Shown one piece after another: positions 1-64,000 of a stretch of DNA of 64,000 nt. Where the stretch lies: contig NZ_JARKMZ010000007.1 in NCBI RefSeq assembly GCF_029360775.1, forward strand, positions 158,779-222,778. Reading direction: 5' to 3'. A program made the translations under genes and the position numbers. The notes beneath the pieces were generated by a model, which had not been told where the DNA came from, did no database searches, and saw only the letters and a list, made by a program, of their open reading frames with translations. Each line of letters starts with the position of its first letter. Within the stretch, counting starts at the first letter, position 1. This stretch comes from Daejeonella sp. H1SJ63. GTDB lineage: Bacteria > Bacteroidota > Bacteroidia > Sphingobacteriales > Sphingobacteriaceae.

Positions 1-432
1 GGTGTTGCCGGTTATCCTGAGAAACATTTCGAAGCGCCGAACATGAAAACAGATTTCAGCTTCCTGAAAAAGAAAGTTGAGCTGGGGGCTCAGTTTATCG
101 TTACTCAAATGTTTTTCGACAATTCTAAATACGTTGAATTTGTAAAGATGTGCCGCGAAAACGGTATCAATGTTCCGATTATCCCCGGATTAAAACCGAT
201 TACATCGTCCAAACAACTGATCAGCTTACCGAAAATCTTCCATATTGACCTCCCTGAAGATCTTAGTGAAGCTGTGCTGAAGTGTAAATCAGAGAAGGAA
301 GTCAGAGAAGTAGGCATTGAGCATATGATTGCTCAGTGTAAAGAACTGATGAAGATTGGTGCTCCGGTATTACACTTTTACACCATGAGCAATCCCGGAC
401 CTACAAAACGAATTGCAGAAGCAATTTTCTGA
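1..432 (+). CDS. metF: Methylenetetrahydrofolate reductase, C-terminal part (cut by window edge)
   Basis: This is the 3' end of a gene that is open from base 1 in frame 1; the first ATG at 43 is internal, so 143 residues are visible. MTHFR reduces 5,10-methylene-THF to 5-methyl-THF with FAD in the cytoplasm and supplies methyl groups for methionine synthesis. The visible half has the conserved late strands of the FAD/folate barrel: VTQMFFDN, PIIPGLKPIT and the final HFYTMSNPGPT segment. The family is about 300 residues, so roughly half is missing upstream. The stop is followed at once by a strong hairpin shared with the convergent threonine operon. The identification is secure; only the N-terminal part cannot be checked. 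Confidence 0.95.
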   Translation, partial: GVAGYPEKHFEAPNMKTDFSFLKKKVELGAQFIVTQMFFDNSKYVEFVKMCRENGINVPIIPGLKPITSSKQLISLPKIFHIDLPEDLSEAVLKCKSEKEVREVGIEHMIAQCKELMKIGAPVLHFYTMSNPGPTKRIAEAIF

Positions 433-441
433 TCATTTGAT

Positions 442-478
442 ATACAAAAAGCCAGCCCGATGAGCTGGCTTTTTGTAT
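442..478. terminator. Bidirectional intrinsic terminator between metF and thrC
   Basis: A 15-bp perfect stem (442-456 with 464-478) encloses a 7-base loop. The core is GCCAGC/GCTGGC, flanked by five A on the left and five T on the right. It therefore reads as a hairpin plus T-run from either strand. It sits between two convergent stops, at 432 and 496. Confidence 0.9.
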
Positions 479-495
479 GCCTTAAATTTTCTGGC

Positions 496-1803
496 TTATC
501 CTGCAAGCAAAAAGGATTTAAATGATTCAAAATCCTTCCCCAGACTCACTGCAAGCCTATCCCTGCCTTCCAGCTCTTTTACCTGTGCAGGAATAACAAT
601 TTCAGCACCTATTTCTTCCGGAAAAATATCCGGGAACTTACAAGGATGAGCCGTGGATAAAAACACACCTGCTGCCTCATCAGCCTGATGATCATTCTTC
701 CATTGCTTCAATGCAAGCCAGGCAATTGCTGTATGCGGACACATAATGTAGCCATTCTCTGTATGTACCTGCTTAATTGCCTCAAGTGTCTCCTCATCAT
801 TATAGCTGTAAGCAGTCAGAACTTTTTGAAGTTCATCCCGGTCACCTCCAAACATATCCATGATACGCACCCAGTTACTTGGATCACCCACATCCATTGC
901 ATTAGACCAGGTCTGTACACTCGGCTTTGCCTGATAAACTCCTGTTCTTAAAAATGCAGGAACCGTATCATTCACATTGGTAGCAGCAAGAAACTGCTTA
1001 ACGGGCAGACCCATTTTCCAGGCAAGCAAACCGGCACCAATATTTCCAAAATTACCACTTGGCACAGAGAAAACAACCTCCTTAAAACCTCTGCGCAGCA
1101 ACTGTGCATAGGCGTTGAAGTAATAAAAAGTCTGTGGAATTAACCTTGAAATATTAATTGAGTTGGCAGAAGTGAGACGAAACTTTTCCTTCAGCTCAGG
1201 ATCATTAAATGCCCTTTTTACCAGAGCCTGGCAATCATCAAAGGTACCATCAATTTCAATGGCACGAATGTTCTGTCCATTGGTGGTGAGTTGTAATTCC
1301 TGTATCGGACTAACCTTCCCCTTTGGGTAAAGTATTGTAACCCTGACATTGGGAACACCCAGAAATCCAAGTGCAACTGCACCTCCGGTATCTCCTGATG
1401 TGGCTACCAGAACATCCAGCTGCTTCTCTCCCGCTTCCAGAAAATAACTCATTACCCTGCTCATGAATCTGGCGCCAAAATCCTTGAAAGCCAGCGAAGG
1501 ACCATGAAACAATTCCAGCACATTGACGCGATCAGATATCTCAACAAGGGGCGCTTCAAAATTGATCGCATCATTTACTATGGCCTGAAGATCATTATCA
1601 GGAATTGCTCCATTAAGTATCGTTCTGGCTACCTGAAATGCAATCTCTGGCAGGGTGTATTTTCCAAGGTTACTGATAAACTCCGGATCGAGTACGGGTA
1701 TGTGTTCCGGCATATACAGGCCCTTGTCAGCAGGTAAACTATTAAACACTGCTTCCTTAAAAGGAACTCTTAACTCTTTATTGTTAGTACTGTATAATTT
1801 CAT
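496..1803 (-). CDS. thrC: Threonine synthase
   Basis: This PLP enzyme converts O-phosphohomoserine to threonine, the last step of the pathway. It has 435 residues, normal for the family. The N-terminal region has the typical DKGLYMPE segment. The PLP lysine is in HGPSLAFKDFGARF, about K107, and a glycine-rich phosphate-binding stretch follows in VATSGDTGGAVAL. Its ATG overlaps the thrB stop by one base (TAATG), so it is probably translationally coupled and is the last gene of the thrA-thrB-thrC operon. Transcription should end at the shared terminator at 442-478. Confidence 0.97.
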   Translation of the reverse strand: MKLYSTNNKELRVPFKEAVFNSLPADKGLYMPEHIPVLDPEFISNLGKYTLPEIAFQVARTILNGAIPDNDLQAIVNDAINFEAPLVEISDRVNVLELFHGPSLAFKDFGARFMSRVMSYFLEAGEKQLDVLVATSGDTGGAVALGFLGVPNVRVTILYPKGKVSPIQELQLTTNGQNIRAIEIDGTFDDCQALVKRAFNDPELKEKFRLTSANSINISRLIPQTFYYFNAYAQLLRRGFKEVVFSVPSGNFGNIGAGLLAWKMGLPVKQFLAATNVNDTVPAFLRTGVYQAKPSVQTWSNAMDVGDPSNWVRIMDMFGGDRDELQKVLTAYSYNDEETLEAIKQVHTENGYIMCPHTAIAWLALKQWKNDHQADEAAGVFLSTAHPCKFPDIFPEEIGAEIVIPAQVKELEGRDRLAVSLGKDFESFKSFLLAG

Positions 1804-2738
1804 TAATCTAATATTATCGGGCCATTAGCATTGATTGGCGACTGATAAGCAATACTTTCAGTATCCAGCCAAAGGAAATGTTCCTGTAGTTTTTTATTGA
1901 TTCTGCTCGCGTCTTCAGCATTTCTGGTGAAAGTAAATACAGAAGGTCCTGATCCGGAAATTCCGAAAGTCAGGGCACCATTTTCCAGCGCAATTTCTCT
2001 CAATCTGTAAAAATCCGGTATCAGAATTGACCTCACAGGCTCTACGATCACATCTTTCATACTTCTGGCAATCAGATCGATATCTTTAGTATAGAGTCCG
2101 CTAACCAAACCGGCAACATTTCCCCACTGTACAACTGCATCTTTCAATGGAACTTTTGTTCTGATGATCTGACGGGCATCACGGGTAGGAACATCGATCT
2201 GCGGAAATACAATTGAGCAATAGAGTTCTTCAGGATAAGGCAGCTGAATAATATCAAGGGGATCATAACTTCTGACAAGTACAAAACCTCCCAGTAATGC
2301 CGGAGCCACATTATCTGCATGACCATATCCGCAAGCCATCTCCTCGCCTTTCATGGCAAAGGGAACAAGATCCATCCTTGTGAGCGGACTATCCATCAGG
2401 GTATTAATTGCAAATAAACCGGCTACTGTACTGGCAGAGCTTGAACCCAAACCACTGCCAATCGGCATCTTCTTATACAATTCAATTTCAACGCCAACAT
2501 CATTCCTGCCGATATGGTTCAGATAGTGCTGAACGCTCAGGCTCACTGTATTCTTCGCAGGATCATAAGGCAAACGCCCCTCATCGCCGCTAATTTTGGT
2601 AATCTTTACTCCCGGTTCATCCTTGATCCGCATGATTACCTCATCGCCCGGAGCATTAACTGCAAACCCCAGAACATCATATCCGCATACCACATTGGCT
2701 ACTGTTGCCGGAGCAAAAACATTTACTGATCTCTTCAT
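1803..2738 (-). CDS. thrB: Homoserine kinase
   Basis: This GHMP-family kinase phosphorylates L-homoserine with ATP, the step before threonine synthase. It has 311 residues, typical length. The GHMP nucleotide-binding loop PIGSGLGSSSAS lies at about residues 92-103, and the C-terminal GISGSGPSVFTF motif at about 259-270. It lies 18 bases downstream of thrA and overlaps thrC by one base, so it is expected to be co-transcribed under the attenuator upstream of thrA. Nothing unusual was seen. Confidence 0.97.
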   Translation of the reverse strand: MKRSVNVFAPATVANVVCGYDVLGFAVNAPGDEVIMRIKDEPGVKITKISGDEGRLPYDPAKNTVSLSVQHYLNHIGRNDVGVEIELYKKMPIGSGLGSSSASTVAGLFAINTLMDSPLTRMDLVPFAMKGEEMACGYGHADNVAPALLGGFVLVRSYDPLDIIQLPYPEELYCSIVFPQIDVPTRDARQIIRTKVPLKDAVVQWGNVAGLVSGLYTKDIDLIARSMKDVIVEPVRSILIPDFYRLREIALENGALTFGISGSGPSVFTFTRNAEDASRINKKLQEHFLWLDTESIAYQSPINANGPIILD

Positions 2739-2756
2739 ATTTATTTTTTACTGAAC

Positions 2757-5213
2757 TCAGAATTGCTGAGCACCCACATTCACGATATCTGCAAAAACAC
2801 CTGCTGCGGTAACTTCAGCACCTGCACCCGGTCCTTTTACCACCATTGGTCTTTCTCTGTATCTGTCGGTAATGAATGAAATGATATTATCACTGCCTGA
2901 AAGAGCATAAAACGGATGAGCATCATCTACCATCTGAAGACTGATCTTTACTTTACCGTTTTCAAGCTTACCGATATATCTCAATACTTTACGTTCTGAC
3001 TCTGCCTTGCTTTTCAAATTCTCAAAGAAATTATTCTCAGCTTTTAGAGCCTCATAGAAATCCTCAACAGACTCAGCTTCAATACATGATTTTGGAAGCA
3101 TACTCTCAATATTAACATCATTTGCTTCAAGCTCATACCCGGCATCGCGAGCCAGAATCAACATCTTCCTCATAAAGTCGGTACCCCGAAGATCATCTCT
3201 CGGATCAGGTTCGGTATAACCTTTCTCCTGCGCTTCCTTCACAATATCATGGAAAGTAACATTCCCTTTAAAGTTATTGAAGATATAGGAAATAGTTCCT
3301 GAAAGTATTGATTCAATACTTAAAATACGGTCGCCGCTAACCATTAAATCTTTCAGAGTTCTTACGATAGGCAGTCCGGCACCCACATTGGTTTCATAGA
3401 AATAATCTACCCCATGCAATCTGGCAGTATCTCTGAATAACTTATACTGTGCATAGGATGATGAATTACCAATCTTATTGCAGGTTACAATTGAAATATT
3501 CGAACTGAATATCTCATGATAGTATTCGATTGGCTTTAAACTTGCGGTATTATCGGTGAAAACACAATTCGGCAGGTTCATTTCCTTCATTTTCTGGACA
3601 AAGTCTGCAAGATCTGCCGGTTCGCCCTTCTCCTGAAGGTCATGCTGCCAGCTTTCAAGGTCAATGCCATTCTCATTAAACAGCATTTTACGGGTATTGC
3701 CCACACCAACCACACGAATCTGTATTCCATTATGTTTCTGCAGAAATTCCCTGTGATCCTGTAACTGCTTGAAAAGAGTAGTGCCGATATTTCCGGTACC
3801 CAGACAAAATACATGCAGGGTCTTATTCAGCTCAACGAAGAAAGCATCATGAACAGCATTCAGTCCTTTATTCAGGTCTTCTTTAGAAATCACTACTGAA
3901 ATATTATATTCGGACGATCCCTGCGCAATTGCTCTGACATTGATCCCGTTACGGCCCAAAGCATGGAACAGCTTCCCGGAAATCCCCGGAGTCTTTTTCA
4001 TATTTTCTCCAACGATTGCCAAAACCGAAAGCCCCTGCTCAAACACCGGTGGCTCAATCTTTTTGGCAAGAAGTTCAAGTTCAAACTCCTGCTCAATTAA
4101 TTTTTGTGCTCTTTCTGCATCTGAAGGATGAATGGCAAATGTGATGCTATGCTCTGAAGATGATTGAGTAATCAGGATAACATTGATTTGCTCACGTGCA
4201 AGTAATGAGAATAAACGTCCGCTGAAACCTGCCTTCCCAACCATCCCACTTCCTTCAATATTGATGATACTGATATCATTAATTGATGAGATTCCCTTTA
4301 TGGCAAGATTTGAGTTCTCACAGTTATGACGAATCACCGATCCAGGAAATTCAGGTTCGAAAGTATTCCTGATCACGATCGGAATTTTCTTCATGAATGC
4401 AGGAATCATGGTCGGCGGATATATTACCTTCGCACCGAAGAAAGATAATTCCATCGCTTCAGTGTAAGATAGCTCAGGCAATGAAAATGCTTTCTTTACC
4501 ATTCTCGGATCTGCCGTCATCATCCCATTCACATCGGTCCATATCTCAATTTCTTCTGCATTCAATGCCGATCCGAAGATGGCAGCGGTATAATCGCTTC
4601 CACCTCTTCCCAACGTAGTAATACGGCCTTCATCATTACTGGCAATAAATCCGGTTACAAACATAACCTTCGACTTATTTGCTTCATATACATCCCGGAT
4701 CAGAATTTCAGTCAGCTCCATATTCACACGGGCCTGCCCGAAAGAGCTGTCAGTCTTAATCACATCAGCGGCATTGATATATACATCATTATCCAGATTC
4801 TGCCCGGCAATCTTACTGACCATAAAAGTAGAGCAGCGCTCACCATAGCTCAACACCAGATCCCTTGTTCTTGGGGTAAGCTCGCGAAGAATCATTACTC
4901 CCTGAAGCAAATCTTCAAGCTCATTAAACAGGATTCTGAGTTTGGTAAATACCGGATTCTGCTTCGATACCGCAAGCAATTCCTTGATCACATGAAAATG
5001 GCGGTCTTCGAGTTCCTTCAGCTCATTACTAAAGTTCCCCCCTTGTGCGGCTTTATCGGCCATGGAAGAAAGCAGGTTCGTGACACCGCTCATTGCTGAA
5101 AGAACAACCACAGGGTTTCCCGAATTAGCCTGTTCCTTTTCAATGATCTGCAATAACTTACTGATCGATTCTACCGATCCTACTGAGGTCCCCCCGAATT
5201 TTAAAACTTTCAT
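2757..5213 (-). CDS. thrA: Bifunctional aspartokinase / homoserine dehydrogenase
   Basis: The fused enzyme carries out the first and third steps of the aspartate pathway: phosphorylation of aspartate and NAD(P)H-dependent reduction of aspartate semialdehyde. The kinase starts with KFGGTSVGS at residues 3-11. Two ACT-like regulatory segments follow (GKAGFSGRLFSLL and GISGKLFHALGRNGINVRAIAQGSSEYNIS). The dehydrogenase Rossmann fold begins at about residue 470 with CLGTGNIGTTL. I chose the ATG at 5213 because MKVLKFGGTSVG is the usual family start; an in-frame ATG at 5258 would add 15 unconserved residues. The protein is then 818 residues, as in E. coli ThrA. It is first in the thr operon, preceded by a leader peptide and attenuator. 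ACT domains suggest threonine feedback as well (family knowledge). Confidence 0.96.
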   Translation of the reverse strand: MKVLKFGGTSVGSVESISKLLQIIEKEQANSGNPVVVLSAMSGVTNLLSSMADKAAQGGNFSNELKELEDRHFHVIKELLAVSKQNPVFTKLRILFNELEDLLQGVMILRELTPRTRDLVLSYGERCSTFMVSKIAGQNLDNDVYINAADVIKTDSSFGQARVNMELTEILIRDVYEANKSKVMFVTGFIASNDEGRITTLGRGGSDYTAAIFGSALNAEEIEIWTDVNGMMTADPRMVKKAFSLPELSYTEAMELSFFGAKVIYPPTMIPAFMKKIPIVIRNTFEPEFPGSVIRHNCENSNLAIKGISSINDISIINIEGSGMVGKAGFSGRLFSLLAREQINVILITQSSSEHSITFAIHPSDAERAQKLIEQEFELELLAKKIEPPVFEQGLSVLAIVGENMKKTPGISGKLFHALGRNGINVRAIAQGSSEYNISVVISKEDLNKGLNAVHDAFFVELNKTLHVFCLGTGNIGTTLFKQLQDHREFLQKHNGIQIRVVGVGNTRKMLFNENGIDLESWQHDLQEKGEPADLADFVQKMKEMNLPNCVFTDNTASLKPIEYYHEIFSSNISIVTCNKIGNSSSYAQYKLFRDTARLHGVDYFYETNVGAGLPIVRTLKDLMVSGDRILSIESILSGTISYIFNNFKGNVTFHDIVKEAQEKGYTEPDPRDDLRGTDFMRKMLILARDAGYELEANDVNIESMLPKSCIEAESVEDFYEALKAENNFFENLKSKAESERKVLRYIGKLENGKVKISLQMVDDAHPFYALSGSDNIISFITDRYRERPMVVKGPGAGAEVTAAGVFADIVNVGAQQF

Positions 5214-5322
5214 TCCTATACTATTTATTCTTTTTTGATGATGAATCTGCAATTGCATTTTATCTGTTATTCAAACTGATACACACACAATCAATTCATT
5301 TTTAGCTGTTTCCTTTTTTTGA

Positions 5323-5359
5323 TAAAAAAAAACGCCTTCCCCATTATCGGAGGAAGGCG
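5323..5359 (-). terminator. Threonine attenuator terminator
   Basis: Read on the minus strand, the arms CGCCTTCCTC (5350-5359) and GGGGAAGGCG (5333-5342) form a 10-bp stem with one G-U pair around a 7-base loop. A T-run (5324-5332) follows. It lies between the leader peptide stop and thrA. The 5' arm can pair instead with GGGGAAGG inside the leader coding sequence (5399-5406), which would prevent termination. The 9 bases TGGGGAAGG occur both in the leader and in the terminator 3' arm, the usual design of an attenuator. Confidence 0.85.
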
Positions 5360-5382
5360 CTTTTTGATGTTTTTATGTTAAT

Positions 5383-5460
5383 TTACACCATACAATTACC
5401 TTCCCCAAGCATCAGCGTGGTGGTTGTAGTTGTTGTTGTGGTATAAAGATTAGTAATCAT
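5383..5460 (-). CDS. thrL: Threonine operon leader peptide (25 residues)
   Basis: A short frame starts at ATG 5460 and stops with TAA at 5383. Its 25 residues contain nine consecutive threonines (residues 7-15) after MITNLY, then LMLGEGNCMV. The nine Thr codons are mixed (ACC, ACA, ACT, ACG), so this is not simple nucleotide repeat expansion. It lies upstream of the thrABC operon and 23 bases before an intrinsic terminator whose 5' arm can pair with leader codons 19-21. The expected role is classical attenuation: a ribosome starved for Thr-tRNA stalls in the run and lets the antiterminator form, and fast translation lets the terminator form. Isoleucine occurs only once, so threonine appears to be the signal. 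No convincing promoter was seen upstream. Confidence 0.88.
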   Translation of the reverse strand: MITNLYTTTTTTTTTLMLGEGNCMV

Positions 5461-5614
5461 TTCTTTTTTATGTGCCGTAAATTACGGTTTTAATTTCCGG
5501 ATTATCAAATAATTGATAAATTATTTTAAAAAAAGATGATTTCTTAATAAAACGATAACAAATAGGACACTTGATTACTGATTACATAATCAAGCCTTTA
5601 TCTTTACAGATTAT

Positions 5615-6535
5615 ATGCAGGGACTGGTCATTAAATCAACAGGAAGCTGGTACGAGGTTTTAACCGATGAGGGTAAAACCATTAATTGCCGTATTAAGGG
5701 TAAATTCCGGACTCTGGATATCAAAACAACAAATCCCGTTGCTGTAGGCGATCATGTAGAAATAGAACCCGAACCCGATCAGGAAACCGGATTAATTAAG
5801 GCCCTGAAACCCAGAAAAAATTATATTATCCGTAAATCAGTAAACCTGTCCAAGCAGGCACAGATCATTGCCGCAAATCTGGATCAGGCGTTTCTGATTG
5901 TTACCCTTGCCTCACCCCGCACATCTCTTGGATTCATAGACCGATTTCTTGTCACGGCAGAAGCATACGACATCCCGGCAAAACTAATATTTAATAAGCT
6001 TGATCTTTTCAGTGATGAAGGGATTGAGATACTCAAAGAGTATCAGCGGATTTATGAAAATGCCGGCTATCCGTGTTATAGCGTTTCTGCTCTCAAAGAA
6101 ACCAATATTGATCAGATCAGAGAGCTGCTTAAGGACAAGGTAACCCTGGTAAGCGGGCATTCGGGTGTTGGAAAATCAACGCTGATCAATGCTTTACTTC
6201 CGGGAACAGAACTCAAAACCGGAGAGATTTCTGACTGGAGCGATAAGGGAAAACATACCACAACATTTGCTGAAATGTTTGAATTGCCTTTCGGCGGATA
6301 CCTGATAGATACCCCGGGAATACGTGAACTGGGGGTCTTCGATATTGAAAAACAAGAACTTGGACGATTATTTCCTGAAATAAGAAAATTGATGGGAGAT
6401 TGCCGTTTTCACAATTGCAGGCATATCAATGAGCCCGGCTGTGCAGTGCTTGCAGCGCTTGAGGAGGGTGAATTCGAGCCTTCCAGATATGACAGCTACC
6501 TGAGTATTTATCACGACAATGATACGAGATCATAA
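5615..6535 (+). CDS. rsgA: Small ribosomal subunit biogenesis GTPase RsgA
   Basis: This circularly permuted GTPase acts in late 30S maturation in the cytoplasm. It has 306 residues. An OB-fold region covers about 1-70. The permuted GTPase motifs come in the order G4 NKLD (127-130), G1 GHSGVGKST (181-189) and G3 DTPG (232-235). A C-terminal zinc motif has C263, C268, H270 and C276. The start ATG at 5615 gives the normal N-terminus. It is divergent from the threonine leader, with about 150 bases between them. It is followed after 2 bases by dtd and then a MazG-like gene, so the three are likely one operon. Confidence 0.96.
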   Translation: MQGLVIKSTGSWYEVLTDEGKTINCRIKGKFRTLDIKTTNPVAVGDHVEIEPEPDQETGLIKALKPRKNYIIRKSVNLSKQAQIIAANLDQAFLIVTLASPRTSLGFIDRFLVTAEAYDIPAKLIFNKLDLFSDEGIEILKEYQRIYENAGYPCYSVSALKETNIDQIRELLKDKVTLVSGHSGVGKSTLINALLPGTELKTGEISDWSDKGKHTTTFAEMFELPFGGYLIDTPGIRELGVFDIEKQELGRLFPEIRKLMGDCRFHNCRHINEPGCAVLAALEEGEFEPSRYDSYLSIYHDNDTRS

Positions 6536-6537
6536 AA

Positions 6538-6990
6538 ATGAGAGCAGTAATTCAAAGGGTAAGCCGTGCTTCCTGCAGTGTTGAGGGGAGGATAAGCGGA
6601 GAAATAAAACAAGGGTTTCTGGTTTTGCTGGGAATTGAAGACAACGATACAGATGATGATCTGATCTGGCTGGCACAGAAAATCAATAATATGAGAATAT
6701 TTTCAGATGAGAGCGGCCTGATGAATAAAGCGCTTGCCGATATCAATGGCAATATTTTGCTTATTAGTCAATTCACCTTGTTTGCATCTACGAAAAAGGG
6801 AAACCGCCCTGGCTTTACCCGTTCGGCAAGACCTGAATTTGCCATTCCGATGTATGAAAAAATGATTCTGGAGCTGGAGAACCTTAGCGGAAAGAAAATC
6901 CAGACAGGCATTTTCGGTGCAGATATGCAAATCAGTCTGATTAATGACGGCCCTGTTACCATTTGTATAGACACCAAAGCAAAAGAATAG
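6538..6990 (+). CDS. dtd: D-aminoacyl-tRNA deacylase
   Basis: DTD removes D-amino acids and glycine from mischarged tRNAs. It has 150 residues, full length. The two family signatures are SQFT at 77-80 and the cross-subunit GPVT at 138-141; together they build the active site of the dimer. The start MRAVIQRV is the canonical N-terminus. It lies 2 bases after rsgA and 4 bases before the MazG-like gene, consistent with translational coupling. Confidence 0.97.
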   Translation: MRAVIQRVSRASCSVEGRISGEIKQGFLVLLGIEDNDTDDDLIWLAQKINNMRIFSDESGLMNKALADINGNILLISQFTLFASTKKGNRPGFTRSARPEFAIPMYEKMILELENLSGKKIQTGIFGADMQISLINDGPVTICIDTKAKE

Positions 6991-6994
6991 CAAG

Positions 6995-7321
6995 ATGACA
7001 ATAGATGAAGCACAGCAAACTGTAGACCAATGGATCAGAACAACCGGGGTACGTTATTTCAATGAGCTGACCAATACCGCAATACTGATGGAAGAAGTTG
7101 GTGAAGTTGCCCGCATCATGGCAAGAAAGTATGGCGAGCAATCTTTCAAAAAATCAGATGAAGGCCATGATCTTGCGGATGAAATGGCAGATGTACTTTT
7201 TGTTCTGATTTGCCTGGCTAATCAAACCGGTATCAATCTTACTGAGGCTCTGGAAAAAAATCTGGAAAAGAAAAATATCCGCGATGCCGACAGGCATAAG
7301 AATAACGAAAAACTGAAATAA
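6995..7321 (+). CDS. MazG-like nucleotide pyrophosphohydrolase
   Basis: This 108-residue all-alpha protein is probably a nucleoside-triphosphate pyrophosphohydrolase that cleans the nucleotide pool; the substrate is not predictable from sequence. The metal-binding signatures of the MazG/dUTPase-like superfamily are visible as EEVGEVAR (about 31-38) and DLADEMADVLF (about 59-69). It is a single MazG domain, about half of full-length MazG. It is the last gene of the rsgA-dtd run and faces the phosphatase-like comB gene. Confidence 0.85.
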   Translation: MTIDEAQQTVDQWIRTTGVRYFNELTNTAILMEEVGEVARIMARKYGEQSFKKSDEGHDLADEMADVLFVLICLANQTGINLTEALEKNLEKKNIRDADRHKNNEKLK

Positions 7322-7358
7322 CTATTTATGCCCCTCTTCCGCCAAAAAGATGATTGAA

Positions 7359-8069
7359 TCACATTTTTATCAATCGTTCTCCATCCAGAACAGGAATACT
7401 TTTAGTGACGTTGAGGTTCAGACAAAATTTGATATCCTCTTCAATACCGAGTTTCTTCAAACGTTCGCTATGTGAAGTTTTCTTCAGGTAGGATCTCAAA
7501 TCATTCTTGGCCATCACATAAAGATCTTCAGAGGCAATTCCTGCATCATCAAGAGTATAAGCTTCGTTCTTCAGGTGATGCACTACTCCGCCTGCAAACA
7601 ATGTATCTTCCAGATTAACTTTATCTTTCCAGCCTGAGCATAAAAGCAACACATTATTGGGTTGTGTTTTAATCCAGTCGCATAAAGCTGCTAAATTCAA
7701 AAAAGAACCAATTACAATCTTACTTGCACCACGCGACATATTTATTGCATGTGTACCATTGGTTGTAGTAAGTACAATTGTTTTACCTGCAACTTTTTCA
7801 GCTGTGTACGAAAATGGTGAATTCCCGAAATCAAAACCTTCAACCACTTCGCCGTTACGTTCAGCAGCCAGCAGAAAATCAGAATGACTGTATGACCTGC
7901 AGGCTTCAATTGTTGCTACCGGAATGATAGCTTCAGCACCATTATCAATACCATAACAGATAGAGGAGGTAGCTCTGAAAATATCTATAACAACAACTAT
8001 ACTATCTTTTATATCATGTAAGTGAAGCAGTGCCGGTGTCAGACATACTTCCAGATTGCGTGTTTCCAT
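7359..8069 (-). CDS. comB: 2-phosphosulfolactate phosphatase family protein (ComB-like)
   Basis: The family enzyme removes phosphate from 2-phosphosulfolactate in coenzyme M synthesis. It has 236 residues, normal for ComB. Typical stretches are VVVIDIFRATSSIC at about 24-37, a glycine-rich TTTNGTHAI at about 102-110, and LCSGWKDKVNLEDTLFAG near the middle. No other coenzyme M gene is nearby. Bacteroidota widely carry this gene, so the real substrate is probably a related phosphoester or sulfonate; that is inference. It lies 23 bases upstream of the gcvT stop region on the same strand but probably forms its own small unit after gcvT. Confidence 0.85.
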   Translation of the reverse strand: METRNLEVCLTPALLHLHDIKDSIVVVIDIFRATSSICYGIDNGAEAIIPVATIEACRSYSHSDFLLAAERNGEVVEGFDFGNSPFSYTAEKVAGKTIVLTTTNGTHAINMSRGASKIVIGSFLNLAALCDWIKTQPNNVLLLCSGWKDKVNLEDTLFAGGVVHHLKNEAYTLDDAGIASEDLYVMAKNDLRSYLKKTSHSERLKKLGIEEDIKFCLNLNVTKSIPVLDGERLIKM

Positions 8070-8092
8070 TCTAAAATACTGGCAGCTAAAAA

Positions 8093-9169
8093 TTATTTAA
8101 AAGGCATTTTCACTACTCTTGCCAATATTTTATTGTCGCGGATCTTAATATAAATTTCAGACCCTTCTTTTGAAAATTCTGTTTTCACGTAAGCCATTCC
8201 AATTGCCTTCTGTAATGTTGGAGATTGGGTTCCGGAAGTTACTTTACCAATCAGATTACCCTCAGCATCAACAATTTCATAATCATGGCGGGGAATGCCG
8301 CGTTCTATCATCTCAAAACCTATCAACTTACGTTTAACCCCATTCTGCTTCTGTGCGGCAAGATTTGCTGAATTAACAAAGTCTTTGGTAAACTTGGTGA
8401 TCCAGCCCAGACCTGCTTCAATCGGGGATGTTGTATCATCTATATCATTCCCGTAAAGACAGAAACCCATTTCCAGTCTGAGGGTATCACGGGCAGCCAG
8501 ACCTATCGGTTTAATTCCATAGGGTTCTCCTGCTTTAAATATAGCATCCCAGATATGCTGAGAATGTTCCTTATCGAAATATAATTCAAAACCACCGGCT
8601 CCGGTATACCCTGTTGCAGAGATCAGCACATTCTCAACTCCTGCAAATACTCCCTTTTTAAAGGTATAGTATTCCATCGATCCAAGATCAACATCTGTCA
8701 GACTCTGCAAAGCCTGAGCTGCTTTGGGTCCCTGCACTGCAAGCAATGATGTCTGATCAGAAATATTTTTCATCTCTACTCCACCTGTATTGTATTTAGA
8801 AATCCAGTTCCAGTCTTTTTCAATATTGGAAGCATTTACAACCAGCAGATAGGTTTTTTCATCGATACGATAAACCAAAAGGTCATCAACGATACCGCCA
8901 TCCTCATTAGGAAGACAGGAGTATTGAATTTTACCATCAAAAAGTCTGGATGCATCATTTGAACACACACGCTGAATAAGATCAAGCGTTCCATCGCCTT
9001 TCAGAATAAACTCGCCCATGTGGCTTACATCAAACACCCCTACGCCCTTTCGAACGGTTTCATGTTCAATATTTATTCCACTGTATTGTACCGGCATATT
9101 AAAACCGGCAAAGGGCACCATCTTTGCACCAAGTGCGATATGTGTATCATTTAAAGCAACATTCTTCAT
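8093..9169 (-). CDS. gcvT: Aminomethyltransferase (glycine cleavage T protein)
   Basis: GcvT transfers the aminomethyl carbon from lipoyl-GcvH to tetrahydrofolate in glycine cleavage. I take the ATG at 9169 ([20 protein letters not shown]), the usual family start. An upstream ATG at 9196 would add nine unconserved residues. The protein is then 358 residues. Conserved segments include [23 protein letters not shown] and [13 protein letters not shown], the last carrying folate-site residues. The partner gcvH is at 62760-63140, far from this gene, so the glycine cleavage genes are dispersed in this genome. Confidence 0.95.
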
Positions 9170-9252
9170 AATCAGGAACCTTATTGGTTGCGGCAAAAGT
9201 AATTAAAAACGATTAAATGATTGCTTTAAATTTGCCATAGTAAAAACGTCCG

Positions 9253-9852
9253 TTACAATGATAAACTCAGCTGCGGATCACTGATTCTGAAGCTTTTTCT
9301 GTGGTATGGCGACAATCCATGTGCAATAACTGCATTGCGGTGTTTTATTGTTGGATATCCCTTATTGATTTCCCATTCATACTGAGGGTATTCACTCGCG
9401 ATTTTCAACATATATTCATCACGGTACGTCTTGGCAAGAATTGAAGCAGCAGCAATAGAATAGAACTTCCCGTCTCCCTTAATGATGCACTGATGCGGAA
9501 GGTTGCTATAAGGCTTAAAGCGGTTACCGTCAACCAGAATCAATCCGGGGCGAATATTGAGCTGATCGAGTGCAAGATGCATTGCCCTGAAAGATGCATT
9601 TAAAATATTTATCCTGTCAATCTCCTGATGATCAATCACACCAACTGCAAAAGACAGTGCCTGCTTTTCAATCAGATCACGAAGTTCGAAACGCTCCTTT
9701 TCTTTAAGCTTTTTTGAATCGTTCAGTACAGGATGCGAAAAATCCTGAGGCAATATGACTGCAGCGGCAAAAACAGGGCCTGCCAAACAGCCTCTCCCGG
9801 CCTCATCGCAACCGGCTTCAATAAGTTCAGACTGATAAAAGGATGAAAGCAT
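9253..9852 (-). CDS. rnhB: Ribonuclease HII
   Basis: RNase HII nicks RNA-DNA hybrids and single ribonucleotides in DNA. It has 199 residues. The type 2 RNase H catalytic acids are visible: D16 and E17 in GCDEAGRGCLAGP, D108 in LVDGN, and about D145 in KTYRDEYM. The N-terminus at ATG 9852 fits the family. It lies between gcvT and the SpoIIE phosphatase on the same strand, 28 bases after the phosphatase gene. Confidence 0.96.
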   Translation of the reverse strand: MLSSFYQSELIEAGCDEAGRGCLAGPVFAAAVILPQDFSHPVLNDSKKLKEKERFELRDLIEKQALSFAVGVIDHQEIDRINILNASFRAMHLALDQLNIRPGLILVDGNRFKPYSNLPHQCIIKGDGKFYSIAAASILAKTYRDEYMLKIASEYPQYEWEINKGYPTIKHRNAVIAHGLSPYHRKSFRISDPQLSLSL

Positions 9853-9880
9853 CTGTTAAAATTGAAAACAGTACAATTAA

Positions 9881-11125
9881 TTACCGCACACGAAGGGTCA
9901 GAATGGTGATATCATCCGAATTCATTTTGGCAGAATTGGATGTTTGAAGGTCTCTCAATATATTCTCATTCAGATTATCCACCGACAGATCTTTGTTATT
10001 CAGCAAAAAACCTACCAGATCTTCGTCTGAAATATAAACATCTTCATCTGCACTTTCAACCAAACCATCGGTATAATTAAATACAATACTCCCCGGTGTA
10101 AGAATTTCTTTGCCTACAATAATTTTAGGCAATGTATCAAATGCTCCGATTATGGTTGTACCATCTTTTAAAAACTTAACAACTCCATCCTTAAGCATTA
10201 TTGGCGGATTATGCCCGGCATTTACGTATTTTAATTCTCTGGTCTGTTCATTGTAAAGACCCAGAAACAGGGTAATGAAACGTTCTCCGTTTGTATTGGA
10301 AACCACAATCTCATTCAATCGTTCGATGATCTTCACCAGATCATCCTCAACAGAAGCCCAGGCTCTAAGACTTGCCTGAAGATTGGCCATCAGTAAGGCT
10401 GCAGAAACCCCTTTTCCGGATGCATCGGCAATACACCAGAGATATTCATAAGGCCTGGTTTCAATAAAGTCAAAATAGTCGCCACCAATATTCTGATTCG
10501 GAAGATAAGTAGCTCCAACCTCCAGAGAACCGCTTTTAGGCAAACTTCCGGGAATCAGCATCCCCTGAACTTCAACAGCCAGTTCCATGTCCCGCTGTAA
10601 ACGCTCCCGTTCAACTCTTTCGCGAAATAACTTTTTATTCTCAAGCGCTACAACTATAACATTAATCAGTGTCTGAACAAAATTGAGATCGTTACTCAAT
10701 AAATTCTGTCCGGTCTTGAGATCTCCGATGAGCACAAAAGCTAAGAACTCATCCTTATGAAAAACCGGAACAAAATATTCGTATTTGTTCAATAAAGGAT
10801 CTGTACTTGATTTAAGAGTAGTAATGTCCTTATAATTGGTCAGCGCCTGGCAGGTCTGCTGAAGAATTTTTGCATTCTCAAAATCACCTCCAAAACGTGT
10901 AGCACAATAAAAATGCTCTCCTTCACGAATCAAAAGTCTGATTTTACCAATTTTCAGATGAACGTTAAGAATCACTTCAAGCATTTCAAAAAGTAAAAAA
11001 GATGAGCTGTCCTTATTTATTGCCTGAGTAATCTCAAGCAATGAGTTTAATTCCGCCTGACGTTTGAGAAGAAGTTGAATCAACTCATTTTCATCCTTTT
11101 TTACTGAAATTGCTTTATCTGACAA
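9881..11125 (-). CDS. SpoIIE/RsbU-type PP2C serine phosphatase with GAF-like sensor
   Basis: A 414-residue signalling phosphatase. The first ~170 residues look like a GAF-type sensor (FLLFEMLEVILNVH, then YFVPVFHKDEFLAFVLIGDL). A short coiled linker rich in Arg and Glu follows (about 165-185). The PP2C/SpoIIE domain has the metal-binding motifs GGDYFDF, ADASGKGVSAALLMAN, YVNAGHNPP and FNYTDGLVES. Relatives dephosphorylate anti-anti-sigma proteins, but no such partner is adjacent, so the target is unknown. There is no signal peptide or membrane segment, so it should be cytoplasmic. Confidence 0.9.
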   Translation of the reverse strand: MSDKAISVKKDENELIQLLLKRQAELNSLLEITQAINKDSSSFLLFEMLEVILNVHLKIGKIRLLIREGEHFYCATRFGGDFENAKILQQTCQALTNYKDITTLKSSTDPLLNKYEYFVPVFHKDEFLAFVLIGDLKTGQNLLSNDLNFVQTLINVIVVALENKKLFRERVERERLQRDMELAVEVQGMLIPGSLPKSGSLEVGATYLPNQNIGGDYFDFIETRPYEYLWCIADASGKGVSAALLMANLQASLRAWASVEDDLVKIIERLNEIVVSNTNGERFITLFLGLYNEQTRELKYVNAGHNPPIMLKDGVVKFLKDGTTIIGAFDTLPKIIVGKEILTPGSIVFNYTDGLVESADEDVYISDEDLVGFLLNNKDLSVDNLNENILRDLQTSNSAKMNSDDITILTLRVR

Positions 11126-11333
11126 TGCTAATATTTTGGTAATTCTTTGATTTTAAAAATAACTAAATTATGCGAGTTTACAAGGATAAAGGGCACATTC
11201 CTTGTTAGCTTTTAGTTAAGAAAATATTGTTGAACAATGATATTTTAGCCCCAAATGAAAATTTTATCGCAAATATAAAAATCTGACTTAATCAACACCA
11301 AGTATCAGGAATCTGACTTTAAAAATTGATTTT

Positions 11334-12470
11334 TCATCTTACCAGTCTGCCTTTCCAATAATACTTTCCGGAGTTGCCTGCGATGCCTATAAATATCAGA
11401 TAAAAAATATGAACTACACTTAGTAGCGGCAGATACCGGAGCAATTCCTTTTTCCCTGAAAAACTACATAAAGGAATAAGGATAATAAGCTCAACAAACA
11501 TTTTCAACATCAAACTTAAAAGGCATAATTGCCAAAATACCGGATTTGAGAAGCCGGCAATGGCATTGAAAATAAACAATAAATTATACAACCATACGAA
11601 GACCCCCAGCAGTAAAACACTTTTGTTTTTATACCGGGTACTTTTTGAGGCCCAGCGTCTTCTCTGCTCAATAAAACTTCCAAGATTTGATTTGGCATGT
11701 GTATAAACAATCGCATTTCTGGATTTACAAAATCCAATTTTTTCAGGATATGCTAACGCTACTTTATGCAAAAACAATTCATCATCGCCTGAAGCGAGGT
11801 CATCTATGCCCTGAAATCCCTTTAATTCTAAAAATACATCCCTTCTGTACGCAAGATTGGCACCATTACAGGTAGTTGGCATTTTGTTACCAATTCCTGC
11901 TGCGCCCATACCTCCTATAAGAAACAAAAATTCAAGGCTTTGCACTTTCTCAAAAGTGTTTTTTTCCTGAAAATAGGCTACGGGGGAGGATATTAACTTA
12001 TAATCACCCGATTCATAAAGACCAACAATAGTAGAAAGCCACTGAGATCCCATTCTGCAATCCGCATCGCTTGTAACAATAAGCTCAGCATCCGAAAATT
12101 TTATAGCCTCAGAAATTGCTTTCTTCTTATAGGAATTAAGCATCTCGCCTTCATTAAGCCTGATAAGCTTCACTCCTCTTGAGGCATACGATTGCACTAT
12201 ATCTGCAGTGCGGTCTGTAGAATGATCATCTACAATAATCAGTTGAAAAAGATCTGCCGGATAATCCTGAGAAAGAATATCTGAAATAGTCTTATCAATA
12301 TTATTTTCCTCATTACGCGCTGCAATCAGCACACTTACACTTGTCTTGAACTGTTTGTTTACCAAAACGAACAAGCCAAGTTTTTCCCATCCCGATCGGA
12401 GGAATAGCATCATAGCCGAATAAATCAGGCTCATGATCAGGGTCAGAATACTAATTAGCAGAACTATCAA
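11334..12470 (-). CDS. Membrane glycosyltransferase, family 2
   Basis: A 378-residue GT-A enzyme with one hydrophobic segment at the N-terminus (about 1-25) and three or four at the C-terminus (after about 285). Catalytic signatures are IVDDHSTDRTADIV (about 72-85), TSDADC (about 134-139) and the acceptor-site motif QRRRWASKS (about 269-277). It resembles processive or lipid-carrier glycosyltransferases. Its start overlaps the upstream membrane gene by 20 bases, so the pair is co-translated. They probably act together on a cell-surface lipid or glycan; the sugar cannot be predicted. Confidence 0.88.
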   Translation of the reverse strand: MIVLLISILTLIMSLIYSAMMLFLRSGWEKLGLFVLVNKQFKTSVSVLIAARNEENNIDKTISDILSQDYPADLFQLIIVDDHSTDRTADIVQSYASRGVKLIRLNEGEMLNSYKKKAISEAIKFSDAELIVTSDADCRMGSQWLSTIVGLYESGDYKLISSPVAYFQEKNTFEKVQSLEFLFLIGGMGAAGIGNKMPTTCNGANLAYRRDVFLELKGFQGIDDLASGDDELFLHKVALAYPEKIGFCKSRNAIVYTHAKSNLGSFIEQRRRWASKSTRYKNKSVLLLGVFVWLYNLLFIFNAIAGFSNPVFWQLCLLSLMLKMFVELIILIPLCSFSGKKELLRYLPLLSVVHIFYLIFIGIAGNSGKYYWKGRLVR

Positions 12471-13425
12471 AGAATTTTAGTTTTAATACAAATACCGAGC
12501 CTAAAATAGCGGGAATAATTAAATTTATCAGCCATATAGATGCAATTGAAGCCATTATAGCCAGCTCCTGATCAGTAACAAAGGCAAAGAAATAACTGGC
12601 AGTACCTGCTCTAACACCTATATCAAGCAAATCAATGGAAGGAAGAGCCGATTGAATAAAATAGAAAACAAAGAGAATCATGATCATATCAAAGGCTCTG
12701 ATATCAGGTACAAGCAAATGTATAATCAGATAATATTGAGTGGTATATACAAGATAACGTGAAATACAATAGATCATTATCCTGAATAGCTCTGATTTAT
12801 TATATCTGGCAAATATGATGAAGAAACGTTTGTAGCGCTGCATGAAATTAATCCCTGAAAGCAGGCCATCAATCCAGTGGATATTAAAATAGAATAACAG
12901 AAAAAATCCGCAGAAAATAACTATCAGAAATCCAATACCAAAAAGTAAAAATGGATTCAGGTTCATGAAATTGAATACAAACCAGAACAAAGCCAGGCTA
13001 CCAATCACATTGGTTACTGCCATTTGTCCGAAAGATCCGACACTCATCGCAACTACTCCCATAATCCTCTTCCTTGGCGAAAGGAAAAGTACCCTTCCTC
13101 CAAATTCTCCAATTCTGTTAGGCGTAAAAACAGCCCAGGTAAGCCCGCAAAAAACCGATTCTACAGCCTTCCAGATAGCAATATTTTCAATTTTCTGAAC
13201 AAGGTATTTCCATTTCAAAGACTCCAGAAACCAGTTCAAAAACATCAGCAAAATCACTGCCGATAAAACAAGCCATACTTTTCCGGCCGATAACTCAGTT
13301 AAAAGCATTCTAAAGTCGGCAATACTTTGATTGTCACTGAGTTTTCTGAAAATATAACTGAAAGCAAGACCTATAATAGCGATCTTGATACAAATACTTA
13401 GAAATTTTCTGACCCGGGGATTCAA
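12451..13425 (-). CDS. Lysylphosphatidylglycerol synthase TM-region family protein (flippase-like, UPF0104)
   Basis: A 324-residue integral membrane protein with about eight hydrophobic segments spread over its whole length. It matches the membrane part of MprF-type aminoacyl-PG synthases and stand-alone UPF0104 proteins. There is no soluble aminoacyl-transfer domain. Typical segments are GLTWAVFTPNRIGEFGGRV (about 94-112) and the late SIDLLDIGVRAGTASYFF. Stand-alone members are often paired with glycosyltransferases, and here a family-2 enzyme overlaps its 3' end by 20 bases. Lipid or glycolipid translocation is plausible but inferred. Confidence 0.82.
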   Translation of the reverse strand: MNPRVRKFLSICIKIAIIGLAFSYIFRKLSDNQSIADFRMLLTELSAGKVWLVLSAVILLMFLNWFLESLKWKYLVQKIENIAIWKAVESVFCGLTWAVFTPNRIGEFGGRVLFLSPRKRIMGVVAMSVGSFGQMAVTNVIGSLALFWFVFNFMNLNPFLLFGIGFLIVIFCGFFLLFYFNIHWIDGLLSGINFMQRYKRFFIIFARYNKSELFRIMIYCISRYLVYTTQYYLIIHLLVPDIRAFDMIMILFVFYFIQSALPSIDLLDIGVRAGTASYFFAFVTDQELAIMASIASIWLINLIIPAILGSVFVLKLKFFDSSAN

Positions 13426-13523
13426 TTGATAATTTTATGCAATGTTAAGCAAAAGCTGCTCAGTATTTAAATTTTGAAAATGCAATCAGGCATAAACTGA
13501 AAAAAGGCGCTAAATCCTTAATA

Positions 13524-14102
13524 TTGCTGAAGATGTTAAAAGAGAAATCAAATGAGCGTATCATTCTGGGTATCGATCCCGGAACCAGTGTTATGGGTTA
13601 TGGCATTGTCAGGGAAGTAAAGAACAATTTAGATCTGGAATGCATGGGCATTGTAAAGCTCGACCATCTTGACGACCATCCACTTAAACTTAAGCATATC
13701 TTTGAAAGAACCGTAGTACTGATAGACCAGTATAAACCTGATTGTCTGGCTATTGAGGCTCCATTTTACGGAAAGAATATTCAGGTGATGCTAAAGCTGG
13801 GCCGGGCACAGGGTGTTGCCATGGCCGCTGCACTATCGCGTAGTTTACCCATTTTCGAATACTCGCCAAGAAAAATCAAGCAATCGATCACCGGAAATGG
13901 AAACGCATCCAAGGAACAGGTCGCTGCCATGTTAAAAACCCTGCTGAAGTTCACAGAAACTCCGGAATTTCTGGATGCAACCGACGGGCTTGCAGTTGCA
14001 GTATGCCATTCATTCCAGAAAATAAGCACTGATGGATCCAAAAAATCTTATTCAGGCTGGGACGCTTTTGCCAAAGACAATCAGAAAAGGATAAAAAAAT
14101 AA
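13524..14102 (+). CDS. ruvC: Holliday junction endonuclease RuvC
   Basis: RuvC resolves Holliday junctions with RuvAB. It has 192 residues; the family is about 160-190. The four catalytic acids are D18 ([12 protein letters not shown]), E78 ([10 protein letters not shown]), D151 and D154 ([10 protein letters not shown]). The ATG at 13524 is used; an in-frame ATG at 13533 would give a start closer to the first strand and cannot be excluded. It converges on the HIT gene, with only 4 bases between the stops and no clear terminator. Confidence 0.96.
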
Positions 14103-14106
14103 GGAT

Positions 14107-14499
14107 TTAAAGATGTTCGCGAATTTTTTCTGCAATCTCTGTCAGTCTCTCATCACTTAACTTCAGCTTGGGTCTGCTGAAATTCATGTCATCCATTGTG
14201 TTGACCGGAATGAGGTGAATATGGGCATGAGGGACTTCCAGACCGATAACGCTAAGCCCGATACGCTCGCAGGGAATAGCCTTCTTAAGTCCTGTAGCCA
14301 CAATCTGGGCGAACATCATCAAACCTACATAGGTTTCACTGTCAAGATCAAAAATATAATCAACCTCCTTCTTGGGGATAACCAAAAGGTGCCCCTCAGT
14401 AAGAGGATTAATATCCAGAAAAGCCAGATATTCAAGAGTCTCTGCTACTTTATGAGCAGGAATATCACCTGATACAATTTTTGAAAAGATTGATTCCAT
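14107..14499 (-). CDS. HIT family nucleotide-binding hydrolase
   Basis: A 130-residue Hint-type member of the histidine triad family, which hydrolyses AMP-lysine-like phosphoramidates and related nucleotide conjugates. The triad is HAHIHL with H91, H93 and H95. The N-terminal SIFSKIVSGDIPAHKV segment is typical of bacterial HinT. It follows greA by 31 bases on the same strand, so the two may be co-transcribed, as in many Bacteroidota. Confidence 0.93.
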   Translation of the reverse strand: MESIFSKIVSGDIPAHKVAETLEYLAFLDINPLTEGHLLVIPKKEVDYIFDLDSETYVGLMMFAQIVATGLKKAIPCERIGLSVIGLEVPHAHIHLIPVNTMDDMNFSRPKLKLSDERLTEIAEKIREHL

Positions 14500-14530
14500 A
14501 TTGTTCTTGTTTAATCTTTGTGAATACTAA

Positions 14531-15004
14531 TTATCTGCTGATCTCAATAATCTCAAATTCAATTTTCCCAGCAGGAACAGCTATTTCAGCTCTATCTCCA
14601 ACGGTCTTGCCCAATAAACCCTGTGCAATCGGCGACTTTACCGATATTTTACCCGACTTAAGATCAGCCTCTGATTCAGAAACCAGTTGATAAGTCATCG
14701 TAGCACCATTATTTACATTTTTAATCTTTACGATAGATAAAGCAAGCACTTTTGAAGTATCCAGTTTTGATTCATCAATCAATCGTGCATTGGCCAGCAC
14801 ATTGGTAAGCTTCGCTATTTTAGATTCATGATGACCCTGCGCTTCTTTGGCCGCATCATATTCAGCATTTTCAGAAAGATCACCTTTATCCCTGGCTTCT
14901 GCAATTGCCTTTGATATCTGGGCACGACCTTCAGTTTTTAAATGATGCAGCTCCTCTTTTAATTTCTCTAATCCTTCTTTGGTATAATAAGTTACTTCCG
15001 TCAT
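14531..15004 (-). CDS. greA: Transcription elongation factor GreA
   Basis: GreA binds the RNA polymerase secondary channel and stimulates cleavage of backtracked RNA. It has 157 residues. The N-terminal coiled coil (about 8-75) includes the tip motif DKGDLSENAEYDAAKEAQ, whose acidic residues reach the active site. A C-terminal FKBP-like domain follows, with SPIAQGLLGKTVGD. Length and start are canonical. A hairpin at 15044-15077 separates it from the upstream dehydrogenase gene. Confidence 0.96.
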   Translation of the reverse strand: MTEVTYYTKEGLEKLKEELHHLKTEGRAQISKAIAEARDKGDLSENAEYDAAKEAQGHHESKIAKLTNVLANARLIDESKLDTSKVLALSIVKIKNVNNGATMTYQLVSESEADLKSGKISVKSPIAQGLLGKTVGDRAEIAVPAGKIEFEIIEISR

Positions 15005-15030
15005 ATCTCACACAGTTTATTTTGGTTAAC

Positions 15031-15077
15031 TCTAAAAAACAAACAAGACTATGTCGGCCTAAGCCAATATAGTCTTG
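15031..15077 (-). terminator. Probable intrinsic terminator of the rsmA-dehydrogenase pair
   Basis: Read on the minus strand, CAAGACTAT (15069-15077) pairs with ATAGTCTTG (15044-15052). A small inner GGC/GCC stem is also present. The hairpin is followed by TTTGTTTTTT (15034-15043). It lies 90 bases after the dehydrogenase stop and 40 bases before the greA start, so it should end the upstream transcript. It could also be a 5' leader structure of greA. Confidence 0.65.
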
Positions 15078-15168
15078 CTCGTATCAACACGAAGATAATA
15101 TTTTTGATTTTAGAAATCCAAATTTCTCTTTGCAAATCCGGATTTTAGAACTCAGATCTGATAAAAAA

Positions 15169-16110
15169 TCAATCCATCAGCGCGGGCATCAGCGCGGCAA
15201 GTTTCTCTGCCAGCACTTCTGATATTTTTCTGTAGGATTCATGTGTCCAGCCGGCAATATGCGGGCTCAACAATACTTTCTGACTTTCCCTGAGCTCGTT
15301 AAACCAGGACTGTTGATAAAGTGCCGGAAATTTTTCAATTTCCAGAACATCCAGTCCGGCAGCAGTAATTTTCCCTGAACGCAAAGCTGCAAGAACAGCA
15401 TTGGTATTCACTACTTCGCCTCGCGATGCATTGAGCAAAATGACAGGTTTTCTGAAATGAAACAGGTACTCCTCATTTACCAGCTGCCTGGTCTCATTAG
15501 TCAGAGGGATATGAAAACTGATGATATCAGCCTGTTTCACAACCTCCTCCATGCTAACTTCGGTGGCAAACGAATCACTAAAACCTGTCTTATATTTATC
15601 GTATGCAATAACTTTAACCCCGAAGCCCGAAAGTTTTTGCGCCATCATTTGTCCGTTATTGCCATAACCAATCACTGCCACTGTCCTGCCCTTTAACTCC
15701 CATCCCCGATTTCCCTCCCTGTTCCAGATACCATTTCGGACTTCCATATCTGCATTGCGCAAATTATTAAGCAGGGAAAGCAGCATTCCGATCATATGTT
15801 CTGCTACCGCATCCCGGTTACCTTCAGGAGCATTGATACAATATATTCCTTTCGACTTTGCATATTCTTCATCCACATTGTCCATTCCGGCACCTGCACG
15901 GGCAATTACCTTAAGATTACTTCCTGCATCTATAACTTCCCTGTCGATCTGAAATTTAGTTCTGATTGCAATTCCCAGATACTCAGGAAGAATTTTCAGG
16001 GTTTCCTCCCTGCTGATTTCAGGCACATCATCGCACTGCAAACCCAGCTTTTCCACTTCCTGCTTAAAAGAAGGATGCAAATGATCTGCTATAAGTATCT
16101 TTTTAGTCAT
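15169..16110 (-). CDS. D-isomer-specific 2-hydroxyacid dehydrogenase (phosphoglycerate-dehydrogenase-like)
   Basis: A 313-residue NAD-dependent oxidoreductase. The catalytic fold is split around a Rossmann domain with GYGNNGQMMAQKL at about 148-160. The catalytic residues are in NASRGEVVNT (Arg, about 229-238) and SPHIAGWTHES (His, about 281). It is shorter than full SerA and lacks the C-terminal ACT domain, so serine feedback is not expected. 3-Phosphoglycerate is the likely substrate by similarity, but other 2-hydroxyacids are possible. Its start overlaps the rsmA stop by 8 bases. RsmA is therefore the first gene of this pair. Confidence 0.86.
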   Translation of the reverse strand: MTKKILIADHLHPSFKQEVEKLGLQCDDVPEISREETLKILPEYLGIAIRTKFQIDREVIDAGSNLKVIARAGAGMDNVDEEYAKSKGIYCINAPEGNRDAVAEHMIGMLLSLLNNLRNADMEVRNGIWNREGNRGWELKGRTVAVIGYGNNGQMMAQKLSGFGVKVIAYDKYKTGFSDSFATEVSMEEVVKQADIISFHIPLTNETRQLVNEEYLFHFRKPVILLNASRGEVVNTNAVLAALRSGKITAAGLDVLEIEKFPALYQQSWFNELRESQKVLLSPHIAGWTHESYRKISEVLAEKLAALMPALMD

Positions 16111-16900
16111 TCTGTTGCAACTTTCTTAATGATGAGACCAGATTGGTCAGTTTAACAAAATCATTAACACTTAAACGCTCTGCTCTTAAATCAAGCACTG
16201 GATCCTGACAAGCAGCTTCTCTGGGAATAAGTGATGATAATGCATTCCTCAATGTTTTCCTCCTTTGATTAAATCCGGCTTTTACAACCTGCCAGAACAA
16301 TTTTTCATCGCAATCCAACTTATCAACCTCATTTCTGATAAGCCTGATGACCGCCGATGTAACTTTCGGTGGAGGATTAAAGACTCCGGGTTTAACTGAA
16401 AAGAGATATTCTACCCTGTAATAAGCCTGCAGGAATACGCTTAAAATTCCGTACTCCTTACTTCCCGGCTTTTCAGCACAACGCTCTGCAACCTCCTTTT
16501 GGAACATACCCACCACTTCTGTTACCTGATCGCGGTTATCCAATACCTTAAAAAGAATCTGTGAAGAAATATTGTATGGGAAATTTCCGATAACAGCAAG
16601 CTTTCCCGGAAAAACGGATTTAAAATCAAGTTCAAGAAAATCGCCGTTGATGAGTTTTTCTCCCAGCTGAGGATATTTCTTCTTCAAAAAATCATATGAC
16701 TCTTTATCAATATCAATAAGAAATGTTTCCCATTCCTTTTTGCTCAGTAAAAAATCTGAAAGAATACCCATACCCGGTCCAACCTCAAGCACCTGTTTAT
16801 ACTGATCTTTTGCCTGAAGACTATTGACGATCTTCTCAGCAATATTCTTATCGGTTAAAAAGTGTTGTCCGAGATGTTTCTTTGCCTTTACTAAACTCAT
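16103..16900 (-). CDS. rsmA: 16S rRNA (adenine1518/1519-N6) dimethyltransferase
   Basis: RsmA (KsgA) dimethylates two adenosines in helix 45 of 16S rRNA with SAM. It has 265 residues. Signatures are KKHLGQHFLTDKNIA at the N-terminus, the SAM loop LEVGPGMGILSDFLL (about 39-53) and the catalytic NFPYNIS (about 107-113). PGVFNPPPKVTSAV is also typical. It overlaps the following dehydrogenase gene by 8 bases. Confidence 0.97.
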   Translation of the reverse strand: MSLVKAKKHLGQHFLTDKNIAEKIVNSLQAKDQYKQVLEVGPGMGILSDFLLSKKEWETFLIDIDKESYDFLKKKYPQLGEKLINGDFLELDFKSVFPGKLAVIGNFPYNISSQILFKVLDNRDQVTEVVGMFQKEVAERCAEKPGSKEYGILSVFLQAYYRVEYLFSVKPGVFNPPPKVTSAVIRLIRNEVDKLDCDEKLFWQVVKAGFNQRRKTLRNALSSLIPREAACQDPVLDLRAERLSVNDFVKLTNLVSSLRKLQQND

Positions 16901-16920
16901 ACCAGCTGCATTTGGCGCAA

Positions 16921-17015
16921 ATTACGGAAAAATGAGATATTGAATGAGCAAATTGAGGAATGAGCAAATCTGCAAATGGAATTTATTTGTCAATGTGCTG
17001 ATTTGTCTGTTTGTC
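16921..17015. repeat. A/T-rich intergenic repeat of ATTTG / CAAAT units
   Basis: This stretch has two near-copies of GAATGAGCAAAT about 18 bases apart, then CTGCAAAT. Opposing units (ATTTGTCAATGTGCTGATTTGTC) follow in the second half, so it can fold on itself. A similar element lies between accB and accC. Neither half contains a plausible reading frame. It looks like a dispersed hairpin-type intergenic repeat; genome-wide copies cannot be checked here. Confidence 0.5.
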
Positions 17016-17153
17016 AATGAAGATCGCACTCCTGTGGAAGGCTTTTCTCAATGAATGATGATCTTCCGAAACTTAAAACTTATAACCTGATTGCAGTTTG
17101 GGATTAAAGTCTTTATTTTGCGTTAATTATTTGATAAAAAAGGGAAAGCAGGA

Positions 17154-18209
17154 ATGAGCGATAAAATTAAAATCGGGATCTCTATAGGTGATGTAAACGG
17201 CATCGGTTTAGAAGTTATCATTAAAACTTTGATGGATAGCCGGATTATGGATTATTGTACACCAATAGTATACGGACATACCAAAGTAGCTTCGTTCCAC
17301 CGCAAATCACTGGACGTCAGTGATTTCAGTTTTAATGTTATTAACAGCCCCGAACAGGCACATGATAAACGCCCTAATATGATCAATTGCTGGGAAGAAG
17401 ATGTACGGATCGAACTGGGTATGGCAACTGAAACCGGAGGTAAGTATGCATTCATTTCTCTGGAAAGAGCACTTGATGATCTGATAGCCGGAAAAACCGA
17501 TGCTTTGGTAACCGCTCCTATTAATAAACACAATATCCAGAGTGATACTTTCAATTTTGCCGGTCATACAGAGTACATTCAGGCTAAAACCAATTCCCCG
17601 GATTCGTTAATGTTCCTTGTCAGTGAGGATATCCGCGTTGGGGTAGTAACGGGCCATGTCCCTGTGAGTGAGGTTCCTTCAAAAATTACTAAAGAGGCCA
17701 TTCTGTCGAAGCTTGCTTTGATGAGCCAGAGTTTAAAAAAGGATTTCTGGATACAAAAACCTAAAATTGCAGTTCTCGGATTAAACCCGCATGCCGGAGA
17801 TGCAGGTCTGATCGGCAATGAGGAGCTTGAAACTATTGTTCCTGCAATTGAAGAAGCAAATGCCAATGGGATTTTTGCTTTCGGGCCTTATGCCGCCGAT
17901 GGGTTCTTTGCAGCACATACTTATCTGAAATTTGATGCAGTACTGGCTATGTATCATGATCAGGGCCTAATTCCGTTCAAGCAGATCGCATTCCATAACG
18001 GTGTAAATTTCACGGCAGGTCTGCCGGTTGTCAGAACCTCTCCTGATCATGGAACGGGTTATGACATTGCCGGAAAGAATCAGGCTTCTGCAAATTCATT
18101 CAGGGAAGCTCTTTTTACTGCTATTAATATCGTAGAACGTCGCAGAGAAAGTGCTGAACTTAGCTCAAACCCGTTAAAACTTAGTAAATTCTCAAAAGAC
18201 AGAGATTAA
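17154..18209 (+). CDS. pdxA: 4-hydroxythreonine-4-phosphate dehydrogenase
   Basis: PdxA oxidises 4-phosphohydroxy-L-threonine in the DXP-dependent route to pyridoxal phosphate. It has 351 residues. Metal and substrate residues are in FAGHTEYI (about 136-143) and AMYHDQGLIPFKQ (about 264-276). The C-terminal RTSPDHGTGYDIAGK is diagnostic. The start at ATG 17154 gives the canonical SDKIKIGISIGDVNGIG N-terminus. A weak imperfect hairpin follows the stop (18219-18237), without a clear T-run. PLP is used by thrC and the D-TA enzyme in this window, but there is no operon link. Confidence 0.95.
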   Translation: MSDKIKIGISIGDVNGIGLEVIIKTLMDSRIMDYCTPIVYGHTKVASFHRKSLDVSDFSFNVINSPEQAHDKRPNMINCWEEDVRIELGMATETGGKYAFISLERALDDLIAGKTDALVTAPINKHNIQSDTFNFAGHTEYIQAKTNSPDSLMFLVSEDIRVGVVTGHVPVSEVPSKITKEAILSKLALMSQSLKKDFWIQKPKIAVLGLNPHAGDAGLIGNEELETIVPAIEEANANGIFAFGPYAADGFFAAHTYLKFDAVLAMYHDQGLIPFKQIAFHNGVNFTAGLPVVRTSPDHGTGYDIAGKNQASANSFREALFTAINIVERRRESAELSSNPLKLSKFSKDRD

Positions 18210-18260
18210 TCAGAAAATATTGCCCATCAGGGACAATCTTATCTGATTTTCAAAAAACTG

Positions 18261-18290
18261 TTAGCAACTAAATAAATTTTCCTAAATTTG
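18261..18290 (+). promoter_or_regulatory. Bacteroidota-type promoter of the yceD-rpmF-plsX cluster
   Basis: A perfect -7 box TAAATTTG (consensus TAnnTTTG) lies at 18283-18290. A -33-like TTAG (consensus TTTG) starts at 18261, 18 bases upstream of the -7 box, within the usual spacing. The implied transcript start is about 12 bases before the TTG start of yceD. Confidence 0.6.
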
Positions 18291-18309
18291 CAGGCTCAAT
18301 TGGCGTGCT

Positions 18310-18852
18310 TTGAAATCGTTACAACAATATAGCATTCCGTTTACCGGATTAAAGACTGGAATTCACGAGTTTGAATTCGGGGTTAATGATGCTTTTTTCA
18401 GCGAGTTTGAATACTCATTGGTTAAAAGCGGTAAGCTGGAGGTAAAACTTGATTTGGATAAGCAGGAAACGATGATGATCCTGCATTTTCATATTTCAGG
18501 TGAAATAAAGCTGGCCTGTGATGTTTGTCTTGCTGACTATCCGCTTCATGTGGACATAAAGGAAAGACAGATTGCAAAATTCACAGATGAGGAAGATCTG
18601 GAAGATGATACCGAAGAGATCGTTGTATTGAAACGAAATGAATCGGAGATCAATGTAGCTACACTGATCTATGAATATATCAATCTGGCAGCTCCTTATA
18701 TCAGCCGTTGTGAAGATGAAGGAAACACCCAATGGTGCGACATTGAGATGATTGAAAAATTAAAGCAGCTTGCACCGGGGCCGAAAGAAGTAAAAGAAGA
18801 AGAAATTGCTGACCCGAGATGGGAAGCTTTAAAAAAAATAAAAAAACAATAA
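18310..18852 (+). CDS. DUF177 / YceD family protein
   Basis: A 180-residue protein of the DUF177 family, which sits upstream of rpmF in most bacteria and is linked to 23S rRNA handling in some; no reaction is known. Cysteine pairs are visible in ACDVCLADYP (about 59-68) and in the late CEDEGNTQWC, possibly a metal site. The C-terminal third is rich in Glu and Lys. The start codon appears to be TTG at 18310, because no in-frame ATG precedes the conserved N-terminal KSLQQYSIPFTGLK. It is first in the run yceD-rpmF-plsX-fabH-accB-accC, with a good promoter just upstream. Confidence 0.88.
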   Translation: MKSLQQYSIPFTGLKTGIHEFEFGVNDAFFSEFEYSLVKSGKLEVKLDLDKQETMMILHFHISGEIKLACDVCLADYPLHVDIKERQIAKFTDEEDLEDDTEEIVVLKRNESEINVATLIYEYINLAAPYISRCEDEGNTQWCDIEMIEKLKQLAPGPKEVKEEEIADPRWEALKKIKKQ

Positions 18853-18869
18853 TTAATACATAGGAACAA

Positions 18870-19061
18870 ATGGCACATCCAAAACGGAAAATATCCAAAT
18901 CAAGAAGAGATAAAAGAAGAACTCACTACAAGGCAGTGGCTCCGGGTTTAACTACCTGCCAGACTACTGGTGCTGTACACTTACCTCACCGTGCTTATAC
19001 AGTTGACGGAAACTTGTATTACAACGGAAAGCTGGTAATTGAGAATTCTTCTATTGCCTAA
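18870..19061 (+). CDS. rpmF: 50S ribosomal protein L32
   Basis: This 63-residue ribosomal protein starts [19 protein letters not shown], a clear L32 signature. The zinc-ribbon form of L32 has four cysteines. Here only one remains (TTCQTTG), with two histidines nearby (VHLPHRA), so it looks like a form without the ribbon; this is common in Bacteroidota. It lies 17 bases after yceD and 14 before plsX, the classic arrangement coupling ribosome and phospholipid synthesis. Confidence 0.97.
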
Positions 19062-19075
19062 GTTACCTTTCTGAT

Positions 19076-20011
19076 ATGAAGATCGGCTTAGACATTATGG
19101 GTGGAGATTTTGCTCCCAGGGCGACAGTTTTGGGTGCAATTGCAGCTCAAAAAGCCTTGTCAGCAGACCAGAAAATAGTACTTTTTGGTGATAAAGATCA
19201 GGTCTTACCCATTCTTGCTGAACAAGGTGTCAATCCGGATGTTTTCGAATTCGTTCATACCACCGAAGTTATCGGTATGGGCGAACACGGAACAAAATCT
19301 GTACTTCAGAAACCAAATTCCAGCATCAGTCTGGGCTATCAGTACCTTAAAGACGGCAAAATAGACTCTTTTGCTTCGGCAGGAAATACCGGAGCTATGC
19401 TGGTAGGCGCAATTTTCAGCGTCAAACCTGTGCCGGGTGTAATACGACCTGCGGTAGCTACTAATGTCCCTAAATTAAAATCGGGATTCGGAATCATGCT
19501 TGATGTTGGCGCCAATGCCGATTGCAAGCCTGAAGTTCTGGCCCAGTTTGGAATTTTAGGCAGTTTATATGCCGAGCATGTTTACAACCTTTCAAATCCT
19601 AAAGTGGCCCTGATGAATATCGGAGAGGAGGAAGAGAAAGGGAATGTACTAACTCAGGCTACCTTCCCTCTTTTACAGAAAACCAATTTAAATTTCGTAG
19701 GAAATATAGAGGGTCGTGATCTTTTTAACGACAGGGCCGATGTAATTGTGTGCGACGGCTTTACAGGCAATGTAATGCTGAAACTTGCCGAGACTTTCTA
19801 TATCCTGACCCTCAAAAAAGGATTCAAAGATGAATTCTTTGACCGTTTCAATTATGAACAATACGGAGGCAGCCCAATTCTGGGAATAAATGCTCCGGTT
19901 TTGATCGGACACGGAATATCCAGTCCGGAAGCAATAAAAAACATGGTACTTTTATCAAGAACCATGATAGAATCCGGATTTATTGATAAAGTCAAAGAAG
20001 CTTTTAAATAA
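19076..20011 (+). CDS. plsX: Phosphate acyltransferase PlsX
   Basis: PlsX makes acyl-phosphate from acyl-ACP for PlsY in phospholipid synthesis and acts at the membrane surface. It has 311 residues, normal length. Family segments include the N-terminal IGLDIMGGDFAPRA, SAGNTGAMLVGAIF (about 101-114), LDVGANADCKPE and CDGFTGNVMLKL. It lies 14 bases after rpmF and 18 before fabH. Confidence 0.96.
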   Translation: MKIGLDIMGGDFAPRATVLGAIAAQKALSADQKIVLFGDKDQVLPILAEQGVNPDVFEFVHTTEVIGMGEHGTKSVLQKPNSSISLGYQYLKDGKIDSFASAGNTGAMLVGAIFSVKPVPGVIRPAVATNVPKLKSGFGIMLDVGANADCKPEVLAQFGILGSLYAEHVYNLSNPKVALMNIGEEEEKGNVLTQATFPLLQKTNLNFVGNIEGRDLFNDRADVIVCDGFTGNVMLKLAETFYILTLKKGFKDEFFDRFNYEQYGGSPILGINAPVLIGHGISSPEAIKNMVLLSRTMIESGFIDKVKEAFK

Positions 20012-20029
20012 TATTAGTTCCAGTTTATA

Positions 20030-21016
20030 ATGTCTAAAATTCACGCTGCAATAACGGCTGTTAACGGCTACGTTCCTGATTATATTTTAACTAATAAGGA
20101 ACTGGAAGGGATCGTGGAAACGAATGATGAATGGATAACCACCCGTACCGGAATTAAGGAACGCCGTATCCTTAAAGGTAATCTTGGAACTTCTGATATG
20201 GCTACTCATGCCGTAAACGGATTACTGGAAAAGCGCGGCATCAGTGCAACAGAAATCGATCTGATCATTTTCTGCACCACAACACCGGATATGGTTTTCC
20301 CTGCATCGGCTAATATTCTTGCACATAAAATCGGAGCGGTAAATGCATGGGGATATGATTTGAATGCTGCCTGTTCAGGATTCCTTTATGGCTTAGCCAC
20401 CGGCTCTCAGTTTATTGAAACCGGAAAACATAAAAAAGTACTTGTAGTTGGCGGCGATAAAATGTCGTCAATCATCAATTATAAAGACCGTAAAAGCTGT
20501 ATCATTTTTGGCGACGGCTGCGGAGCAGTTTTACTTGAGCCAAATACCGATGGTTTTGGCGTAATTGATTCTATCCTGAAAAGTGATGGTTCAGGTGGTC
20601 CTTACCTTTGCCAGAAAGCAGGTGGATCACTCAGACCGGCAAGCCACGAAACGGTAGACAACGACGAGCATTTCCTTCATCAGGAAGGTCAGGCAGTGTT
20701 CAAATTTGCTGTAACCAATATGGCAGATGTTGCGGCCGAGATCATGGAGAAGAACAATCTGAGTTCTGAAGATGTCAACTGGCTTGTGCCTCATCAGGCA
20801 AACAAAAGGATCATTGATGCAACCAGCAGCCGTTGCGGAATTGACCCTGAAAAAGTAATGATTAACATCGAAAAATACGGCAATACTACCAACGGAACTA
20901 TTCCCCTTTGTCTGTGGGAATGGGAAAGTAAATTAAAAAAGGGTGATAACCTGGTACTTGCTGCTTTTGGTGGCGGGTTTACCTGGGGTTCTCTTTATCT
21001 GAAATGGGCTTATTAA
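20030..21016 (+). CDS. fabH: 3-oxoacyl-ACP synthase III (KAS III)
   Basis: FabH starts fatty acid chains by condensing a short acyl-CoA with malonyl-ACP. It has 328 residues. The catalytic triad is visible: C115 in [13 protein letters not shown]255 in VPHQANKRI and N285 in [10 protein letters not shown]. Bacteroidota enzymes often accept branched primers; the E1 2-oxoacid dehydrogenase at 57081 could supply them, but this is inference. It lies between plsX and accB. Confidence 0.96.
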
Positions 21017-21086
21017 AAAACAGCATCATTTCTCAATAATTTTATTATAAATTTAAACTATAATCTTAGACCCTAAACTAAACAAA

Positions 21087-21572
21087 ATGGATATTAAACA
21101 AATTCAGGAACTTATAAAATTTGTCTCCAAATCTGGAGTAAATGAAGTTTCAATTGAACAGAAAGAGTTTAAAATTACCATAAAAACCAATCAGGCCCCT
21201 ACCTATGTAACCAGTGCTCCTGCTCAGGCTGTTCCACAAATTCAGGCAACTGCAGCAGCAACCACGGTAAGCGTTTCAGCTCCGGCAGAACAAGCAGTAG
21301 CTGCTGCCCCGGCAAAAGATGATACTTCCAATTACCTGACTATAAAATCACCAATGATCGGTACTTTCTACCGCTCATCTTCACCGGATAAGCCTTTATT
21401 TGTTAATGTTGGTGATGAAGTAAAAGCAGGCCAGGTTGTGTGCATCATTGAAGCTATGAAGTTGTTTAATGAGATCGAATCTGAGATCTCTGGAAGAATA
21501 GTGAAAGTTCTGGTAGACAATGCAAGTCCGGTAGAATACGACCAGCCATTATTCCTGGTTGAACCTGTTTAA
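21087..21572 (+). CDS. accB: Biotin carboxyl carrier protein of acetyl-CoA carboxylase
   Basis: AccB carries biotin between AccC and the carboxyltransferase to make malonyl-CoA. It has 161 residues. An N-terminal helical region (1-35) is followed by an Ala/Pro/Val-rich flexible linker (about 37-78). The biotinyl domain has EAMKLFNEIE with the modified K125. It lies 70 bases after fabH. A hairpin-forming repeat begins at its stop codon and separates it from accC. Confidence 0.96.
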   Translation: MDIKQIQELIKFVSKSGVNEVSIEQKEFKITIKTNQAPTYVTSAPAQAVPQIQATAAATTVSVSAPAEQAVAAAPAKDDTSNYLTIKSPMIGTFYRSSSPDKPLFVNVGDEVKAGQVVCIIEAMKLFNEIESEISGRIVKVLVDNASPVEYDQPLFLVEPV

Positions 21573-21672
21573 TTTGATGGTTAACAATTTGAAGATTTGA
21601 AGATCCGTAACCGGATCAGCAGATTTATCTAATTTCTCAAATAATCAAATCATCAAATTTCCAAATCGAAAA
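21571..21672. repeat. Imperfect long hairpin repeat between accB and accC
   Basis: The outer arms AATTTGATG (21571-21579) and CATCAAATT (21651-21659) are exact complements. The inner arms GATCCG and CGGATC (21602-21617) close around TAAC. Between them run ATTTGAAG-type and CAAAT-type units, so the RNA can fold into one long imperfect hairpin. The left end overlaps the accB stop. There is no T-run typical of a terminator. It resembles the repeat at 16921-17015 and may tune the accB/accC ratio or be a mobile hairpin element. Confidence 0.55.
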
Positions 21673-21674
21673 AT

Positions 21675-23015
21675 ATGTTTAAGAAAATACTGATTGCAAA
21701 TCGTGGTGAAATAGCTCTCCGCATCATCCGTACCTGTAAGGAAATGGGTGTAAAAACTGTAGCAGTTTATTCAACTGCCGACAGGGATAGTTTACACGTA
21801 CGTTTTGCTGATGAAGCCGTTTGTATCGGTCCGCCGGCAAGCCGCGATTCCTATCTGAATATACCTAATATCATTTCTGCAGCTGAATTAACCAATGCAG
21901 ATGCAATACATCCGGGTTATGGTTTCCTATCTGAGAATGCAAAATTTTCAGCTATATGCCATGAGTACGGAATCAAATTTATCGGTGCTACCGCAGAGCA
22001 GATTAATGGAATGGGCGATAAGGCATCAGCCAAGGAAACCATGAAGCTTGCGGGTGTACCTACTATTCCGGGTTCTGAAGGATTACTTACCGATGTAAAA
22101 GAAGGTTTGAAGATCTCGAATGAGATAGGCTATCCGGTCATTCTTAAGGCAACAGCCGGCGGTGGTGGCCGTGGTATGCGTATTGTATGGAATGATGAAG
22201 AATTCGAACCTGCATGGGACTCAGCACGCCAGGAGTCTGCCGCAGCATTTGGCAATGACGGACTTTATCTCGAAAAATACGTAGAAGATCCGCGACATAT
22301 CGAAATTCAGGTAATCGGAGATCAATATGGAAAGGTATGCCACCTTTCAGAACGTGATTGTTCTATTCAGCGCCGCCACCAGAAATTGGTGGAAGAATCA
22401 CCATCACCTTTCATGACTCCTGAGTTAAGAGAGAAAATGGGCGAAGCTGCCATCAAAGGTGCAATGGCTGTAAATTATGAAGGTGCCGGTACTGTAGAAT
22501 TCCTGGTTGATAAACACCGGAATTTTTACTTTATGGAAATGAACACCCGTATTCAGGTTGAGCATCCGGTTACCGAAGAAGTAATCAACTTTGACCTGAT
22601 CAAAGAACAAATCAAAGTTGCTGCAGGTATTCCTATCTCAGGTAAAAATTATATTCCTGAGATGCATGCGATCGAATGCCGTATCAATGCGGAAGATCCA
22701 TTCAATAACTTCAGACCGTCTCCGGGACTAATTACCAATTTCCACTCGCCGGGTGGACATGGTGTACGTGTAGACACACACGTGTATGCAGGTTATCAAA
22801 TTCCGCCAAATTATGATTCAATGATCGCCAAGCTGATTTGCGTGGCACAAACCCGCGAAGAAGCAATTTGCACGATGGAACGCTCTTTAAGTGAATTTGT
22901 GATTGAAGGTGTAAAAACAACCATACCATTTCACTTAAGGCTGATGAAAGATCCTAATTTCAGAGCAGGTAATTTTACCACAAAGTTTATGGAAAGCTTT
23001 GATCTCAGCGAATAA
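21675..23015 (+). CDS. accC: Acetyl-CoA carboxylase, biotin carboxylase subunit
   Basis: AccC carboxylates biotin on AccB with ATP and bicarbonate. It has 446 residues, normal length. Motifs are [14 protein letters not shown] at the N-terminus, the glycine-rich ATP loop [12 protein letters not shown] (about 156-167), [13 protein letters not shown], and [14 protein letters not shown] (about 290-303) with the metal-binding Glu and catalytic Arg. It ends the fatty-acid cluster, with a terminator at 23099-23135. Confidence 0.97.
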
Positions 23016-23098
23016 GCCTTTGCACATTCGCAAAGAGAAAAACAATTGATTTTCAAGCTGAATGTCACAAATGAATTGATGTTTTTAAATATCTGCAG

Positions 23099-23135
23099 AA
23101 TACCATTCTAAAATCAAATAGAATGGTATTTTTGT
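23099..23135 (+). terminator. Intrinsic terminator after accC
   Basis: An 11-bp perfect stem (23099-23109 with 23120-23130) with a 10-base loop, followed by TTTTG. It lies 83 bases after the accC stop and 9 bases before the tatC start, so it should separate the two transcripts. Confidence 0.75.
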
Positions 23136-23144
23136 TTTCAAATT

Positions 23145-24023
23145 ATGAGTAAAGAACGTACTGATCTGGTTAAGGCTATCAAGGAAAAGGGTAAAACTAT
23201 TGAAGCCGAAATGTCTTTTTTTGATCATCTGGATGTCCTTCGCGGGCACCTGATCAGAGCTTCAATTGCCATTGTTACTTTCACTGTTCTGGCATACAGC
23301 TTCTATGATTTTATTTTTGATAAAATCATCATGGGTCCCGGCCGAACTGATTTCTGGACTTACAGAATGATGTGTGCATTAACTGAGAAATTTAATCTTG
23401 GTGCCGAATTTTGTGTTCAAAAATTAAGCTTCAATATTATCAATACTGAACTGGGTGGGCAGTTTACTTTACAGCTAAACTCCTCTCTGATGATTGGTAT
23501 CGTTTTAGGTATTCCATATCTGCTCTTTGAACTCTGGCGCTTTGTAAAACCGGCTCTGCATGAAAATGAGCGTAAATCGGCTACAGGTTTTGTTTTCTGG
23601 GCATCTCTTCTTTTCATTATCGGATTACTTTTTGGTTATTACATAATATCTCCTTTATCAATTAACTTCTTATCTAACTGGGAGGTAAGTTCAATCATTA
23701 ATAACCAGATTACCATTGATTCGTATTTTTCAGTTCTTGCAACCCTAACTATTGGAGCAGCAATTACTTTTGAGCTACCAATAGTCATTTTCATACTTTC
23801 CAAATTGGGAGTGATGACACCGGAGTTTATGAGATCATCCAGAAGATATGCAACCGTTATCATCCTTATTATCGCTGCTGTAGTTACTCCTACTCCCGAT
23901 CTTATAACCATGCTTACGGTAAGCTTCCCCTTGTTCTTGCTTTATGAGATAAGTATCTATGTTTCAGCGAGTGTAGCAGCAAAAAAGGCAAAAGCTGAAC
24001 TTGATTTTTATAAAAACGACTGA
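23145..24023 (+). CDS. tatC: Sec-independent protein translocase TatC
   Basis: TatC is the receptor for twin-arginine signal peptides in the inner membrane. It has 292 residues with six hydrophobic segments. The cytoplasmic N-terminus has FFDHLDVLRGHLIRA and the first loop has the conserved LFELWRFVKPAL. The loop between TM1 and TM2 seems longer than in E. coli TatC (family about 250 residues). Several Tat-type substrates in this window could use it: the proteins at 36231-37847 and 56366-56956. No tatA is adjacent. Confidence 0.94.
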   Translation: MSKERTDLVKAIKEKGKTIEAEMSFFDHLDVLRGHLIRASIAIVTFTVLAYSFYDFIFDKIIMGPGRTDFWTYRMMCALTEKFNLGAEFCVQKLSFNIINTELGGQFTLQLNSSLMIGIVLGIPYLLFELWRFVKPALHENERKSATGFVFWASLLFIIGLLFGYYIISPLSINFLSNWEVSSIINNQITIDSYFSVLATLTIGAAITFELPIVIFILSKLGVMTPEFMRSSRRYATVIILIIAAVVTPTPDLITMLTVSFPLFLLYEISIYVSASVAAKKAKAELDFYKND

Positions 24024-24049
24024 TCGTCATAAAAAATAAAACAACTATT

Positions 24050-24484
24050 ATGAGTAAGAACATCAGCATAGCAATTGGAGCTGATCATGCAGGTTTTGAA
24101 TATAAAAGCATGCTAATCGATTTTCTTAAAGAAAATAACATTAAAGATTTCGGAACATACAGTGCCGACTCAGTAGATTATCCGGATTTTGCACACCCGG
24201 TTGCAGAAGCAGTTGAAAAGGGAGAGTACTCTATCGGTATTCTGATCTGCGGTAGCGCTAACGGTGTAGCAATTACTGCAAACAAGCACCAGGGAATCAG
24301 AGCAGCAATTTGCTGGAATGAAGAACTGGCTGAACTTGCCCGGGCTCACAACAATGCAAATATTCTATGCATTCCGGCACGATTTATTTCACAACAGGAA
24401 GCAAAAGATATCTGCCTTAAATTCATCAACTCTGAGTTTGAAGGCGGACGACATGCAAACAGGGTCAATAAAATCTCCTGCTAA
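24050..24484 (+). CDS. rpiB: Ribose 5-phosphate isomerase B
   Basis: RpiB interconverts ribose 5-phosphate and ribulose 5-phosphate. It has 144 residues. Motifs are IGADHAGFEYK (D12, H13) at the N-terminus and ICGSANGVAITANKHQGIRA with the catalytic C67. It lies 26 bases after tatC, possibly co-transcribed. Related LacA-type isomerases share this fold, but the ANGVAITANK loop fits RpiB. Confidence 0.94.
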   Translation: MSKNISIAIGADHAGFEYKSMLIDFLKENNIKDFGTYSADSVDYPDFAHPVAEAVEKGEYSIGILICGSANGVAITANKHQGIRAAICWNEELAELARAHNNANILCIPARFISQQEAKDICLKFINSEFEGGRHANRVNKISC

Positions 24485-24511
24485 ATTCAAAACTAACAAC
24501 CAATTATTATA

Positions 24512-26116
24512 ATGAAAAAACAATCCTTATGGGCATTGCTCATATTGGGCTTTAGCTTGCCCGCTATTGCCCAAGATCCGAATGCAGAGAAATATGCAGC
24601 ACAAATTAGTTTAAAACAGGCTAAAAAACATCTGAATATTCTTGCTTCCGACAAATTTGAAGGAAGGGAAACAGGGAAACATGGTGCTGAAATGGCTGCA
24701 GAATACATTGCAACTGAATTCAAAAAACTGAAATTACAAGCTCCGGTAAATGGTTCCTATTTTCAGGAGGTTCCTTTAATTGAAACCAAATTTGAAGTAA
24801 GTTCATTTACAGCAAATGACAAAGCGTTAACCATTGGTAAAGACTTTCTATTTAGTGGAAATGGTGATGCAAAAAAAATAAGTGCTAACGAGATTGTATT
24901 TATCGGATACGGAATTGGCGCCGACAATTATGATGATCTGAAAAACATCAACATCAGCGGAAAAGTGGTTTTAATGATTAATAAAGGTGAGCCAATGAGC
25001 AATGGCATTTCTGCAATCAGCAAGACCTCTGCAGCTTCAGACTGGAGCACTAACAGATTTAAACGTCTTCAATATGTGATGAGTAAGGATCCTTCTCTGA
25101 TTCTGGCAGTTAGTCCGGATGTAACTAAAGCCCTGAAATCATACAGCCCGTCTGGTGGTCGTTTGAGCATTAAAAAAGCAGACCTGCCTGTTACAGCCCC
25201 CCGCTCAGGAGCTATAGCCCAGATTAATATTACACCTGAGATTGCTGATCAATTCCTGAAAAAATCGGGTAAAACCTATGAGGCTTTAAAATCAGCGATT
25301 GATAACAGCGGAACTCCGCAATCTCAGACATTGCCGGCTGATGTATCCATTAATTATGGCCCGGTAAAGAAAGATGTAAAATCAGTGAATGTTTTGGGAT
25401 ACCTTGAAGGAACTGACCTGAAGGATGAGTTAGTAGTTTTCTCAGCACATTACGACCATGTTGGAATTACAGAGAACGGTGGCACTGATAAAATCAACAA
25501 TGGCGCTGATGATGATGGTTCAGGAACTACCGGAGTACTGACAATTGCCAAAGCTTATGCAAAAGCAAAAAAATCAGGAAATGGCCCGAGAAGAAGCATC
25601 CTGTTTCTGCTGGTAACCGGTGAAGAAAAAGGTTTGCTTGGTTCTGAATATTACTCATTAAACCCCATTTTCCCATTGGCTAATACTGTTACCAATCTTA
25701 ACATTGACATGATTGGCAGAACCGGTGAAGAATATAAAAACTCAGCAGATTCAGTGAACTATTGTTACCTGATCGGATCAGACAAGCTAAGTACTGACCT
25801 GCATAAGATCAGTGAACATGCAAATGCTACTTATACCAAAATGAAGATTGATTATAAGTATAATGACCCTAAAGACCCTGAGAGAATCTATTACCGCTCA
25901 GACCATTATAATTTTGCCAAGCACAATATTCCGATCATATTCTATTTTAACGGGGTACATGAAGATTATCATAAACCAAGCGACGAGGTGAGCAAGATCA
26001 ATTTCAAGCTTCTGGCCAAACGGGCTCAACTGGTTTATTATACCGGATGGGATTTGTTAAACCGTGATAAAAGGCCGGTTGTTGATGTTAAGAATGACAT
26101 GCCCGCCAGCAGATAA
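24512..26116 (+). CDS. Secreted M28 family zinc peptidase (first copy)
   Basis: A 534-residue protein with a Sec signal peptide (about 1-20, cleaved after SLPAIAQ). A PA-type insert region covers about 100-270 and the M28 aminopeptidase domain about 280-520. Two-zinc ligands are visible: SAHYDHVG (His and Asp), NNGADDDGSGT (Asp), TGEEKGLLGSEYY (Glu-Glu), NIDMIGR (Asp) and RSDHYNFAKH (His). It probably trims peptides in the periplasm or outside the cell. The next gene is a clear paralogue. A strong terminator follows the stop, so the two copies are separate transcripts. Confidence 0.9.
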   Translation: MKKQSLWALLILGFSLPAIAQDPNAEKYAAQISLKQAKKHLNILASDKFEGRETGKHGAEMAAEYIATEFKKLKLQAPVNGSYFQEVPLIETKFEVSSFTANDKALTIGKDFLFSGNGDAKKISANEIVFIGYGIGADNYDDLKNINISGKVVLMINKGEPMSNGISAISKTSAASDWSTNRFKRLQYVMSKDPSLILAVSPDVTKALKSYSPSGGRLSIKKADLPVTAPRSGAIAQINITPEIADQFLKKSGKTYEALKSAIDNSGTPQSQTLPADVSINYGPVKKDVKSVNVLGYLEGTDLKDELVVFSAHYDHVGITENGGTDKINNGADDDGSGTTGVLTIAKAYAKAKKSGNGPRRSILFLLVTGEEKGLLGSEYYSLNPIFPLANTVTNLNIDMIGRTGEEYKNSADSVNYCYLIGSDKLSTDLHKISEHANATYTKMKIDYKYNDPKDPERIYYRSDHYNFAKHNIPIIFYFNGVHEDYHKPSDEVSKINFKLLAKRAQLVYYTGWDLLNRDKRPVVDVKNDMPASR

Positions 26117-26127
26117 AATTAAAAATC

Positions 26128-26159
26128 AAAAAGCTTCCCTCTACGGAAGCTTTTTTTTT
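26128..26159 (+). terminator. Intrinsic terminator after the first M28 peptidase
   Basis: The stem AGCTTCC/GGAAGCT (26132-26138 with 26145-26151) is extended by A/T pairs, has a 6-base loop and is followed by a run of nine T. It lies 12 bases after the stop. Confidence 0.88.
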
Positions 26160-26193
26160 GACCAAAGCAGGCATTTTTTTAACTTGAGAAGAT

Positions 26194-27708
26194 ATGATCA
26201 GGAAAACATTACTCTATCTCATGTTTATTGCACAGATATCGCTATCTGTTTATGCTCAGGATCCCATTGCTCAGAAATATTCTGCTGAAATCAATCCAAA
26301 GATCACCAGAAAACACTTAAGCATCCTGGCATCTGATAAATATGAAGGACGAGAGGCCGGCAAACGGGGTGCAGAAATGGCTGCAGCATATATTGCGAAA
26401 GAATTCAGAAAGCTGAACCTACTTGCTCCTGTAAACGGATCGCATCTGCAGGATGTCCAACTGATCGAGACTTCAATGATTGCCAATTCTTTTGAGGTCA
26501 ATAATTCGATACTTAAACCGGGAAAAGACTTTTGGTTCAGTGGTAGCGGAGAAGCTAAAAATATACAGGTAAATGAAATCACTTTTATTGGTAATCGGCC
26601 AGAATCTGAATTAAAAAACATTGAAATAGCCGGTAAAGTGATATTAATAATTCTAAATGGAAATTCTTCTGAGCAAATAAGCCGTCAAAATTATTTAAAA
26701 AGTAAAAAGCCTGCATTGATAGTTACTCTCAATACAGAAGAACGAAACGCAAAATATTCACACCATTCTGCTGTAAGCCTGAGTGTTAAAAATGGCATCA
26801 GAGAAAGTTTACCAATCAGGGAAAATGCACCGGGCATAATTCAGATCAGTGAGGATATTGCAAACCTTATGTTGAGCAGGTCAGGAAAAACAGTCGAAAA
26901 TCTTCAAAAAAACAATGAGAATTTAACCACCCTCCAACTAAAAGCCGAAATTAAAATGAGCTACGGGCCCGTTCAAAGGCCGTTAAAATCATTCAATATA
27001 TTGGGATATCTCGAAGGAACAGACCTTAAGGAAGAAGTACTGGTTTATTCAGCACATTATGATCATATCGGGCTGAATACAGATGGAGGGAAAGATAAAG
27101 TATTCAATGGTGCCGATGATGACGGATCAGGAACTTCGGGTGTCCTTGCTATTGCAAAAGCCTTTGCCAGGGCAAAAAAAGAAGGACATGGGCCACGACG
27201 CAGTATTCTTTTTCTGATGTTTACCGGAGAAGAAAAAAACCTTTTAGGTTCAGAGTACTACTCCCTGAATCCGGTGTTTCCTATGGCCAAAACAATTACA
27301 AACCTTAATATTGACATGATTGGCAGAATCGGATTCGAATATAAAAACTCTCCTGATTCAGCTAATTACTGTTTCCTGGTTGGAGCCGACAGGTTAAGCT
27401 CCGACCTTCACAAAATCAGTGAAAATGCCAATGCCGTTTACACTAAAATGAAGATCGACTATAAGCATAATGCACCTGATGATCAGATCTATTACTGGTC
27501 AGACCATTACAATTTCGCTAAAAGCGGAGTTCCGGTTATATTTTACTATAATGGCAAACATGAAGATTATCATAAAGGAAGTGATGAGATCAGTAAAATC
27601 AATTTTCACCTTCTGAGCAAGCGTGCACAACTGGCTTATTTCACCGGTTGGGACCTTGCTAACCGGGATAAAAGACCTGTTGTTGATGTTCTTCCGGTTA
27701 GAAAATGA
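26194..27708 (+). CDS. Secreted M28 family zinc peptidase (second, tandem copy)
   Basis: A 504-residue paralogue of the previous gene with the same layout: signal peptide (about 1-22, MIRKTLLYLMFIAQISLSVYAQ), PA-like region and M28 domain. All zinc ligands are kept: SAHYDHIG, FNGADDDGSGTSG, TGEEKNLLGSEYY, NIDMIGR and WSDHYNFAKSG. It is about 30 residues shorter, mostly in the middle of the PA-like region, where the sequence has diverged most. This points to a tandem duplication followed by specialisation of substrate binding. Confidence 0.88.
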   Translation: MIRKTLLYLMFIAQISLSVYAQDPIAQKYSAEINPKITRKHLSILASDKYEGREAGKRGAEMAAAYIAKEFRKLNLLAPVNGSHLQDVQLIETSMIANSFEVNNSILKPGKDFWFSGSGEAKNIQVNEITFIGNRPESELKNIEIAGKVILIILNGNSSEQISRQNYLKSKKPALIVTLNTEERNAKYSHHSAVSLSVKNGIRESLPIRENAPGIIQISEDIANLMLSRSGKTVENLQKNNENLTTLQLKAEIKMSYGPVQRPLKSFNILGYLEGTDLKEEVLVYSAHYDHIGLNTDGGKDKVFNGADDDGSGTSGVLAIAKAFARAKKEGHGPRRSILFLMFTGEEKNLLGSEYYSLNPVFPMAKTITNLNIDMIGRIGFEYKNSPDSANYCFLVGADRLSSDLHKISENANAVYTKMKIDYKHNAPDDQIYYWSDHYNFAKSGVPVIFYYNGKHEDYHKGSDEISKINFHLLSKRAQLAYFTGWDLANRDKRPVVDVLPVRK

Positions 27709-27876
27709 TTAAATCAAAGGCTGAACCTGATCAGATTCTCAATCTCATTTCCATATAGACGTGTTATAGCTGCTTTTCGTTACATCTGTTTCAAAAAATA
27801 TAAGTCGTGCATTTTGAATTCTTTGAAATTTGAAGGATTCAGGGTCAATTATCCTCAAAATAGTTAAATTCGCATA

Positions 27877-29265
27877 ATGAGTAAGTTAGCCAGCGATTTC
27901 ATCCATACCTCTGATACTAAAGCATTTGATTTAGACCATCGCCGTATTATCAATTACAATATTGGTAAATACAATACCGCCGTTGCCCGTGGCCTTTCAA
28001 AGTTTGCCAATCTTGAAAACTCAAAGCGAAAAGCACATACGATTAAGTGGAAGGTAATGGAGAATCTGGATAAGCTTTTGCCGGAATTCGAGACTAATTT
28101 CCAGAAAAAAGGCGGTAAAGTGATTTGGGCCAACGATGCCGAAGAAGCCAGAAAAGAGATCCTTCAGATTATTAAAAAAGCGAATGCCAAAACTGTAATC
28201 AAATCAAAATCCATGGCAACCGAGGAAATTCATCTGAACGAATTTCTCGAAAAAAATCATATTGAAGCTTTAGAAAGTGATCTGGGCGAATATATTGTTC
28301 AGCTTCTCGGACAAAAACCTTATCACATCGTTACTCCTGCAATGCATCTTAGTAAGGAAGATATTGCAAAGTTGTTTCATGAAAAATTCGGAACTCCAAT
28401 TGATTCAAGTCCGGAGCAACTTACACTGAAGGCCCGGGAATTGCTAAGAGAAAAATATACGTCTTACGATATTGGAATCACCGGCGGCAATTTTCTGATT
28501 GCCGATACCGGCAGTATAGCAGTGACAGAAAATGAAGGCAATGCCAGACTGACCACTACTTTTCCTAAAATACACATTGCCATTGTTGGAATCGAAAAAC
28601 TCATTCCCTCCATCAATGATCTTGATTTGTTCTGGCCAACGCTCTCTGCACATGGTACCGGACAAAATCTTACTGTTTACAATACCATACTTAGCGGACC
28701 AAAGCAAAATAATGAGAGTGATGGTCCTGATGAGATGTACGTTATACTGCTTGATAACGGGCGCACCAACCTGCTTGCACAGAAAGAACAGCGCCAGGCA
28801 CTATACTGTATACGCTGCGGTGCATGTTTAAATGCATGTCCTGTTTACAAAAACATTGGTGGTCATACCTACGAGACCACTTACAGCGGACCGATTGGCT
28901 CCATCATTACTCCGCACATGGCAGGAATGAAGGAGTTCAAACACCTTAGTTATGCATCCAGCCTTTGCGGAAAATGTACTGAGGTTTGTCCGGTAAAGAT
29001 TGACATTCATAAAATGCTCCTTCTTAACCGCAGGGATGCCGTTAAGGAAGGATTGAGCCCTAAATCAGAAAGTATCGGCTGGAAAGGCTGGAAAATCGGA
29101 ATGAGCAAGCGCAAAAAGATGGATATGGTTGGAGGGAAATTCAAGAATTTTCTGCTCCGGACATTCTTTAAAAAGAGCTGGGGTAAGCACCGCGAACTTC
29201 CTGTAGTTGCCGAAAAATCATTCAGCAAACAATGGCAGGAAAGGCAGTCTGAGAATTCGAATTAA
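27877..29265 (+). CDS. LutB-like LUD-domain iron-sulfur protein
   Basis: A 462-residue protein. An N-terminal LUD domain (about 60-300) is followed by a dicluster ferredoxin-type region with CIRCGACLNACPVY (about 309-322) and CGKCTEVCPVKI (about 367-378). LutB-type proteins work with LutA and LutC to oxidise L-lactate to pyruvate. Here neither partner is adjacent: the neighbours are a peptidase and an MFS transporter. The gene could serve lactate use with partners elsewhere, or another electron-transfer role. Confidence 0.88.
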   Translation: MSKLASDFIHTSDTKAFDLDHRRIINYNIGKYNTAVARGLSKFANLENSKRKAHTIKWKVMENLDKLLPEFETNFQKKGGKVIWANDAEEARKEILQIIKKANAKTVIKSKSMATEEIHLNEFLEKNHIEALESDLGEYIVQLLGQKPYHIVTPAMHLSKEDIAKLFHEKFGTPIDSSPEQLTLKARELLREKYTSYDIGITGGNFLIADTGSIAVTENEGNARLTTTFPKIHIAIVGIEKLIPSINDLDLFWPTLSAHGTGQNLTVYNTILSGPKQNNESDGPDEMYVILLDNGRTNLLAQKEQRQALYCIRCGACLNACPVYKNIGGHTYETTYSGPIGSIITPHMAGMKEFKHLSYASSLCGKCTEVCPVKIDIHKMLLLNRRDAVKEGLSPKSESIGWKGWKIGMSKRKKMDMVGGKFKNFLLRTFFKKSWGKHRELPVVAEKSFSKQWQERQSENSN

Positions 29266-29419
29266 TTTTCTAAAGGTTCATTCCAATCCGTTTTCCTGAA
29301 AAAACTATCACCCAGAGATGTACTATCCCTGTGCATTCAAATATTCCATAATTATTAGCATTAATTAATTTTTATTCCATAGCTTAAATAATTAATTAAT
29401 CACTCAATAAACCGCCTGT

Positions 29420-30640
29420 ATGCAAAAACAAATCAGAATCAAATTAGCAATCTTTATGTTTCTACAATACCTGATCTGGGGATCATGGTATGTAAGTATG
29501 GGGACCTATCTCAGTAAAACCCTTCAGTTTAGTGGTGAACAAATCGGACTTGCTTATGGTGCTTTCGCCATAGGGGCAATGATTGCTCCTTTCTTTGTAG
29601 GCCTCATTGCCGACCGCTATTTTGCTTCTGAAAAAATACTGGCATTCCTTGGCATTTTCGGAGGATTACTTTTATTCTTACTCCCCGAAATGACCACCTT
29701 CGGCAGCTTCTACCCGATGCTGATTCTGTATTGTTGCACCTATGTTCCTACACTTGCGCTCGGTAATTCTGTTTCCCTGCATCATCTTGAAAACCCCAAG
29801 CGCGACTTCCCATTGGTAAAAACACTTTCGGCTGTAGGATGGATCGCAGCAGGCATATTACTCAGCTTTGCCTTTGAGGGTGAACTTTCAGCTGTTCAAT
29901 TTTATGTAGCAGGTACAATCTCCATTTTATTTGGTCTGTTCTGCCTGACTTTACCACATACTCCACCTATGAAAACCGGCAAGGATGTTAGTATGGGTGA
30001 AATCCTTGGTCTGGATGCACTCGCCTTATTGAAAAAACCATCCTTCGCCATCTTCATCGGATGCATGTTTCTGATCTGTATCCCACTTTATTTCTATTTC
30101 GTGAACATGAACCTGTTCGTGATTGAACTGGGCTGGACCCGTTCAGCAGCAAAAATGTCACTTGCACAGGTATCGGATATTCTTTTCCTCATTCTGCTGC
30201 CATTGATGCTGAGATCATTTGGCTACAAGAAAACAATCTTCATCGGAATACTGGCCTGGGCAACCCGTTACTTCCTGCTTGCAGGCAGCGTTGACTCAGC
30301 AAGCATGCAAACAACATTTGTATTTGCGGCTATTTTACTTCACGGAGTATGTTATGACTTCCTCTTCATAGCCGGACAATTGTATGTTGACGAAGAAGCT
30401 AATGAGCGTATCAGAGGCGCAGCTCAGGGACTAATTGCATTCATCCTCTGGGGTTTGGGAGCATTTGTGGGTACTCACCTTGCCGGTGTTTCACAGGCAG
30501 TACATACACTTGAGCAGGCTGCAGGAACAATGGCACATGACTGGCAGGGAATCTGGATTTATCCGGCCTGGGGCTCATTGGCTGTATTAATAATTTTCCT
30601 GATATTCTTCAGAGAACCTGAAAAAAAGGTAAAAGCTTAA
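29420..30640 (+). CDS. MFS transporter, nucleoside permease (NupG-like) type
   Basis: A 406-residue inner-membrane protein with about 12 hydrophobic segments. The N-terminal FLQYLIWGSWYVSMGTYL and the loop GLIADRYFASEKILAFLG are typical of the NupG/XapB branch of the major facilitator superfamily. In Bacteroidota such carriers often lie near sugar-oxidoreductase and DUF1080 genes, as here. Import of a sugar or nucleoside released by the downstream locus is possible (inference). A strong shared terminator follows. Confidence 0.85.
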   Translation: MQKQIRIKLAIFMFLQYLIWGSWYVSMGTYLSKTLQFSGEQIGLAYGAFAIGAMIAPFFVGLIADRYFASEKILAFLGIFGGLLLFLLPEMTTFGSFYPMLILYCCTYVPTLALGNSVSLHHLENPKRDFPLVKTLSAVGWIAAGILLSFAFEGELSAVQFYVAGTISILFGLFCLTLPHTPPMKTGKDVSMGEILGLDALALLKKPSFAIFIGCMFLICIPLYFYFVNMNLFVIELGWTRSAAKMSLAQVSDILFLILLPLMLRSFGYKKTIFIGILAWATRYFLLAGSVDSASMQTTFVFAAILLHGVCYDFLFIAGQLYVDEEANERIRGAAQGLIAFILWGLGAFVGTHLAGVSQAVHTLEQAAGTMAHDWQGIWIYPAWGSLAVLIIFLIFFREPEKKVKA

Positions 30641-30663
30641 AGACAAAAGCTTAAAGTTGAAAT

Positions 30664-30703
30664 AAAAAGCCCCGGCAAGTTTGAAATCCTGCCGGGGCTT
30701 TTT
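30664..30703. terminator. Bidirectional terminator between the MFS gene and the DUF1080 operon
   Basis: A 14-bp perfect stem (30664-30677 with 30690-30703) with core GCCCCGGC/GCCGGGGC. Five A lie on the left and five T on the right, with a 12-base loop. It lies between the convergent stops at 30640 and 30725 and closes the nine-gene minus-strand operon. Confidence 0.92.
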
Positions 30704-30724
30704 GCTTCAGAATTTTAATTATGC

Positions 30725-32101
30725 TTATTTACTCAGATCTTTAATCCTGATATTCCTGAACTGTAAAGGTGAACCATGCCCGAGGAATCCGATATAACCG
30801 CGTTCGCGCATTAATCCGGGATGCTTCTGGCCATCTGCTGCACCGTTCTTTCTGGCATCTGTAATGTCAGCATCGAGGATAACAGTCCCGTTCAAAATAA
30901 CTTTAATCTTCGGTCCCTGAACAATCACTTCCTGATAATTCCACTCACCAGTCGGCTTTAAATACCCTCTCTTTGCAGGAACAGTACCATAAATTGATCC
31001 ATGGTACTGATAGATTTTCAGATCTTTGTAAACCGGTGCATCGTTATCGAGAATCTGCAATTCCATGCCCTGATAAGCAGCATCACCTCCAAGTGGTGCC
31101 CTGATTCCCAGTCCGTTATTGGCTCCGGGAGTTAACTGAAACTCAAAACGGAAAATAAAATCACTGTACTCTTCTTTGGTATAGAGATTCCCTGTACTCT
31201 TTCCCGATTTCGGGCGAACTGCCAGCACTCCATCTTCGGTAATATAATCTCTTGTATTACCTTGCCAGTTAAACATATTGGTACCATCAAAAAGAACCTT
31301 AAAGCCCTCTTTCTTCTCTTTTGCACTTAACTGAAAAGGTTTAACAGCCGGTATTTCACGGATATAAATATTACGATAATGAATCGGTGAACCATGAGCC
31401 TGCAGTTCAATCTGTTCCCTGGCAAATATTGGCAGGTTTCTGTCCCAGAAATTTTCCAGAATCACATTATCAGTTACCAGCTCACCATTCAAATGAACTG
31501 TAACACGATCGCCTTTCATCAAAATTCTGAATGTATTCCACTCGCCCAGCTTTTTATCCGCAACTTTTAATGGTTTACTTTCATGGACCTTATTGTTATA
31601 AAGTCCTCCTGAACCAACCTGAGCTCCTACATTAACGCGCGCATTATCCCAGATCTGAACCTGTGGGGTGCCTCTGAGATAAATCCCTGCGTCTCCCTCT
31701 TTCTTACCGTCATCAATGATCTTCCAATCTACGAGCATTTCAAAATCACCATATTTTTTAACTGTAGTGATATTATTTCCATGGCCCATAAATCTTAACT
31801 CGCCATCCACTACCTTCCAGCTCTCTCTCATTTCCTCATCTGCTTTCTTCTGAGCTGCAGCAAGTGTTTTTGCATCCATCTTAGACCGTTTGACCGGATC
31901 TCCAACCAAACCTTTCCAGCCCGATAAATCTTTGCCATTGAAAAGCGCTACAAAACCCTGTTCCTGCAAAGCAGCTGGTACAATATTATGCGAAGCCGGC
32001 AGGGTACCTTTTACCCGATCAGCTCCATAAACCAGAAATCCCGGGATCAAAAGTGCTGTCAGCAAACCGGAGCGGAAAATTTTCATTAGGTTCATTTTCA
32101 T
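30725..32101 (-). CDS. Secreted double-domain DUF1080 protein (3-keto-disaccharide hydrolase family)
   Basis: A 458-residue protein with a signal peptide (about 1-27) and two DUF1080 lectin-like beta-sandwich domains. The first is about 45-250, starting FVALFNGKDLSGWKG. The second is about 262-457, starting FKVLFDGTNMFNWQG. Each domain ends with a matching GSP-h-h-FRNI strand (h = hydrophobic). Family members include 3-keto-glycoside hydrolases, which split 3-oxidised disaccharides by elimination/hydration. It is the last gene of the minus operon. With the Fe-S GMC dehydrogenase at 54630 it could form a 3-keto-glycoside pathway; substrate unknown. Confidence 0.85.
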   Translation of the reverse strand: MKMNLMKIFRSGLLTALLIPGFLVYGADRVKGTLPASHNIVPAALQEQGFVALFNGKDLSGWKGLVGDPVKRSKMDAKTLAAAQKKADEEMRESWKVVDGELRFMGHGNNITTVKKYGDFEMLVDWKIIDDGKKEGDAGIYLRGTPQVQIWDNARVNVGAQVGSGGLYNNKVHESKPLKVADKKLGEWNTFRILMKGDRVTVHLNGELVTDNVILENFWDRNLPIFAREQIELQAHGSPIHYRNIYIREIPAVKPFQLSAKEKKEGFKVLFDGTNMFNWQGNTRDYITEDGVLAVRPKSGKSTGNLYTKEEYSDFIFRFEFQLTPGANNGLGIRAPLGGDAAYQGMELQILDNDAPVYKDLKIYQYHGSIYGTVPAKRGYLKPTGEWNYQEVIVQGPKIKVILNGTVILDADITDARKNGAADGQKHPGLMRERGYIGFLGHGSPLQFRNIRIKDLSK

Positions 32102-32156
32102 TGAATTAAAGAATATAAATTATTTTATCATTAAACATTAAAAGACAAGCTGTCGA

Positions 32157-32978
32157 TCATTCAGCTGCGATGGGAGTGATCTCAACTTTTCTGAAAAACA
32201 TCTCCGCCCCCTCAGATTGTAGCTGAATCTTACCCCTTGTTGGTCTCACATTGTATGCCTCATTAACCAGAACACCGTTCAAATAAGCAGAAACTTTATC
32301 TCCTTTCACAAAACACTCTATTCTGTTCCATTTGCCAACCTCTTTTTCAACATCCTGCTTACCTCTGAAACCCAGTACATCTTTCCACTCAGGGTCCCTT
32401 CCCCACCAGTCTATTCTTCCTGAATTGATTGTCAATGGCTGTCCATCTGCCTTATAAACATTGCCTTTACCTGTTTTAGGTGCTACATTACTGGTTAAAG
32501 AAAAGTTTTTAGTACCATCTCCTACAACCAGAAAATCTCCGGTTCCCCCCTCAATGATCTGACACTCGATTGAGTACATCCAGGTTCCTGAATAACCGCC
32601 ATCAACACCTGTTGAATGAAGAAGTATCCCGCCATCCCTTGCTTTATCTATTCTCGGAGCATGAGTTTTTGGCCCCCACTTAAATTCAACTACCAATTTA
32701 TAATCGCTGTATTCCTCATTCGTAGTGATGCAACCATATTCTTCACCACTAACATGGATCATTCCGTTCTCAACTGAAAAAACAGTCTTGGGATCAACAT
32801 CACGCCCCCTGCCTTTGATAAATTTATACCAGCCATCAAGGTTTTGCCCGTTAAACAAGCTTTGCGTTTTACCCGAATATTTAACGATTTCATTTTGTAC
32901 TACCCTTTTTGTTCCGCATGATTCTGCGACAAAAAGAAAAAAAATAAGTGCAAGAGAATAGAGAATTGTATTTTTCAT
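32157..32978 (-). CDS. DUF1080 lipoprotein (3-keto-disaccharide hydrolase family)
   Basis: A 273-residue single-domain member. It has a lipoprotein signal peptide ending in the lipobox VAESC at about residue 21, so it should be anchored to a membrane. Residues about 38-270 form the DUF1080 domain, beginning SLFNGQNLDGWYKF and with a typical KWNRIECFVKGDKVSAYLNG strand pair. It lies between the double-domain paralogue and the large heme protein, 26 bases after the latter. Confidence 0.85.
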   Translation of the reverse strand: MKNTILYSLALIFFLFVAESCGTKRVVQNEIVKYSGKTQSLFNGQNLDGWYKFIKGRGRDVDPKTVFSVENGMIHVSGEEYGCITTNEEYSDYKLVVEFKWGPKTHAPRIDKARDGGILLHSTGVDGGYSGTWMYSIECQIIEGGTGDFLVVGDGTKNFSLTSNVAPKTGKGNVYKADGQPLTINSGRIDWWGRDPEWKDVLGFRGKQDVEKEVGKWNRIECFVKGDKVSAYLNGVLVNEAYNVRPTRGKIQLQSEGAEMFFRKVEITPIAAE

Positions 32979-33004
32979 TTTAAGGTTTTAAATATTCATC
33001 TAGA

Positions 33005-36000
33005 TTAATTCTTTTTTCTGATAGTTCCCAATCCATCAGGAAGTGAATTGAGATAAGCCATCAGATCTGACAGCTCTTCAACACTTAATTGCTTATCCAG
33101 TCCCGGTGGCATCATTGAAACATTGACCGGTTCAATTCCGGTAATCTCTGAACGGGGAACACGAACTTTTAATCCCGGTCCGGTTGAAATAATGATCGCT
33201 TCGGGGAATTGTTCTTTGATCACACCTGTGTAAGTACCGGTTTTTGTACTGATACGGCTGGTTTCATATTCACGGGCAAAACTGGCACCCGGATACAAAA
33301 TCGCCTCAAGTATATCATGCCCGGAGCGAATCTGTCCGATATTGGTAAGATCAGGGCCAAAATCTGCACCTTTATTCGCTACCGCATGGCAACTACCGCA
33401 AACACCCTTACCAAAAAATATTTTTGCTCCATTGGCAACATCCCCTGTTTTGAGTTTAGCTTCCAAAGCCTGTAATTCAGACAAACGAGCTTCATTTCTA
33501 CGGCGAAGAGTTTCGAGAAGCGGTGTTCCTGCATTCTTAACTTTCACAGGATATTTACTCAAAAGACTTTGCAGATCCTGTTCAGCTATATTTTCAAGCC
33601 GATCAGATGAACTACCGAGCGCTGCAACAAGTGCTTCCCCTACATCTGAATTTGAATTACCTTCAAAAGCACTCACCAGATTTGGAAGAAGGAAGGCCTC
33701 AACCTGAGGTAATTGTTCTTTTGCCAGTTTAACAAGCTGCATATCACTCAGGTCAGCAGCTACCAGCAATCTGGCTGCAGTCTGTCTGAGTGGGGATTCA
33801 TATTTCTTATCCAGATAAACAAATACCAACTGAAACTCCGAGTCAGATAGTTTAGGTTCAGAAAGCAATTTTGAACTGAGAGCCTTGAGGCGGAAATCAG
33901 CAGAAGTTCCCTGATCCTGAATAATCGATTTTAACTTATCGTTCAATGCCCTGATCCTTCTGGCTTCGATCAATCCCAGCACCTGCGACCTGATCTCTGT
34001 ATTTCCTTTATCGAGCAGATTACTCAATTGCCCTACCCACTCTGATGGGATTTCCCTGACAGATGAATGTGTAATCACATCAATCAGGAAAGTTTGCCGG
34101 GCAGGAGTTTTTGCATTATTCTGCAACTGTTCGGTCATGAAAGATTGCATTTGCCTGTTCTGACTGAAAGTAATCATCAGGTCGCGAACCGCAGCCACGT
34201 CAGCATCAGACAATGAAGGATTACTCAAACGGGCTCTCAGGAAACTGATCACCACATCAGACCAATCCTGATGGTGTGAAGCTACCCAGATGCCTGTTTT
34301 ACGAAGTTGTTCATCTTTACTGTTCAGGAATGAAACCAGATCCTCCTTCTTAAGCACAGAGCCTTCCATTTGATCCAGAGCAATAAGTGCAGTTTTTCGG
34401 ATGCTCAATGAAGGACTCTTTAATGCCGCAGTGAGCGGTGCAGGCGACTTTAAGCTGATCAGGGAATAAATCAGCGCATGCTCAACAAAGCGATCTTTAT
34501 TGCTTGCAGATGCATTCAGTAATGCTTGCACTGCAACTTTATCTCCAATCTGACCCAGTGCCGTTGCAGCCTGACGGCGTACCGGAGCAGTATCTTTCTG
34601 AATCAATTCCATCAATTTGGAAACCGATTCTTTATTCTTTGCAAGCCCCATCACCCGGGCCGCAGAAGTTCTGACAACCGGATTCGCATCATACAATCCT
34701 GATCTGGCTTCCTTAATCGAATTTGCTGTTCCGATACGATATAAAGCAAATATTCCGGCAGCACGAATCTCCGGATCTGCAGACTTCAATACTGTGTTTT
34801 TTATTGGCAAAACAGCTGCTTCCCCTTTTTGTACCAGAGCTTCAATAGCCTTATCGCGCACAGCCAATCTGGAATCCCTGAGTGTTTCAGCAAGTTTCTG
34901 AGCGGTCATAGATTTAAGATCCAAAGATTTTCCCCATGGATCTTTAAGTCCAGGAGTACCAATCTTTCTAATCCGGTATATCCCACCCGGAACATCAAGC
35001 TTGGCTACTCTTGACAACGGACAACCTAAAATAAACCAGCCTCCGGTATTCAATACCAGCATACTTCCATCCGCATCTTCCAGAACATCCGTTAAGTGCA
35101 TATCCTGAACAGTGGAGGTAATAAAAGGCGAATCTACCGTTTTGTAAGAGGCCCCATCGGCACTTATCTGATGGCGCATGATACGACCTGTATTAAACTC
35201 TGCACTGAAAACATTACCCTGATATTCCTTACCCAGAGTGTGATTACGATAACGCATCAAGCCGGAAGGTGCTACCCTGGCCATTTTGGTCATTACCGGC
35301 ATCAGATCACCGGTCATTGTGAATTTATCTTTTTCAATTACAGGGTTTGGCTTTGGATAAACTCCACCTTCAACCCAGTGCATCAGGGCATCTCTATATC
35401 CTCCCTGAGGATCTACAAAATACGTCATGGTACCGAATGTTTCTCCTGATGGCATGAAAGCAATCTCAATTGAGTTATCAAACCCTCCACCGGCCATTGA
35501 TTCAAGCCCACTTCCATCAGGTCTGCATCTCCAGATTCTGGCACTGCTGCCTTTCAGATTTTGCCCCTCTTTTGTTGTAATGTCAAACCCTCTCCGGGCA
35601 TCAGTCATGTATAGCCAGCCATCGGGACCCATAAAAGGCCCTCCGAGTAAGGCTCCATTGGAATTCAATACCCAACCTGTCAGGATAACTTCACGTTTAT
35701 CAGCTACACCATCATTATCAGTATCGGTAAGCTTTATCAGGTCAGGCGAAGATGTAACATATAGACTCCCATTATAAAATACCCCTCCCTTGGGAAAAGA
35801 AAGTGAGTCAGCAAAGATCTTGCTCTTATCAAAAATGCCATCGCCATTGGTATCTTCAAGTAAACGAATATGATAAGGAGGCTTTTTTAGCATACTCTCA
35901 TTGGTAGGAGAGCTGCCATCAGATTCAAATACAAAGAGTCTGCCATCACCGTCAAAAGAAGCAAACATCGGATAGGAAATCATAGACGGATCAACAGCTC

Positions 36001-36157
36001 TTTCAATGGTATACCCTTCGGGCACTTTCAACCCGTCGAGCTCAGCAACTGCGGTTTCTTTTCCCTTATTTGCAAGAATAAAGAGAACAAAACAAACTAG
36101 CAGAATATAAAATGGGAATTTATAAGTACGTTTTAATGCCAGACCGAATTTTTTCAT
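33005..36157 (-). CDS. PVC-type heme-binding protein: propeller, HEAT repeats, cytochrome c domain
   Basis: A 1050-residue protein with one N-terminal hydrophobic segment (about 15-30), so it is exported or anchored. Residues about 45-400 resemble a sugar-dehydrogenase-type beta propeller with repeated DxDGDGxxD calcium-like motifs (DTNGDGIFDKS, DTDNDGVADK). Residues about 410-850 are helical HEAT-like repeats. A C-terminal c-type heme domain has CGSCH at about 920 and a possible axial Met in MMPPGL. This layout is best known from Planctomycetes and Verrucomicrobia. A second, related gene lies at 37902. It may oxidise a sugar-like substrate and pass electrons through its heme. Confidence 0.85.
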   Translation of the reverse strand: MKKFGLALKRTYKFPFYILLVCFVLFILANKGKETAVAELDGLKVPEGYTIERAVDPSMISYPMFASFDGDGRLFVFESDGSSPTNESMLKKPPYHIRLLEDTNGDGIFDKSKIFADSLSFPKGGVFYNGSLYVTSSPDLIKLTDTDNDGVADKREVILTGWVLNSNGALLGGPFMGPDGWLYMTDARRGFDITTKEGQNLKGSSARIWRCRPDGSGLESMAGGGFDNSIEIAFMPSGETFGTMTYFVDPQGGYRDALMHWVEGGVYPKPNPVIEKDKFTMTGDLMPVMTKMARVAPSGLMRYRNHTLGKEYQGNVFSAEFNTGRIMRHQISADGASYKTVDSPFITSTVQDMHLTDVLEDADGSMLVLNTGGWFILGCPLSRVAKLDVPGGIYRIRKIGTPGLKDPWGKSLDLKSMTAQKLAETLRDSRLAVRDKAIEALVQKGEAAVLPIKNTVLKSADPEIRAAGIFALYRIGTANSIKEARSGLYDANPVVRTSAARVMGLAKNKESVSKLMELIQKDTAPVRRQAATALGQIGDKVAVQALLNASASNKDRFVEHALIYSLISLKSPAPLTAALKSPSLSIRKTALIALDQMEGSVLKKEDLVSFLNSKDEQLRKTGIWVASHHQDWSDVVISFLRARLSNPSLSDADVAAVRDLMITFSQNRQMQSFMTEQLQNNAKTPARQTFLIDVITHSSVREIPSEWVGQLSNLLDKGNTEIRSQVLGLIEARRIRALNDKLKSIIQDQGTSADFRLKALSSKLLSEPKLSDSEFQLVFVYLDKKYESPLRQTAARLLVAADLSDMQLVKLAKEQLPQVEAFLLPNLVSAFEGNSNSDVGEALVAALGSSSDRLENIAEQDLQSLLSKYPVKVKNAGTPLLETLRRRNEARLSELQALEAKLKTGDVANGAKIFFGKGVCGSCHAVANKGADFGPDLTNIGQIRSGHDILEAILYPGASFAREYETSRISTKTGTYTGVIKEQFPEAIIISTGPGLKVRVPRSEITGIEPVNVSMMPPGLDKQLSVEELSDLMAYLNSLPDGLGTIRKKN

Positions 36158-36230
36158 GAAGTATAATGTTACAATTGAATGCTTTAATGTACAATTTTTA
36201 TACTGGTTTTAATATTCTGTTTATTCATCA

Positions 36231-37847
36231 TTAAGGCACCCGAATCCCGCAGCGCTTTAAAAAATTAGAGGTTATTTTCTGAACTCTTTCGTCCACACCG
36301 TGCGGACGGCCAAAGTGTGAATTAGGGGTTATTACACCCGGAGGCACCGCCAATCCGAACGACCAGTAAATTGTTGCTGCGTTAAAGACCCAGTTACCTT
36401 TAGCTCCGGGATAAACTGTTGCTGTATAATAAGATTTTGCACCGGCACTATTGATTGTAGTACCCTCTGCCACCACCTCCAAGCCTGGAATATCTGCCGG
36501 ATCACCATGATGTTCCCAGCCAACAAGCCCCTTTATTTTATCACCCTTTTTAATTCCGGTTCCCTCAAATATCCAATGTTCAGGTTTACTTACAATCCAG
36601 TCGGCAGAACCATTGAAAGGATACATCGTTCTGGCTCCTATCAGTGTATTTTCATTAGGCCAGTCATTACGTGCAAACGGCCCCATGATACCCAATGCCT
36701 CTTCAGTTTTACTGATTCCGCCAAAACGTCCAATCCTGTAAATCGTTCGGTTGGGATTCTCTCCGGCATCGGGTATTACTTCAAGGCGATCCCCTCCGCT
36801 CTTGCTTAATCCCGAAGGTTTATCCAGTTTTGTCGGATCCATTTTAACTCCTGGCTTCAGATCAATAACCCACATCAGTGAATTACCCGATAAAAACGCG
36901 GCGTTAAGTCCCTTTTCGACAGCATTTTTCACATTTTCAAACATGGGAAGAGTCCAGTATTCATCATGTCCTACTGAAAGAAAACACCTGACTCTGTTCA
37001 GCCCCTCAGGATCTGAATGAGTATCAATATTTGAACAATAGGTTACATCATAACCTTCTTTCTCTAACCAGAAGCAGAGTGGAAATTCCCAAAGCAGGAA
37101 CTCACCGGAGCCCTGAGAGAGAGGCTGGTCAACTACCTGTGGATACTTGCTATAGGGGCGATCGAAGCTTGACCATGTTCTTCCGCTATGCGGTTGGAGC
37201 GGAGGATCGCTGGTATAAAGTGAAAAATTGGTATCCGGCCATTTATTATAGGCCTGCCAGGTTGTATCACTGGTTTGAAACATCAGATCAGCTTTTCTAT
37301 CATCCCTTACAATGAAAATAATATAACTTTCGTAACGGTGAGCATTGCAGGAAAGCTTCCCGAGATAAACTCCGCTGAGCCAGTCTTCAGGTACCTTAAA
37401 AGAAGTGGTACGTTCCCAGTCACACTCTCTCAGACGATGTTCAGCTATTGGAGGAACAGCCTGGGTACGCACCCGGAACGGGCCTAAGCTTTGCATGAAG
37501 CGACCGCCTTTACCTCCATAATAACCCATCCGATACAAATCGATGCTCACATCAGTCTGAACAGAAGTGCTGACAAATATATCCAGGGATTCTCCGGTCC
37601 GAAGGCTTGTTTTTGAACAAAAACCTTCGATCTCTTTTGAACGAAACTCTTCTGATTTGACATAGGTTAATTGCCAATCGGTAGTTCCTTCTTTCTGGTT
37701 CTCGGTATGAATTAACCCCTTCTTTTGAGGTGCAGCCGCTGCAATACCTGTTAATGGTGTCATTACCCCCAAAATTCCCGCTTTGGCAGCGTCTTTCAGT
37801 AATTTGCGACGGGTTAAATTATTCACTACTTTTTTCATTCTGTTCAA
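36231..37847 (-). CDS. Tat-exported N,N-dimethylformamidase beta-subunit-like protein
   Basis: A 538-residue protein. The N-terminus has a twin-arginine signal (LTRRKLLKDAAKAGILGV, about 11-28). The rest matches the large-subunit C-terminal domain of N,N-dimethylformamidase, with FYSC-like start motifs replaced by SGVYLGKL, then WQAYNKW, a central VGHDEYWT and an FLSGNSLMW segment. In the amidase the active site is on this subunit; whether the iron-binding residues are kept cannot be judged here. It sits between two large heme proteins. Amide hydrolysis is a plausible but unproven role. Confidence 0.72.
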   Translation of the reverse strand: MNRMKKVVNNLTRRKLLKDAAKAGILGVMTPLTGIAAAAPQKKGLIHTENQKEGTTDWQLTYVKSEEFRSKEIEGFCSKTSLRTGESLDIFVSTSVQTDVSIDLYRMGYYGGKGGRFMQSLGPFRVRTQAVPPIAEHRLRECDWERTTSFKVPEDWLSGVYLGKLSCNAHRYESYIIFIVRDDRKADLMFQTSDTTWQAYNKWPDTNFSLYTSDPPLQPHSGRTWSSFDRPYSKYPQVVDQPLSQGSGEFLLWEFPLCFWLEKEGYDVTYCSNIDTHSDPEGLNRVRCFLSVGHDEYWTLPMFENVKNAVEKGLNAAFLSGNSLMWVIDLKPGVKMDPTKLDKPSGLSKSGGDRLEVIPDAGENPNRTIYRIGRFGGISKTEEALGIMGPFARNDWPNENTLIGARTMYPFNGSADWIVSKPEHWIFEGTGIKKGDKIKGLVGWEHHGDPADIPGLEVVAEGTTINSAGAKSYYTATVYPGAKGNWVFNAATIYWSFGLAVPPGVITPNSHFGRPHGVDERVQKITSNFLKRCGIRVP

Positions 37848-37901
37848 CTAAAAGGGGGTCATAAAAATCCTTAATCGTATTCAGGGAAATTATTTTTTTT
37901 T

Positions 37902-40871
37902 TCAGGAACCACTCTTCAAATAAGCTATCAGTTTTGCCATTTCATCTTTGGAGATTGTATTCTCCAGACCGTCGGGCATTAAGGATAGTCCATTATTGCT
38001 TAATGTCGCAATATTCTTACGTAATACAGATTCATCTGTTCCGAAAGTGGTACGCAATGTCAGACTGTTCTCTGTTTCTGAAACCAGCCATCCGCTGATT
38101 GAGCGCCCATCATTTGTACTGACCGAAACTGATTGATAGGCCGGCAATACCTCATAATTTGGAACCAGAATGTGAAGCAACAGCGCTTCAGCCGGCTGAT
38201 TTTTAACTCCGGTAAGGTCAGGCCCAACCTTTCCTCCTTCTTTCTGATAAGTATGACAGGCCGAACATGCTTTCTGAAATACTGCTTTACCCAATCCAGG
38301 ATCAGCAGAAGCATTCAGACTTTGTTTATAATCCTGATACACTTTCATACGGTCGCCACCCTCCAGATCGTTAAACAGCTGCTTCGCACGTTCACTGATT
38401 GCTGTATCCTTGTAAGAGATCAGGCGGACACGATCTGCAGAAGAAATTTCAGCTCCGGTAATGATCCCTCCTTCAATTGCTGTGAATAATACCTGAATAT
38501 AAGCAGGCTTGGATACCAGAGCCGCGATTACCGAAGATTTAACTCTGGGAGTATATGCTTTCCAGGATTGTTTTTCGGTAAGTAAAGAAGCTCCCCGCGG
38601 ATCATTCAGTCTGCTGATTGTTGCAACCGTTTGCAGCATGAGGTCTGGTGCGGTACGTGGGTCTAACAGCTTTTGAAGTGTTTTCTGAGAACGTTCAAAA
38701 TCAGTAAAACCGAGAAGTGCGGTAGCACGAATACGCTCAGAGACAGGTGCAGCAGGATTTTCTGCTACTCTGATAGTGGCAGCAATAAAATTATCCAGCT
38801 GCTGTACAGATGCCGGTGAACCCTGAATTGCATAGATCAGCCCCTTGCTTGAAGTACCAAAATCTTTCAGCCTTCCTGAGGCCCCCTCAGCTAAACCCAG
38901 CAAACTTGAGATTCGCCAGTCCATACCCGACGAAGAATTGAGTACGTCTTTAAAGAAAACACGTGAATCGGCTACAGTTCCGCCATTGCCTAATAAACGT
39001 CCAAGATCCTGCATCACAGCAGAAAAAGCTTTAGGATCAGCATTTTTTTGCATTCTGAATGCGTTAAGAAACTGAGGCATACGCTTTTCGATACCACTTA
39101 AAACTCCTGCCCGTACCCATTGATCCGCACCATCGCGGGCAGCTATTGAGGCCATCGCCTCTACCACACCATTTCCTTCAAGCGAACCTAGAACCAATGC
39201 AGTATTGAACCGAACACGGATTGCCTCATCTTTTGCAGATGCCGTTAAAATCTGAACCAGTTCAGGATATTTTGTACTCAGATTCCCTGCAAGCAATACC
39301 GCCTGCTCACGCACGCCTGAAACCTTATCAGTAAGTGCTCTGCGGATACTTACAGCATCCAGTGAATTCAGTGAATTCAATATCCATAAAGCACGGGCAC
39401 GGCTTTCAGGATATGCCGACTCCAATACTATTTTACGAAGCTGCATTACTGCTGAAGCATCATTTTTTTCAATTAATAAACGATGTGCAGTTGCCCGCTC
39501 CCACTCTTCAGGAGAGGAAAGTACAGCCACAATTTCAGCTATTGAACTCCCCGAATTTAAACGGGCAGAAAGTGCTGCCGGATTCTCTTTAAAATCTTTT
39601 CTGACGATCCGATAGATTCTTCCATCAGTCTTTCCGCTTTCCCAGTCCAGACCTGGCCTGGCTTCTGCAGGAATATAGGCCGGGTGATCAATTACCTTTC
39701 GGTGCATATCTGCCAGGTATAAAGCTCCCTCAGGACCATGCTGTAGAAATACCGGACGAAACCATTCATCTGTAGAGGATAAAAACTCTTTTCCTTCATA
39801 AGGAATTTTTGAACTGAATGATACACCAGACGGTGAAACAATCTGCCGCTGTACCAGATTTTGAGCAGACTCACAGATGAAAATATTACCCTGATGCGCA
39901 GGACTTAAAGCTGTTCCATTAAAAGCGAGTAAACCGCTTGCAGCCGTAAAAGTTCCCGCATGGGAGCGACCAATGAGTTTAGGAATAAAATCGGCACTGG
40001 TCACAGCATTAGAGATTGGATAAACCACTGCTTCAGCCTCTGTTTTGGAAACATTTTGCACGCTTTCATTAAAAAGCAGACTTGAATTTCTTTTCAGATA
40101 CCAGGGTTCCATCACGGCATGCATCACCGGATGGCGATTGGATGTCCCGAAACGCCGGCCATAGGGATCAAAAGTTAATCCAAACTGACTTTTTCCTCCG
40201 GTAACCTGAAACTCCATGGTCTCCGGATTAAAACGGCCATCAGCAGATTTATAGGAAACAGCCGGTCTGTCGGGATGTTCAGGAGAAGTTACATTCCCTC
40301 CGTTAAGTCCGCCGGTAATGTAAATCCATCCATCCAGTCCGAGTATCGGATGGCTTGTCCTGATCTGGGCGGTTTGGGTTGCAAAAAAGCCCGTAAGTAC
40401 TACCTTCTTAATATCAGCAACACCATCCCCATCAGTATCTTTCATATAATAAATATCAGGAGAGCAGGTAACAAACACCCCTCCTTTCCAGGGTAAAATA
40501 CCATTCGGATATGTCAGCCCTTCTGCAAACTCAGTTCGTTTGTCATATTTGCCGTCCCCGTTTGTATCCTTCAGTAAAGCAATCCTTCCAAGTCTGGTTG
40601 GAGCACCTCCTTCCGCAGGATCCGGATATCCACGATCTTCAACCACATACATATGACGGTTCTCGTCAAATACAAATGCGACGGGGTCGACCACCAGCGG
40701 TTCGGCAGCAATCAGATCAATACGCATTCCTTCCTCAATCCTGAAGCTCTCAAGAGCCTTCTTAATTTCGGTGGTACGCGAATTATTTTGCCAGGCAATG
40801 ATCAGGAAAATCAGGGCAGGCAATACAAAGATGAATAGTGTTAATTTTCGTTTAAAAAAGAGGGATTTCAT
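37902..40871 (-). CDS. PVC-type heme-binding protein (second copy)
   Basis: A 989-residue relative of the protein at 33005, with the same order: N-terminal hydrophobic segment (about 10-25), propeller (about 40-405, with DTNGDGKYDK and DTDGDGVADIK), HEAT-like helices (about 420-830) and a c-type heme domain with CSACH at about 870 and a late SLMPDGL that could give the axial Met. The HEAT part is clearly diverged from the first copy. It lies 18 bases after the last ceramidase-like gene and belongs to the same operon. Confidence 0.85.
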   Translation of the reverse strand: MKSLFFKRKLTLFIFVLPALIFLIIAWQNNSRTTEIKKALESFRIEEGMRIDLIAAEPLVVDPVAFVFDENRHMYVVEDRGYPDPAEGGAPTRLGRIALLKDTNGDGKYDKRTEFAEGLTYPNGILPWKGGVFVTCSPDIYYMKDTDGDGVADIKKVVLTGFFATQTAQIRTSHPILGLDGWIYITGGLNGGNVTSPEHPDRPAVSYKSADGRFNPETMEFQVTGGKSQFGLTFDPYGRRFGTSNRHPVMHAVMEPWYLKRNSSLLFNESVQNVSKTEAEAVVYPISNAVTSADFIPKLIGRSHAGTFTAASGLLAFNGTALSPAHQGNIFICESAQNLVQRQIVSPSGVSFSSKIPYEGKEFLSSTDEWFRPVFLQHGPEGALYLADMHRKVIDHPAYIPAEARPGLDWESGKTDGRIYRIVRKDFKENPAALSARLNSGSSIAEIVAVLSSPEEWERATAHRLLIEKNDASAVMQLRKIVLESAYPESRARALWILNSLNSLDAVSIRRALTDKVSGVREQAVLLAGNLSTKYPELVQILTASAKDEAIRVRFNTALVLGSLEGNGVVEAMASIAARDGADQWVRAGVLSGIEKRMPQFLNAFRMQKNADPKAFSAVMQDLGRLLGNGGTVADSRVFFKDVLNSSSGMDWRISSLLGLAEGASGRLKDFGTSSKGLIYAIQGSPASVQQLDNFIAATIRVAENPAAPVSERIRATALLGFTDFERSQKTLQKLLDPRTAPDLMLQTVATISRLNDPRGASLLTEKQSWKAYTPRVKSSVIAALVSKPAYIQVLFTAIEGGIITGAEISSADRVRLISYKDTAISERAKQLFNDLEGGDRMKVYQDYKQSLNASADPGLGKAVFQKACSACHTYQKEGGKVGPDLTGVKNQPAEALLLHILVPNYEVLPAYQSVSVSTNDGRSISGWLVSETENSLTLRTTFGTDESVLRKNIATLSNNGLSLMPDGLENTISKDEMAKLIAYLKSGS

Positions 40872-40889
40872 AGTTAATCATAGATAAAT

Positions 40890-42452
40890 TCATGGTTTTG
40901 AGCTTTCCAGTTTACGGAGAAGCTCCAAAATATTTTCAGTAATTTTTGTGGAGGCATCTACCTCAAGATAGCTGGATCTTGCTCTCCAGGTTTCATATCC
41001 ACCTAATTTATGATGCTCAGGAGTTGGTAAATAGCCATTATAACCATTAGCCAGAGATGTTGTAAATGTTGGCTTAAACGGACTTTTAGCCTTGATATCC
41101 AAACCAATTTCAACAAATATTTCACAAGGTACTGCTGTGATTGCGAGATCCCCAACTCGAAAAGCCTGAATAATAAGAGGTACTTGTTTTGGAAAATCCT
41201 TGATTAGCATAGTCTCACGGGCATAAATTTCTTCCATTGTATTCATTACCGGCCCACTTGCTTTCGCAATGATTCCTTTTGCATGTTCAATCTCTTCCTT
41301 TTTAGGTAAGCGTACTCCCAGATTAATCTCTGTTTGTGCAGAACTTAAAGAAATCCAATCATGATAACGGATAGTTTGATAAGTTTTATAAGCTTCGGCA
41401 GCTATGACATTGGCGACCTGGCGCATTTTCTCATAAGGACGCATAACAGGAAGAGGTTCATTTGCAAACCAATTGACATTATTAATATTTCCGCTTGTTC
41501 CATTTGACAGCATCGCTACAAAAGGAGGAAATCCATTATTGTCCGACTCCAGCAAGACTTTCATTCGTTCGGCAAACATTCCATAGTAATCTGCTGATAT
41601 TTCACCTGGGCCGGTTCCTCCAACATAATGAAGGGAGTAATTTGCAAGCAAAGCAACCGGTCTGCCTTCGGGGGTTTGTATTGAAATAATTGGCAGTTCC
41701 GGATCTGTAGGGCCGGATGGTTCAAGACGATCCGGATTAGCGACACCGGGATTCATTTTTACCTGATCTTCTGTACCAAATGGATTCATTAATGGTTTGC
41801 CGGGTTTCATTTTCCATCGACGATTAAACACCTGATTTTCTTCCCTGCCAACCGCCCAACCAATACGCGCCGGAGCCAGATTATTATTTGCCCGTATTAC
41901 AGCGTCAGCGATTCTTTCCCTAAGAAATTTCAGGTATTCCTGATCCGGATCACTTTGAAAGACTGAACATGCAGTGCCTCCTGAATGTGTATGTGTTGCC
42001 GACATCATCATGTTTTCTACCGGAATACCCGTTAATTCATGCGCCCTCTGTTTGGCTGCATCCAGCTCTTCCCTGTAAATCATACATAGGTCAACAGTAA
42101 GCATGGCCAATTTTGTCTTCCCATCGTCAAGAACAATACAACGGGCATGAGTTTCATCATGAATCTGTTTGACGATACCGTCTTTCATATTCCCATTAAT
42201 CGATGTGCCTATTTTAGGGGTGATATTACTGGTTGCTGCTCCTGCTTTGAAGACTTTGGCAGGCTGTGCAAATACAGTTTGAGCAATAATCAGGATGCTA
42301 CTGAATAGTAACATTGAGATGCACAGGCGAGAAAAGCTTGACTTAACAATTTTTACTAAAAATGTAGTTTTAGCTACTTCGGGCACAGATCTGCACACAT
42401 CAGAACTATCAGATATTTTGAGAATACCCGACTTGGTTTTTAAACTTCTCAT
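40890..42452 (-). CDS. Neutral/alkaline ceramidase-like protein, copy A
   Basis: A 520-residue protein. The signal peptide appears only at about residues 38-62 (SRLCISMLLFSSILIIAQ), so the real start may lie downstream of the ATG at 42452, perhaps at a non-ATG codon. The ceramidase N-terminal domain starts at AGAATSNITPKIG. Probable zinc ligands are THTHSGG (about 153-159), NYSLHYVGG (about 271-279), the Glu in VPCEIF and the Tyr in NGYNGYLP. The nucleophile motif GDVSPN of true ceramidases reads GNINNV (about 321-326), so the Ser is Asn. It is nearest to copy D. N-acyl-amide hydrolysis is uncertain. Confidence 0.8.
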   Translation of the reverse strand: MRSLKTKSGILKISDSSDVCRSVPEVAKTTFLVKIVKSSFSRLCISMLLFSSILIIAQTVFAQPAKVFKAGAATSNITPKIGTSINGNMKDGIVKQIHDETHARCIVLDDGKTKLAMLTVDLCMIYREELDAAKQRAHELTGIPVENMMMSATHTHSGGTACSVFQSDPDQEYLKFLRERIADAVIRANNNLAPARIGWAVGREENQVFNRRWKMKPGKPLMNPFGTEDQVKMNPGVANPDRLEPSGPTDPELPIISIQTPEGRPVALLANYSLHYVGGTGPGEISADYYGMFAERMKVLLESDNNGFPPFVAMLSNGTSGNINNVNWFANEPLPVMRPYEKMRQVANVIAAEAYKTYQTIRYHDWISLSSAQTEINLGVRLPKKEEIEHAKGIIAKASGPVMNTMEEIYARETMLIKDFPKQVPLIIQAFRVGDLAITAVPCEIFVEIGLDIKAKSPFKPTFTTSLANGYNGYLPTPEHHKLGGYETWRARSSYLEVDASTKITENILELLRKLESSKP

Positions 42453-42467
42453 ATACTTTTCATTTTT

Positions 42468-43943
42468 TTACTGTCTCTTATGGTAAAATATTGAAATCAA
42501 GTTCTCTATTACAGCATCAACCAAAACTTCACCACCCCCTGAGCTATATCGTACACTGTTCACTTCATATTGACCTTCGGGAAATGCTTTTTTATTTGGC
42601 ATATAGCTTATTGTTCCATTTCCGGATTGTTCACTAACGATTGTAAAAGGGAAAGGTGAGTTTAGTTTTATACCGAGTCCCAGTTCCACAAAGGCATCAC
42701 CGGGGAAGCCCACCAGCGCCATTTGATCGCCAAATGCTATTACAGAAACTTCAGTTTCAAGGGCTGTACCATCCTCTGTAAGTGGTACAGTTGTGGTCGA
42801 TTTATGTCTTGACTCCAGTCCGCCCTGATACTTTACAAGGTCCAGCATTCTCCATGCACTTACTACATCTGTAAATCCGGAACCACCAGACTTCCCAAAT
42901 TTTGAAATCACGTCCCTTGCCCACTCAGCTTCACTTTGTTCTACGGATCGGAAAACCGGTAAATTAATGGCTTGAGTTTTAGCTTTCAGGGACTGAATTG
43001 GAACTGAACGCAATGAAGGGAGTGCAGAAAGTACTCTGCCAGCCAAAATAGTCCCTATGCGTCTGGATTCATCAAATCCACTTAACTGATCAGGATTTGA
43101 AACATCTACATGATTGATATTCCCCGAGGTTCCATTCGTAAATATAGTCACGAATTCCTCCCCCTTTATCTTCCCAATCAATTCAGACATTACCCCGGGA
43201 AAATCGGAGGAGAACCGGTTACCGCCAACAATAGCAACATGCAAAGCGAAATTAACCAAAATAGCTACCGGCTTCTTATCCAGAGATTCGAAATACACTA
43301 TAGATAATGCCGGATCAATCGGTCCGGCCGGCCTCACAACATCCGGGTTCAACTTACCGGGATTGGTTCTGAATCCTCCATCTTTCATCAAATAGCGCCG
43401 GTTGAAGCTTATGGTATTCTCCTGAACACTTCCAACAGATACACGAACAGGCTGAATTTTAGAAACAGCCGATTTTACACTTACCGCTATAAGTTCAGGG
43501 AGATTATGGGTATACTCCTGACTCTTTAACTTTGCGGATCCTCCTAGAACATCCCAGAAAAGCGGGTTCATCTGAGGCCCGGCATGAGCATGAGTGGCAT
43601 TCAGGATAATATTGTTTACTGCTATTCCCGTTTGCTGAAAAATTAATTGCCTGCTTTTCATTACCAGCAAATGCGGCAAACTAATGACATCCAGAGTGAT
43701 AAATGCAACCTTCTCTCCACCGTGCTCAAAAACCAGGGTTTTGATGTAAAGATCATCATGCACTCCTTCAGAAACCCTGATACCGTAAGAATCACCGATT
43801 ATGCTTCCAATGGGAGGTGTCATCCTGGTTTTAGATGCTCCAGCTTTGAACCCTTCGTCTTGAAAGGAAGTATTCGCCGGTAGCAACATCGAATTCATTA
43901 CCAGAACAAAAAAGAAAGTTATTGAAAAAACGTTTTTTATCAT
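42468..43943 (-). CDS. Neutral/alkaline ceramidase-like protein, copy B (most diverged)
   Basis: A 491-residue secreted protein with a signal peptide (about 1-24). The domain starts at AGASKTRMTPPIG. The zinc-site histidines are kept in NATHAHAGP and FALHVAIVGG. The nucleophile segment reads NGTSGNINHVD, so the ceramidase Ser is Asn. The Glu zinc ligand seems replaced by Asp (GFPGDAFVELG), and the Tyr segment is TISYMPNK. It lies 24 bases after copy C and 15 before copy A. The changes suggest a different reaction or a non-catalytic binding role. Confidence 0.78.
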   Translation of the reverse strand: MIKNVFSITFFFVLVMNSMLLPANTSFQDEGFKAGASKTRMTPPIGSIIGDSYGIRVSEGVHDDLYIKTLVFEHGGEKVAFITLDVISLPHLLVMKSRQLIFQQTGIAVNNIILNATHAHAGPQMNPLFWDVLGGSAKLKSQEYTHNLPELIAVSVKSAVSKIQPVRVSVGSVQENTISFNRRYLMKDGGFRTNPGKLNPDVVRPAGPIDPALSIVYFESLDKKPVAILVNFALHVAIVGGNRFSSDFPGVMSELIGKIKGEEFVTIFTNGTSGNINHVDVSNPDQLSGFDESRRIGTILAGRVLSALPSLRSVPIQSLKAKTQAINLPVFRSVEQSEAEWARDVISKFGKSGGSGFTDVVSAWRMLDLVKYQGGLESRHKSTTTVPLTEDGTALETEVSVIAFGDQMALVGFPGDAFVELGLGIKLNSPFPFTIVSEQSGNGTISYMPNKKAFPEGQYEVNSVRYSSGGGEVLVDAVIENLISIFYHKRQ

Positions 43944-43967
43944 TTAATCAGAAGCTGGTTTATCAAT

Positions 43968-45491
43968 TTATTTCAATTCAGGAGGCAAATTACCATAAGC
44001 CCATGGTGCCTTAAATGGTGGCGGTGGAGGCGGCAAAGGAACTTTTCCGGGTACCATCTGATTAGCCAGCTCAATACCGGTATTGGCGAATTGCCTTCCG
44101 GCCGAAACCTCCAGATTACTGTAAGACGTAAGACGGGTTTCATATCCACCACCATTTGGTCCCAATGCCTCTTCAGTTGGCACATATCCTGTAATACCGT
44201 TAGCGAGTTCCACTACAAATGTGAATGGAAATTTACTTCCTGCCTTAATATCCAGACCATACTGAACAAAATACTCTGCAGGATTTGATACAAATACCAT
44301 TGGACCCACCTGAATAGCCTGAACTTCAACTTCAACTAATGGCCTTGCTTTGATGATTGCATCTAATACAAGGATTTCCTTTGCAAAAGTCCATTCGGTA
44401 GTACCCGACTTCTCAGGGCCTGCCTTCACAAGTTCGAATGCCTTCTGAACTTTTTCAGCTGTAGGAATACGGCGCTTTACTGTCCATACACGCTGTCTGC
44501 TATCCAGTGGGATTTCACTTCCTGCTCCCCGGCGAATAAGTAATAAAGTTTTATAAGCTTCAGCACCAACACGACCTCCTACTATATCCCACCATTCTTC
44601 AGCTCCCGGATTTTGGAATTTCGTCAGATTATCGACCTGCGTGATATCACCGCATGCGCCCTGCATAAAAACAACCGGTAAAGCAGCGTTTCCTGTTGCA
44701 CCGCGAATCGTTTTCTCCATTGCACCAATCCAGTTTGCAGAAATGCCTCCCGGATTAGTGGTGGCATGGCATGAAAAATTCACCACTGTTCCGAGCAAAT
44801 TGCCCTTCAAATCCCAGACACCAACAGTACCCACCTGCGGGTCAATTGGTCCGGCATAATCAATGATATCCGGATTTCCTGCCCCCGGATGAGAATAACT
44901 CATTCCGTTCTTCATCCGCAAACGACGGTTGAAGGATACCTTATCTTCATGACCGTTCCCCACTGCAAGTTTGGCATCTGTACGATTATTATAGGCGATC
45001 ACGACCGCATCAACAATCTGCTTTTTAAGCAATTGTGTATATCCCGGATCAGAAACTATGGAATGATTGTTTACAAGATCCTTAACCAATGGTGAGGCTT
45101 TGTCAAAATCACCTGGTTCTCCCATGCCAATCGGGCCGGATGAATGAGAGTGGGATGCACCGATCATTACAGAAGCAGGATCTATACCACAGCGTTTCTG
45201 AATTTCGGCACGTACCTCCTGAACCAGATGACGTGTCACAAAGAGTAAATCAACACCTACAAGTGCTGTACGCTTCAGCCCGTCATCAAACACCGCGACA
45301 CGAACCTTACATGGGTCATGAAAGGTCTTATGATGTGCTTTCCCATAATTGCCCGGAGACTCCATACCGATATCCGGAGTAATATCGCGCTCGGCAAAAC
45401 CGGCTTTGAATACTGTTGTCTGCGCACTAACATCGTAAACAACAAGTGATAAAGTCAATATAAAAGTTAAAATTATTTCTTTATACTTCAT
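43968..45491 (-). CDS. Neutral/alkaline ceramidase-like protein, copy C
   Basis: A 507-residue secreted protein with a signal peptide (about 1-23). Metal-site segments are GASHSHSSGP, NFSCHATTNPGG, NPAEYFVQYG and NGITGYVPT. The nucleophile segment is QGACGDITQVD: the ceramidase Ser is Thr, the only hydroxyl residue among the four copies. The C-terminus has a proline run (PLPPPPPPF) before FKAPWAYGNLPPELK. Its start overlaps the stop of copy D by 4 bases, so the two are translationally coupled. Confidence 0.8.
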   Translation of the reverse strand: MKYKEIILTFILTLSLVVYDVSAQTTVFKAGFAERDITPDIGMESPGNYGKAHHKTFHDPCKVRVAVFDDGLKRTALVGVDLLFVTRHLVQEVRAEIQKRCGIDPASVMIGASHSHSSGPIGMGEPGDFDKASPLVKDLVNNHSIVSDPGYTQLLKKQIVDAVVIAYNNRTDAKLAVGNGHEDKVSFNRRLRMKNGMSYSHPGAGNPDIIDYAGPIDPQVGTVGVWDLKGNLLGTVVNFSCHATTNPGGISANWIGAMEKTIRGATGNAALPVVFMQGACGDITQVDNLTKFQNPGAEEWWDIVGGRVGAEAYKTLLLIRRGAGSEIPLDSRQRVWTVKRRIPTAEKVQKAFELVKAGPEKSGTTEWTFAKEILVLDAIIKARPLVEVEVQAIQVGPMVFVSNPAEYFVQYGLDIKAGSKFPFTFVVELANGITGYVPTEEALGPNGGGYETRLTSYSNLEVSAGRQFANTGIELANQMVPGKVPLPPPPPPFKAPWAYGNLPPELK

Positions 45492-46951
45492 TTTTTTATC
45501 TTGTTAAAAAGTTTAAGCAGATCCTTTACAATTTTCCGGGACGCTTCTTTCTCCACCCTGTTTGTACCGAGCCAGGTTTCATATCCTCCAAGCTGATGTT
45601 GTTCCGGAGTAGGCAGATATCCATAATTACCGTTAGCAAGTTCTATAGTAAATGTAGTTTTGAAAGGACTTTTAGCTTTAATCTCCAGTCCGGTCTCAGT
45701 AAATACCTCAAAAGGTATCGCTGCAATCCCAAGTTCTCCTATACCAAAAGTCTGAAGAATAACATTGATCTGATCAGGCCATTCAAGGGTCTGGATAGTT
45801 CTTTCAGCATAAGTTTTTTCCAGACGGTGTACCGGAGTTTCGGTATCTGGTTTTGCCAGAACCTTACGGGAGTAATCAAGCATTTGCACATCCGGCTTAC
45901 GGACCATCAGATTCAACTCTGACTGTGCTGCCGCCAAGGGCACCCAGTCTTTATGTTCAATTGTCTGATAAACACGAAGAACTTCAGCAGCCACATCATT
46001 CGCTACGATCCTCATTTTAGCATAAGGAGGATGCTTTTCTGCCGGACCCCGGAAATTGATATTATTGACATCTCCGGAAGTGCCATTCGACAGAATACCT
46101 ACAAAAGGAGGATCCTGACGATCAGCCTTCAGCAATTCCTGAATACGATCTGCGAAAACGGCAAAATAATCAGCAGAGATATGATCTTTTGGAAGCCCCC
46201 CAACATAGTGAAGGGAGTAATTGGCAAGTAAAGCAATCGGGCGTCCCTGCAATGACTGTACAGAAATAAATGAAACTCCGGGATCAGTCGGACCGGCAGG
46301 CTCAAGCATATCCGGATTGGCAATACCAGGATTCATAAGCACCTGATCCTTCGCTCCAAAAGGATTGGTTACCGGGGTTTTCATTTTCCAGCGACGGTTA
46401 AAAAGGTGCTGAGGTACATTTCCAATGCCCCAGCCTATACGGGCAGGTTCCAGATTATTTAATGCCACACGCACTCCATCGGCTATGCGACGCACCAGAA
46501 AACGCTGATAATCGTCGAGAGGTTTGCCCACATTCCAGCCCCTCCTTTTCTCTCCAATTCCGCTGACACTCGTTGCAGAATGGGTATGTACTGCCGACAT
46601 CAGAACCTGTTCTCCGGAAATCTGAGTTTCATCCTGAATAAGTTTTCTGGCAGCATCAAACACCTCCCTGTTCACTCCCACATTGTCCACAATCACAAAT
46701 ACAAGTTTAAGCTTCCCATCATCCAGCACAAGTGTGCGTGCGTGAAGTTCGTCATGTACATGCATTGCCGGAGGGGGAACACCAAAATTGCCTACAATAC
46801 CCTCTCCCAGTGGTGGTGTAATATTTGCAGTTGATGCACCCGCACGAAAAACCGCATGCTGAGCAACAGAAACAATCGGAGAAAAAATTAAAAAAATTGA
46901 GCTGAAGAGCAATGCAAAAGCAAGGCAGGCAACTCCGGGTCTTAGGTTCAT
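45488..46951 (-). CDS. Neutral/alkaline ceramidase-like protein, copy D
   Basis: A 487-residue secreted protein with a signal peptide (about 1-31). The domain starts at AGASTANITPPLGEG. Metal-site segments are AVHTHSATSV, NYSLHYVGG, IPFEVFTETG and NGNYGYLPT. The nucleophile segment is NGTSGDVNNIN, with Asn at the ceramidase Ser position. Copies A and D share long stretches such as LEPAGPTDP (LEPSGPTDP in A) and PTPEQHQLGGYET (PTPEHHKLGGYET in A), so they are the most recent duplicates. It is the first gene of the nine-gene run. Confidence 0.8.
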   Translation of the reverse strand: MNLRPGVACLAFALLFSSIFLIFSPIVSVAQHAVFRAGASTANITPPLGEGIVGNFGVPPPAMHVHDELHARTLVLDDGKLKLVFVIVDNVGVNREVFDAARKLIQDETQISGEQVLMSAVHTHSATSVSGIGEKRRGWNVGKPLDDYQRFLVRRIADGVRVALNNLEPARIGWGIGNVPQHLFNRRWKMKTPVTNPFGAKDQVLMNPGIANPDMLEPAGPTDPGVSFISVQSLQGRPIALLANYSLHYVGGLPKDHISADYFAVFADRIQELLKADRQDPPFVGILSNGTSGDVNNINFRGPAEKHPPYAKMRIVANDVAAEVLRVYQTIEHKDWVPLAAAQSELNLMVRKPDVQMLDYSRKVLAKPDTETPVHRLEKTYAERTIQTLEWPDQINVILQTFGIGELGIAAIPFEVFTETGLEIKAKSPFKTTFTIELANGNYGYLPTPEQHQLGGYETWLGTNRVEKEASRKIVKDLLKLFNKIKK

Positions 46952-47426
46952 AGGTATAGATTGCAGATTAAATAACAGCCTTTCCTATCAATCCTGCCCG
47001 AACCCGGCTCAGCTGCTGAAAATTAAATTTATAGCATGCTTAAGTTAATAAAATATCTTGTTAATGTTCAGCCCCTGTTTTAATTCAAAAGCGGCTTACC
47101 CTCTGACATAATAGTCAGTTGTACACGTGACTTAACAAATCCTTCTAAATCACTGCTGTATGACACTGCATTTTCGCCGGACTTAAGCCCCGGAATCCTG
47201 CCCGGCACCTTTCAGCTCCCTGATAAACTCTCCTATAAGACCATACAATCAGAATATTTGAATCAAATAAGAAATCTGTTAAGAAAAATAAACCGGTTGA
47301 AGGTGATGACCGGAGAATTAGATTTTGCAACAAGCTGAGTTAATTAAATTAAGTTATATACAAATTTATATGATTTATCACCGCAGGAATGTATTAAATT
47401 AGTTTAAAATCAGGTAAAAAAGATAT
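46952..47426. other. Intergenic region upstream of the ceramidase operon and the TlpA gene
   Basis: This 475-base gap lies between divergent genes and must hold both promoters. I see no perfect TAnnTTTG box that I would assign. It contains a possible coding remnant (47080-47211, minus) and becomes strongly A/T-rich towards the TlpA gene, after about 47330. No repeats or RNA gene were seen. Confidence 0.6.
47080..47211 (-). pseudogene. Possible 3' remnant of a lost gene
   Basis: The minus frame is open for about 43 residues from just after a TGA (47212-47214) to TAA at 47080. The translation is protein-like: it includes GLKSGENAVSYSSDLEGF and ends VQLTIMSEGKPLLN, like the closing beta strands of a secreted enzyme. 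There is no start and no open frame upstream, so it would be a decayed gene end. It could be chance. Confidence 0.3.
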
Positions 47427-48623
47427 ATGAATCAAATAAAAATATCTGTAATAGCTATACTCACAGTAATTTTGATATCACCTGCATGCAGAAATAACAT
47501 TGACGGAATCATTATTACAGGACAAGTAGATAGTATAAACGGCACAAAAGTAAGGCTTACAAATTTAGATTTAACTGAAGTTTACGACTCTACTATTGTA
47601 AGAAATAATCAGTTTAAATTTAATAGTACCGTTCCGGAAAAAGGCTTTTATTATATCGATTTTCATAATAATATTCCGTATCGGGAGGGAAAATTTACTG
47701 TTGAAGGGTGGTTGCACCCTTGTCAATTGTATTTGGAAAAGAATGGAAAATATTTTTTTCAGGCGAATGGTAAATATCAAATCCTACAAAATTACCATAG
47801 TATCAGGTCCACATCACCCACGCAACAGAAATTAGATGAATACTATTCAGGCGTAAATTTAAAAAGAAAAAGGCTGCTTGCCGAAAAACGAAAATACCTT
47901 CACCTGGCAGATATCTTTTTACAACAAGGGAATAATGACAAGTATAAAAAGTACCTCGACTCATCAAGCATAATAGAAAACAAAGAAAGACTTATCTACC
48001 ACGAAGGCACATATGAGTATATTAAAAATAACCCCTCTACTTTGATCACTCCCTATTTAATTACCCAAATGCCAGATTTTTTCGAGAACTATTCATTATA
48101 TAAAAATGTATTGGATGGCTTAGATCCGGAAGTCAAAAAAACAGAATATGCCAAAAAAGCTTATACTTTTCTTAAATCTGTAGAAAAATTAAGGATAGGA
48201 GGAGATGTACCGCAAATTTACGGAAGTGATATTTACGGAAAGCCCTTTAAATATGATTATACAAAGAAAAAATATACCTTAATAGATCTTTGGGCTTCCT
48301 GGTGCCTCCCCTGTCGCTACCAAACACCCCGGTTAAAAGTGATCTATCAAAAATATAAAACCAAGGATTTTGATATCCTTGCTGTTTCTGTGGATAAAGA
48401 TAAAGAGTGGTGGATAAAAATATCTAAATATGATAATATCCCCTGGTATAATGTAAGCGAATCGGTTAAACCCAAAGATTCTAAAAATATCGAGAATTTT
48501 ATAGCTACCCGGCTGCCATTAAATTATTTAGTAAACAAACATGGAAAGATAATAAGACGGGACATAGAACTGGACGATTTAGACAAATTCTTACAGGATT
48601 CTTTACAAGAATATAAAAATTGA
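47427..48623 (+). CDS. TlpA-like thiol-disulfide lipoprotein with DUF4369-type N-terminus
   Basis: A 398-residue protein with a lipobox (ISPAC, Cys about 21). An N-terminal beta region of DUF4369 type covers about 28-110 (GQVDSINGTKVRLTNL). A Lys-rich helical middle follows. A thioredoxin domain from about 255 has WASWCLPCRYQTP (CxxC) near 290. It should reduce or exchange disulfides in the periplasm. The coding sequence is visibly more A/T-rich than its neighbours and lies on the opposite strand, splitting two long minus-strand operons. Late arrival by transfer is possible. Confidence 0.85.
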   Translation: MNQIKISVIAILTVILISPACRNNIDGIIITGQVDSINGTKVRLTNLDLTEVYDSTIVRNNQFKFNSTVPEKGFYYIDFHNNIPYREGKFTVEGWLHPCQLYLEKNGKYFFQANGKYQILQNYHSIRSTSPTQQKLDEYYSGVNLKRKRLLAEKRKYLHLADIFLQQGNNDKYKKYLDSSSIIENKERLIYHEGTYEYIKNNPSTLITPYLITQMPDFFENYSLYKNVLDGLDPEVKKTEYAKKAYTFLKSVEKLRIGGDVPQIYGSDIYGKPFKYDYTKKKYTLIDLWASWCLPCRYQTPRLKVIYQKYKTKDFDILAVSVDKDKEWWIKISKYDNIPWYNVSESVKPKDSKNIENFIATRLPLNYLVNKHGKIIRRDIELDDLDKFLQDSLQEYKN

Positions 48624-48970
48624 AGTATGTTGTATATCCTCTTTTAATATTGCTGAAAATTTAGTTAAAACCTCCTGCAGAATGTATCAATAAGGTAAAT
48701 GATATGAACAGTAACGTTCAGATTTAAATATCTGATACGAAATTTATTACTTTATTGGGGGAATTATCCTATATAATAAAGGAATATTGACAGAAATTAA
48801 ATCAGGTCATATGATCAGGATAGTTTTCTGTAAAGCTATTGTACAGAGTTTATCCGGTTTAAGAAAGAGATTCTGTTATCGGGGAAATAATTTCATTAAT
48901 TGTTTTCGCGGCTCTAATTTTTAAAACCTGCATCCTGAAAGCCTTATGAGACACATTCAATATAAGATGT
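48624..48970. other. Intergenic region with no recognisable feature
   Basis: This 347-base A/T-rich gap lies between the convergent TlpA gene and the D-TA gene. I find no good reading frame, no clear hairpin plus T-run and no repeat. Confidence 0.6.
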
Positions 48971-50074
48971 TCAATAATTAATCTGCCTGTCCCTGGCAAT
49001 CACTCTCCAGGTATCAACCCTGTTTCCGTCTTCCACAATTTGTGCCCGATCATAAAGGGCAACAGTCGGACAAACATGGATTGGTAATGCGTACAATACA
49101 TCTCCGATCTTAAATTGATGATCGCGCCCCACTTCAATAACCATATGCTCCTCATTCTGACCAAAAGGCTTCAGTTCCGGATAATCAGGAAAATAAACCC
49201 GTTTCTGCAATTCATTTTCGGATGCGATCGATTTATGTCCGAGGTCAATGCAAATTTTGCCTTCATCAGGCAATGAGATAACCCTTGTCAGGACCATTGC
49301 GGCATAATGGAAATCCTGTTCAGGCAGGGCATCATGATAACCCTTGTCCCAGAAAATAAATGTTCCCGGACAGCATTCGACATGGTTTCTTGCTGAATGT
49401 ATAGCAAATGTCGGAGAACCACCTGCCACAAGTAAAGGGAAACCGTGTCCTGACTGCTGAATTTTATTGCGAAGCTCTTCAGCTTCCTTAAAATCGCGGT
49501 CACAATGTGCTATCCGCTCAGTCAGATCATAATCCCTGATATGCCCATCATAAGCATGGAATCCTTTAAAATCTACACCGGCTAGGCTCTTAACTTCATT
49601 AAACAGATTATAAGCATCCGAGGGTTTAATCCCTGTCCGGTTCATTCCCACATTCAGGTCGATAAAAATATCAATTGTAAGCCCCGCCTCAGATGCCATC
49701 CCGGAAAACATCTTTAAAGATCCCGGATTATCAACCAGACAGGAGTACTTCGTGTCAGGATAAGCCTTAATCAGATTCAGTAATCGCAGAAACTTAGGCT
49801 TCACTGGCTGATAGGCCAGAATAACGTCTCTTGCACCGGCCATTCCCAGCATTTCAGCTTCAGCAATACTGGCTGCCTTAAACTTACTGATGCCTGAATT
49901 CATCATCATTTTGCAGACTTCCAGCATTTTATTGGTCTTGACATGCGGACGCAATTGTGCAGGATCTTTCACCATGGTGAGAACATTCTGTATATTTTGC
50001 TGCACCCGGTCTTTATACACAATCAGTGCCGGAGAGTCAATATTTTCTACATGATTGATGGTATACCAGTTCAT
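48971..50074 (-). CDS. D-threonine-aldolase / D-serine-dehydratase-like PLP enzyme
   Basis: A 367-residue fold-type III PLP enzyme (alanine racemase N-terminal barrel). The PLP lysine is K46 in RPHVKTNKM. The C-terminal domain has H333 and C335 in HVCPTVALYD, the zinc ligands of the D-TA/DSD1 family. Members either cleave D-3-hydroxyamino acids to glycine and an aldehyde, or dehydrate D-serine-like substrates to 2-oxoacids. It lies 15 bases after the dipeptidase gene, with RidA just upstream, which favours the dehydratase reaction because RidA handles the enamine product. The substrate is not fixed by sequence. Confidence 0.85.
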   Translation of the reverse strand: MNWYTINHVENIDSPALIVYKDRVQQNIQNVLTMVKDPAQLRPHVKTNKMLEVCKMMMNSGISKFKAASIAEAEMLGMAGARDVILAYQPVKPKFLRLLNLIKAYPDTKYSCLVDNPGSLKMFSGMASEAGLTIDIFIDLNVGMNRTGIKPSDAYNLFNEVKSLAGVDFKGFHAYDGHIRDYDLTERIAHCDRDFKEAEELRNKIQQSGHGFPLLVAGGSPTFAIHSARNHVECCPGTFIFWDKGYHDALPEQDFHYAAMVLTRVISLPDEGKICIDLGHKSIASENELQKRVYFPDYPELKPFGQNEEHMVIEVGRDHQFKIGDVLYALPIHVCPTVALYDRAQIVEDGNRVDTWRVIARDRQINY

Positions 50075-50089
50075 AGGAAGTTCATTAGA

Positions 50090-51178
50090 TCAGGCCCAGG
50101 CTTTTCTGAGAAATCTCAGCCAGTTTTTATAAAAAATATTTTCAATATCTTCAGATGAGTAGCCTCTCCTGCTAAGAATTCCGCTCAGGGATTGCAGATC
50201 AGCAATATCTTCCAGATCATAAGGCGACTGTTCTTTACCATAGGCCCCGTCCAGATCGCTGCCAATGGCAATATGCAAACTGTTGCCGGCAAGCTGACAG
50301 ATATGATCAAAGTGATCTACCACCTTTTCAATATTAATTCCACGTTCTTTAGGATCATCCACCCCACGAACCCAGTTATCACAGAGCATCCAGGTATCGA
50401 ACACACCACCGATTACAGCATCCCTCTCAACCAAAACCCGGATCTGATCATCAGTTAGCTGACGCTGATGATCAACAAGTTTACGGCAATTATGATGACT
50501 TGCCCAAACCGGGCCTTTGAAAATGGCCGTCGCCTCCTCAAAACCCTTGTCGGTAAGGTGGGTAACATCCAGAATCATGTTTAAATTATCCATTTCCCTC
50601 ACCAGTTCTTTACCTGCTACCGTCAGTCCGTCGGTCATTCCGGTACCTGCAGCATAACGCCCGGGGCCATAGTGAGCCGGTCCACAGGCACGCAGGCCAT
50701 AGGCATAAGCCTTCTCCAGATAAGAAAGTTTGACAAATGAATCTGCACCTTCCAGACTTAAAATATAGCCGACAGGTTTATTCTGATTAGGAACTGTGGT
50801 ATCAAACCATAATTTGAGATGCTTTTCAAGTTCAGGTAAATTAGTGATCTGAACCATTTCACCATGATCTTCCATGGCGCGGTACCAGGCCAGCTGAGCC
50901 TGTGAAATGCCCCATGCAATCTCAGGTGAATTCCATCCCGGCAGGGCGCTGCCCGCCTCCACATAACGTGCAATCTGCGTAGCAACAACCAGTCCGATAT
51001 TTCCTTTACGCAGTTCCGGAAGTGCAACAACACCCTTTGCCCTGTCCAGCTTATCAGTCATACCAAGTTCACGGCTGCGGATTTCATTAACCGTTTTCCG
51101 AAGGTCACGATTCCACTCGATGGCATTCATTGCCAGATCGAGATGGCAGTCGATCATGAATAAAGATTCATCTCTCAT
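50090..51178 (-). CDS. Membrane dipeptidase (peptidase family M19)
   Basis: A 362-residue amidohydrolase-fold dipeptidase. Zinc-site residues are H12 and D14 in IDCHLDLA, the bridging Glu in LSLEGADSF (about 149), and His residues in LDVTHLTDKGFEEA and WASHHNCRKL. IGSDLDGAYG carries a late Asp. Despite the family name there is no signal peptide or anchor, so it should be cytoplasmic. M19 enzymes accept dipeptides with a C-terminal D-residue, which would link it to the D-amino-acid enzyme 15 bases downstream and to RidA 14 bases upstream. Confidence 0.88.
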   Translation of the reverse strand: MRDESLFMIDCHLDLAMNAIEWNRDLRKTVNEIRSRELGMTDKLDRAKGVVALPELRKGNIGLVVATQIARYVEAGSALPGWNSPEIAWGISQAQLAWYRAMEDHGEMVQITNLPELEKHLKLWFDTTVPNQNKPVGYILSLEGADSFVKLSYLEKAYAYGLRACGPAHYGPGRYAAGTGMTDGLTVAGKELVREMDNLNMILDVTHLTDKGFEEATAIFKGPVWASHHNCRKLVDHQRQLTDDQIRVLVERDAVIGGVFDTWMLCDNWVRGVDDPKERGINIEKVVDHFDHICQLAGNSLHIAIGSDLDGAYGKEQSPYDLEDIADLQSLSGILSRRGYSSEDIENIFYKNWLRFLRKAWA

Positions 51179-51192
51179 CTTATCCTTACAAA

Positions 51193-51594
51193 TTATTTTT
51201 TGTCCTGGCGGAATGCAATCGCATCGATTTCCACTTTGATACCATGTCCCAAACCTGACTGAACAGTGGTACGGGCAGGCTTAACTTTGGTAAAATAAGA
51301 GGCATAAACCGCATTGTAACGATCGAAATCCTTAATATCGCTCAGGTGAACTGTACATTTCACGATATCATCCAAAGTAAATCCGGCAGCTTCACAGATA
51401 CGCTTCACATTGTGAATGGTTAAATGAGTTTCCTCTTCGATTGTTCCGAGCTTAAACTCACTGGTTGTAAAATCAACCGCTGCTTGTCCGCTTACGAACA
51501 GCCAGTCGCCTGCAACCATTACCCCTGCTGAATATGCTCCCGTTGTGAATGATTTATCCGCCTTATCCGGGTGTTGTATTTCTATCTTTTCCAT
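51193..51594 (-). CDS. RidA family enamine/imine deaminase
   Basis: A 133-residue YjgF/YER057c/UK114 protein. RidA members hydrolyse reactive enamines and imines released by PLP dehydratases. The typical VSGQAAVD segment (about 34-41) and the PARTTVQSGLG segment with the substrate-binding Arg (about R112) are present. It sits immediately before the dipeptidase and D-TA genes. That supports a joint path: dipeptide to D-amino acid to enamine to 2-oxoacid. Confidence 0.9.
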   Translation of the reverse strand: MEKIEIQHPDKADKSFTTGAYSAGVMVAGDWLFVSGQAAVDFTTSEFKLGTIEEETHLTIHNVKRICEAAGFTLDDIVKCTVHLSDIKDFDRYNAVYASYFTKVKPARTTVQSGLGHGIKVEIDAIAFRQDKK

Positions 51595-51618
51595 GATTAT
51601 GTTTTTTAAAATTGATGT

Positions 51619-52260
51619 TTAATTAAATTCTACCGCTCCGAAAAACTCCGGACGATGAAAGTCAGGTTGTTCTGTTTTGATTTCATTCCAAACCACATAA
51701 TGAGGTTCAGGAAGGTCATCTCCGCACTTGTAAAAATTAGCACGACATTTTTTACCCTTGAATGAGCCAATCTCATGGTACTGAAAAACACTGAATGGTA
51801 TCGCTACGGTCAGCTCCCAGGCAATGTTTGCATCTTTTGAGCTCACAGGTTTTATCGAATTTTGAAAAGCGATGCTTCGGATTGTTTCATCCGACGACAT
51901 CAGACGCATAGCCCTTTGCTCCCCAAAACTCAGTAAACAGGTTCCGGCACAATTGAACTCGAAATTATAATATTCCTGTTCCTCTCCGAAAGAGATGAAC
52001 ATTTCCACACAACTATCCTTGTAAACCGGATTATTCGGTTCTGAATAAATTGCCTTCAGATGCTTTTCTTCCACGTAAAACTTCAGAAACAAAGCCTTAT
52101 CACCATGAGCAAGAGCAAATGCAACCTGGGGTTTATAAGCAAATCCGGGCCACGGAGCAAGATGAATTAACTCCTGATGTACACGATCCAGCTTGCCTGA
52201 AATCTCATTCACTGCACTGATATCATCCACATGGATAAAAGGAACTGAAAGTTGTTTCAT
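51619..52260 (-). CDS. Family-9 carbohydrate-binding-like protein
   Basis: A 213-residue beta-rich protein of the CBM9-like/DOMON-like type. It has the core strands FLKFYVEEKHLKAIY, VYKDSCVEMFISF and AWELTVAIPFSVF. There is no signal peptide, which is odd for a carbohydrate-binding module but seen in small stand-alone members in Bacteroidota. The role is unknown. It lies 24 bases before ridA. A duplicated 35-base segment and nested palindrome precede it. Confidence 0.72.
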   Translation of the reverse strand: MKQLSVPFIHVDDISAVNEISGKLDRVHQELIHLAPWPGFAYKPQVAFALAHGDKALFLKFYVEEKHLKAIYSEPNNPVYKDSCVEMFISFGEEQEYYNFEFNCAGTCLLSFGEQRAMRLMSSDETIRSIAFQNSIKPVSSKDANIAWELTVAIPFSVFQYHEIGSFKGKKCRANFYKCGDDLPEPHYVVWNEIKTEQPDFHRPEFFGAVEFN

Positions 52261-52392
52261 CTGTTTATTTTTCTTGTTTTTAATTGTCAGATGGAGCCTT
52301 TGATGATTAAACTAATCATTGCCCTGTGTGCTTAATGATTAGTTTAATCATGTTGGGTTCATCTGTTTATTTTTCTTGTTTTTAATTGTCAG
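52256..52392. repeat. 35-base direct repeat enclosing a nested palindrome
   Basis: Two identical 35-base copies (52256-52290 and 52358-52392) lie 102 bases apart. Between them is a perfect 18-bp inverted repeat (52303-52320 with 52334-52351) around a 13-base loop. Each arm is itself near-palindromic (ATGATTA then TAATCAT), so there are four ATGATTA-type half sites. The first copy overlaps the start of the CBM9-like gene. It looks like a tandem duplication or a small hairpin insertion with a duplicated flank. Confidence 0.8.
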
Positions 52393-52406
52393 TAATCCAT
52401 TGAAGG

Positions 52407-53420
52407 TTAACTGTTTTTCTTTTCTTCCTCTTCTTTTAGCTTCTGCAGTCTCTGCTTCACAATATCAGCAGGATATTTCATTGCCAGATTACGGATGTCA
52501 TAATTGAAATCTGAGAATACCTCTTCCCACATATGCGACTCTTCAGGGGTGTACTTATAAAACCCATGTCCGTTAGCAACACCTTTACCGCCTTCTTTTA
52601 CGATATCATCGATTAGTTTAGGCACATGGGTATCATTGCAAAGGGTTGGATTCAGATCTTTCATCACATTATGATAAGCAGGTACACCTGTCAGATCCAT
52701 CCAGCCGAACACCCCTACCAAAGTCATCCAGTAGCCGGTATTGTTGCGGCATGCTCTGTCGATATCCTCAACGGTAGCGTAACCGTTCTCTACCAGGTAA
52801 AATGCCTCACGGTACATTGCATACATCAGGCGGTTACCGATAAATCCGCGGATATCCTTTCTTACCAGCGTGGGTTCTTTATTCCAGCGGTGAGAAAGAT
52901 CGTAAAGATATTCCCCTTTTTTGATGTCACTCTGATCTCCGCAGATCACTTCAAGGAAACGGGTGGTATGCGAAGGCTCCGCCCAGTGCAATCCGAAGAA
53001 ACGATCCGGATGTTTAGTCATTTTCTGCAAGAGACTGATTGGAATTGCGGAGGTATTGGAAGTCATCAGTGCATCTTCTGCGATTACCGCTTCGATCTTC
53101 CCATATACCGATTTCTTGATCTCCTCACTCTCAATAGTACACTCAATCACCAGCCTGCAGGACTTCAATGCAGAATAATCCTCCGTAATGGTCAGATTTT
53201 TGAAGTAAAATTCAGGATCCTCTGTAACCAGTCCCTCTTCTTTTGCTTTGACAAAATGCCGGCGGATACGAGGCTCAGCGGTACCCATATCGATACTGAT
53301 CGGAGCTATGGCAACTACCGGATGACCGGCCATCAGCAGGCAGGTTACGATACTGCAGCCCATTAGGCCCAGTCCGACAACACCTACAGGAATTTCATTA
53401 CTTGGTGGAATTTCTGACAT
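52407..53420 (-). CDS. 3-hydroxyacyl-CoA-dehydrogenase-like oxidoreductase
   Basis: A 337-residue protein with an N-terminal NAD-binding fold (VGVVGLGLMGCSIV, about 12-25) and a C-terminal helical 3HCDH domain. In true 3-hydroxyacyl-CoA dehydrogenases the catalytic His lies in HFFNPxxxMxLVEV. Here the segment reads LHWAEPSHTTRFLEVI, so the His is kept but the surrounding loop differs. That suggests another 3-hydroxyacid or polyol substrate, as in L-gulonate or lambda-crystallin relatives. It lies between the Gfo/Idh and CBM9-like genes. The C-terminus is a charged KEEEEKKNS tail. Confidence 0.82.
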   Translation of the reverse strand: MSEIPPSNEIPVGVVGLGLMGCSIVTCLLMAGHPVVAIAPISIDMGTAEPRIRRHFVKAKEEGLVTEDPEFYFKNLTITEDYSALKSCRLVIECTIESEEIKKSVYGKIEAVIAEDALMTSNTSAIPISLLQKMTKHPDRFFGLHWAEPSHTTRFLEVICGDQSDIKKGEYLYDLSHRWNKEPTLVRKDIRGFIGNRLMYAMYREAFYLVENGYATVEDIDRACRNNTGYWMTLVGVFGWMDLTGVPAYHNVMKDLNPTLCNDTHVPKLIDDIVKEGGKGVANGHGFYKYTPEESHMWEEVFSDFNYDIRNLAMKYPADIVKQRLQKLKEEEEKKNS

Positions 53421-53454
53421 AAGATTAAACGCTATGTGAATTACCTCTTGATTA

Positions 53455-54537
53455 TTAAAGTTTTACAACCTGACCGGTCCTGACAGACTCATCGCATGCA
53501 AAAGCAATACGCAGACTGTTCACCGCATCTTCGCCATGTGCAGTAAGATCAATATCCTCCAGAATAGATTTCAGGAAATATCTTTGTTCACGGTTACAAA
53601 GCTCCTGATGATCAGGCTCATCCTCCAGATTGACCAGGATATCCTTCTTGGCAAATTTTTCATCTTTGTCGAGGTCAGCATGATGGAAAAGTATTGATTC
53701 TGTTTTGGAATGCGATTCGATCGAAGCAGATTTACCTGCACCACCTGCATTTTTAGCAACGATAGATACTGAACCCTTCGGCCCAAATACATCTTTCACA
53801 AAGTAAGCGGTTTCGCTGATCATTGGTCCCCAGCCAGCTTCGTACCATCCCACTGAACCATCTTCAAAACGAATCTGAAGCTGACCATAATTATAATTAT
53901 CCGCAGGAATATCATCAGTCAGTCTGGCACCGATCGCATAAACCTGTACCGGCTTTGAACGCGTCATCTGACACATTACATCAATATAATGCACTCCGCA
54001 ATCCACAATTGGGCTCAGAGAGCTCATCAGATTACGGTGCAGGGTCCACATCGCACCATCGCTTTGCTGATTCAGGTTCATCCTCATCACCAATGGCTTA
54101 CCAAGCTGGGAGGTCAGCTCGATAAACTTCTCCCATGATGGATGATGACGCAGGATATATCCAACAACTAATTTCTTATTTGCCTTTTTCGCTGCAGCAA
54201 CCACACGCTCTGCACCTTTCACTGAATCTGCTACCGGTTTTTCAATGAATACATGGCATCCGGCCTCAAATGCCTGAACGGCATATTTTTCATGAGTGTC
54301 GGGATAAGTAGAGATACAAACCGCATCCGGGCTGGTTGCTGCCATTGCAGAATCCATATCCTCAAATAAAGGATAATTACTACCCATTCTGGTGTTTAAT
54401 AACTCTTTTGACTTTCCTCGTGATACCAATCCTACAATTTCAAATCCGGGATTGGTATGATAAGCAATGGCGTGTGAAGCGCCCATGTTTCCGCAGCCTA
54501 CAACAAGGACGCGTACAGGTTTAACTTGATTTGACAT
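53455..54537 (-). CDS. Gfo/Idh/MocA family oxidoreductase
   Basis: A 360-residue NAD(P)-dependent sugar or cyclitol oxidoreductase. The Rossmann motif is VVGCGNMGASH (about 12-22), EKPVADS with the conserved Lys is at about 99-105, and GVHYIDVM is the second-domain signature. There is no signal peptide. Relatives reduce 3-keto-sugars or oxidise sugars at C3. Beside an Fe-S GMC dehydrogenase this could reduce the 3-keto-sugar taken into the cell; that role is inferred. It lies 92 bases after the GMC gene; a small hairpin (54587-54603) lies in the gap. Confidence 0.88.
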   Translation of the reverse strand: MSNQVKPVRVLVVGCGNMGASHAIAYHTNPGFEIVGLVSRGKSKELLNTRMGSNYPLFEDMDSAMAATSPDAVCISTYPDTHEKYAVQAFEAGCHVFIEKPVADSVKGAERVVAAAKKANKKLVVGYILRHHPSWEKFIELTSQLGKPLVMRMNLNQQSDGAMWTLHRNLMSSLSPIVDCGVHYIDVMCQMTRSKPVQVYAIGARLTDDIPADNYNYGQLQIRFEDGSVGWYEAGWGPMISETAYFVKDVFGPKGSVSIVAKNAGGAGKSASIESHSKTESILFHHADLDKDEKFAKKDILVNLEDEPDHQELCNREQRYFLKSILEDIDLTAHGEDAVNSLRIAFACDESVRTGQVVKL

Positions 54538-54629
54538 ATTAAAAATATTGTTCGATTTACTGATGTATAAGTTCTAAAGTTTCTATGTGGTTAAATAAAC
54601 CACTATCCATGAACGGCGTATTCCGATTA

Positions 54630-56333
54630 TTATAAATTACCTTTCTTAAGCTCTTTTACCGCATAATCACATGCTCTTGCAGTGAATGCCATATAGGTAA
54701 GAGATGGATTCTGACATGCGTTTGAAGTCATGAATGCACCATCTGTTACAAACACGTTCTTCACATCGTGCATCTGGTTCCACTTATTCAGTACTGAAGT
54801 TTTAGGGTCATGTCCCATCCTGGCTGTTCCCATTTCGTGAATGGCCATTCCCGGTATTGCACCCCTGTCGAAAGTGGTGATGTCTTTCATTCCCGCATTT
54901 TCAAGAATTTCTGCTGCATCATTTCTCATGTCGATACGCATCTTACGCTCGTTCTCACCAAACTCACAGTCTACGGCAAGCAATGGGATTCCCCATTTAT
55001 CCTTTTTGGTCTCATCAAGAAACACACGATTCTTATACTCTGGCAGATGCTCGCCAAAAGATCCCAGTCCCATCATCCATGGTCCCGGTTCTTCCATATC
55101 TTCCGCAAAATCCTGACCATAGCCCATCTCCGGAATTGCCCTTTGCCATCCGGTACGGCTGGCACTGCCTCCGTAATGAAACCCACGCAGGTAATCGCGT
55201 TCCGGCTTATCACCAAGGTTACGGTAACGCGGAATGTAAACACCAATCGGACGGCGTCCGTAGTAATATTTATCATCAAACCCTTCTGCCCTTCCACTTG
55301 CTCCAACCTGGAAGTGATGATCCATCAGGTTATGGCCTAAATGACCGCTGCTGTTGCCCAATCCGTCAGGGAAGGTATCAGAAGTAGAATTCAAAAGGAT
55401 CTGGGTGGTTCCCAGAGTGGACGCGTTCATGAAAATCACTTTTGCATAATATTCGATATGCTCATTGGTTTCTGAATCGATCACCAGAACTCCTTTAGCC
55501 TTTCCGCTCTCTTTATCGTAAAGTACAGAGCTTACAATAGAATAAGGACGAAGCGTCAGATTTCCTGTTGCCACTGCAGCAGGAAGTGTTGCAGACTGAG
55601 TACTAAAATACGCGCCGAAAGGACAGCCCCTGTTACAAAGGTTTCTGTTCTGGCAGGTACCCCTGCCATTATGCGGAACAGTGAGGTTCGCCATACGGTA
55701 AACCGTCATCATTCTGGTCTTATTATAATGTTTTTCGATTCTCTCCTTCACCGCCTTCTCAACACAGTTCATCTCAAATGGAGGCAGAAAAATACCATCA
55801 GGCAATTGAGCCAAACCTTCGTTTTGCCCGCTGATACCGGCAAAGCGTTCCACGTAATCGTACCATGGAGCTATATCCTTGTAACGTACCGGCCAGTCAA
55901 CTCCATACCCGTCTTTTGCATTGGCCGAAAAATCCATCTCACTCAAACGCAGACAACCACGTCCCCAGGTAATAGACCTTCCGCCCACGTGATAACCACG
56001 GTACCAGTCAAAACGCTTTACTTCAGTATATGGACAATCAAGATCATTTACCCAAAACTTAGCGTTGAGTTCGCTGTACTGCCCTCCACGGGTCTGTATC
56101 AGGTGAGAGGCCTTCTCCTCAGGAGTAATCCTGCCTCTGTGCTTAAATTCCCAGGGCTTCATCAGAGCCGTATCGTAATCCTTCACATGCTCCACATTAC
56201 GGCCACGCTCCAGCATCAATACCTTCAGTCCTTTTTCAGTTAATTCTTTGGCTGCCCAGCCACCGCTAATACCCGAACCAACAACGATCGCATCGTAGGT
56301 ATTCTGCTTATCTGCTTTTATATTAAGATTCAT
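54630..56333 (-). CDS. GMC-family FAD dehydrogenase with Fe-S cysteine motif (glucoside-3-dehydrogenase-like)
   Basis: A 567-residue flavoprotein. The FAD loop is VVGSGISGGWAAKE (about 17-30). The C-terminal substrate domain ends with HEMGTARMG (His near 499) and CQNPSLT. The segment TCQNRNLCNRGCPFG has C227, C233 and C237 in C-x5-C-x3-C spacing, which binds a 3Fe-4S cluster in the FAD glucose dehydrogenase alpha subunit and in glucoside-3-dehydrogenases. There is no signal peptide; export would be by riding with the Tat-tagged small subunit encoded 32 bases upstream. Substrate sugar unknown. Confidence 0.88.
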   Translation of the reverse strand: MNLNIKADKQNTYDAIVVGSGISGGWAAKELTEKGLKVLMLERGRNVEHVKDYDTALMKPWEFKHRGRITPEEKASHLIQTRGGQYSELNAKFWVNDLDCPYTEVKRFDWYRGYHVGGRSITWGRGCLRLSEMDFSANAKDGYGVDWPVRYKDIAPWYDYVERFAGISGQNEGLAQLPDGIFLPPFEMNCVEKAVKERIEKHYNKTRMMTVYRMANLTVPHNGRGTCQNRNLCNRGCPFGAYFSTQSATLPAAVATGNLTLRPYSIVSSVLYDKESGKAKGVLVIDSETNEHIEYYAKVIFMNASTLGTTQILLNSTSDTFPDGLGNSSGHLGHNLMDHHFQVGASGRAEGFDDKYYYGRRPIGVYIPRYRNLGDKPERDYLRGFHYGGSASRTGWQRAIPEMGYGQDFAEDMEEPGPWMMGLGSFGEHLPEYKNRVFLDETKKDKWGIPLLAVDCEFGENERKMRIDMRNDAAEILENAGMKDITTFDRGAIPGMAIHEMGTARMGHDPKTSVLNKWNQMHDVKNVFVTDGAFMTSNACQNPSLTYMAFTARACDYAVKELKKGNL

Positions 56334-56365
56334 TTATCCTTGTAAATATGCTGTTTATCAATCAA

Positions 56366-56956
56366 TTAAGTTGCCCATGCTTTTTGTCCCGGCTGTAAGG
56401 GGATGCAGGCTTCGTATTTTCCCGGAATGTGCATATAACGCAATGCCTTGGTAGCACCAATTTCTGAAGTATAGTAACCAAGGTAGGTTAACTCTGCCAG
56501 TAACTGGAAGAAGTGCGGAGGAGCAACCGGACCGCCGCCGGCAGCATTCGTTTTTTTCTGCGTTTCGGCTTCTGTCTTAAACAATTTGAATAATTCTTCA
56601 CGTTCTTTCAGACTCAGCGATGTAAATGAGCGCTTAAACTGACTTTGAGCCACTTCTTCAACCTTCATCAATCCGGCAGCAAAATGACTTTGCATATCAG
56701 CGGTATAACAATCCTTCATCATCATAACAATGAAGGGACCCAATCCCGCAGCTTTTGCACCCGGAATATCCTTTCTGTCAGGAATGATAGTATTCGCAAG
56801 TTCTGCGATCAACGCTTCCTGTGATTCAATTGATTTTACTTCAAAACCTTTAACGCTTTCAGGGCTTAACACACCGGCAAAGGCCCCGAAGCCTGACATA
56901 GTTAGTGCTCCACCCAGTAAAAAAGTGGCTCTCCTGACTGCTTCTCTTCTGTTCAT
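56366..56956 (-). CDS. Gluconate 2-dehydrogenase subunit 3 family protein (Tat-exported small subunit)
   Basis: A 196-residue protein. The N-terminus MNRREAVRRATFLLGG is a twin-arginine-type signal followed by a hydrophobic stretch to about residue 28. The rest is the helical subunit-3 domain (ELANTIIPDRKDIPGAKAAG and similar). In known FAD sugar dehydrogenases this small subunit carries the large GMC subunit across the membrane. The GMC gene follows 32 bases downstream, so both subunits are encoded together. This is the first gene of the second minus-strand run and is divergent from the E1 gene. Confidence 0.87.
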   Translation of the reverse strand: MNRREAVRRATFLLGGALTMSGFGAFAGVLSPESVKGFEVKSIESQEALIAELANTIIPDRKDIPGAKAAGLGPFIVMMMKDCYTADMQSHFAAGLMKVEEVAQSQFKRSFTSLSLKEREELFKLFKTEAETQKKTNAAGGGPVAPPHFFQLLAELTYLGYYTSEIGATKALRYMHIPGKYEACIPLQPGQKAWAT

Positions 56957-57080
56957 TTAGTATATATTATTACAAATATTATTTAAAAACTGCTAAAAAA
57001 GGGGTAAAACCCCGATATCCTCAACATTTTTAGAAAAGCTTAATTTAGAGAGTTTTTTTAGAAAAACTGTATGTTTAGCC

Positions 57081-59063
57081 ATGATTTTTGACCGAAAAAA
57101 CCTCGATGATCAAACTCTTCTGAAGCTTTACGAACATCTGCTCAGACCGCGGATGATCGAAGAGAAAATGCTGATTCTTCTCAGACAGGGCAGAATAGGC
57201 AAATGGTTCTCGGGAATCGGGCAGGAGGCCATTGCGGTGGGAACTACTTTGGCGATGCATTCTGATGAATATATTCTGCCTATGCATCGAAATCTGGGGG
57301 TATTTACCGGCCGGGAAATTCCACTCTCAAAACTAATGGCTCAATGGCAGGGCAAGCTGGAAGGCTTTACCAAAGGCCGCGATCGCTCCTTCCATTTCGG
57401 AACGCAGGATTACCATATTATCGGAATGATCTCTCATTTAGGCCCGCAGCTTTCTCTTGCCGACGGCATTGCTTTAGCCGATATTCTGGAGAACCGCCAA
57501 AAAGCTACACTGGTATTTACCGGTGAGGGTGCTACTAGCGAGGGTGAATTCCATGAAGCCCTGAATGTGGCTGCTGTATGGGATCTGCCTGTTATTTTTG
57601 TGATTGAAAATAATGGCTATGGTTTATCAACCCCCGTCAATGAGCAATACCGCTGCGAAAACCTCGTTGACCGCGCCATCGCCTATGGTATGGAAGGCAG
57701 AAAGATCGACGGAAACAATATTCTGGAAGTATTTCATACCATCTCTGAGCTGGCAGAGGATATCCGCATAAAGCCACGCCCGGTACTGGTAGAATGTATG
57801 ACTTTCCGTATGCGCGGACATGAAGAGGCTTCAGGAACTAAATATGTACCTCAGGAACTTTTTGAGGAATGGGAAAAGAAAGATCCACTGAGAAATTATG
57901 AGGAATACCTTCTCAGTAAGGGTATCCTGAGTAAAGAGGTTCATGAAAGTCTCAGATCTTCATTAAAACAGGAGATCGAAAATGAGATCGAAAAAGCTTT
58001 CGCGATGGCTGAACCCGGGGCGAATGCTGAAGCTGAGAAATCGGATATGTATTGTGACTTTGACGAAAAAGAAATCATTGCACCCGATCCGTTTAAACGA
58101 ACTGAAAAACGATACCTGGATGCCATCAGCGATGGCCTGCGACAGGCGATGCTGAAATATCCGCAAATGGTAATCATGGGACAGGATGTGGCTGAGTATG
58201 GCGGCGCATTCAAAATTACCCAGGGTTTTGTGGAAGAATTTGGAAAAGGCCGGGTACGGAATACGCCTATCTGCGAATCGGCTATTGTGGGTGCCGCTTT
58301 GGGATTATCAATTAATGGCTATAAATCGGTGGTGGAAATGCAGTTTGCCGATTTTGTGAGCTGTGCCTTCAACCAGATCGTTAATAACCTGGCAAAGACA
58401 CATTACCGATGGGGGGAAAAGGCCGATGTTGTGATTCGTATGCCCGCAGGTGCCGGAACCGGCGCCGGTCCATTCCATTCTCAAAGCAATGAGGCATGGT
58501 TTACCAAAACCCCGGGACTGAAGGTGGTGTATCCGGCATTCCCGTCTGATGCCAAGGGCCTGCTGCTTGCCGCTATCAACGACCCGAATCCGGTGATGTA
58601 TTTCGAACATAAATACCTGTACCGTTCAATCGAAGAACCTGTTTGCGATGATTTCTATACCATTGAGATCGGCAAAGCAAGAACAATCCGGCAGGGTGAA
58701 CAGTTCAGTATCATAAGCTATGGTTTGGGTGTACACTGGGCAATAGATTATCTGAACGGGAATCCTGAATTTTCTGCAGATCTGATCGACCTGAGAAGCC
58801 TGTCCCCATGGGATAAGGAGGCCGTACGGGACACCGTCAAAAAAACCGGACGTGTACTCATCCTTCACGAGGATACGCTGACAAGTGGCTTCGGCGGTGA
58901 AATATCTGCCTGGATTGCCGAAAACTGCTTTGAACACCTGGATGCCCCTGTTATGCGATGTGCAAGTCTGGATACGGCCATACCAATGAGCAAAGTTTTG
59001 GAGGATGATTTTCTGGCAAAAGCGAGACTGGATGAGGTGGTCAGGAGATTAGTGGGGTATTAA
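57081..59063 (+). CDS. Fused 2-oxoacid dehydrogenase E1 (alpha + beta)
   Basis: A 660-residue thiamine-diphosphate enzyme. The alpha part (about 1-320) has FTGEGATSEGEFHEALN (GEG at 138-140) and IENNGYGLST, together the ThDP/Mg motif. The beta part (about 345-660) has MGQDVAEYGGAFKIT, the QFADF segment and a C-terminal LHEDTLTSGFGGEISAWI. In most bacteria these are two genes; the fusion is common in Bacteroidota. It is probably the branched-chain or a broad 2-oxoacid dehydrogenase. No E2 or E3 gene is adjacent. It is divergent from the dehydrogenase operon. Confidence 0.9.
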   Translation: MIFDRKNLDDQTLLKLYEHLLRPRMIEEKMLILLRQGRIGKWFSGIGQEAIAVGTTLAMHSDEYILPMHRNLGVFTGREIPLSKLMAQWQGKLEGFTKGRDRSFHFGTQDYHIIGMISHLGPQLSLADGIALADILENRQKATLVFTGEGATSEGEFHEALNVAAVWDLPVIFVIENNGYGLSTPVNEQYRCENLVDRAIAYGMEGRKIDGNNILEVFHTISELAEDIRIKPRPVLVECMTFRMRGHEEASGTKYVPQELFEEWEKKDPLRNYEEYLLSKGILSKEVHESLRSSLKQEIENEIEKAFAMAEPGANAEAEKSDMYCDFDEKEIIAPDPFKRTEKRYLDAISDGLRQAMLKYPQMVIMGQDVAEYGGAFKITQGFVEEFGKGRVRNTPICESAIVGAALGLSINGYKSVVEMQFADFVSCAFNQIVNNLAKTHYRWGEKADVVIRMPAGAGTGAGPFHSQSNEAWFTKTPGLKVVYPAFPSDAKGLLLAAINDPNPVMYFEHKYLYRSIEEPVCDDFYTIEIGKARTIRQGEQFSIISYGLGVHWAIDYLNGNPEFSADLIDLRSLSPWDKEAVRDTVKKTGRVLILHEDTLTSGFGGEISAWIAENCFEHLDAPVMRCASLDTAIPMSKVLEDDFLAKARLDEVVRRLVGY

Positions 59064-59083
59064 AAATATACAGTGATATTTTT
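59062..59083 (+). terminator. Weak A/T hairpin after the E1 gene
   Basis: AAAAATAT (59062-59069) pairs with ATATTTTT (59076-59083) around a 6-base loop, right at the E1 stop. The stem contains only A-T pairs, so it is weak, but it ends in a five-T run. Confidence 0.35.
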
Positions 59084-59203
59084 GCACTTCTTCAGATTAA
59101 TGCCTTCTTGTTGATGAACAACGCCCAAAATCCCTTCAGGGGTGAGAGAAAAAGAAAAATATGCAGAAAATCATGCTTTCAGCTCAAAAGTCTGATGCCG
59201 TTT

Positions 59204-59818
59204 CTAGGCCTCCTCAATCAGCGTTACCTCTGCCAGCGGAGGAAACAGATACACCGCCCCTGTCTTTACTTCCACACAACGGTAACGCTTTCTGATCAGG
59301 GATTCTTTTCTGAAAACCCTTCCTCCTTTAATGGAAAAGAGGCTGTGCATGGGTAGTTTTTCGACCGTATGTACTCCATCCGGTTTATGATCATACTGTT
59401 TAAGTGCTCTGAAAAGATTCAGGTCAGTACAGCTGGAAGCGGAGGGGTTTTCAAGATATCGGTGAATGGCATGTTTTACGTCGGGAGGGAAAATCTCCTG
59501 CTCAAAGAACGGGCGCATCATCTTCTTAAAATTGTCTTTCCATTCTTTGCCATGCGGTTTGGCCTTACGCTTATGCTCGTTCCAGGTAAGTAAATGGGCA
59601 AACTCATGCACGGTAGTAATCAGAAAAGCGTAGGGGTTAAGGTTATAATTTACTGAAATACGGTGACCCGCATCTTTAAATGGATGCCTGTAATCTCCGT
59701 ATTTGGTATTACGGTTCCGGGAAATCTTGAATTCGCAGTTAAAATAATCTATCCAGCGGGCAATGATGGGTGCCGCAGCAACTGGCATGTACGTACTGAG
59801 AACCTTGATCTTATCCAA
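59204..59818 (-). CDS. SprT-like zinc-binding domain protein
   Basis: A 204-residue protein with the metalloprotease-like motif HEFAHLLTWNEH, i.e. HExxH (about 71-75 from this start), which is the SprT/Spartan signature. I use a TTG start at 59818, giving (M)DKIKVLSTYMP, because it lies 2 bases after the feoB stop. The open frame continues upstream to an ATG at 59947 but would run through feoB in another frame, with unconvincing sequence. The C-terminal part has a possible degenerate zinc-ribbon region. Function unknown; SprT relatives act on DNA-protein crosslinks or are uncharacterised. Confidence 0.8.
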   Translation of the reverse strand: MDKIKVLSTYMPVAAAPIIARWIDYFNCEFKISRNRNTKYGDYRHPFKDAGHRISVNYNLNPYAFLITTVHEFAHLLTWNEHKRKAKPHGKEWKDNFKKMMRPFFEQEIFPPDVKHAIHRYLENPSASSCTDLNLFRALKQYDHKPDGVHTVEKLPMHSLFSIKGGRVFRKESLIRKRYRCVEVKTGAVYLFPPLAEVTLIEEA

Positions 59819-59820
59819 TT

Positions 59821-61935
59821 CTATTTCAGCAGCTGATATACTAACAGACTTGCAAGATAAGCGAGTGCGGTCATGTAAGCAAATTGAATTGCCGGCCATG
59901 TCCAGCTCTTGGTTTCGCGGTAAACCACAGCAATGGTACTGATACACTGCATAGCAAAGGCATAAAATACCATCAGTGAGAATGCAACAGCCACAGTGAA
60001 TACCGGCATTCCGGTTTCAGGATTACGGGCCGAAGCCATTTTTTCGCGAACCGATTCCATATGCGCATCATCTGCTTCAACACTATATATGGTAGCCATG
60101 GTACCCACAAACACCTCACGGGCAGCAAATGAGGTAATGAGGGCAATTCCTATCTTCCAATCGAAGCCAATCGGTTTGATTACGGGTTCAATCGATTTAC
60201 CCAAAACCCCTGCATAAGAATTTTCAAGCTTTTCAGAGGCAATCAGGCGATTAAGCTCTGCAGGATCATGCTGCTTCATCATTGATTCTGAACTGTATTT
60301 AATTTCGATCTGCTCGAAACGATCGCCGGGACCGTATGAAGAAAGTACCCAAAGAATGATAGATACCGCAATGATTACCTTACCGGCTTCAAATACAAAT
60401 GCTTTTACACTGCGGTACATCGTAAGCAGCACATTATTCCAGCGCGGCATACGGTAAACCGGAAGCTCCATGATGAAATAACCACGCTCTCTGGAACGTA
60501 TAATCTGTTTCATTACCCAGGCAACAATAATTGCAGAAAGAATACTCAGAATATAAAGCGACATCAATGCCAGTCCCTGGAGATTGATAAAACCCCAAAC
60601 CTTCTCATCAGGAACAACCAGAGAGATTAGCAGGGTATAAACCGGAAGGCGCGCAGAACAGGCAATCAGAGGTGTCACCATGATAGTGATCATCCGGTCT
60701 TTCCAGCTTTCAATATTACGGGCACTCATGATTGAGGGCACAGCGCAGGCAAATCCACCGATCAGCGGCACAATAGATTTACCGCTCAGCCCAACCTTAC
60801 GCATGATCTTATCCATCATAAAAGTCACCCTCGCCATGTATCCCGTATCTTCCAGAACTGAGATACAGGCAAAAAGAATAGCGATCTGAGGAATAAAAAC
60901 AACAACCCCGCTTAATCCTGCCAGCACTCCATCCACCAGTAAATCAGTAAATACCCCCGGAGGCAAAATCTTCAGACTCTGATCTGTCATCCAGACAAAC
61001 AACTCCTCGATCAGCGTCATCGGATATTCTGACCAGGAGAAAATCGCCTGAAAGATCATGAAGAGTATAGCGAAGAAAATCACAAAGCCGAATACGCGAT
61101 GCGTCAGCACACGATCGATCCTGTTACTGGTAGTTTCTTCACCCGGTTTGGTGTTCACCTTTACGGTGTCAAACAAAACATCGTTGATAAAATTATAGCG
61201 GGCAATGGTCTCGGCAGCCTGCAATTTCTGGGAATGAAACTCATACTCTTTGCAGAGTTCGGCTACCCTCTTTTTCCCGGCATCCGACAAAAAACCGATT
61301 TCTTCATACTGATGAGCAATCTGCAATGCCGCATATGGCTTATCAATCTGCAGTTCATCCTGAATTTTTTTGATCAGTTCAGGAGCAATGCTTTCCACTT
61401 CGATAGAAGGGTTTTGCAGAGCCATGGAACTGTTATTTTGTATGGCCTCTTTCAGACGGTCGATTCCCTCCTGCTTACGTGCAGAAATCGGAACAACCTG
61501 AACCCCAAGTTTTAATGCCAGTTCATCTACAGAAATTTCAATTCCTGATTGCCTGGCCAGATCCATCATATTCAGGGCAATAATGACCGGAATATTCAAA
61601 TCTGCGATCTGGGAAAAAAGAAGCAGGTTTCTTTTAAGATTGGAAGCGTCGGCAACAAAAATAATCAGATCAGGATAATTTGATGCAGATTTATCCATCA
61701 GCGCATCCATCACGATACGTTCATCCCGGCTTTTGGGATAAAAACTGTATGTTCCGGGAAGGTCTGTGATCTGAGCCTGTCGCTGATCCGGAAGTTTACA
61801 GTAGCCTGTCTTCTTCTCGACAGTTACACCCGGGAAATTGCCGATTTTTTGATTTAAACCGGTCAGGACATTAAATAGAGTAGATTTTCCTGAGTTGGGG
61901 TTACCAACTAATGCAATTTTTAACTCACCGTTCAC
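59821..61935 (-). CDS. feoB: Ferrous iron transport protein B
   Basis: FeoB imports Fe2+ across the inner membrane. It has 704 residues. The N-terminal G domain has G1 GNPNSGKST (about 11-19), G3 DLPG (about 58-61) and G4 NMMD (about 121-124). Membrane segments follow from about 285 to the end, with the gate motif CAVPSIMSARNIES near 400-415. The C-terminus ends with hydrophobic helices. It lies 6 bases after feoA and just before the SprT-like gene, so the three form one transcript. Confidence 0.96.
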   Translation of the reverse strand: MNGELKIALVGNPNSGKSTLFNVLTGLNQKIGNFPGVTVEKKTGYCKLPDQRQAQITDLPGTYSFYPKSRDERIVMDALMDKSASNYPDLIIFVADASNLKRNLLLFSQIADLNIPVIIALNMMDLARQSGIEISVDELALKLGVQVVPISARKQEGIDRLKEAIQNNSSMALQNPSIEVESIAPELIKKIQDELQIDKPYAALQIAHQYEEIGFLSDAGKKRVAELCKEYEFHSQKLQAAETIARYNFINDVLFDTVKVNTKPGEETTSNRIDRVLTHRVFGFVIFFAILFMIFQAIFSWSEYPMTLIEELFVWMTDQSLKILPPGVFTDLLVDGVLAGLSGVVVFIPQIAILFACISVLEDTGYMARVTFMMDKIMRKVGLSGKSIVPLIGGFACAVPSIMSARNIESWKDRMITIMVTPLIACSARLPVYTLLISLVVPDEKVWGFINLQGLALMSLYILSILSAIIVAWVMKQIIRSRERGYFIMELPVYRMPRWNNVLLTMYRSVKAFVFEAGKVIIAVSIILWVLSSYGPGDRFEQIEIKYSSESMMKQHDPAELNRLIASEKLENSYAGVLGKSIEPVIKPIGFDWKIGIALITSFAAREVFVGTMATIYSVEADDAHMESVREKMASARNPETGMPVFTVAVAFSLMVFYAFAMQCISTIAVVYRETKSWTWPAIQFAYMTALAYLASLLVYQLLK

Positions 61936-61941
61936 GGCGGA

Positions 61942-62157
61942 TTATTGCATGATAATGGTTGAAGCTTCCTTCTTTCTCAGACTTAGCTGATAACCCGAAA
62001 CGGTGATAGCCATCGGATCGCCAAGCGGAGCCACTCGTTCAACAACGATTGGTTCTCCCGGTAAACATCCCATCTCCATCAACTTAACAGACATCTCAAG
62101 ATCAGTAAACTCTTTGATGATTCCTGTTTGCCCCGGTATTAATTGTGAAAGTTTCAT
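61942..62157 (-). CDS. feoA: Ferrous iron transport protein A
   Basis: FeoA is a small SH3-like cytoplasmic partner of FeoB. It has 71 residues. The motifs MKLSQLIPGQTGIIKEF and KLMEMGCLPGEPIVVERVAPLGDP are typical. It sits 6 bases before feoB on the same strand. No Fur-like site could be confidently assigned upstream. Confidence 0.95.
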   Translation of the reverse strand: MKLSQLIPGQTGIIKEFTDLEMSVKLMEMGCLPGEPIVVERVAPLGDPMAITVSGYQLSLRKKEASTIIMQ

Positions 62158-62240
62158 ATCCCTCTTAAATCTGATTCAAAAATAAAGCTTATTTGAATTA
62201 ATTCCAAATAAGAAGAAATTTTTTATCAAAATATGTGATA

Positions 62241-62375
62241 TTACTTATTCTGAGGCACTTGAGATGCAGGGTAAGACCTGATAAATTTAGGACAATTGCA
62301 TCCTTTTTTAAGAATATTGCAGGAGCTCAGACTCAAAACTATGAGCAAAAAGCCAATCTTAATGTAGTTTTTCAT
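62241..62375 (-). CDS. Small 44-residue Cys-rich lipoprotein
   Basis: A short frame starts at ATG 62375 and stops with TAA at 62241. The protein begins MKNYIKIGFLLIVLSLSSC, a complete lipoprotein signal with lipobox LSSC (Cys 19). After the lipid Cys come NILKKGCNCPKF (CxC) and a short tail. It overlaps the vanZ 3' end by 17 bases in another frame, which suggests translational coupling. It is too short for usual gene cut-offs. Function unknown; a lipid anchor with CxC suggests metal or redox binding at the envelope, which is inference. Confidence 0.78.
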   Translation of the reverse strand: MKNYIKIGFLLIVLSLSSCNILKKGCNCPKFIRSYPASQVPQNK

Positions 62376-62760
62376 TGAAACGGACTCTGTGTAATAAAAC
62401 GTAACTAAAGACCCCCATTCCCACTCCGGTCATATCAGCGAAGAGATCCCACCATTCGGCAGACCGATAGGTAAATATCTTCATCTGAAGTATCTCTATA
62501 AGAGCTCCCAGAGCAAAGGTAATCGTCAATATTTTCAGTATGGTGAGCGGACGATAGGAGTAACTTGACTGCTCTCTGATTTTACCATAGAACAGCAGGA
62601 CAGTAAGTACAAAGAAAAAACCGGTATGAGCCAGTTTATCGAAACCCTCAAAAAAAGAAACACCTGATCTGGCTGTATCCAAACCAGGCATTTCGCAGAG
62701 TATTGTAATAAAAATTGCCCATAGAATAGAAGGCAACTGATATCTTAAGGTTTTAAGCAT
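62359..62760 (-). CDS. VanZ family membrane protein
   Basis: A 133-residue protein with four hydrophobic segments (about 10-25, 45-60, 75-92, 108-125). The FDKLAHTGFFFVLTVLLFYG segment with the conserved His and the late EWWDLFADMTGVGMG are typical of the VanZ family, first named for teicoplanin resistance. In Bacteroidota it usually sits beside gcvH and sprA, with no link to resistance. It overlaps gcvH by one base and the 44-residue lipoprotein by 17. Confidence 0.85.
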   Translation of the reverse strand: MLKTLRYQLPSILWAIFITILCEMPGLDTARSGVSFFEGFDKLAHTGFFFVLTVLLFYGKIREQSSYSYRPLTILKILTITFALGALIEILQMKIFTYRSAEWWDLFADMTGVGMGVFSYVLLHRVRFNEKLH

Positions 62761-63140
62761 TAAGCACCAACCTGTGTTTGATATGCTGACGATCCAAGTA
62801 AACCATCAATCTGAGAAGCATCAGAGATCTCTATCTTCACCATCCATCCGTCTCCGTAAGGATCAGTGTTTACCAGCTCAGGGTTGGCATCAAGCTTTTT
62901 ATTGATCTCCAAAATTTTTCCTGTCAGCGGCATAAAAAGGTCAGAAACTGTTTTCACAGCTTCCACGGTACCGAATACATCTTCAGCATTTACTTCTTTA
63001 CCTAAAGTGTTGATATCTACATAAACGATATCACCCAGTTCGCGCTGAGCGAAGTCAGTAATACCAACATATGCCTGGCTGCCTTCAACACGTACCCATT
63101 CGTGATCTTTGGTATATTTTAATTCTGCAGGAAATTCCAT
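62760..63140 (-). CDS. gcvH: Glycine cleavage system H protein
   Basis: GcvH carries the lipoyl-bound aminomethyl group between glycine decarboxylase and GcvT. It has 126 residues. The lipoyl lysine is K63 in [16 protein letters not shown]. The [17 protein letters not shown] stretch is typical. It lies downstream of sprA and overlaps vanZ by one base. Confidence 0.97.
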
Positions 63141-63172
63141 TTTTTATTGATTTTAATTTTTTCAAAAATACT

Positions 63173-63200
63173 TTAAGAATTGCAGACTTGCAATTCTTAA
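63173..63200 (-). terminator. Hairpin between sprA and gcvH, possible terminator
   Basis: A perfect 12-bp inverted repeat (63173-63184 with 63189-63200) with a 4-base loop. On the minus strand it is followed after four bases by TTTTTG. It lies 147 bases after the sprA stop, so it could end sprA transcription or shape the gcvH leader. Confidence 0.5.
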
Positions 63201-63347
63201 TTGAGAATGAAGGTTTAAATGAGAAGGGTATCTATAATTCCTGAACTGATCTGTATTTATCAGAAATGCATATCAATACCATGTTTCAAAAGATCTTATG
63301 CAGTGGCAAACATCTGCATCATTACAGGAAATAAATAGAGCAAATGA

Positions 63348-64000
63348 TTAGAGATTAAACCTCAGATTCACCCCAAAATTGCTGAATGCTGTATTGAATG
63401 TCTGCGAAGTATAGGGCTTGGTTATATTCCCGTCATAAAACATCCTCATTGTAAACCTTTGATTCAGGACATAATCAACCGAAGGCCTGATGGTAATATT
63501 CTTCGCTCCTGACGAAACTTCTGCATCTTCCACATCTGCACGGTAGATCACCAGCTTACGGTCGCTGAGCGCGAAATCAAGCTTAAAGTTCATGTCATTG
63601 TCCAGCTTCAGGCTCTTGAACATACCAAAGGGGAAGCGGAATTTAGTAGTACGGTAACCCATTCCAAACACTGCCCCGTCTTCTTTCTGCTGCGCCAGCT
63701 GGCTGTTGGTTAAGCTGAAACTCAATGCTCTGGATTTCCGGTATTCCATGTTCAGGGTCATATTATTCTTCAGTCTCACATCCACACCAAATAAAGGAAG
63801 GAACTGCTCAAACAGGGTAACCTGCGAAAACTGGTAGAATGGAAGGAAGTTCCCGTTTGCATCCTTCACACTCACCGCCCCGTTCTGTTCCTGATAACGT
63901 ACCAGCGAGTTAAATCCGTTGATGGTATAAGTTGAACGATAGGCATGGTTGATATCTACTGAGGTAAATATCTCATTAAAGAAACTATACTTGGTCAGTC
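63348..64000 (-). CDS. sprA: SprA, C-terminal part (cut by window edge)
   Basis: SprA is the giant outer-membrane translocon of the type IX secretion system (gliding proteins). The frame is open to base 64000, giving about 217 visible residues of a protein usually over 2000. A GTG at 63875 is internal, because the same frame continues upstream (LTKYSFFNEIFTS and on). The visible part is alternating beta strand ending QTFNTAFSNFGVNLRFNL, a typical barrel end with a C-terminal aromatic/Leu pattern. Its presence with gcvH and vanZ is a Bacteroidota arrangement. Confidence 0.88.
   Translation of the reverse strand, partial: LTKYSFFNEIFTSVDINHAYRSTYTINGFNSLVRYQEQNGAVSVKDANGNFLPFYQFSQVTLFEQFLPLFGVDVRLKNNMTLNMEYRKSRALSFSLTNSQLAQQKEDGAVFGMGYRTTKFRFPFGMFKSLKLDNDMNFKLDFALSDRKLVIYRADVEDAEVSSGAKNITIRPSVDYVLNQRFTMRMFYDGNITKPYTSQTFNTAFSNFGVNLRFNL

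Follow-up and report, generated by a model that had tools for sequence, protein, structure and literature searches.

The threonine operon thrABC of a Daejeonella species is very probably controlled by a classical ribosome-mediated transcription attenuator, which folding models and family-wide comparison suggest would sense charged tRNA-Thr. What is new here is that the isoleucine codons of such leaders appear to follow the isoleucine route across the family, and this comparison of codons outweighs the attenuator itself in importance.

The thrABC locus and its leader peptide

The window, that is, the whole stretch of 64,000 nt that was analysed, belongs to the genome of Daejeonella sp. (Sphingobacteriaceae, Bacteroidota), and all coordinates of the element are on its minus strand. 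The genes and the parts of the leader are as follows.

496..1803, minus strand: thrC, threonine synthase (TIGR00260, above cut-off)
1803..2738, minus strand: thrB, homoserine kinase (TIGR00191, above cut-off)
2757..5213, minus strand: thrA, bifunctional aspartate kinase / homoserine dehydrogenase (NF006959, 1044 bits against a cut-off of 726)
5383..5460, minus strand: leader peptide ORF MITNLYTTTTTTTTTLMLGEGNCMV, 25 codons (ATG at 5460, stop at 5385-5383; conserved in Daejeonella)
5416..5442, minus strand: nine regulatory Thr codons, codons 7-15 (genome-unique run; forced-footprint folding)
5506..5509, minus strand: tentative core of a Bacteroidota-type -7 promoter element, TTTG

A first-pass annotation of this DNA had described a 25-codon leader with nine successive Thr codons before thrA, and this is present on the minus strand, in the gap between thrA and the divergent rsgA (5615-6535, plus strand). 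Since rsgA is divergent from the leader and thrA, no upstream gene needs the leader's terminator. The Thr codons run in the order ACC ACA ACA ACA ACT ACA ACC ACC ACG. The leader was also said to have almost no Ile codons, which is correct: there is one, codon 2, and the regulatory run has none. That scarcity is the informative part of the description; most relatives have Ile codons. Runs of at least seven consecutive Thr codons occur at a single site in the 3.65-Mb genome, namely the thr leader, and in 100 shuffles of the window a run of seven never arose. A reversed-pattern control of the genome search gave four matches, so repeats with the spacing of the Thr run exist elsewhere, none of them another Thr run.

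Comparison with relatives places the conserved thrA start at Met16 of the longest ORF (ATG at 5213). The intrinsic terminator stands between the leader ORF and this first structural gene, upstream of thrA as annotated but not directly so: 110 nt separate the T-run from thrA, compared with about 16 to 60 nt in many relatives, which lack the extra stretch seen here. The putative -7 element is weakly suggested by its position; ATTTG is found at the site in 10 of 12 Daejeonella sequences and AGTTG in the other two, and a full TAnnTTTG match is found there in none. At the other end of the operon, a strong hairpin with a T-rich flank (window 441-479) closely follows the 3' end of thrC (496, minus strand) and is likely the end of the thrABC transcript.

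Three competing pairings

Three arms that compete for partners can be drawn from the transcript.

5439..5447, minus strand: region 1 of the protector hairpin, UUUAUACCA, codons 5-8 (full fold; equivalents in other genera)
5382..5390, minus strand: partner of region 1, UGGUGUAAA, codons 24-25 and stop (full fold; equivalents in other genera)
5399..5406, minus strand: region 2, antiterminator strand GGGGAAGG, codons 19-21 (folding, swap test, conservation)
5349..5358, minus strand: region 3, core of the terminator 5' arm, GCCTTCCTCC, the alternative partner of region 2 (folding, covariation)
5333..5342, minus strand: region 4, terminator 3' arm, GGGGAAGGCG (folding, covariation)
5324..5332, minus strand: T-run of the intrinsic terminator, 9 T (sequence, folding)

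For the terminator, which spans about 5365-5324, the folding energy is -23.5 kcal/mol (z -6.3), and none of 200 shuffles was as stable. Both this stem and a T-run had been recognized in the first-pass annotation, where 10 bp understated a length of 15 to 16 pairs counting the A-U flanks; the run counts nine T. As had also been noted, GGGGAAGG is repeated in the leader (5406-5399) and in the terminator 3' arm (5342-5335), and the leader copy can form eight pairs with 5357-5350, one of them G-U. When folded, the antiterminator has 11 pairs and a bulge (-19.7 kcal/mol for 5412-5344, z -3.2). The third arm, absent from the annotation, is the protector hairpin (5447-5439 with 5390-5382), which encloses region 2 and pairs Thr codons with the end of the leader and its stop codon. 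The full leader fold reaches -43.2 kcal/mol (z -5.7; 0 of 200 shuffles as stable).

Conservation and compensatory change in Sphingobacteriaceae

All genomes of the Daejeonella clade have the Thr run and the same antiterminator, with the same terminator where it was seen; the leader ORF is conserved in all Daejeonella thrA loci, and the changes in Thr codons are synonymous. Nearly all Sphingobacteriaceae examined have a Thr- or Thr/Ile-rich leader with antiterminator and terminator before thrA. Loss of the run or of the pairing in relatives would have spoken against attenuation; in the related leaders checked upstream of thrA, both are kept. Thr and Ile codon identity is retained in the leaders of relatives while third bases vary.

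A region 2 of the GGAGGAAG type, possibly a Shine-Dalgarno-like site, and the CCTTCCTCC terminator recur with the leader across the family. Other terminator types occur in several lineages (GCGTCCCGAT, CGCCCC, CTCCCG, CTTCTC), and region 2 in the leaders matches them. In two loci (L014, L027) the reading frame through region 2 differs and GGGGAAGG is still kept, indicating that the RNA pairing is selected apart from the peptide. The protector likewise recurs with different sequences, as ACACCA:UGGUGU in Mucilaginibacter and UUACAACA:UGUUGUAA in others.

Both sides have changed in 11 of 15 terminator pairs, with a score of 0.327 compared with 0.173 for shuffled and at most 0.151 for slid alignments. 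For the antiterminator an alignment-free swap test was used, because MAFFT slips between the GGGGAAGG and GGAGGAAG types and spoils column-wise covariation of regions 2 and 3. The own 2:3 pairs of 131 distinct loci sum to -2068 kcal/mol against -1849 +/- 21 kcal/mol when permuted, a difference whose strength is made to look greater by the relatedness of the loci than independent data would make it; with the 19 divergent loci alone, 0 of 5000 permutations reach the observed value.

A covariance model of the thr element built from 45 sequences picked out 65 of 65 family loci from a set of 70, and its training alignment had included none of these 65. When the whole class was searched with it, five Sphingobacteriaceae sites were found at E < 1e-7; weaker matches were largely chance, and several were other amino-acid leaders. 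A Mucilaginibacter MAG also carries a second, degenerate thr leader with a terminator before an unrelated 187-aa ORF (L047:1062-1192, plus strand).

Ile codons and the route to isoleucine

IlvA is threonine deaminase, and CimA, citramalate synthase, serves a threonine-independent route to isoleucine. Most Sphingobacteriaceae leaders are mixed Thr/Ile. The window genome falls below the IlvA cut-off (TIGR02079, 440.55 bits) with a best match of 65 bits; its weak matches were considered as IlvA replacements and rejected, being a cysteine-synthase relative and then TrpB. Within the genus as grouped here, IlvA exceeds the cut-off in 4 of 20 genomes. These four, L017-L020, are distant members, and Ile codons occur within the Thr run of their leaders. 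IlvA is missing in 48 of the 221 family genomes. Those IlvA-lacking genomes that have thrA keep IlvC, so that valine and leucine synthesis probably remains.

In all 12 IlvA-lacking genomes examined, the ilv-leu operon contains a second LeuA-like gene. The best family for its product is the Leptospira (R)-citramalate synthase NF042433, at 675-692 bits, below the curated cut-off of 950. Its best PDB match is the Leptospira enzyme 3BLE (2e-118; next 7e-47), and the true LeuA of the same operon matches isopropylmalate synthases. The gene is therefore termed CimA-like, and by sequence similarity its product may act as a citramalate synthase. A search with TIGR00977 found citramalate synthase in none of the 221 family genomes because that model does not cover the Leptospira type; CimA was detected by reading ilv-leu operons. 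The window genome's own ilv operon was not found in the roughly 0.4 Mb examined of 3.65 Mb, and the presence of CimA there is presumed from the congeners G001, G013 and G017. Two types of ilv-leu operon occur in the family (operons L269-L272, L274-L313 and L338-L353), one with CimA and particular LeuB/LeuC variants and one without CimA and with other variants, and they are scattered on the ThrA tree as if exchanged.

Among 109 loci for which both traits are known, at least two Ile codons, counted between the first and last Thr of the leader, are present in 60 of 71 loci with IlvA versus 2 of 38 without it. CimA adds a further gradation. In a pooled sample partly chosen by leader type, Ile per ten codons averages 0.27 in genomes with CimA and without IlvA (n=11), 2.0 in those with both (n=27) and 4.6 in those with IlvA alone (n=20). 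Among genomes picked by leader type, all 14 that have IlvA and at most two Ile codons in the leader carry CimA, and none of the 6 picked for Ile-rich leaders does. An exception is the MAG locus L068, which lacks IlvA yet has an Ile-rich leader.

It is possible, but distinctly the less probable account, that fewer Ile codons reflect drift or shared descent and no adaptation to the state of IlvA and CimA. Leaders evolve fast, and the loss of IlvA concentrates in Daejeonella and genus g113, both of them large clades. Among 16 loci taken regardless of the leader rule (10 of them with CimA), the Ile difference lies in the expected direction at p = 0.095. IlvA state nevertheless changes 13 times on the ThrA tree, and of eight well-supported independent pairs five to six agree and none oppose (p about 0.03); this test depends on the threshold, since with Ile counted in ten-codon blocks about three pairs agree and almost none oppose (p about 0.25). 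Within g113, the sole genome with IlvA (L204) has the most Ile codons. In phylogenetic independent contrasts IlvA gives p values between 0.012 and 0.0008; with CimA or a combined score, on the partly selected sample, p lies between 4.5e-4 and 5e-6. GC content was rejected as the cause of Ile loss: the contrasts stay significant after GC correction, and the lower GC of IlvA-lacking genomes would favour Ile codons, the reverse of what is observed.

We therefore lean towards the reading that this lineage has ceased to make isoleucine from threonine and that the Thr-only leader of the window is a consequence. With IlvA absent and CimA in the ilv-leu operon of congeners, isoleucine would be built from pyruvate, and its shortage would be no reason to open thrABC. 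On the family scale, it seems rather probable that the input of the attenuator evolves with the pathway, gain of CimA relaxing the need for Ile codons or leading to selection against them and loss of IlvA completing the Thr-only state, several times in one family.

Ribosome position and proposed mechanism

The leader was folded with a ribosome footprint assumed to cover 17 nt on the 5' side and 12 nt on the 3' side of the first A-site base. The antiterminator (2:3) keeps 7-8 pairs with the A site on codons 6 to 15, is down to four pairs at codon 16 and has none from codon 17 to the stop (17-26). The permissive positions of this modelled footprint coincide with the nine Thr codons. Folding in both states, which had been suggested as a check, thus gave an antiterminator kept at Thr codons 7-15 and lost from codon 17. 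While region 4 is still to be transcribed and no ribosome is present, the minimum-energy fold leans slightly to the antiterminator, at -21.0 compared with -19.7 for protector pairing. Default termination therefore depends on a protector that forms first as transcription proceeds.

The evidence is computational: three pairings compete, they are conserved, and the permissive stall positions fall on the Thr codons. From it we infer stalling, termination and a threonine response as follows. When threonine is ample, the ribosome would clear the nine Thr codons, region 2 (5406-5399) would lie under the ribosome or be locked in the protector hairpin, and region 3 would pair with region 4, ending transcription at 5332-5324. 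A shortage of charged tRNA-Thr would instead halt the ribosome on a Thr codon, so that it would block region 1 and leave region 2 free; region 2 would then pair with region 3, no terminator would form and thrABC would be transcribed.

It is very unlikely that the leader and terminator are real but serve as a fixed read-through valve, or in Rho or translation coupling, without sensing threonine. The slight preference of the ribosome-free nascent fold for the antiterminator would suit a fixed valve, but such a valve would not account for codon identity conserved under varying third bases, for permissive A-site positions that fall on Thr codons, or for a region 2 that fits region 3 across differing terminator sequence types. 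The attenuator reading, with the logic of E. coli thrL as first proposed, is supported by anatomy, by modelled-footprint folding and by family conservation with compensatory change.

Comparison with known attenuators

Like thrL of E. coli and Salmonella, the element in the window precedes a fused aspartate kinase/homoserine dehydrogenase gene and thrBC, and it combines a Thr-codon run with protector, antiterminator and terminator. The regulatory run of E. coli thrL is a mix of Thr and Ile, whereas the window element lies in a different phylum and its run lacks Ile codons. The Rfam model Thr_leader (RF00506) matches the window at 45.4 bits against a gathering score of 55 (E 2e-7, whole model covered), and 12 of 20 relatives tested have a sub-threshold Thr_leader match at the right place; no relative tested reaches the gathering score of any Rfam family. 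That a T-box or metabolite riboswitch controls thrA can be dismissed as highly improbable: the terminator/antiterminator architecture is common to these classes, but no Rfam family, riboswitches and T-boxes included, matches the window at gathering, and Thr_leader scores best among the sub-threshold matches that cover the element.

In 2004 Vitreschak et al. reportedly predicted amino-acid attenuators beyond the Proteobacteria, in Bacteroidetes among others, and Lopatovskaya et al. are said to have done so too in 2010. Literature tying leader Ile codons to IlvA or CimA was not found, a weak negative as many journals lie beyond the reach of the search. According to Naville and Gautheret (2010), leader-peptide systems had been known only in Proteobacteria and Actinobacteria before their Firmicutes case (PMC2965389). 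In Bacteroides thetaiotaomicron, which belongs to the same phylum as the window leader, sORFs in long 5' UTRs were described by the authors as reminiscent of attenuation leader peptides; the text on these sORFs contains neither the word threonine nor the word attenuator (PMC7366714).

Other candidate leaders

A second candidate attenuator was seen in the window's genome (L267; G000:C11:3000-5200, minus strand). It has a Tyr/Phe-rich leader, MKNSTTYYFAYFYYHGKSGENMQ, and a terminator, AGTCCCTGC..GCAGGGACT with a T-run, directly before prephenate dehydratase-like and DAHP synthase-like genes. Elsewhere in Bacteroidia, amino-acid leaders precede matching genes at four loci, where downstream genes were named by eye only (L262, L263 and L264 of genome G098; L268 of G118): a Tyr run before an aromatic amino acid hydroxylase-like gene, a Phe/Tyr leader before a prephenate dehydratase-like gene, a Cys-rich leader before a sulfite/nitrite reductase-like gene and a His run before hisG.

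Of 25 thrA loci inspected beyond the Sphingobacteriaceae, roughly half are preceded by a leader rich in Thr, Ile and Met. These leaders (L108, L110, L113, L114, L118, L119, L122, L123, L124, L128, L129, L130) end in a short G+C hairpin over or beside the stop codon, for example ACCCCTTAGGGGT and ACGGGGTGACCCGT; no clear intrinsic terminator was seen in them, and the arrangement differs. Met codons stand beside Thr and Ile in the leaders of L118, L119 and L106, as though these also sensed methionine, which is likewise made from homoserine.

Implications for the family

With strong backing from comparison, the attenuator extends a textbook mechanism across a family of Bacteroidota in which no Rfam model reaches its threshold. 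The family offers a natural series in which one regulator varies between zero and six Ile codons per ten in step with the presence or absence of IlvA and CimA. This pattern is indirect evidence, from codon identity alone, that the leaders sense amino acids. If the relation is true, the list of codons in a leader would be a record of the end products that draw on the regulated pathway, and leader codons may help to predict threonine-derived isoleucine in uncultured genomes.
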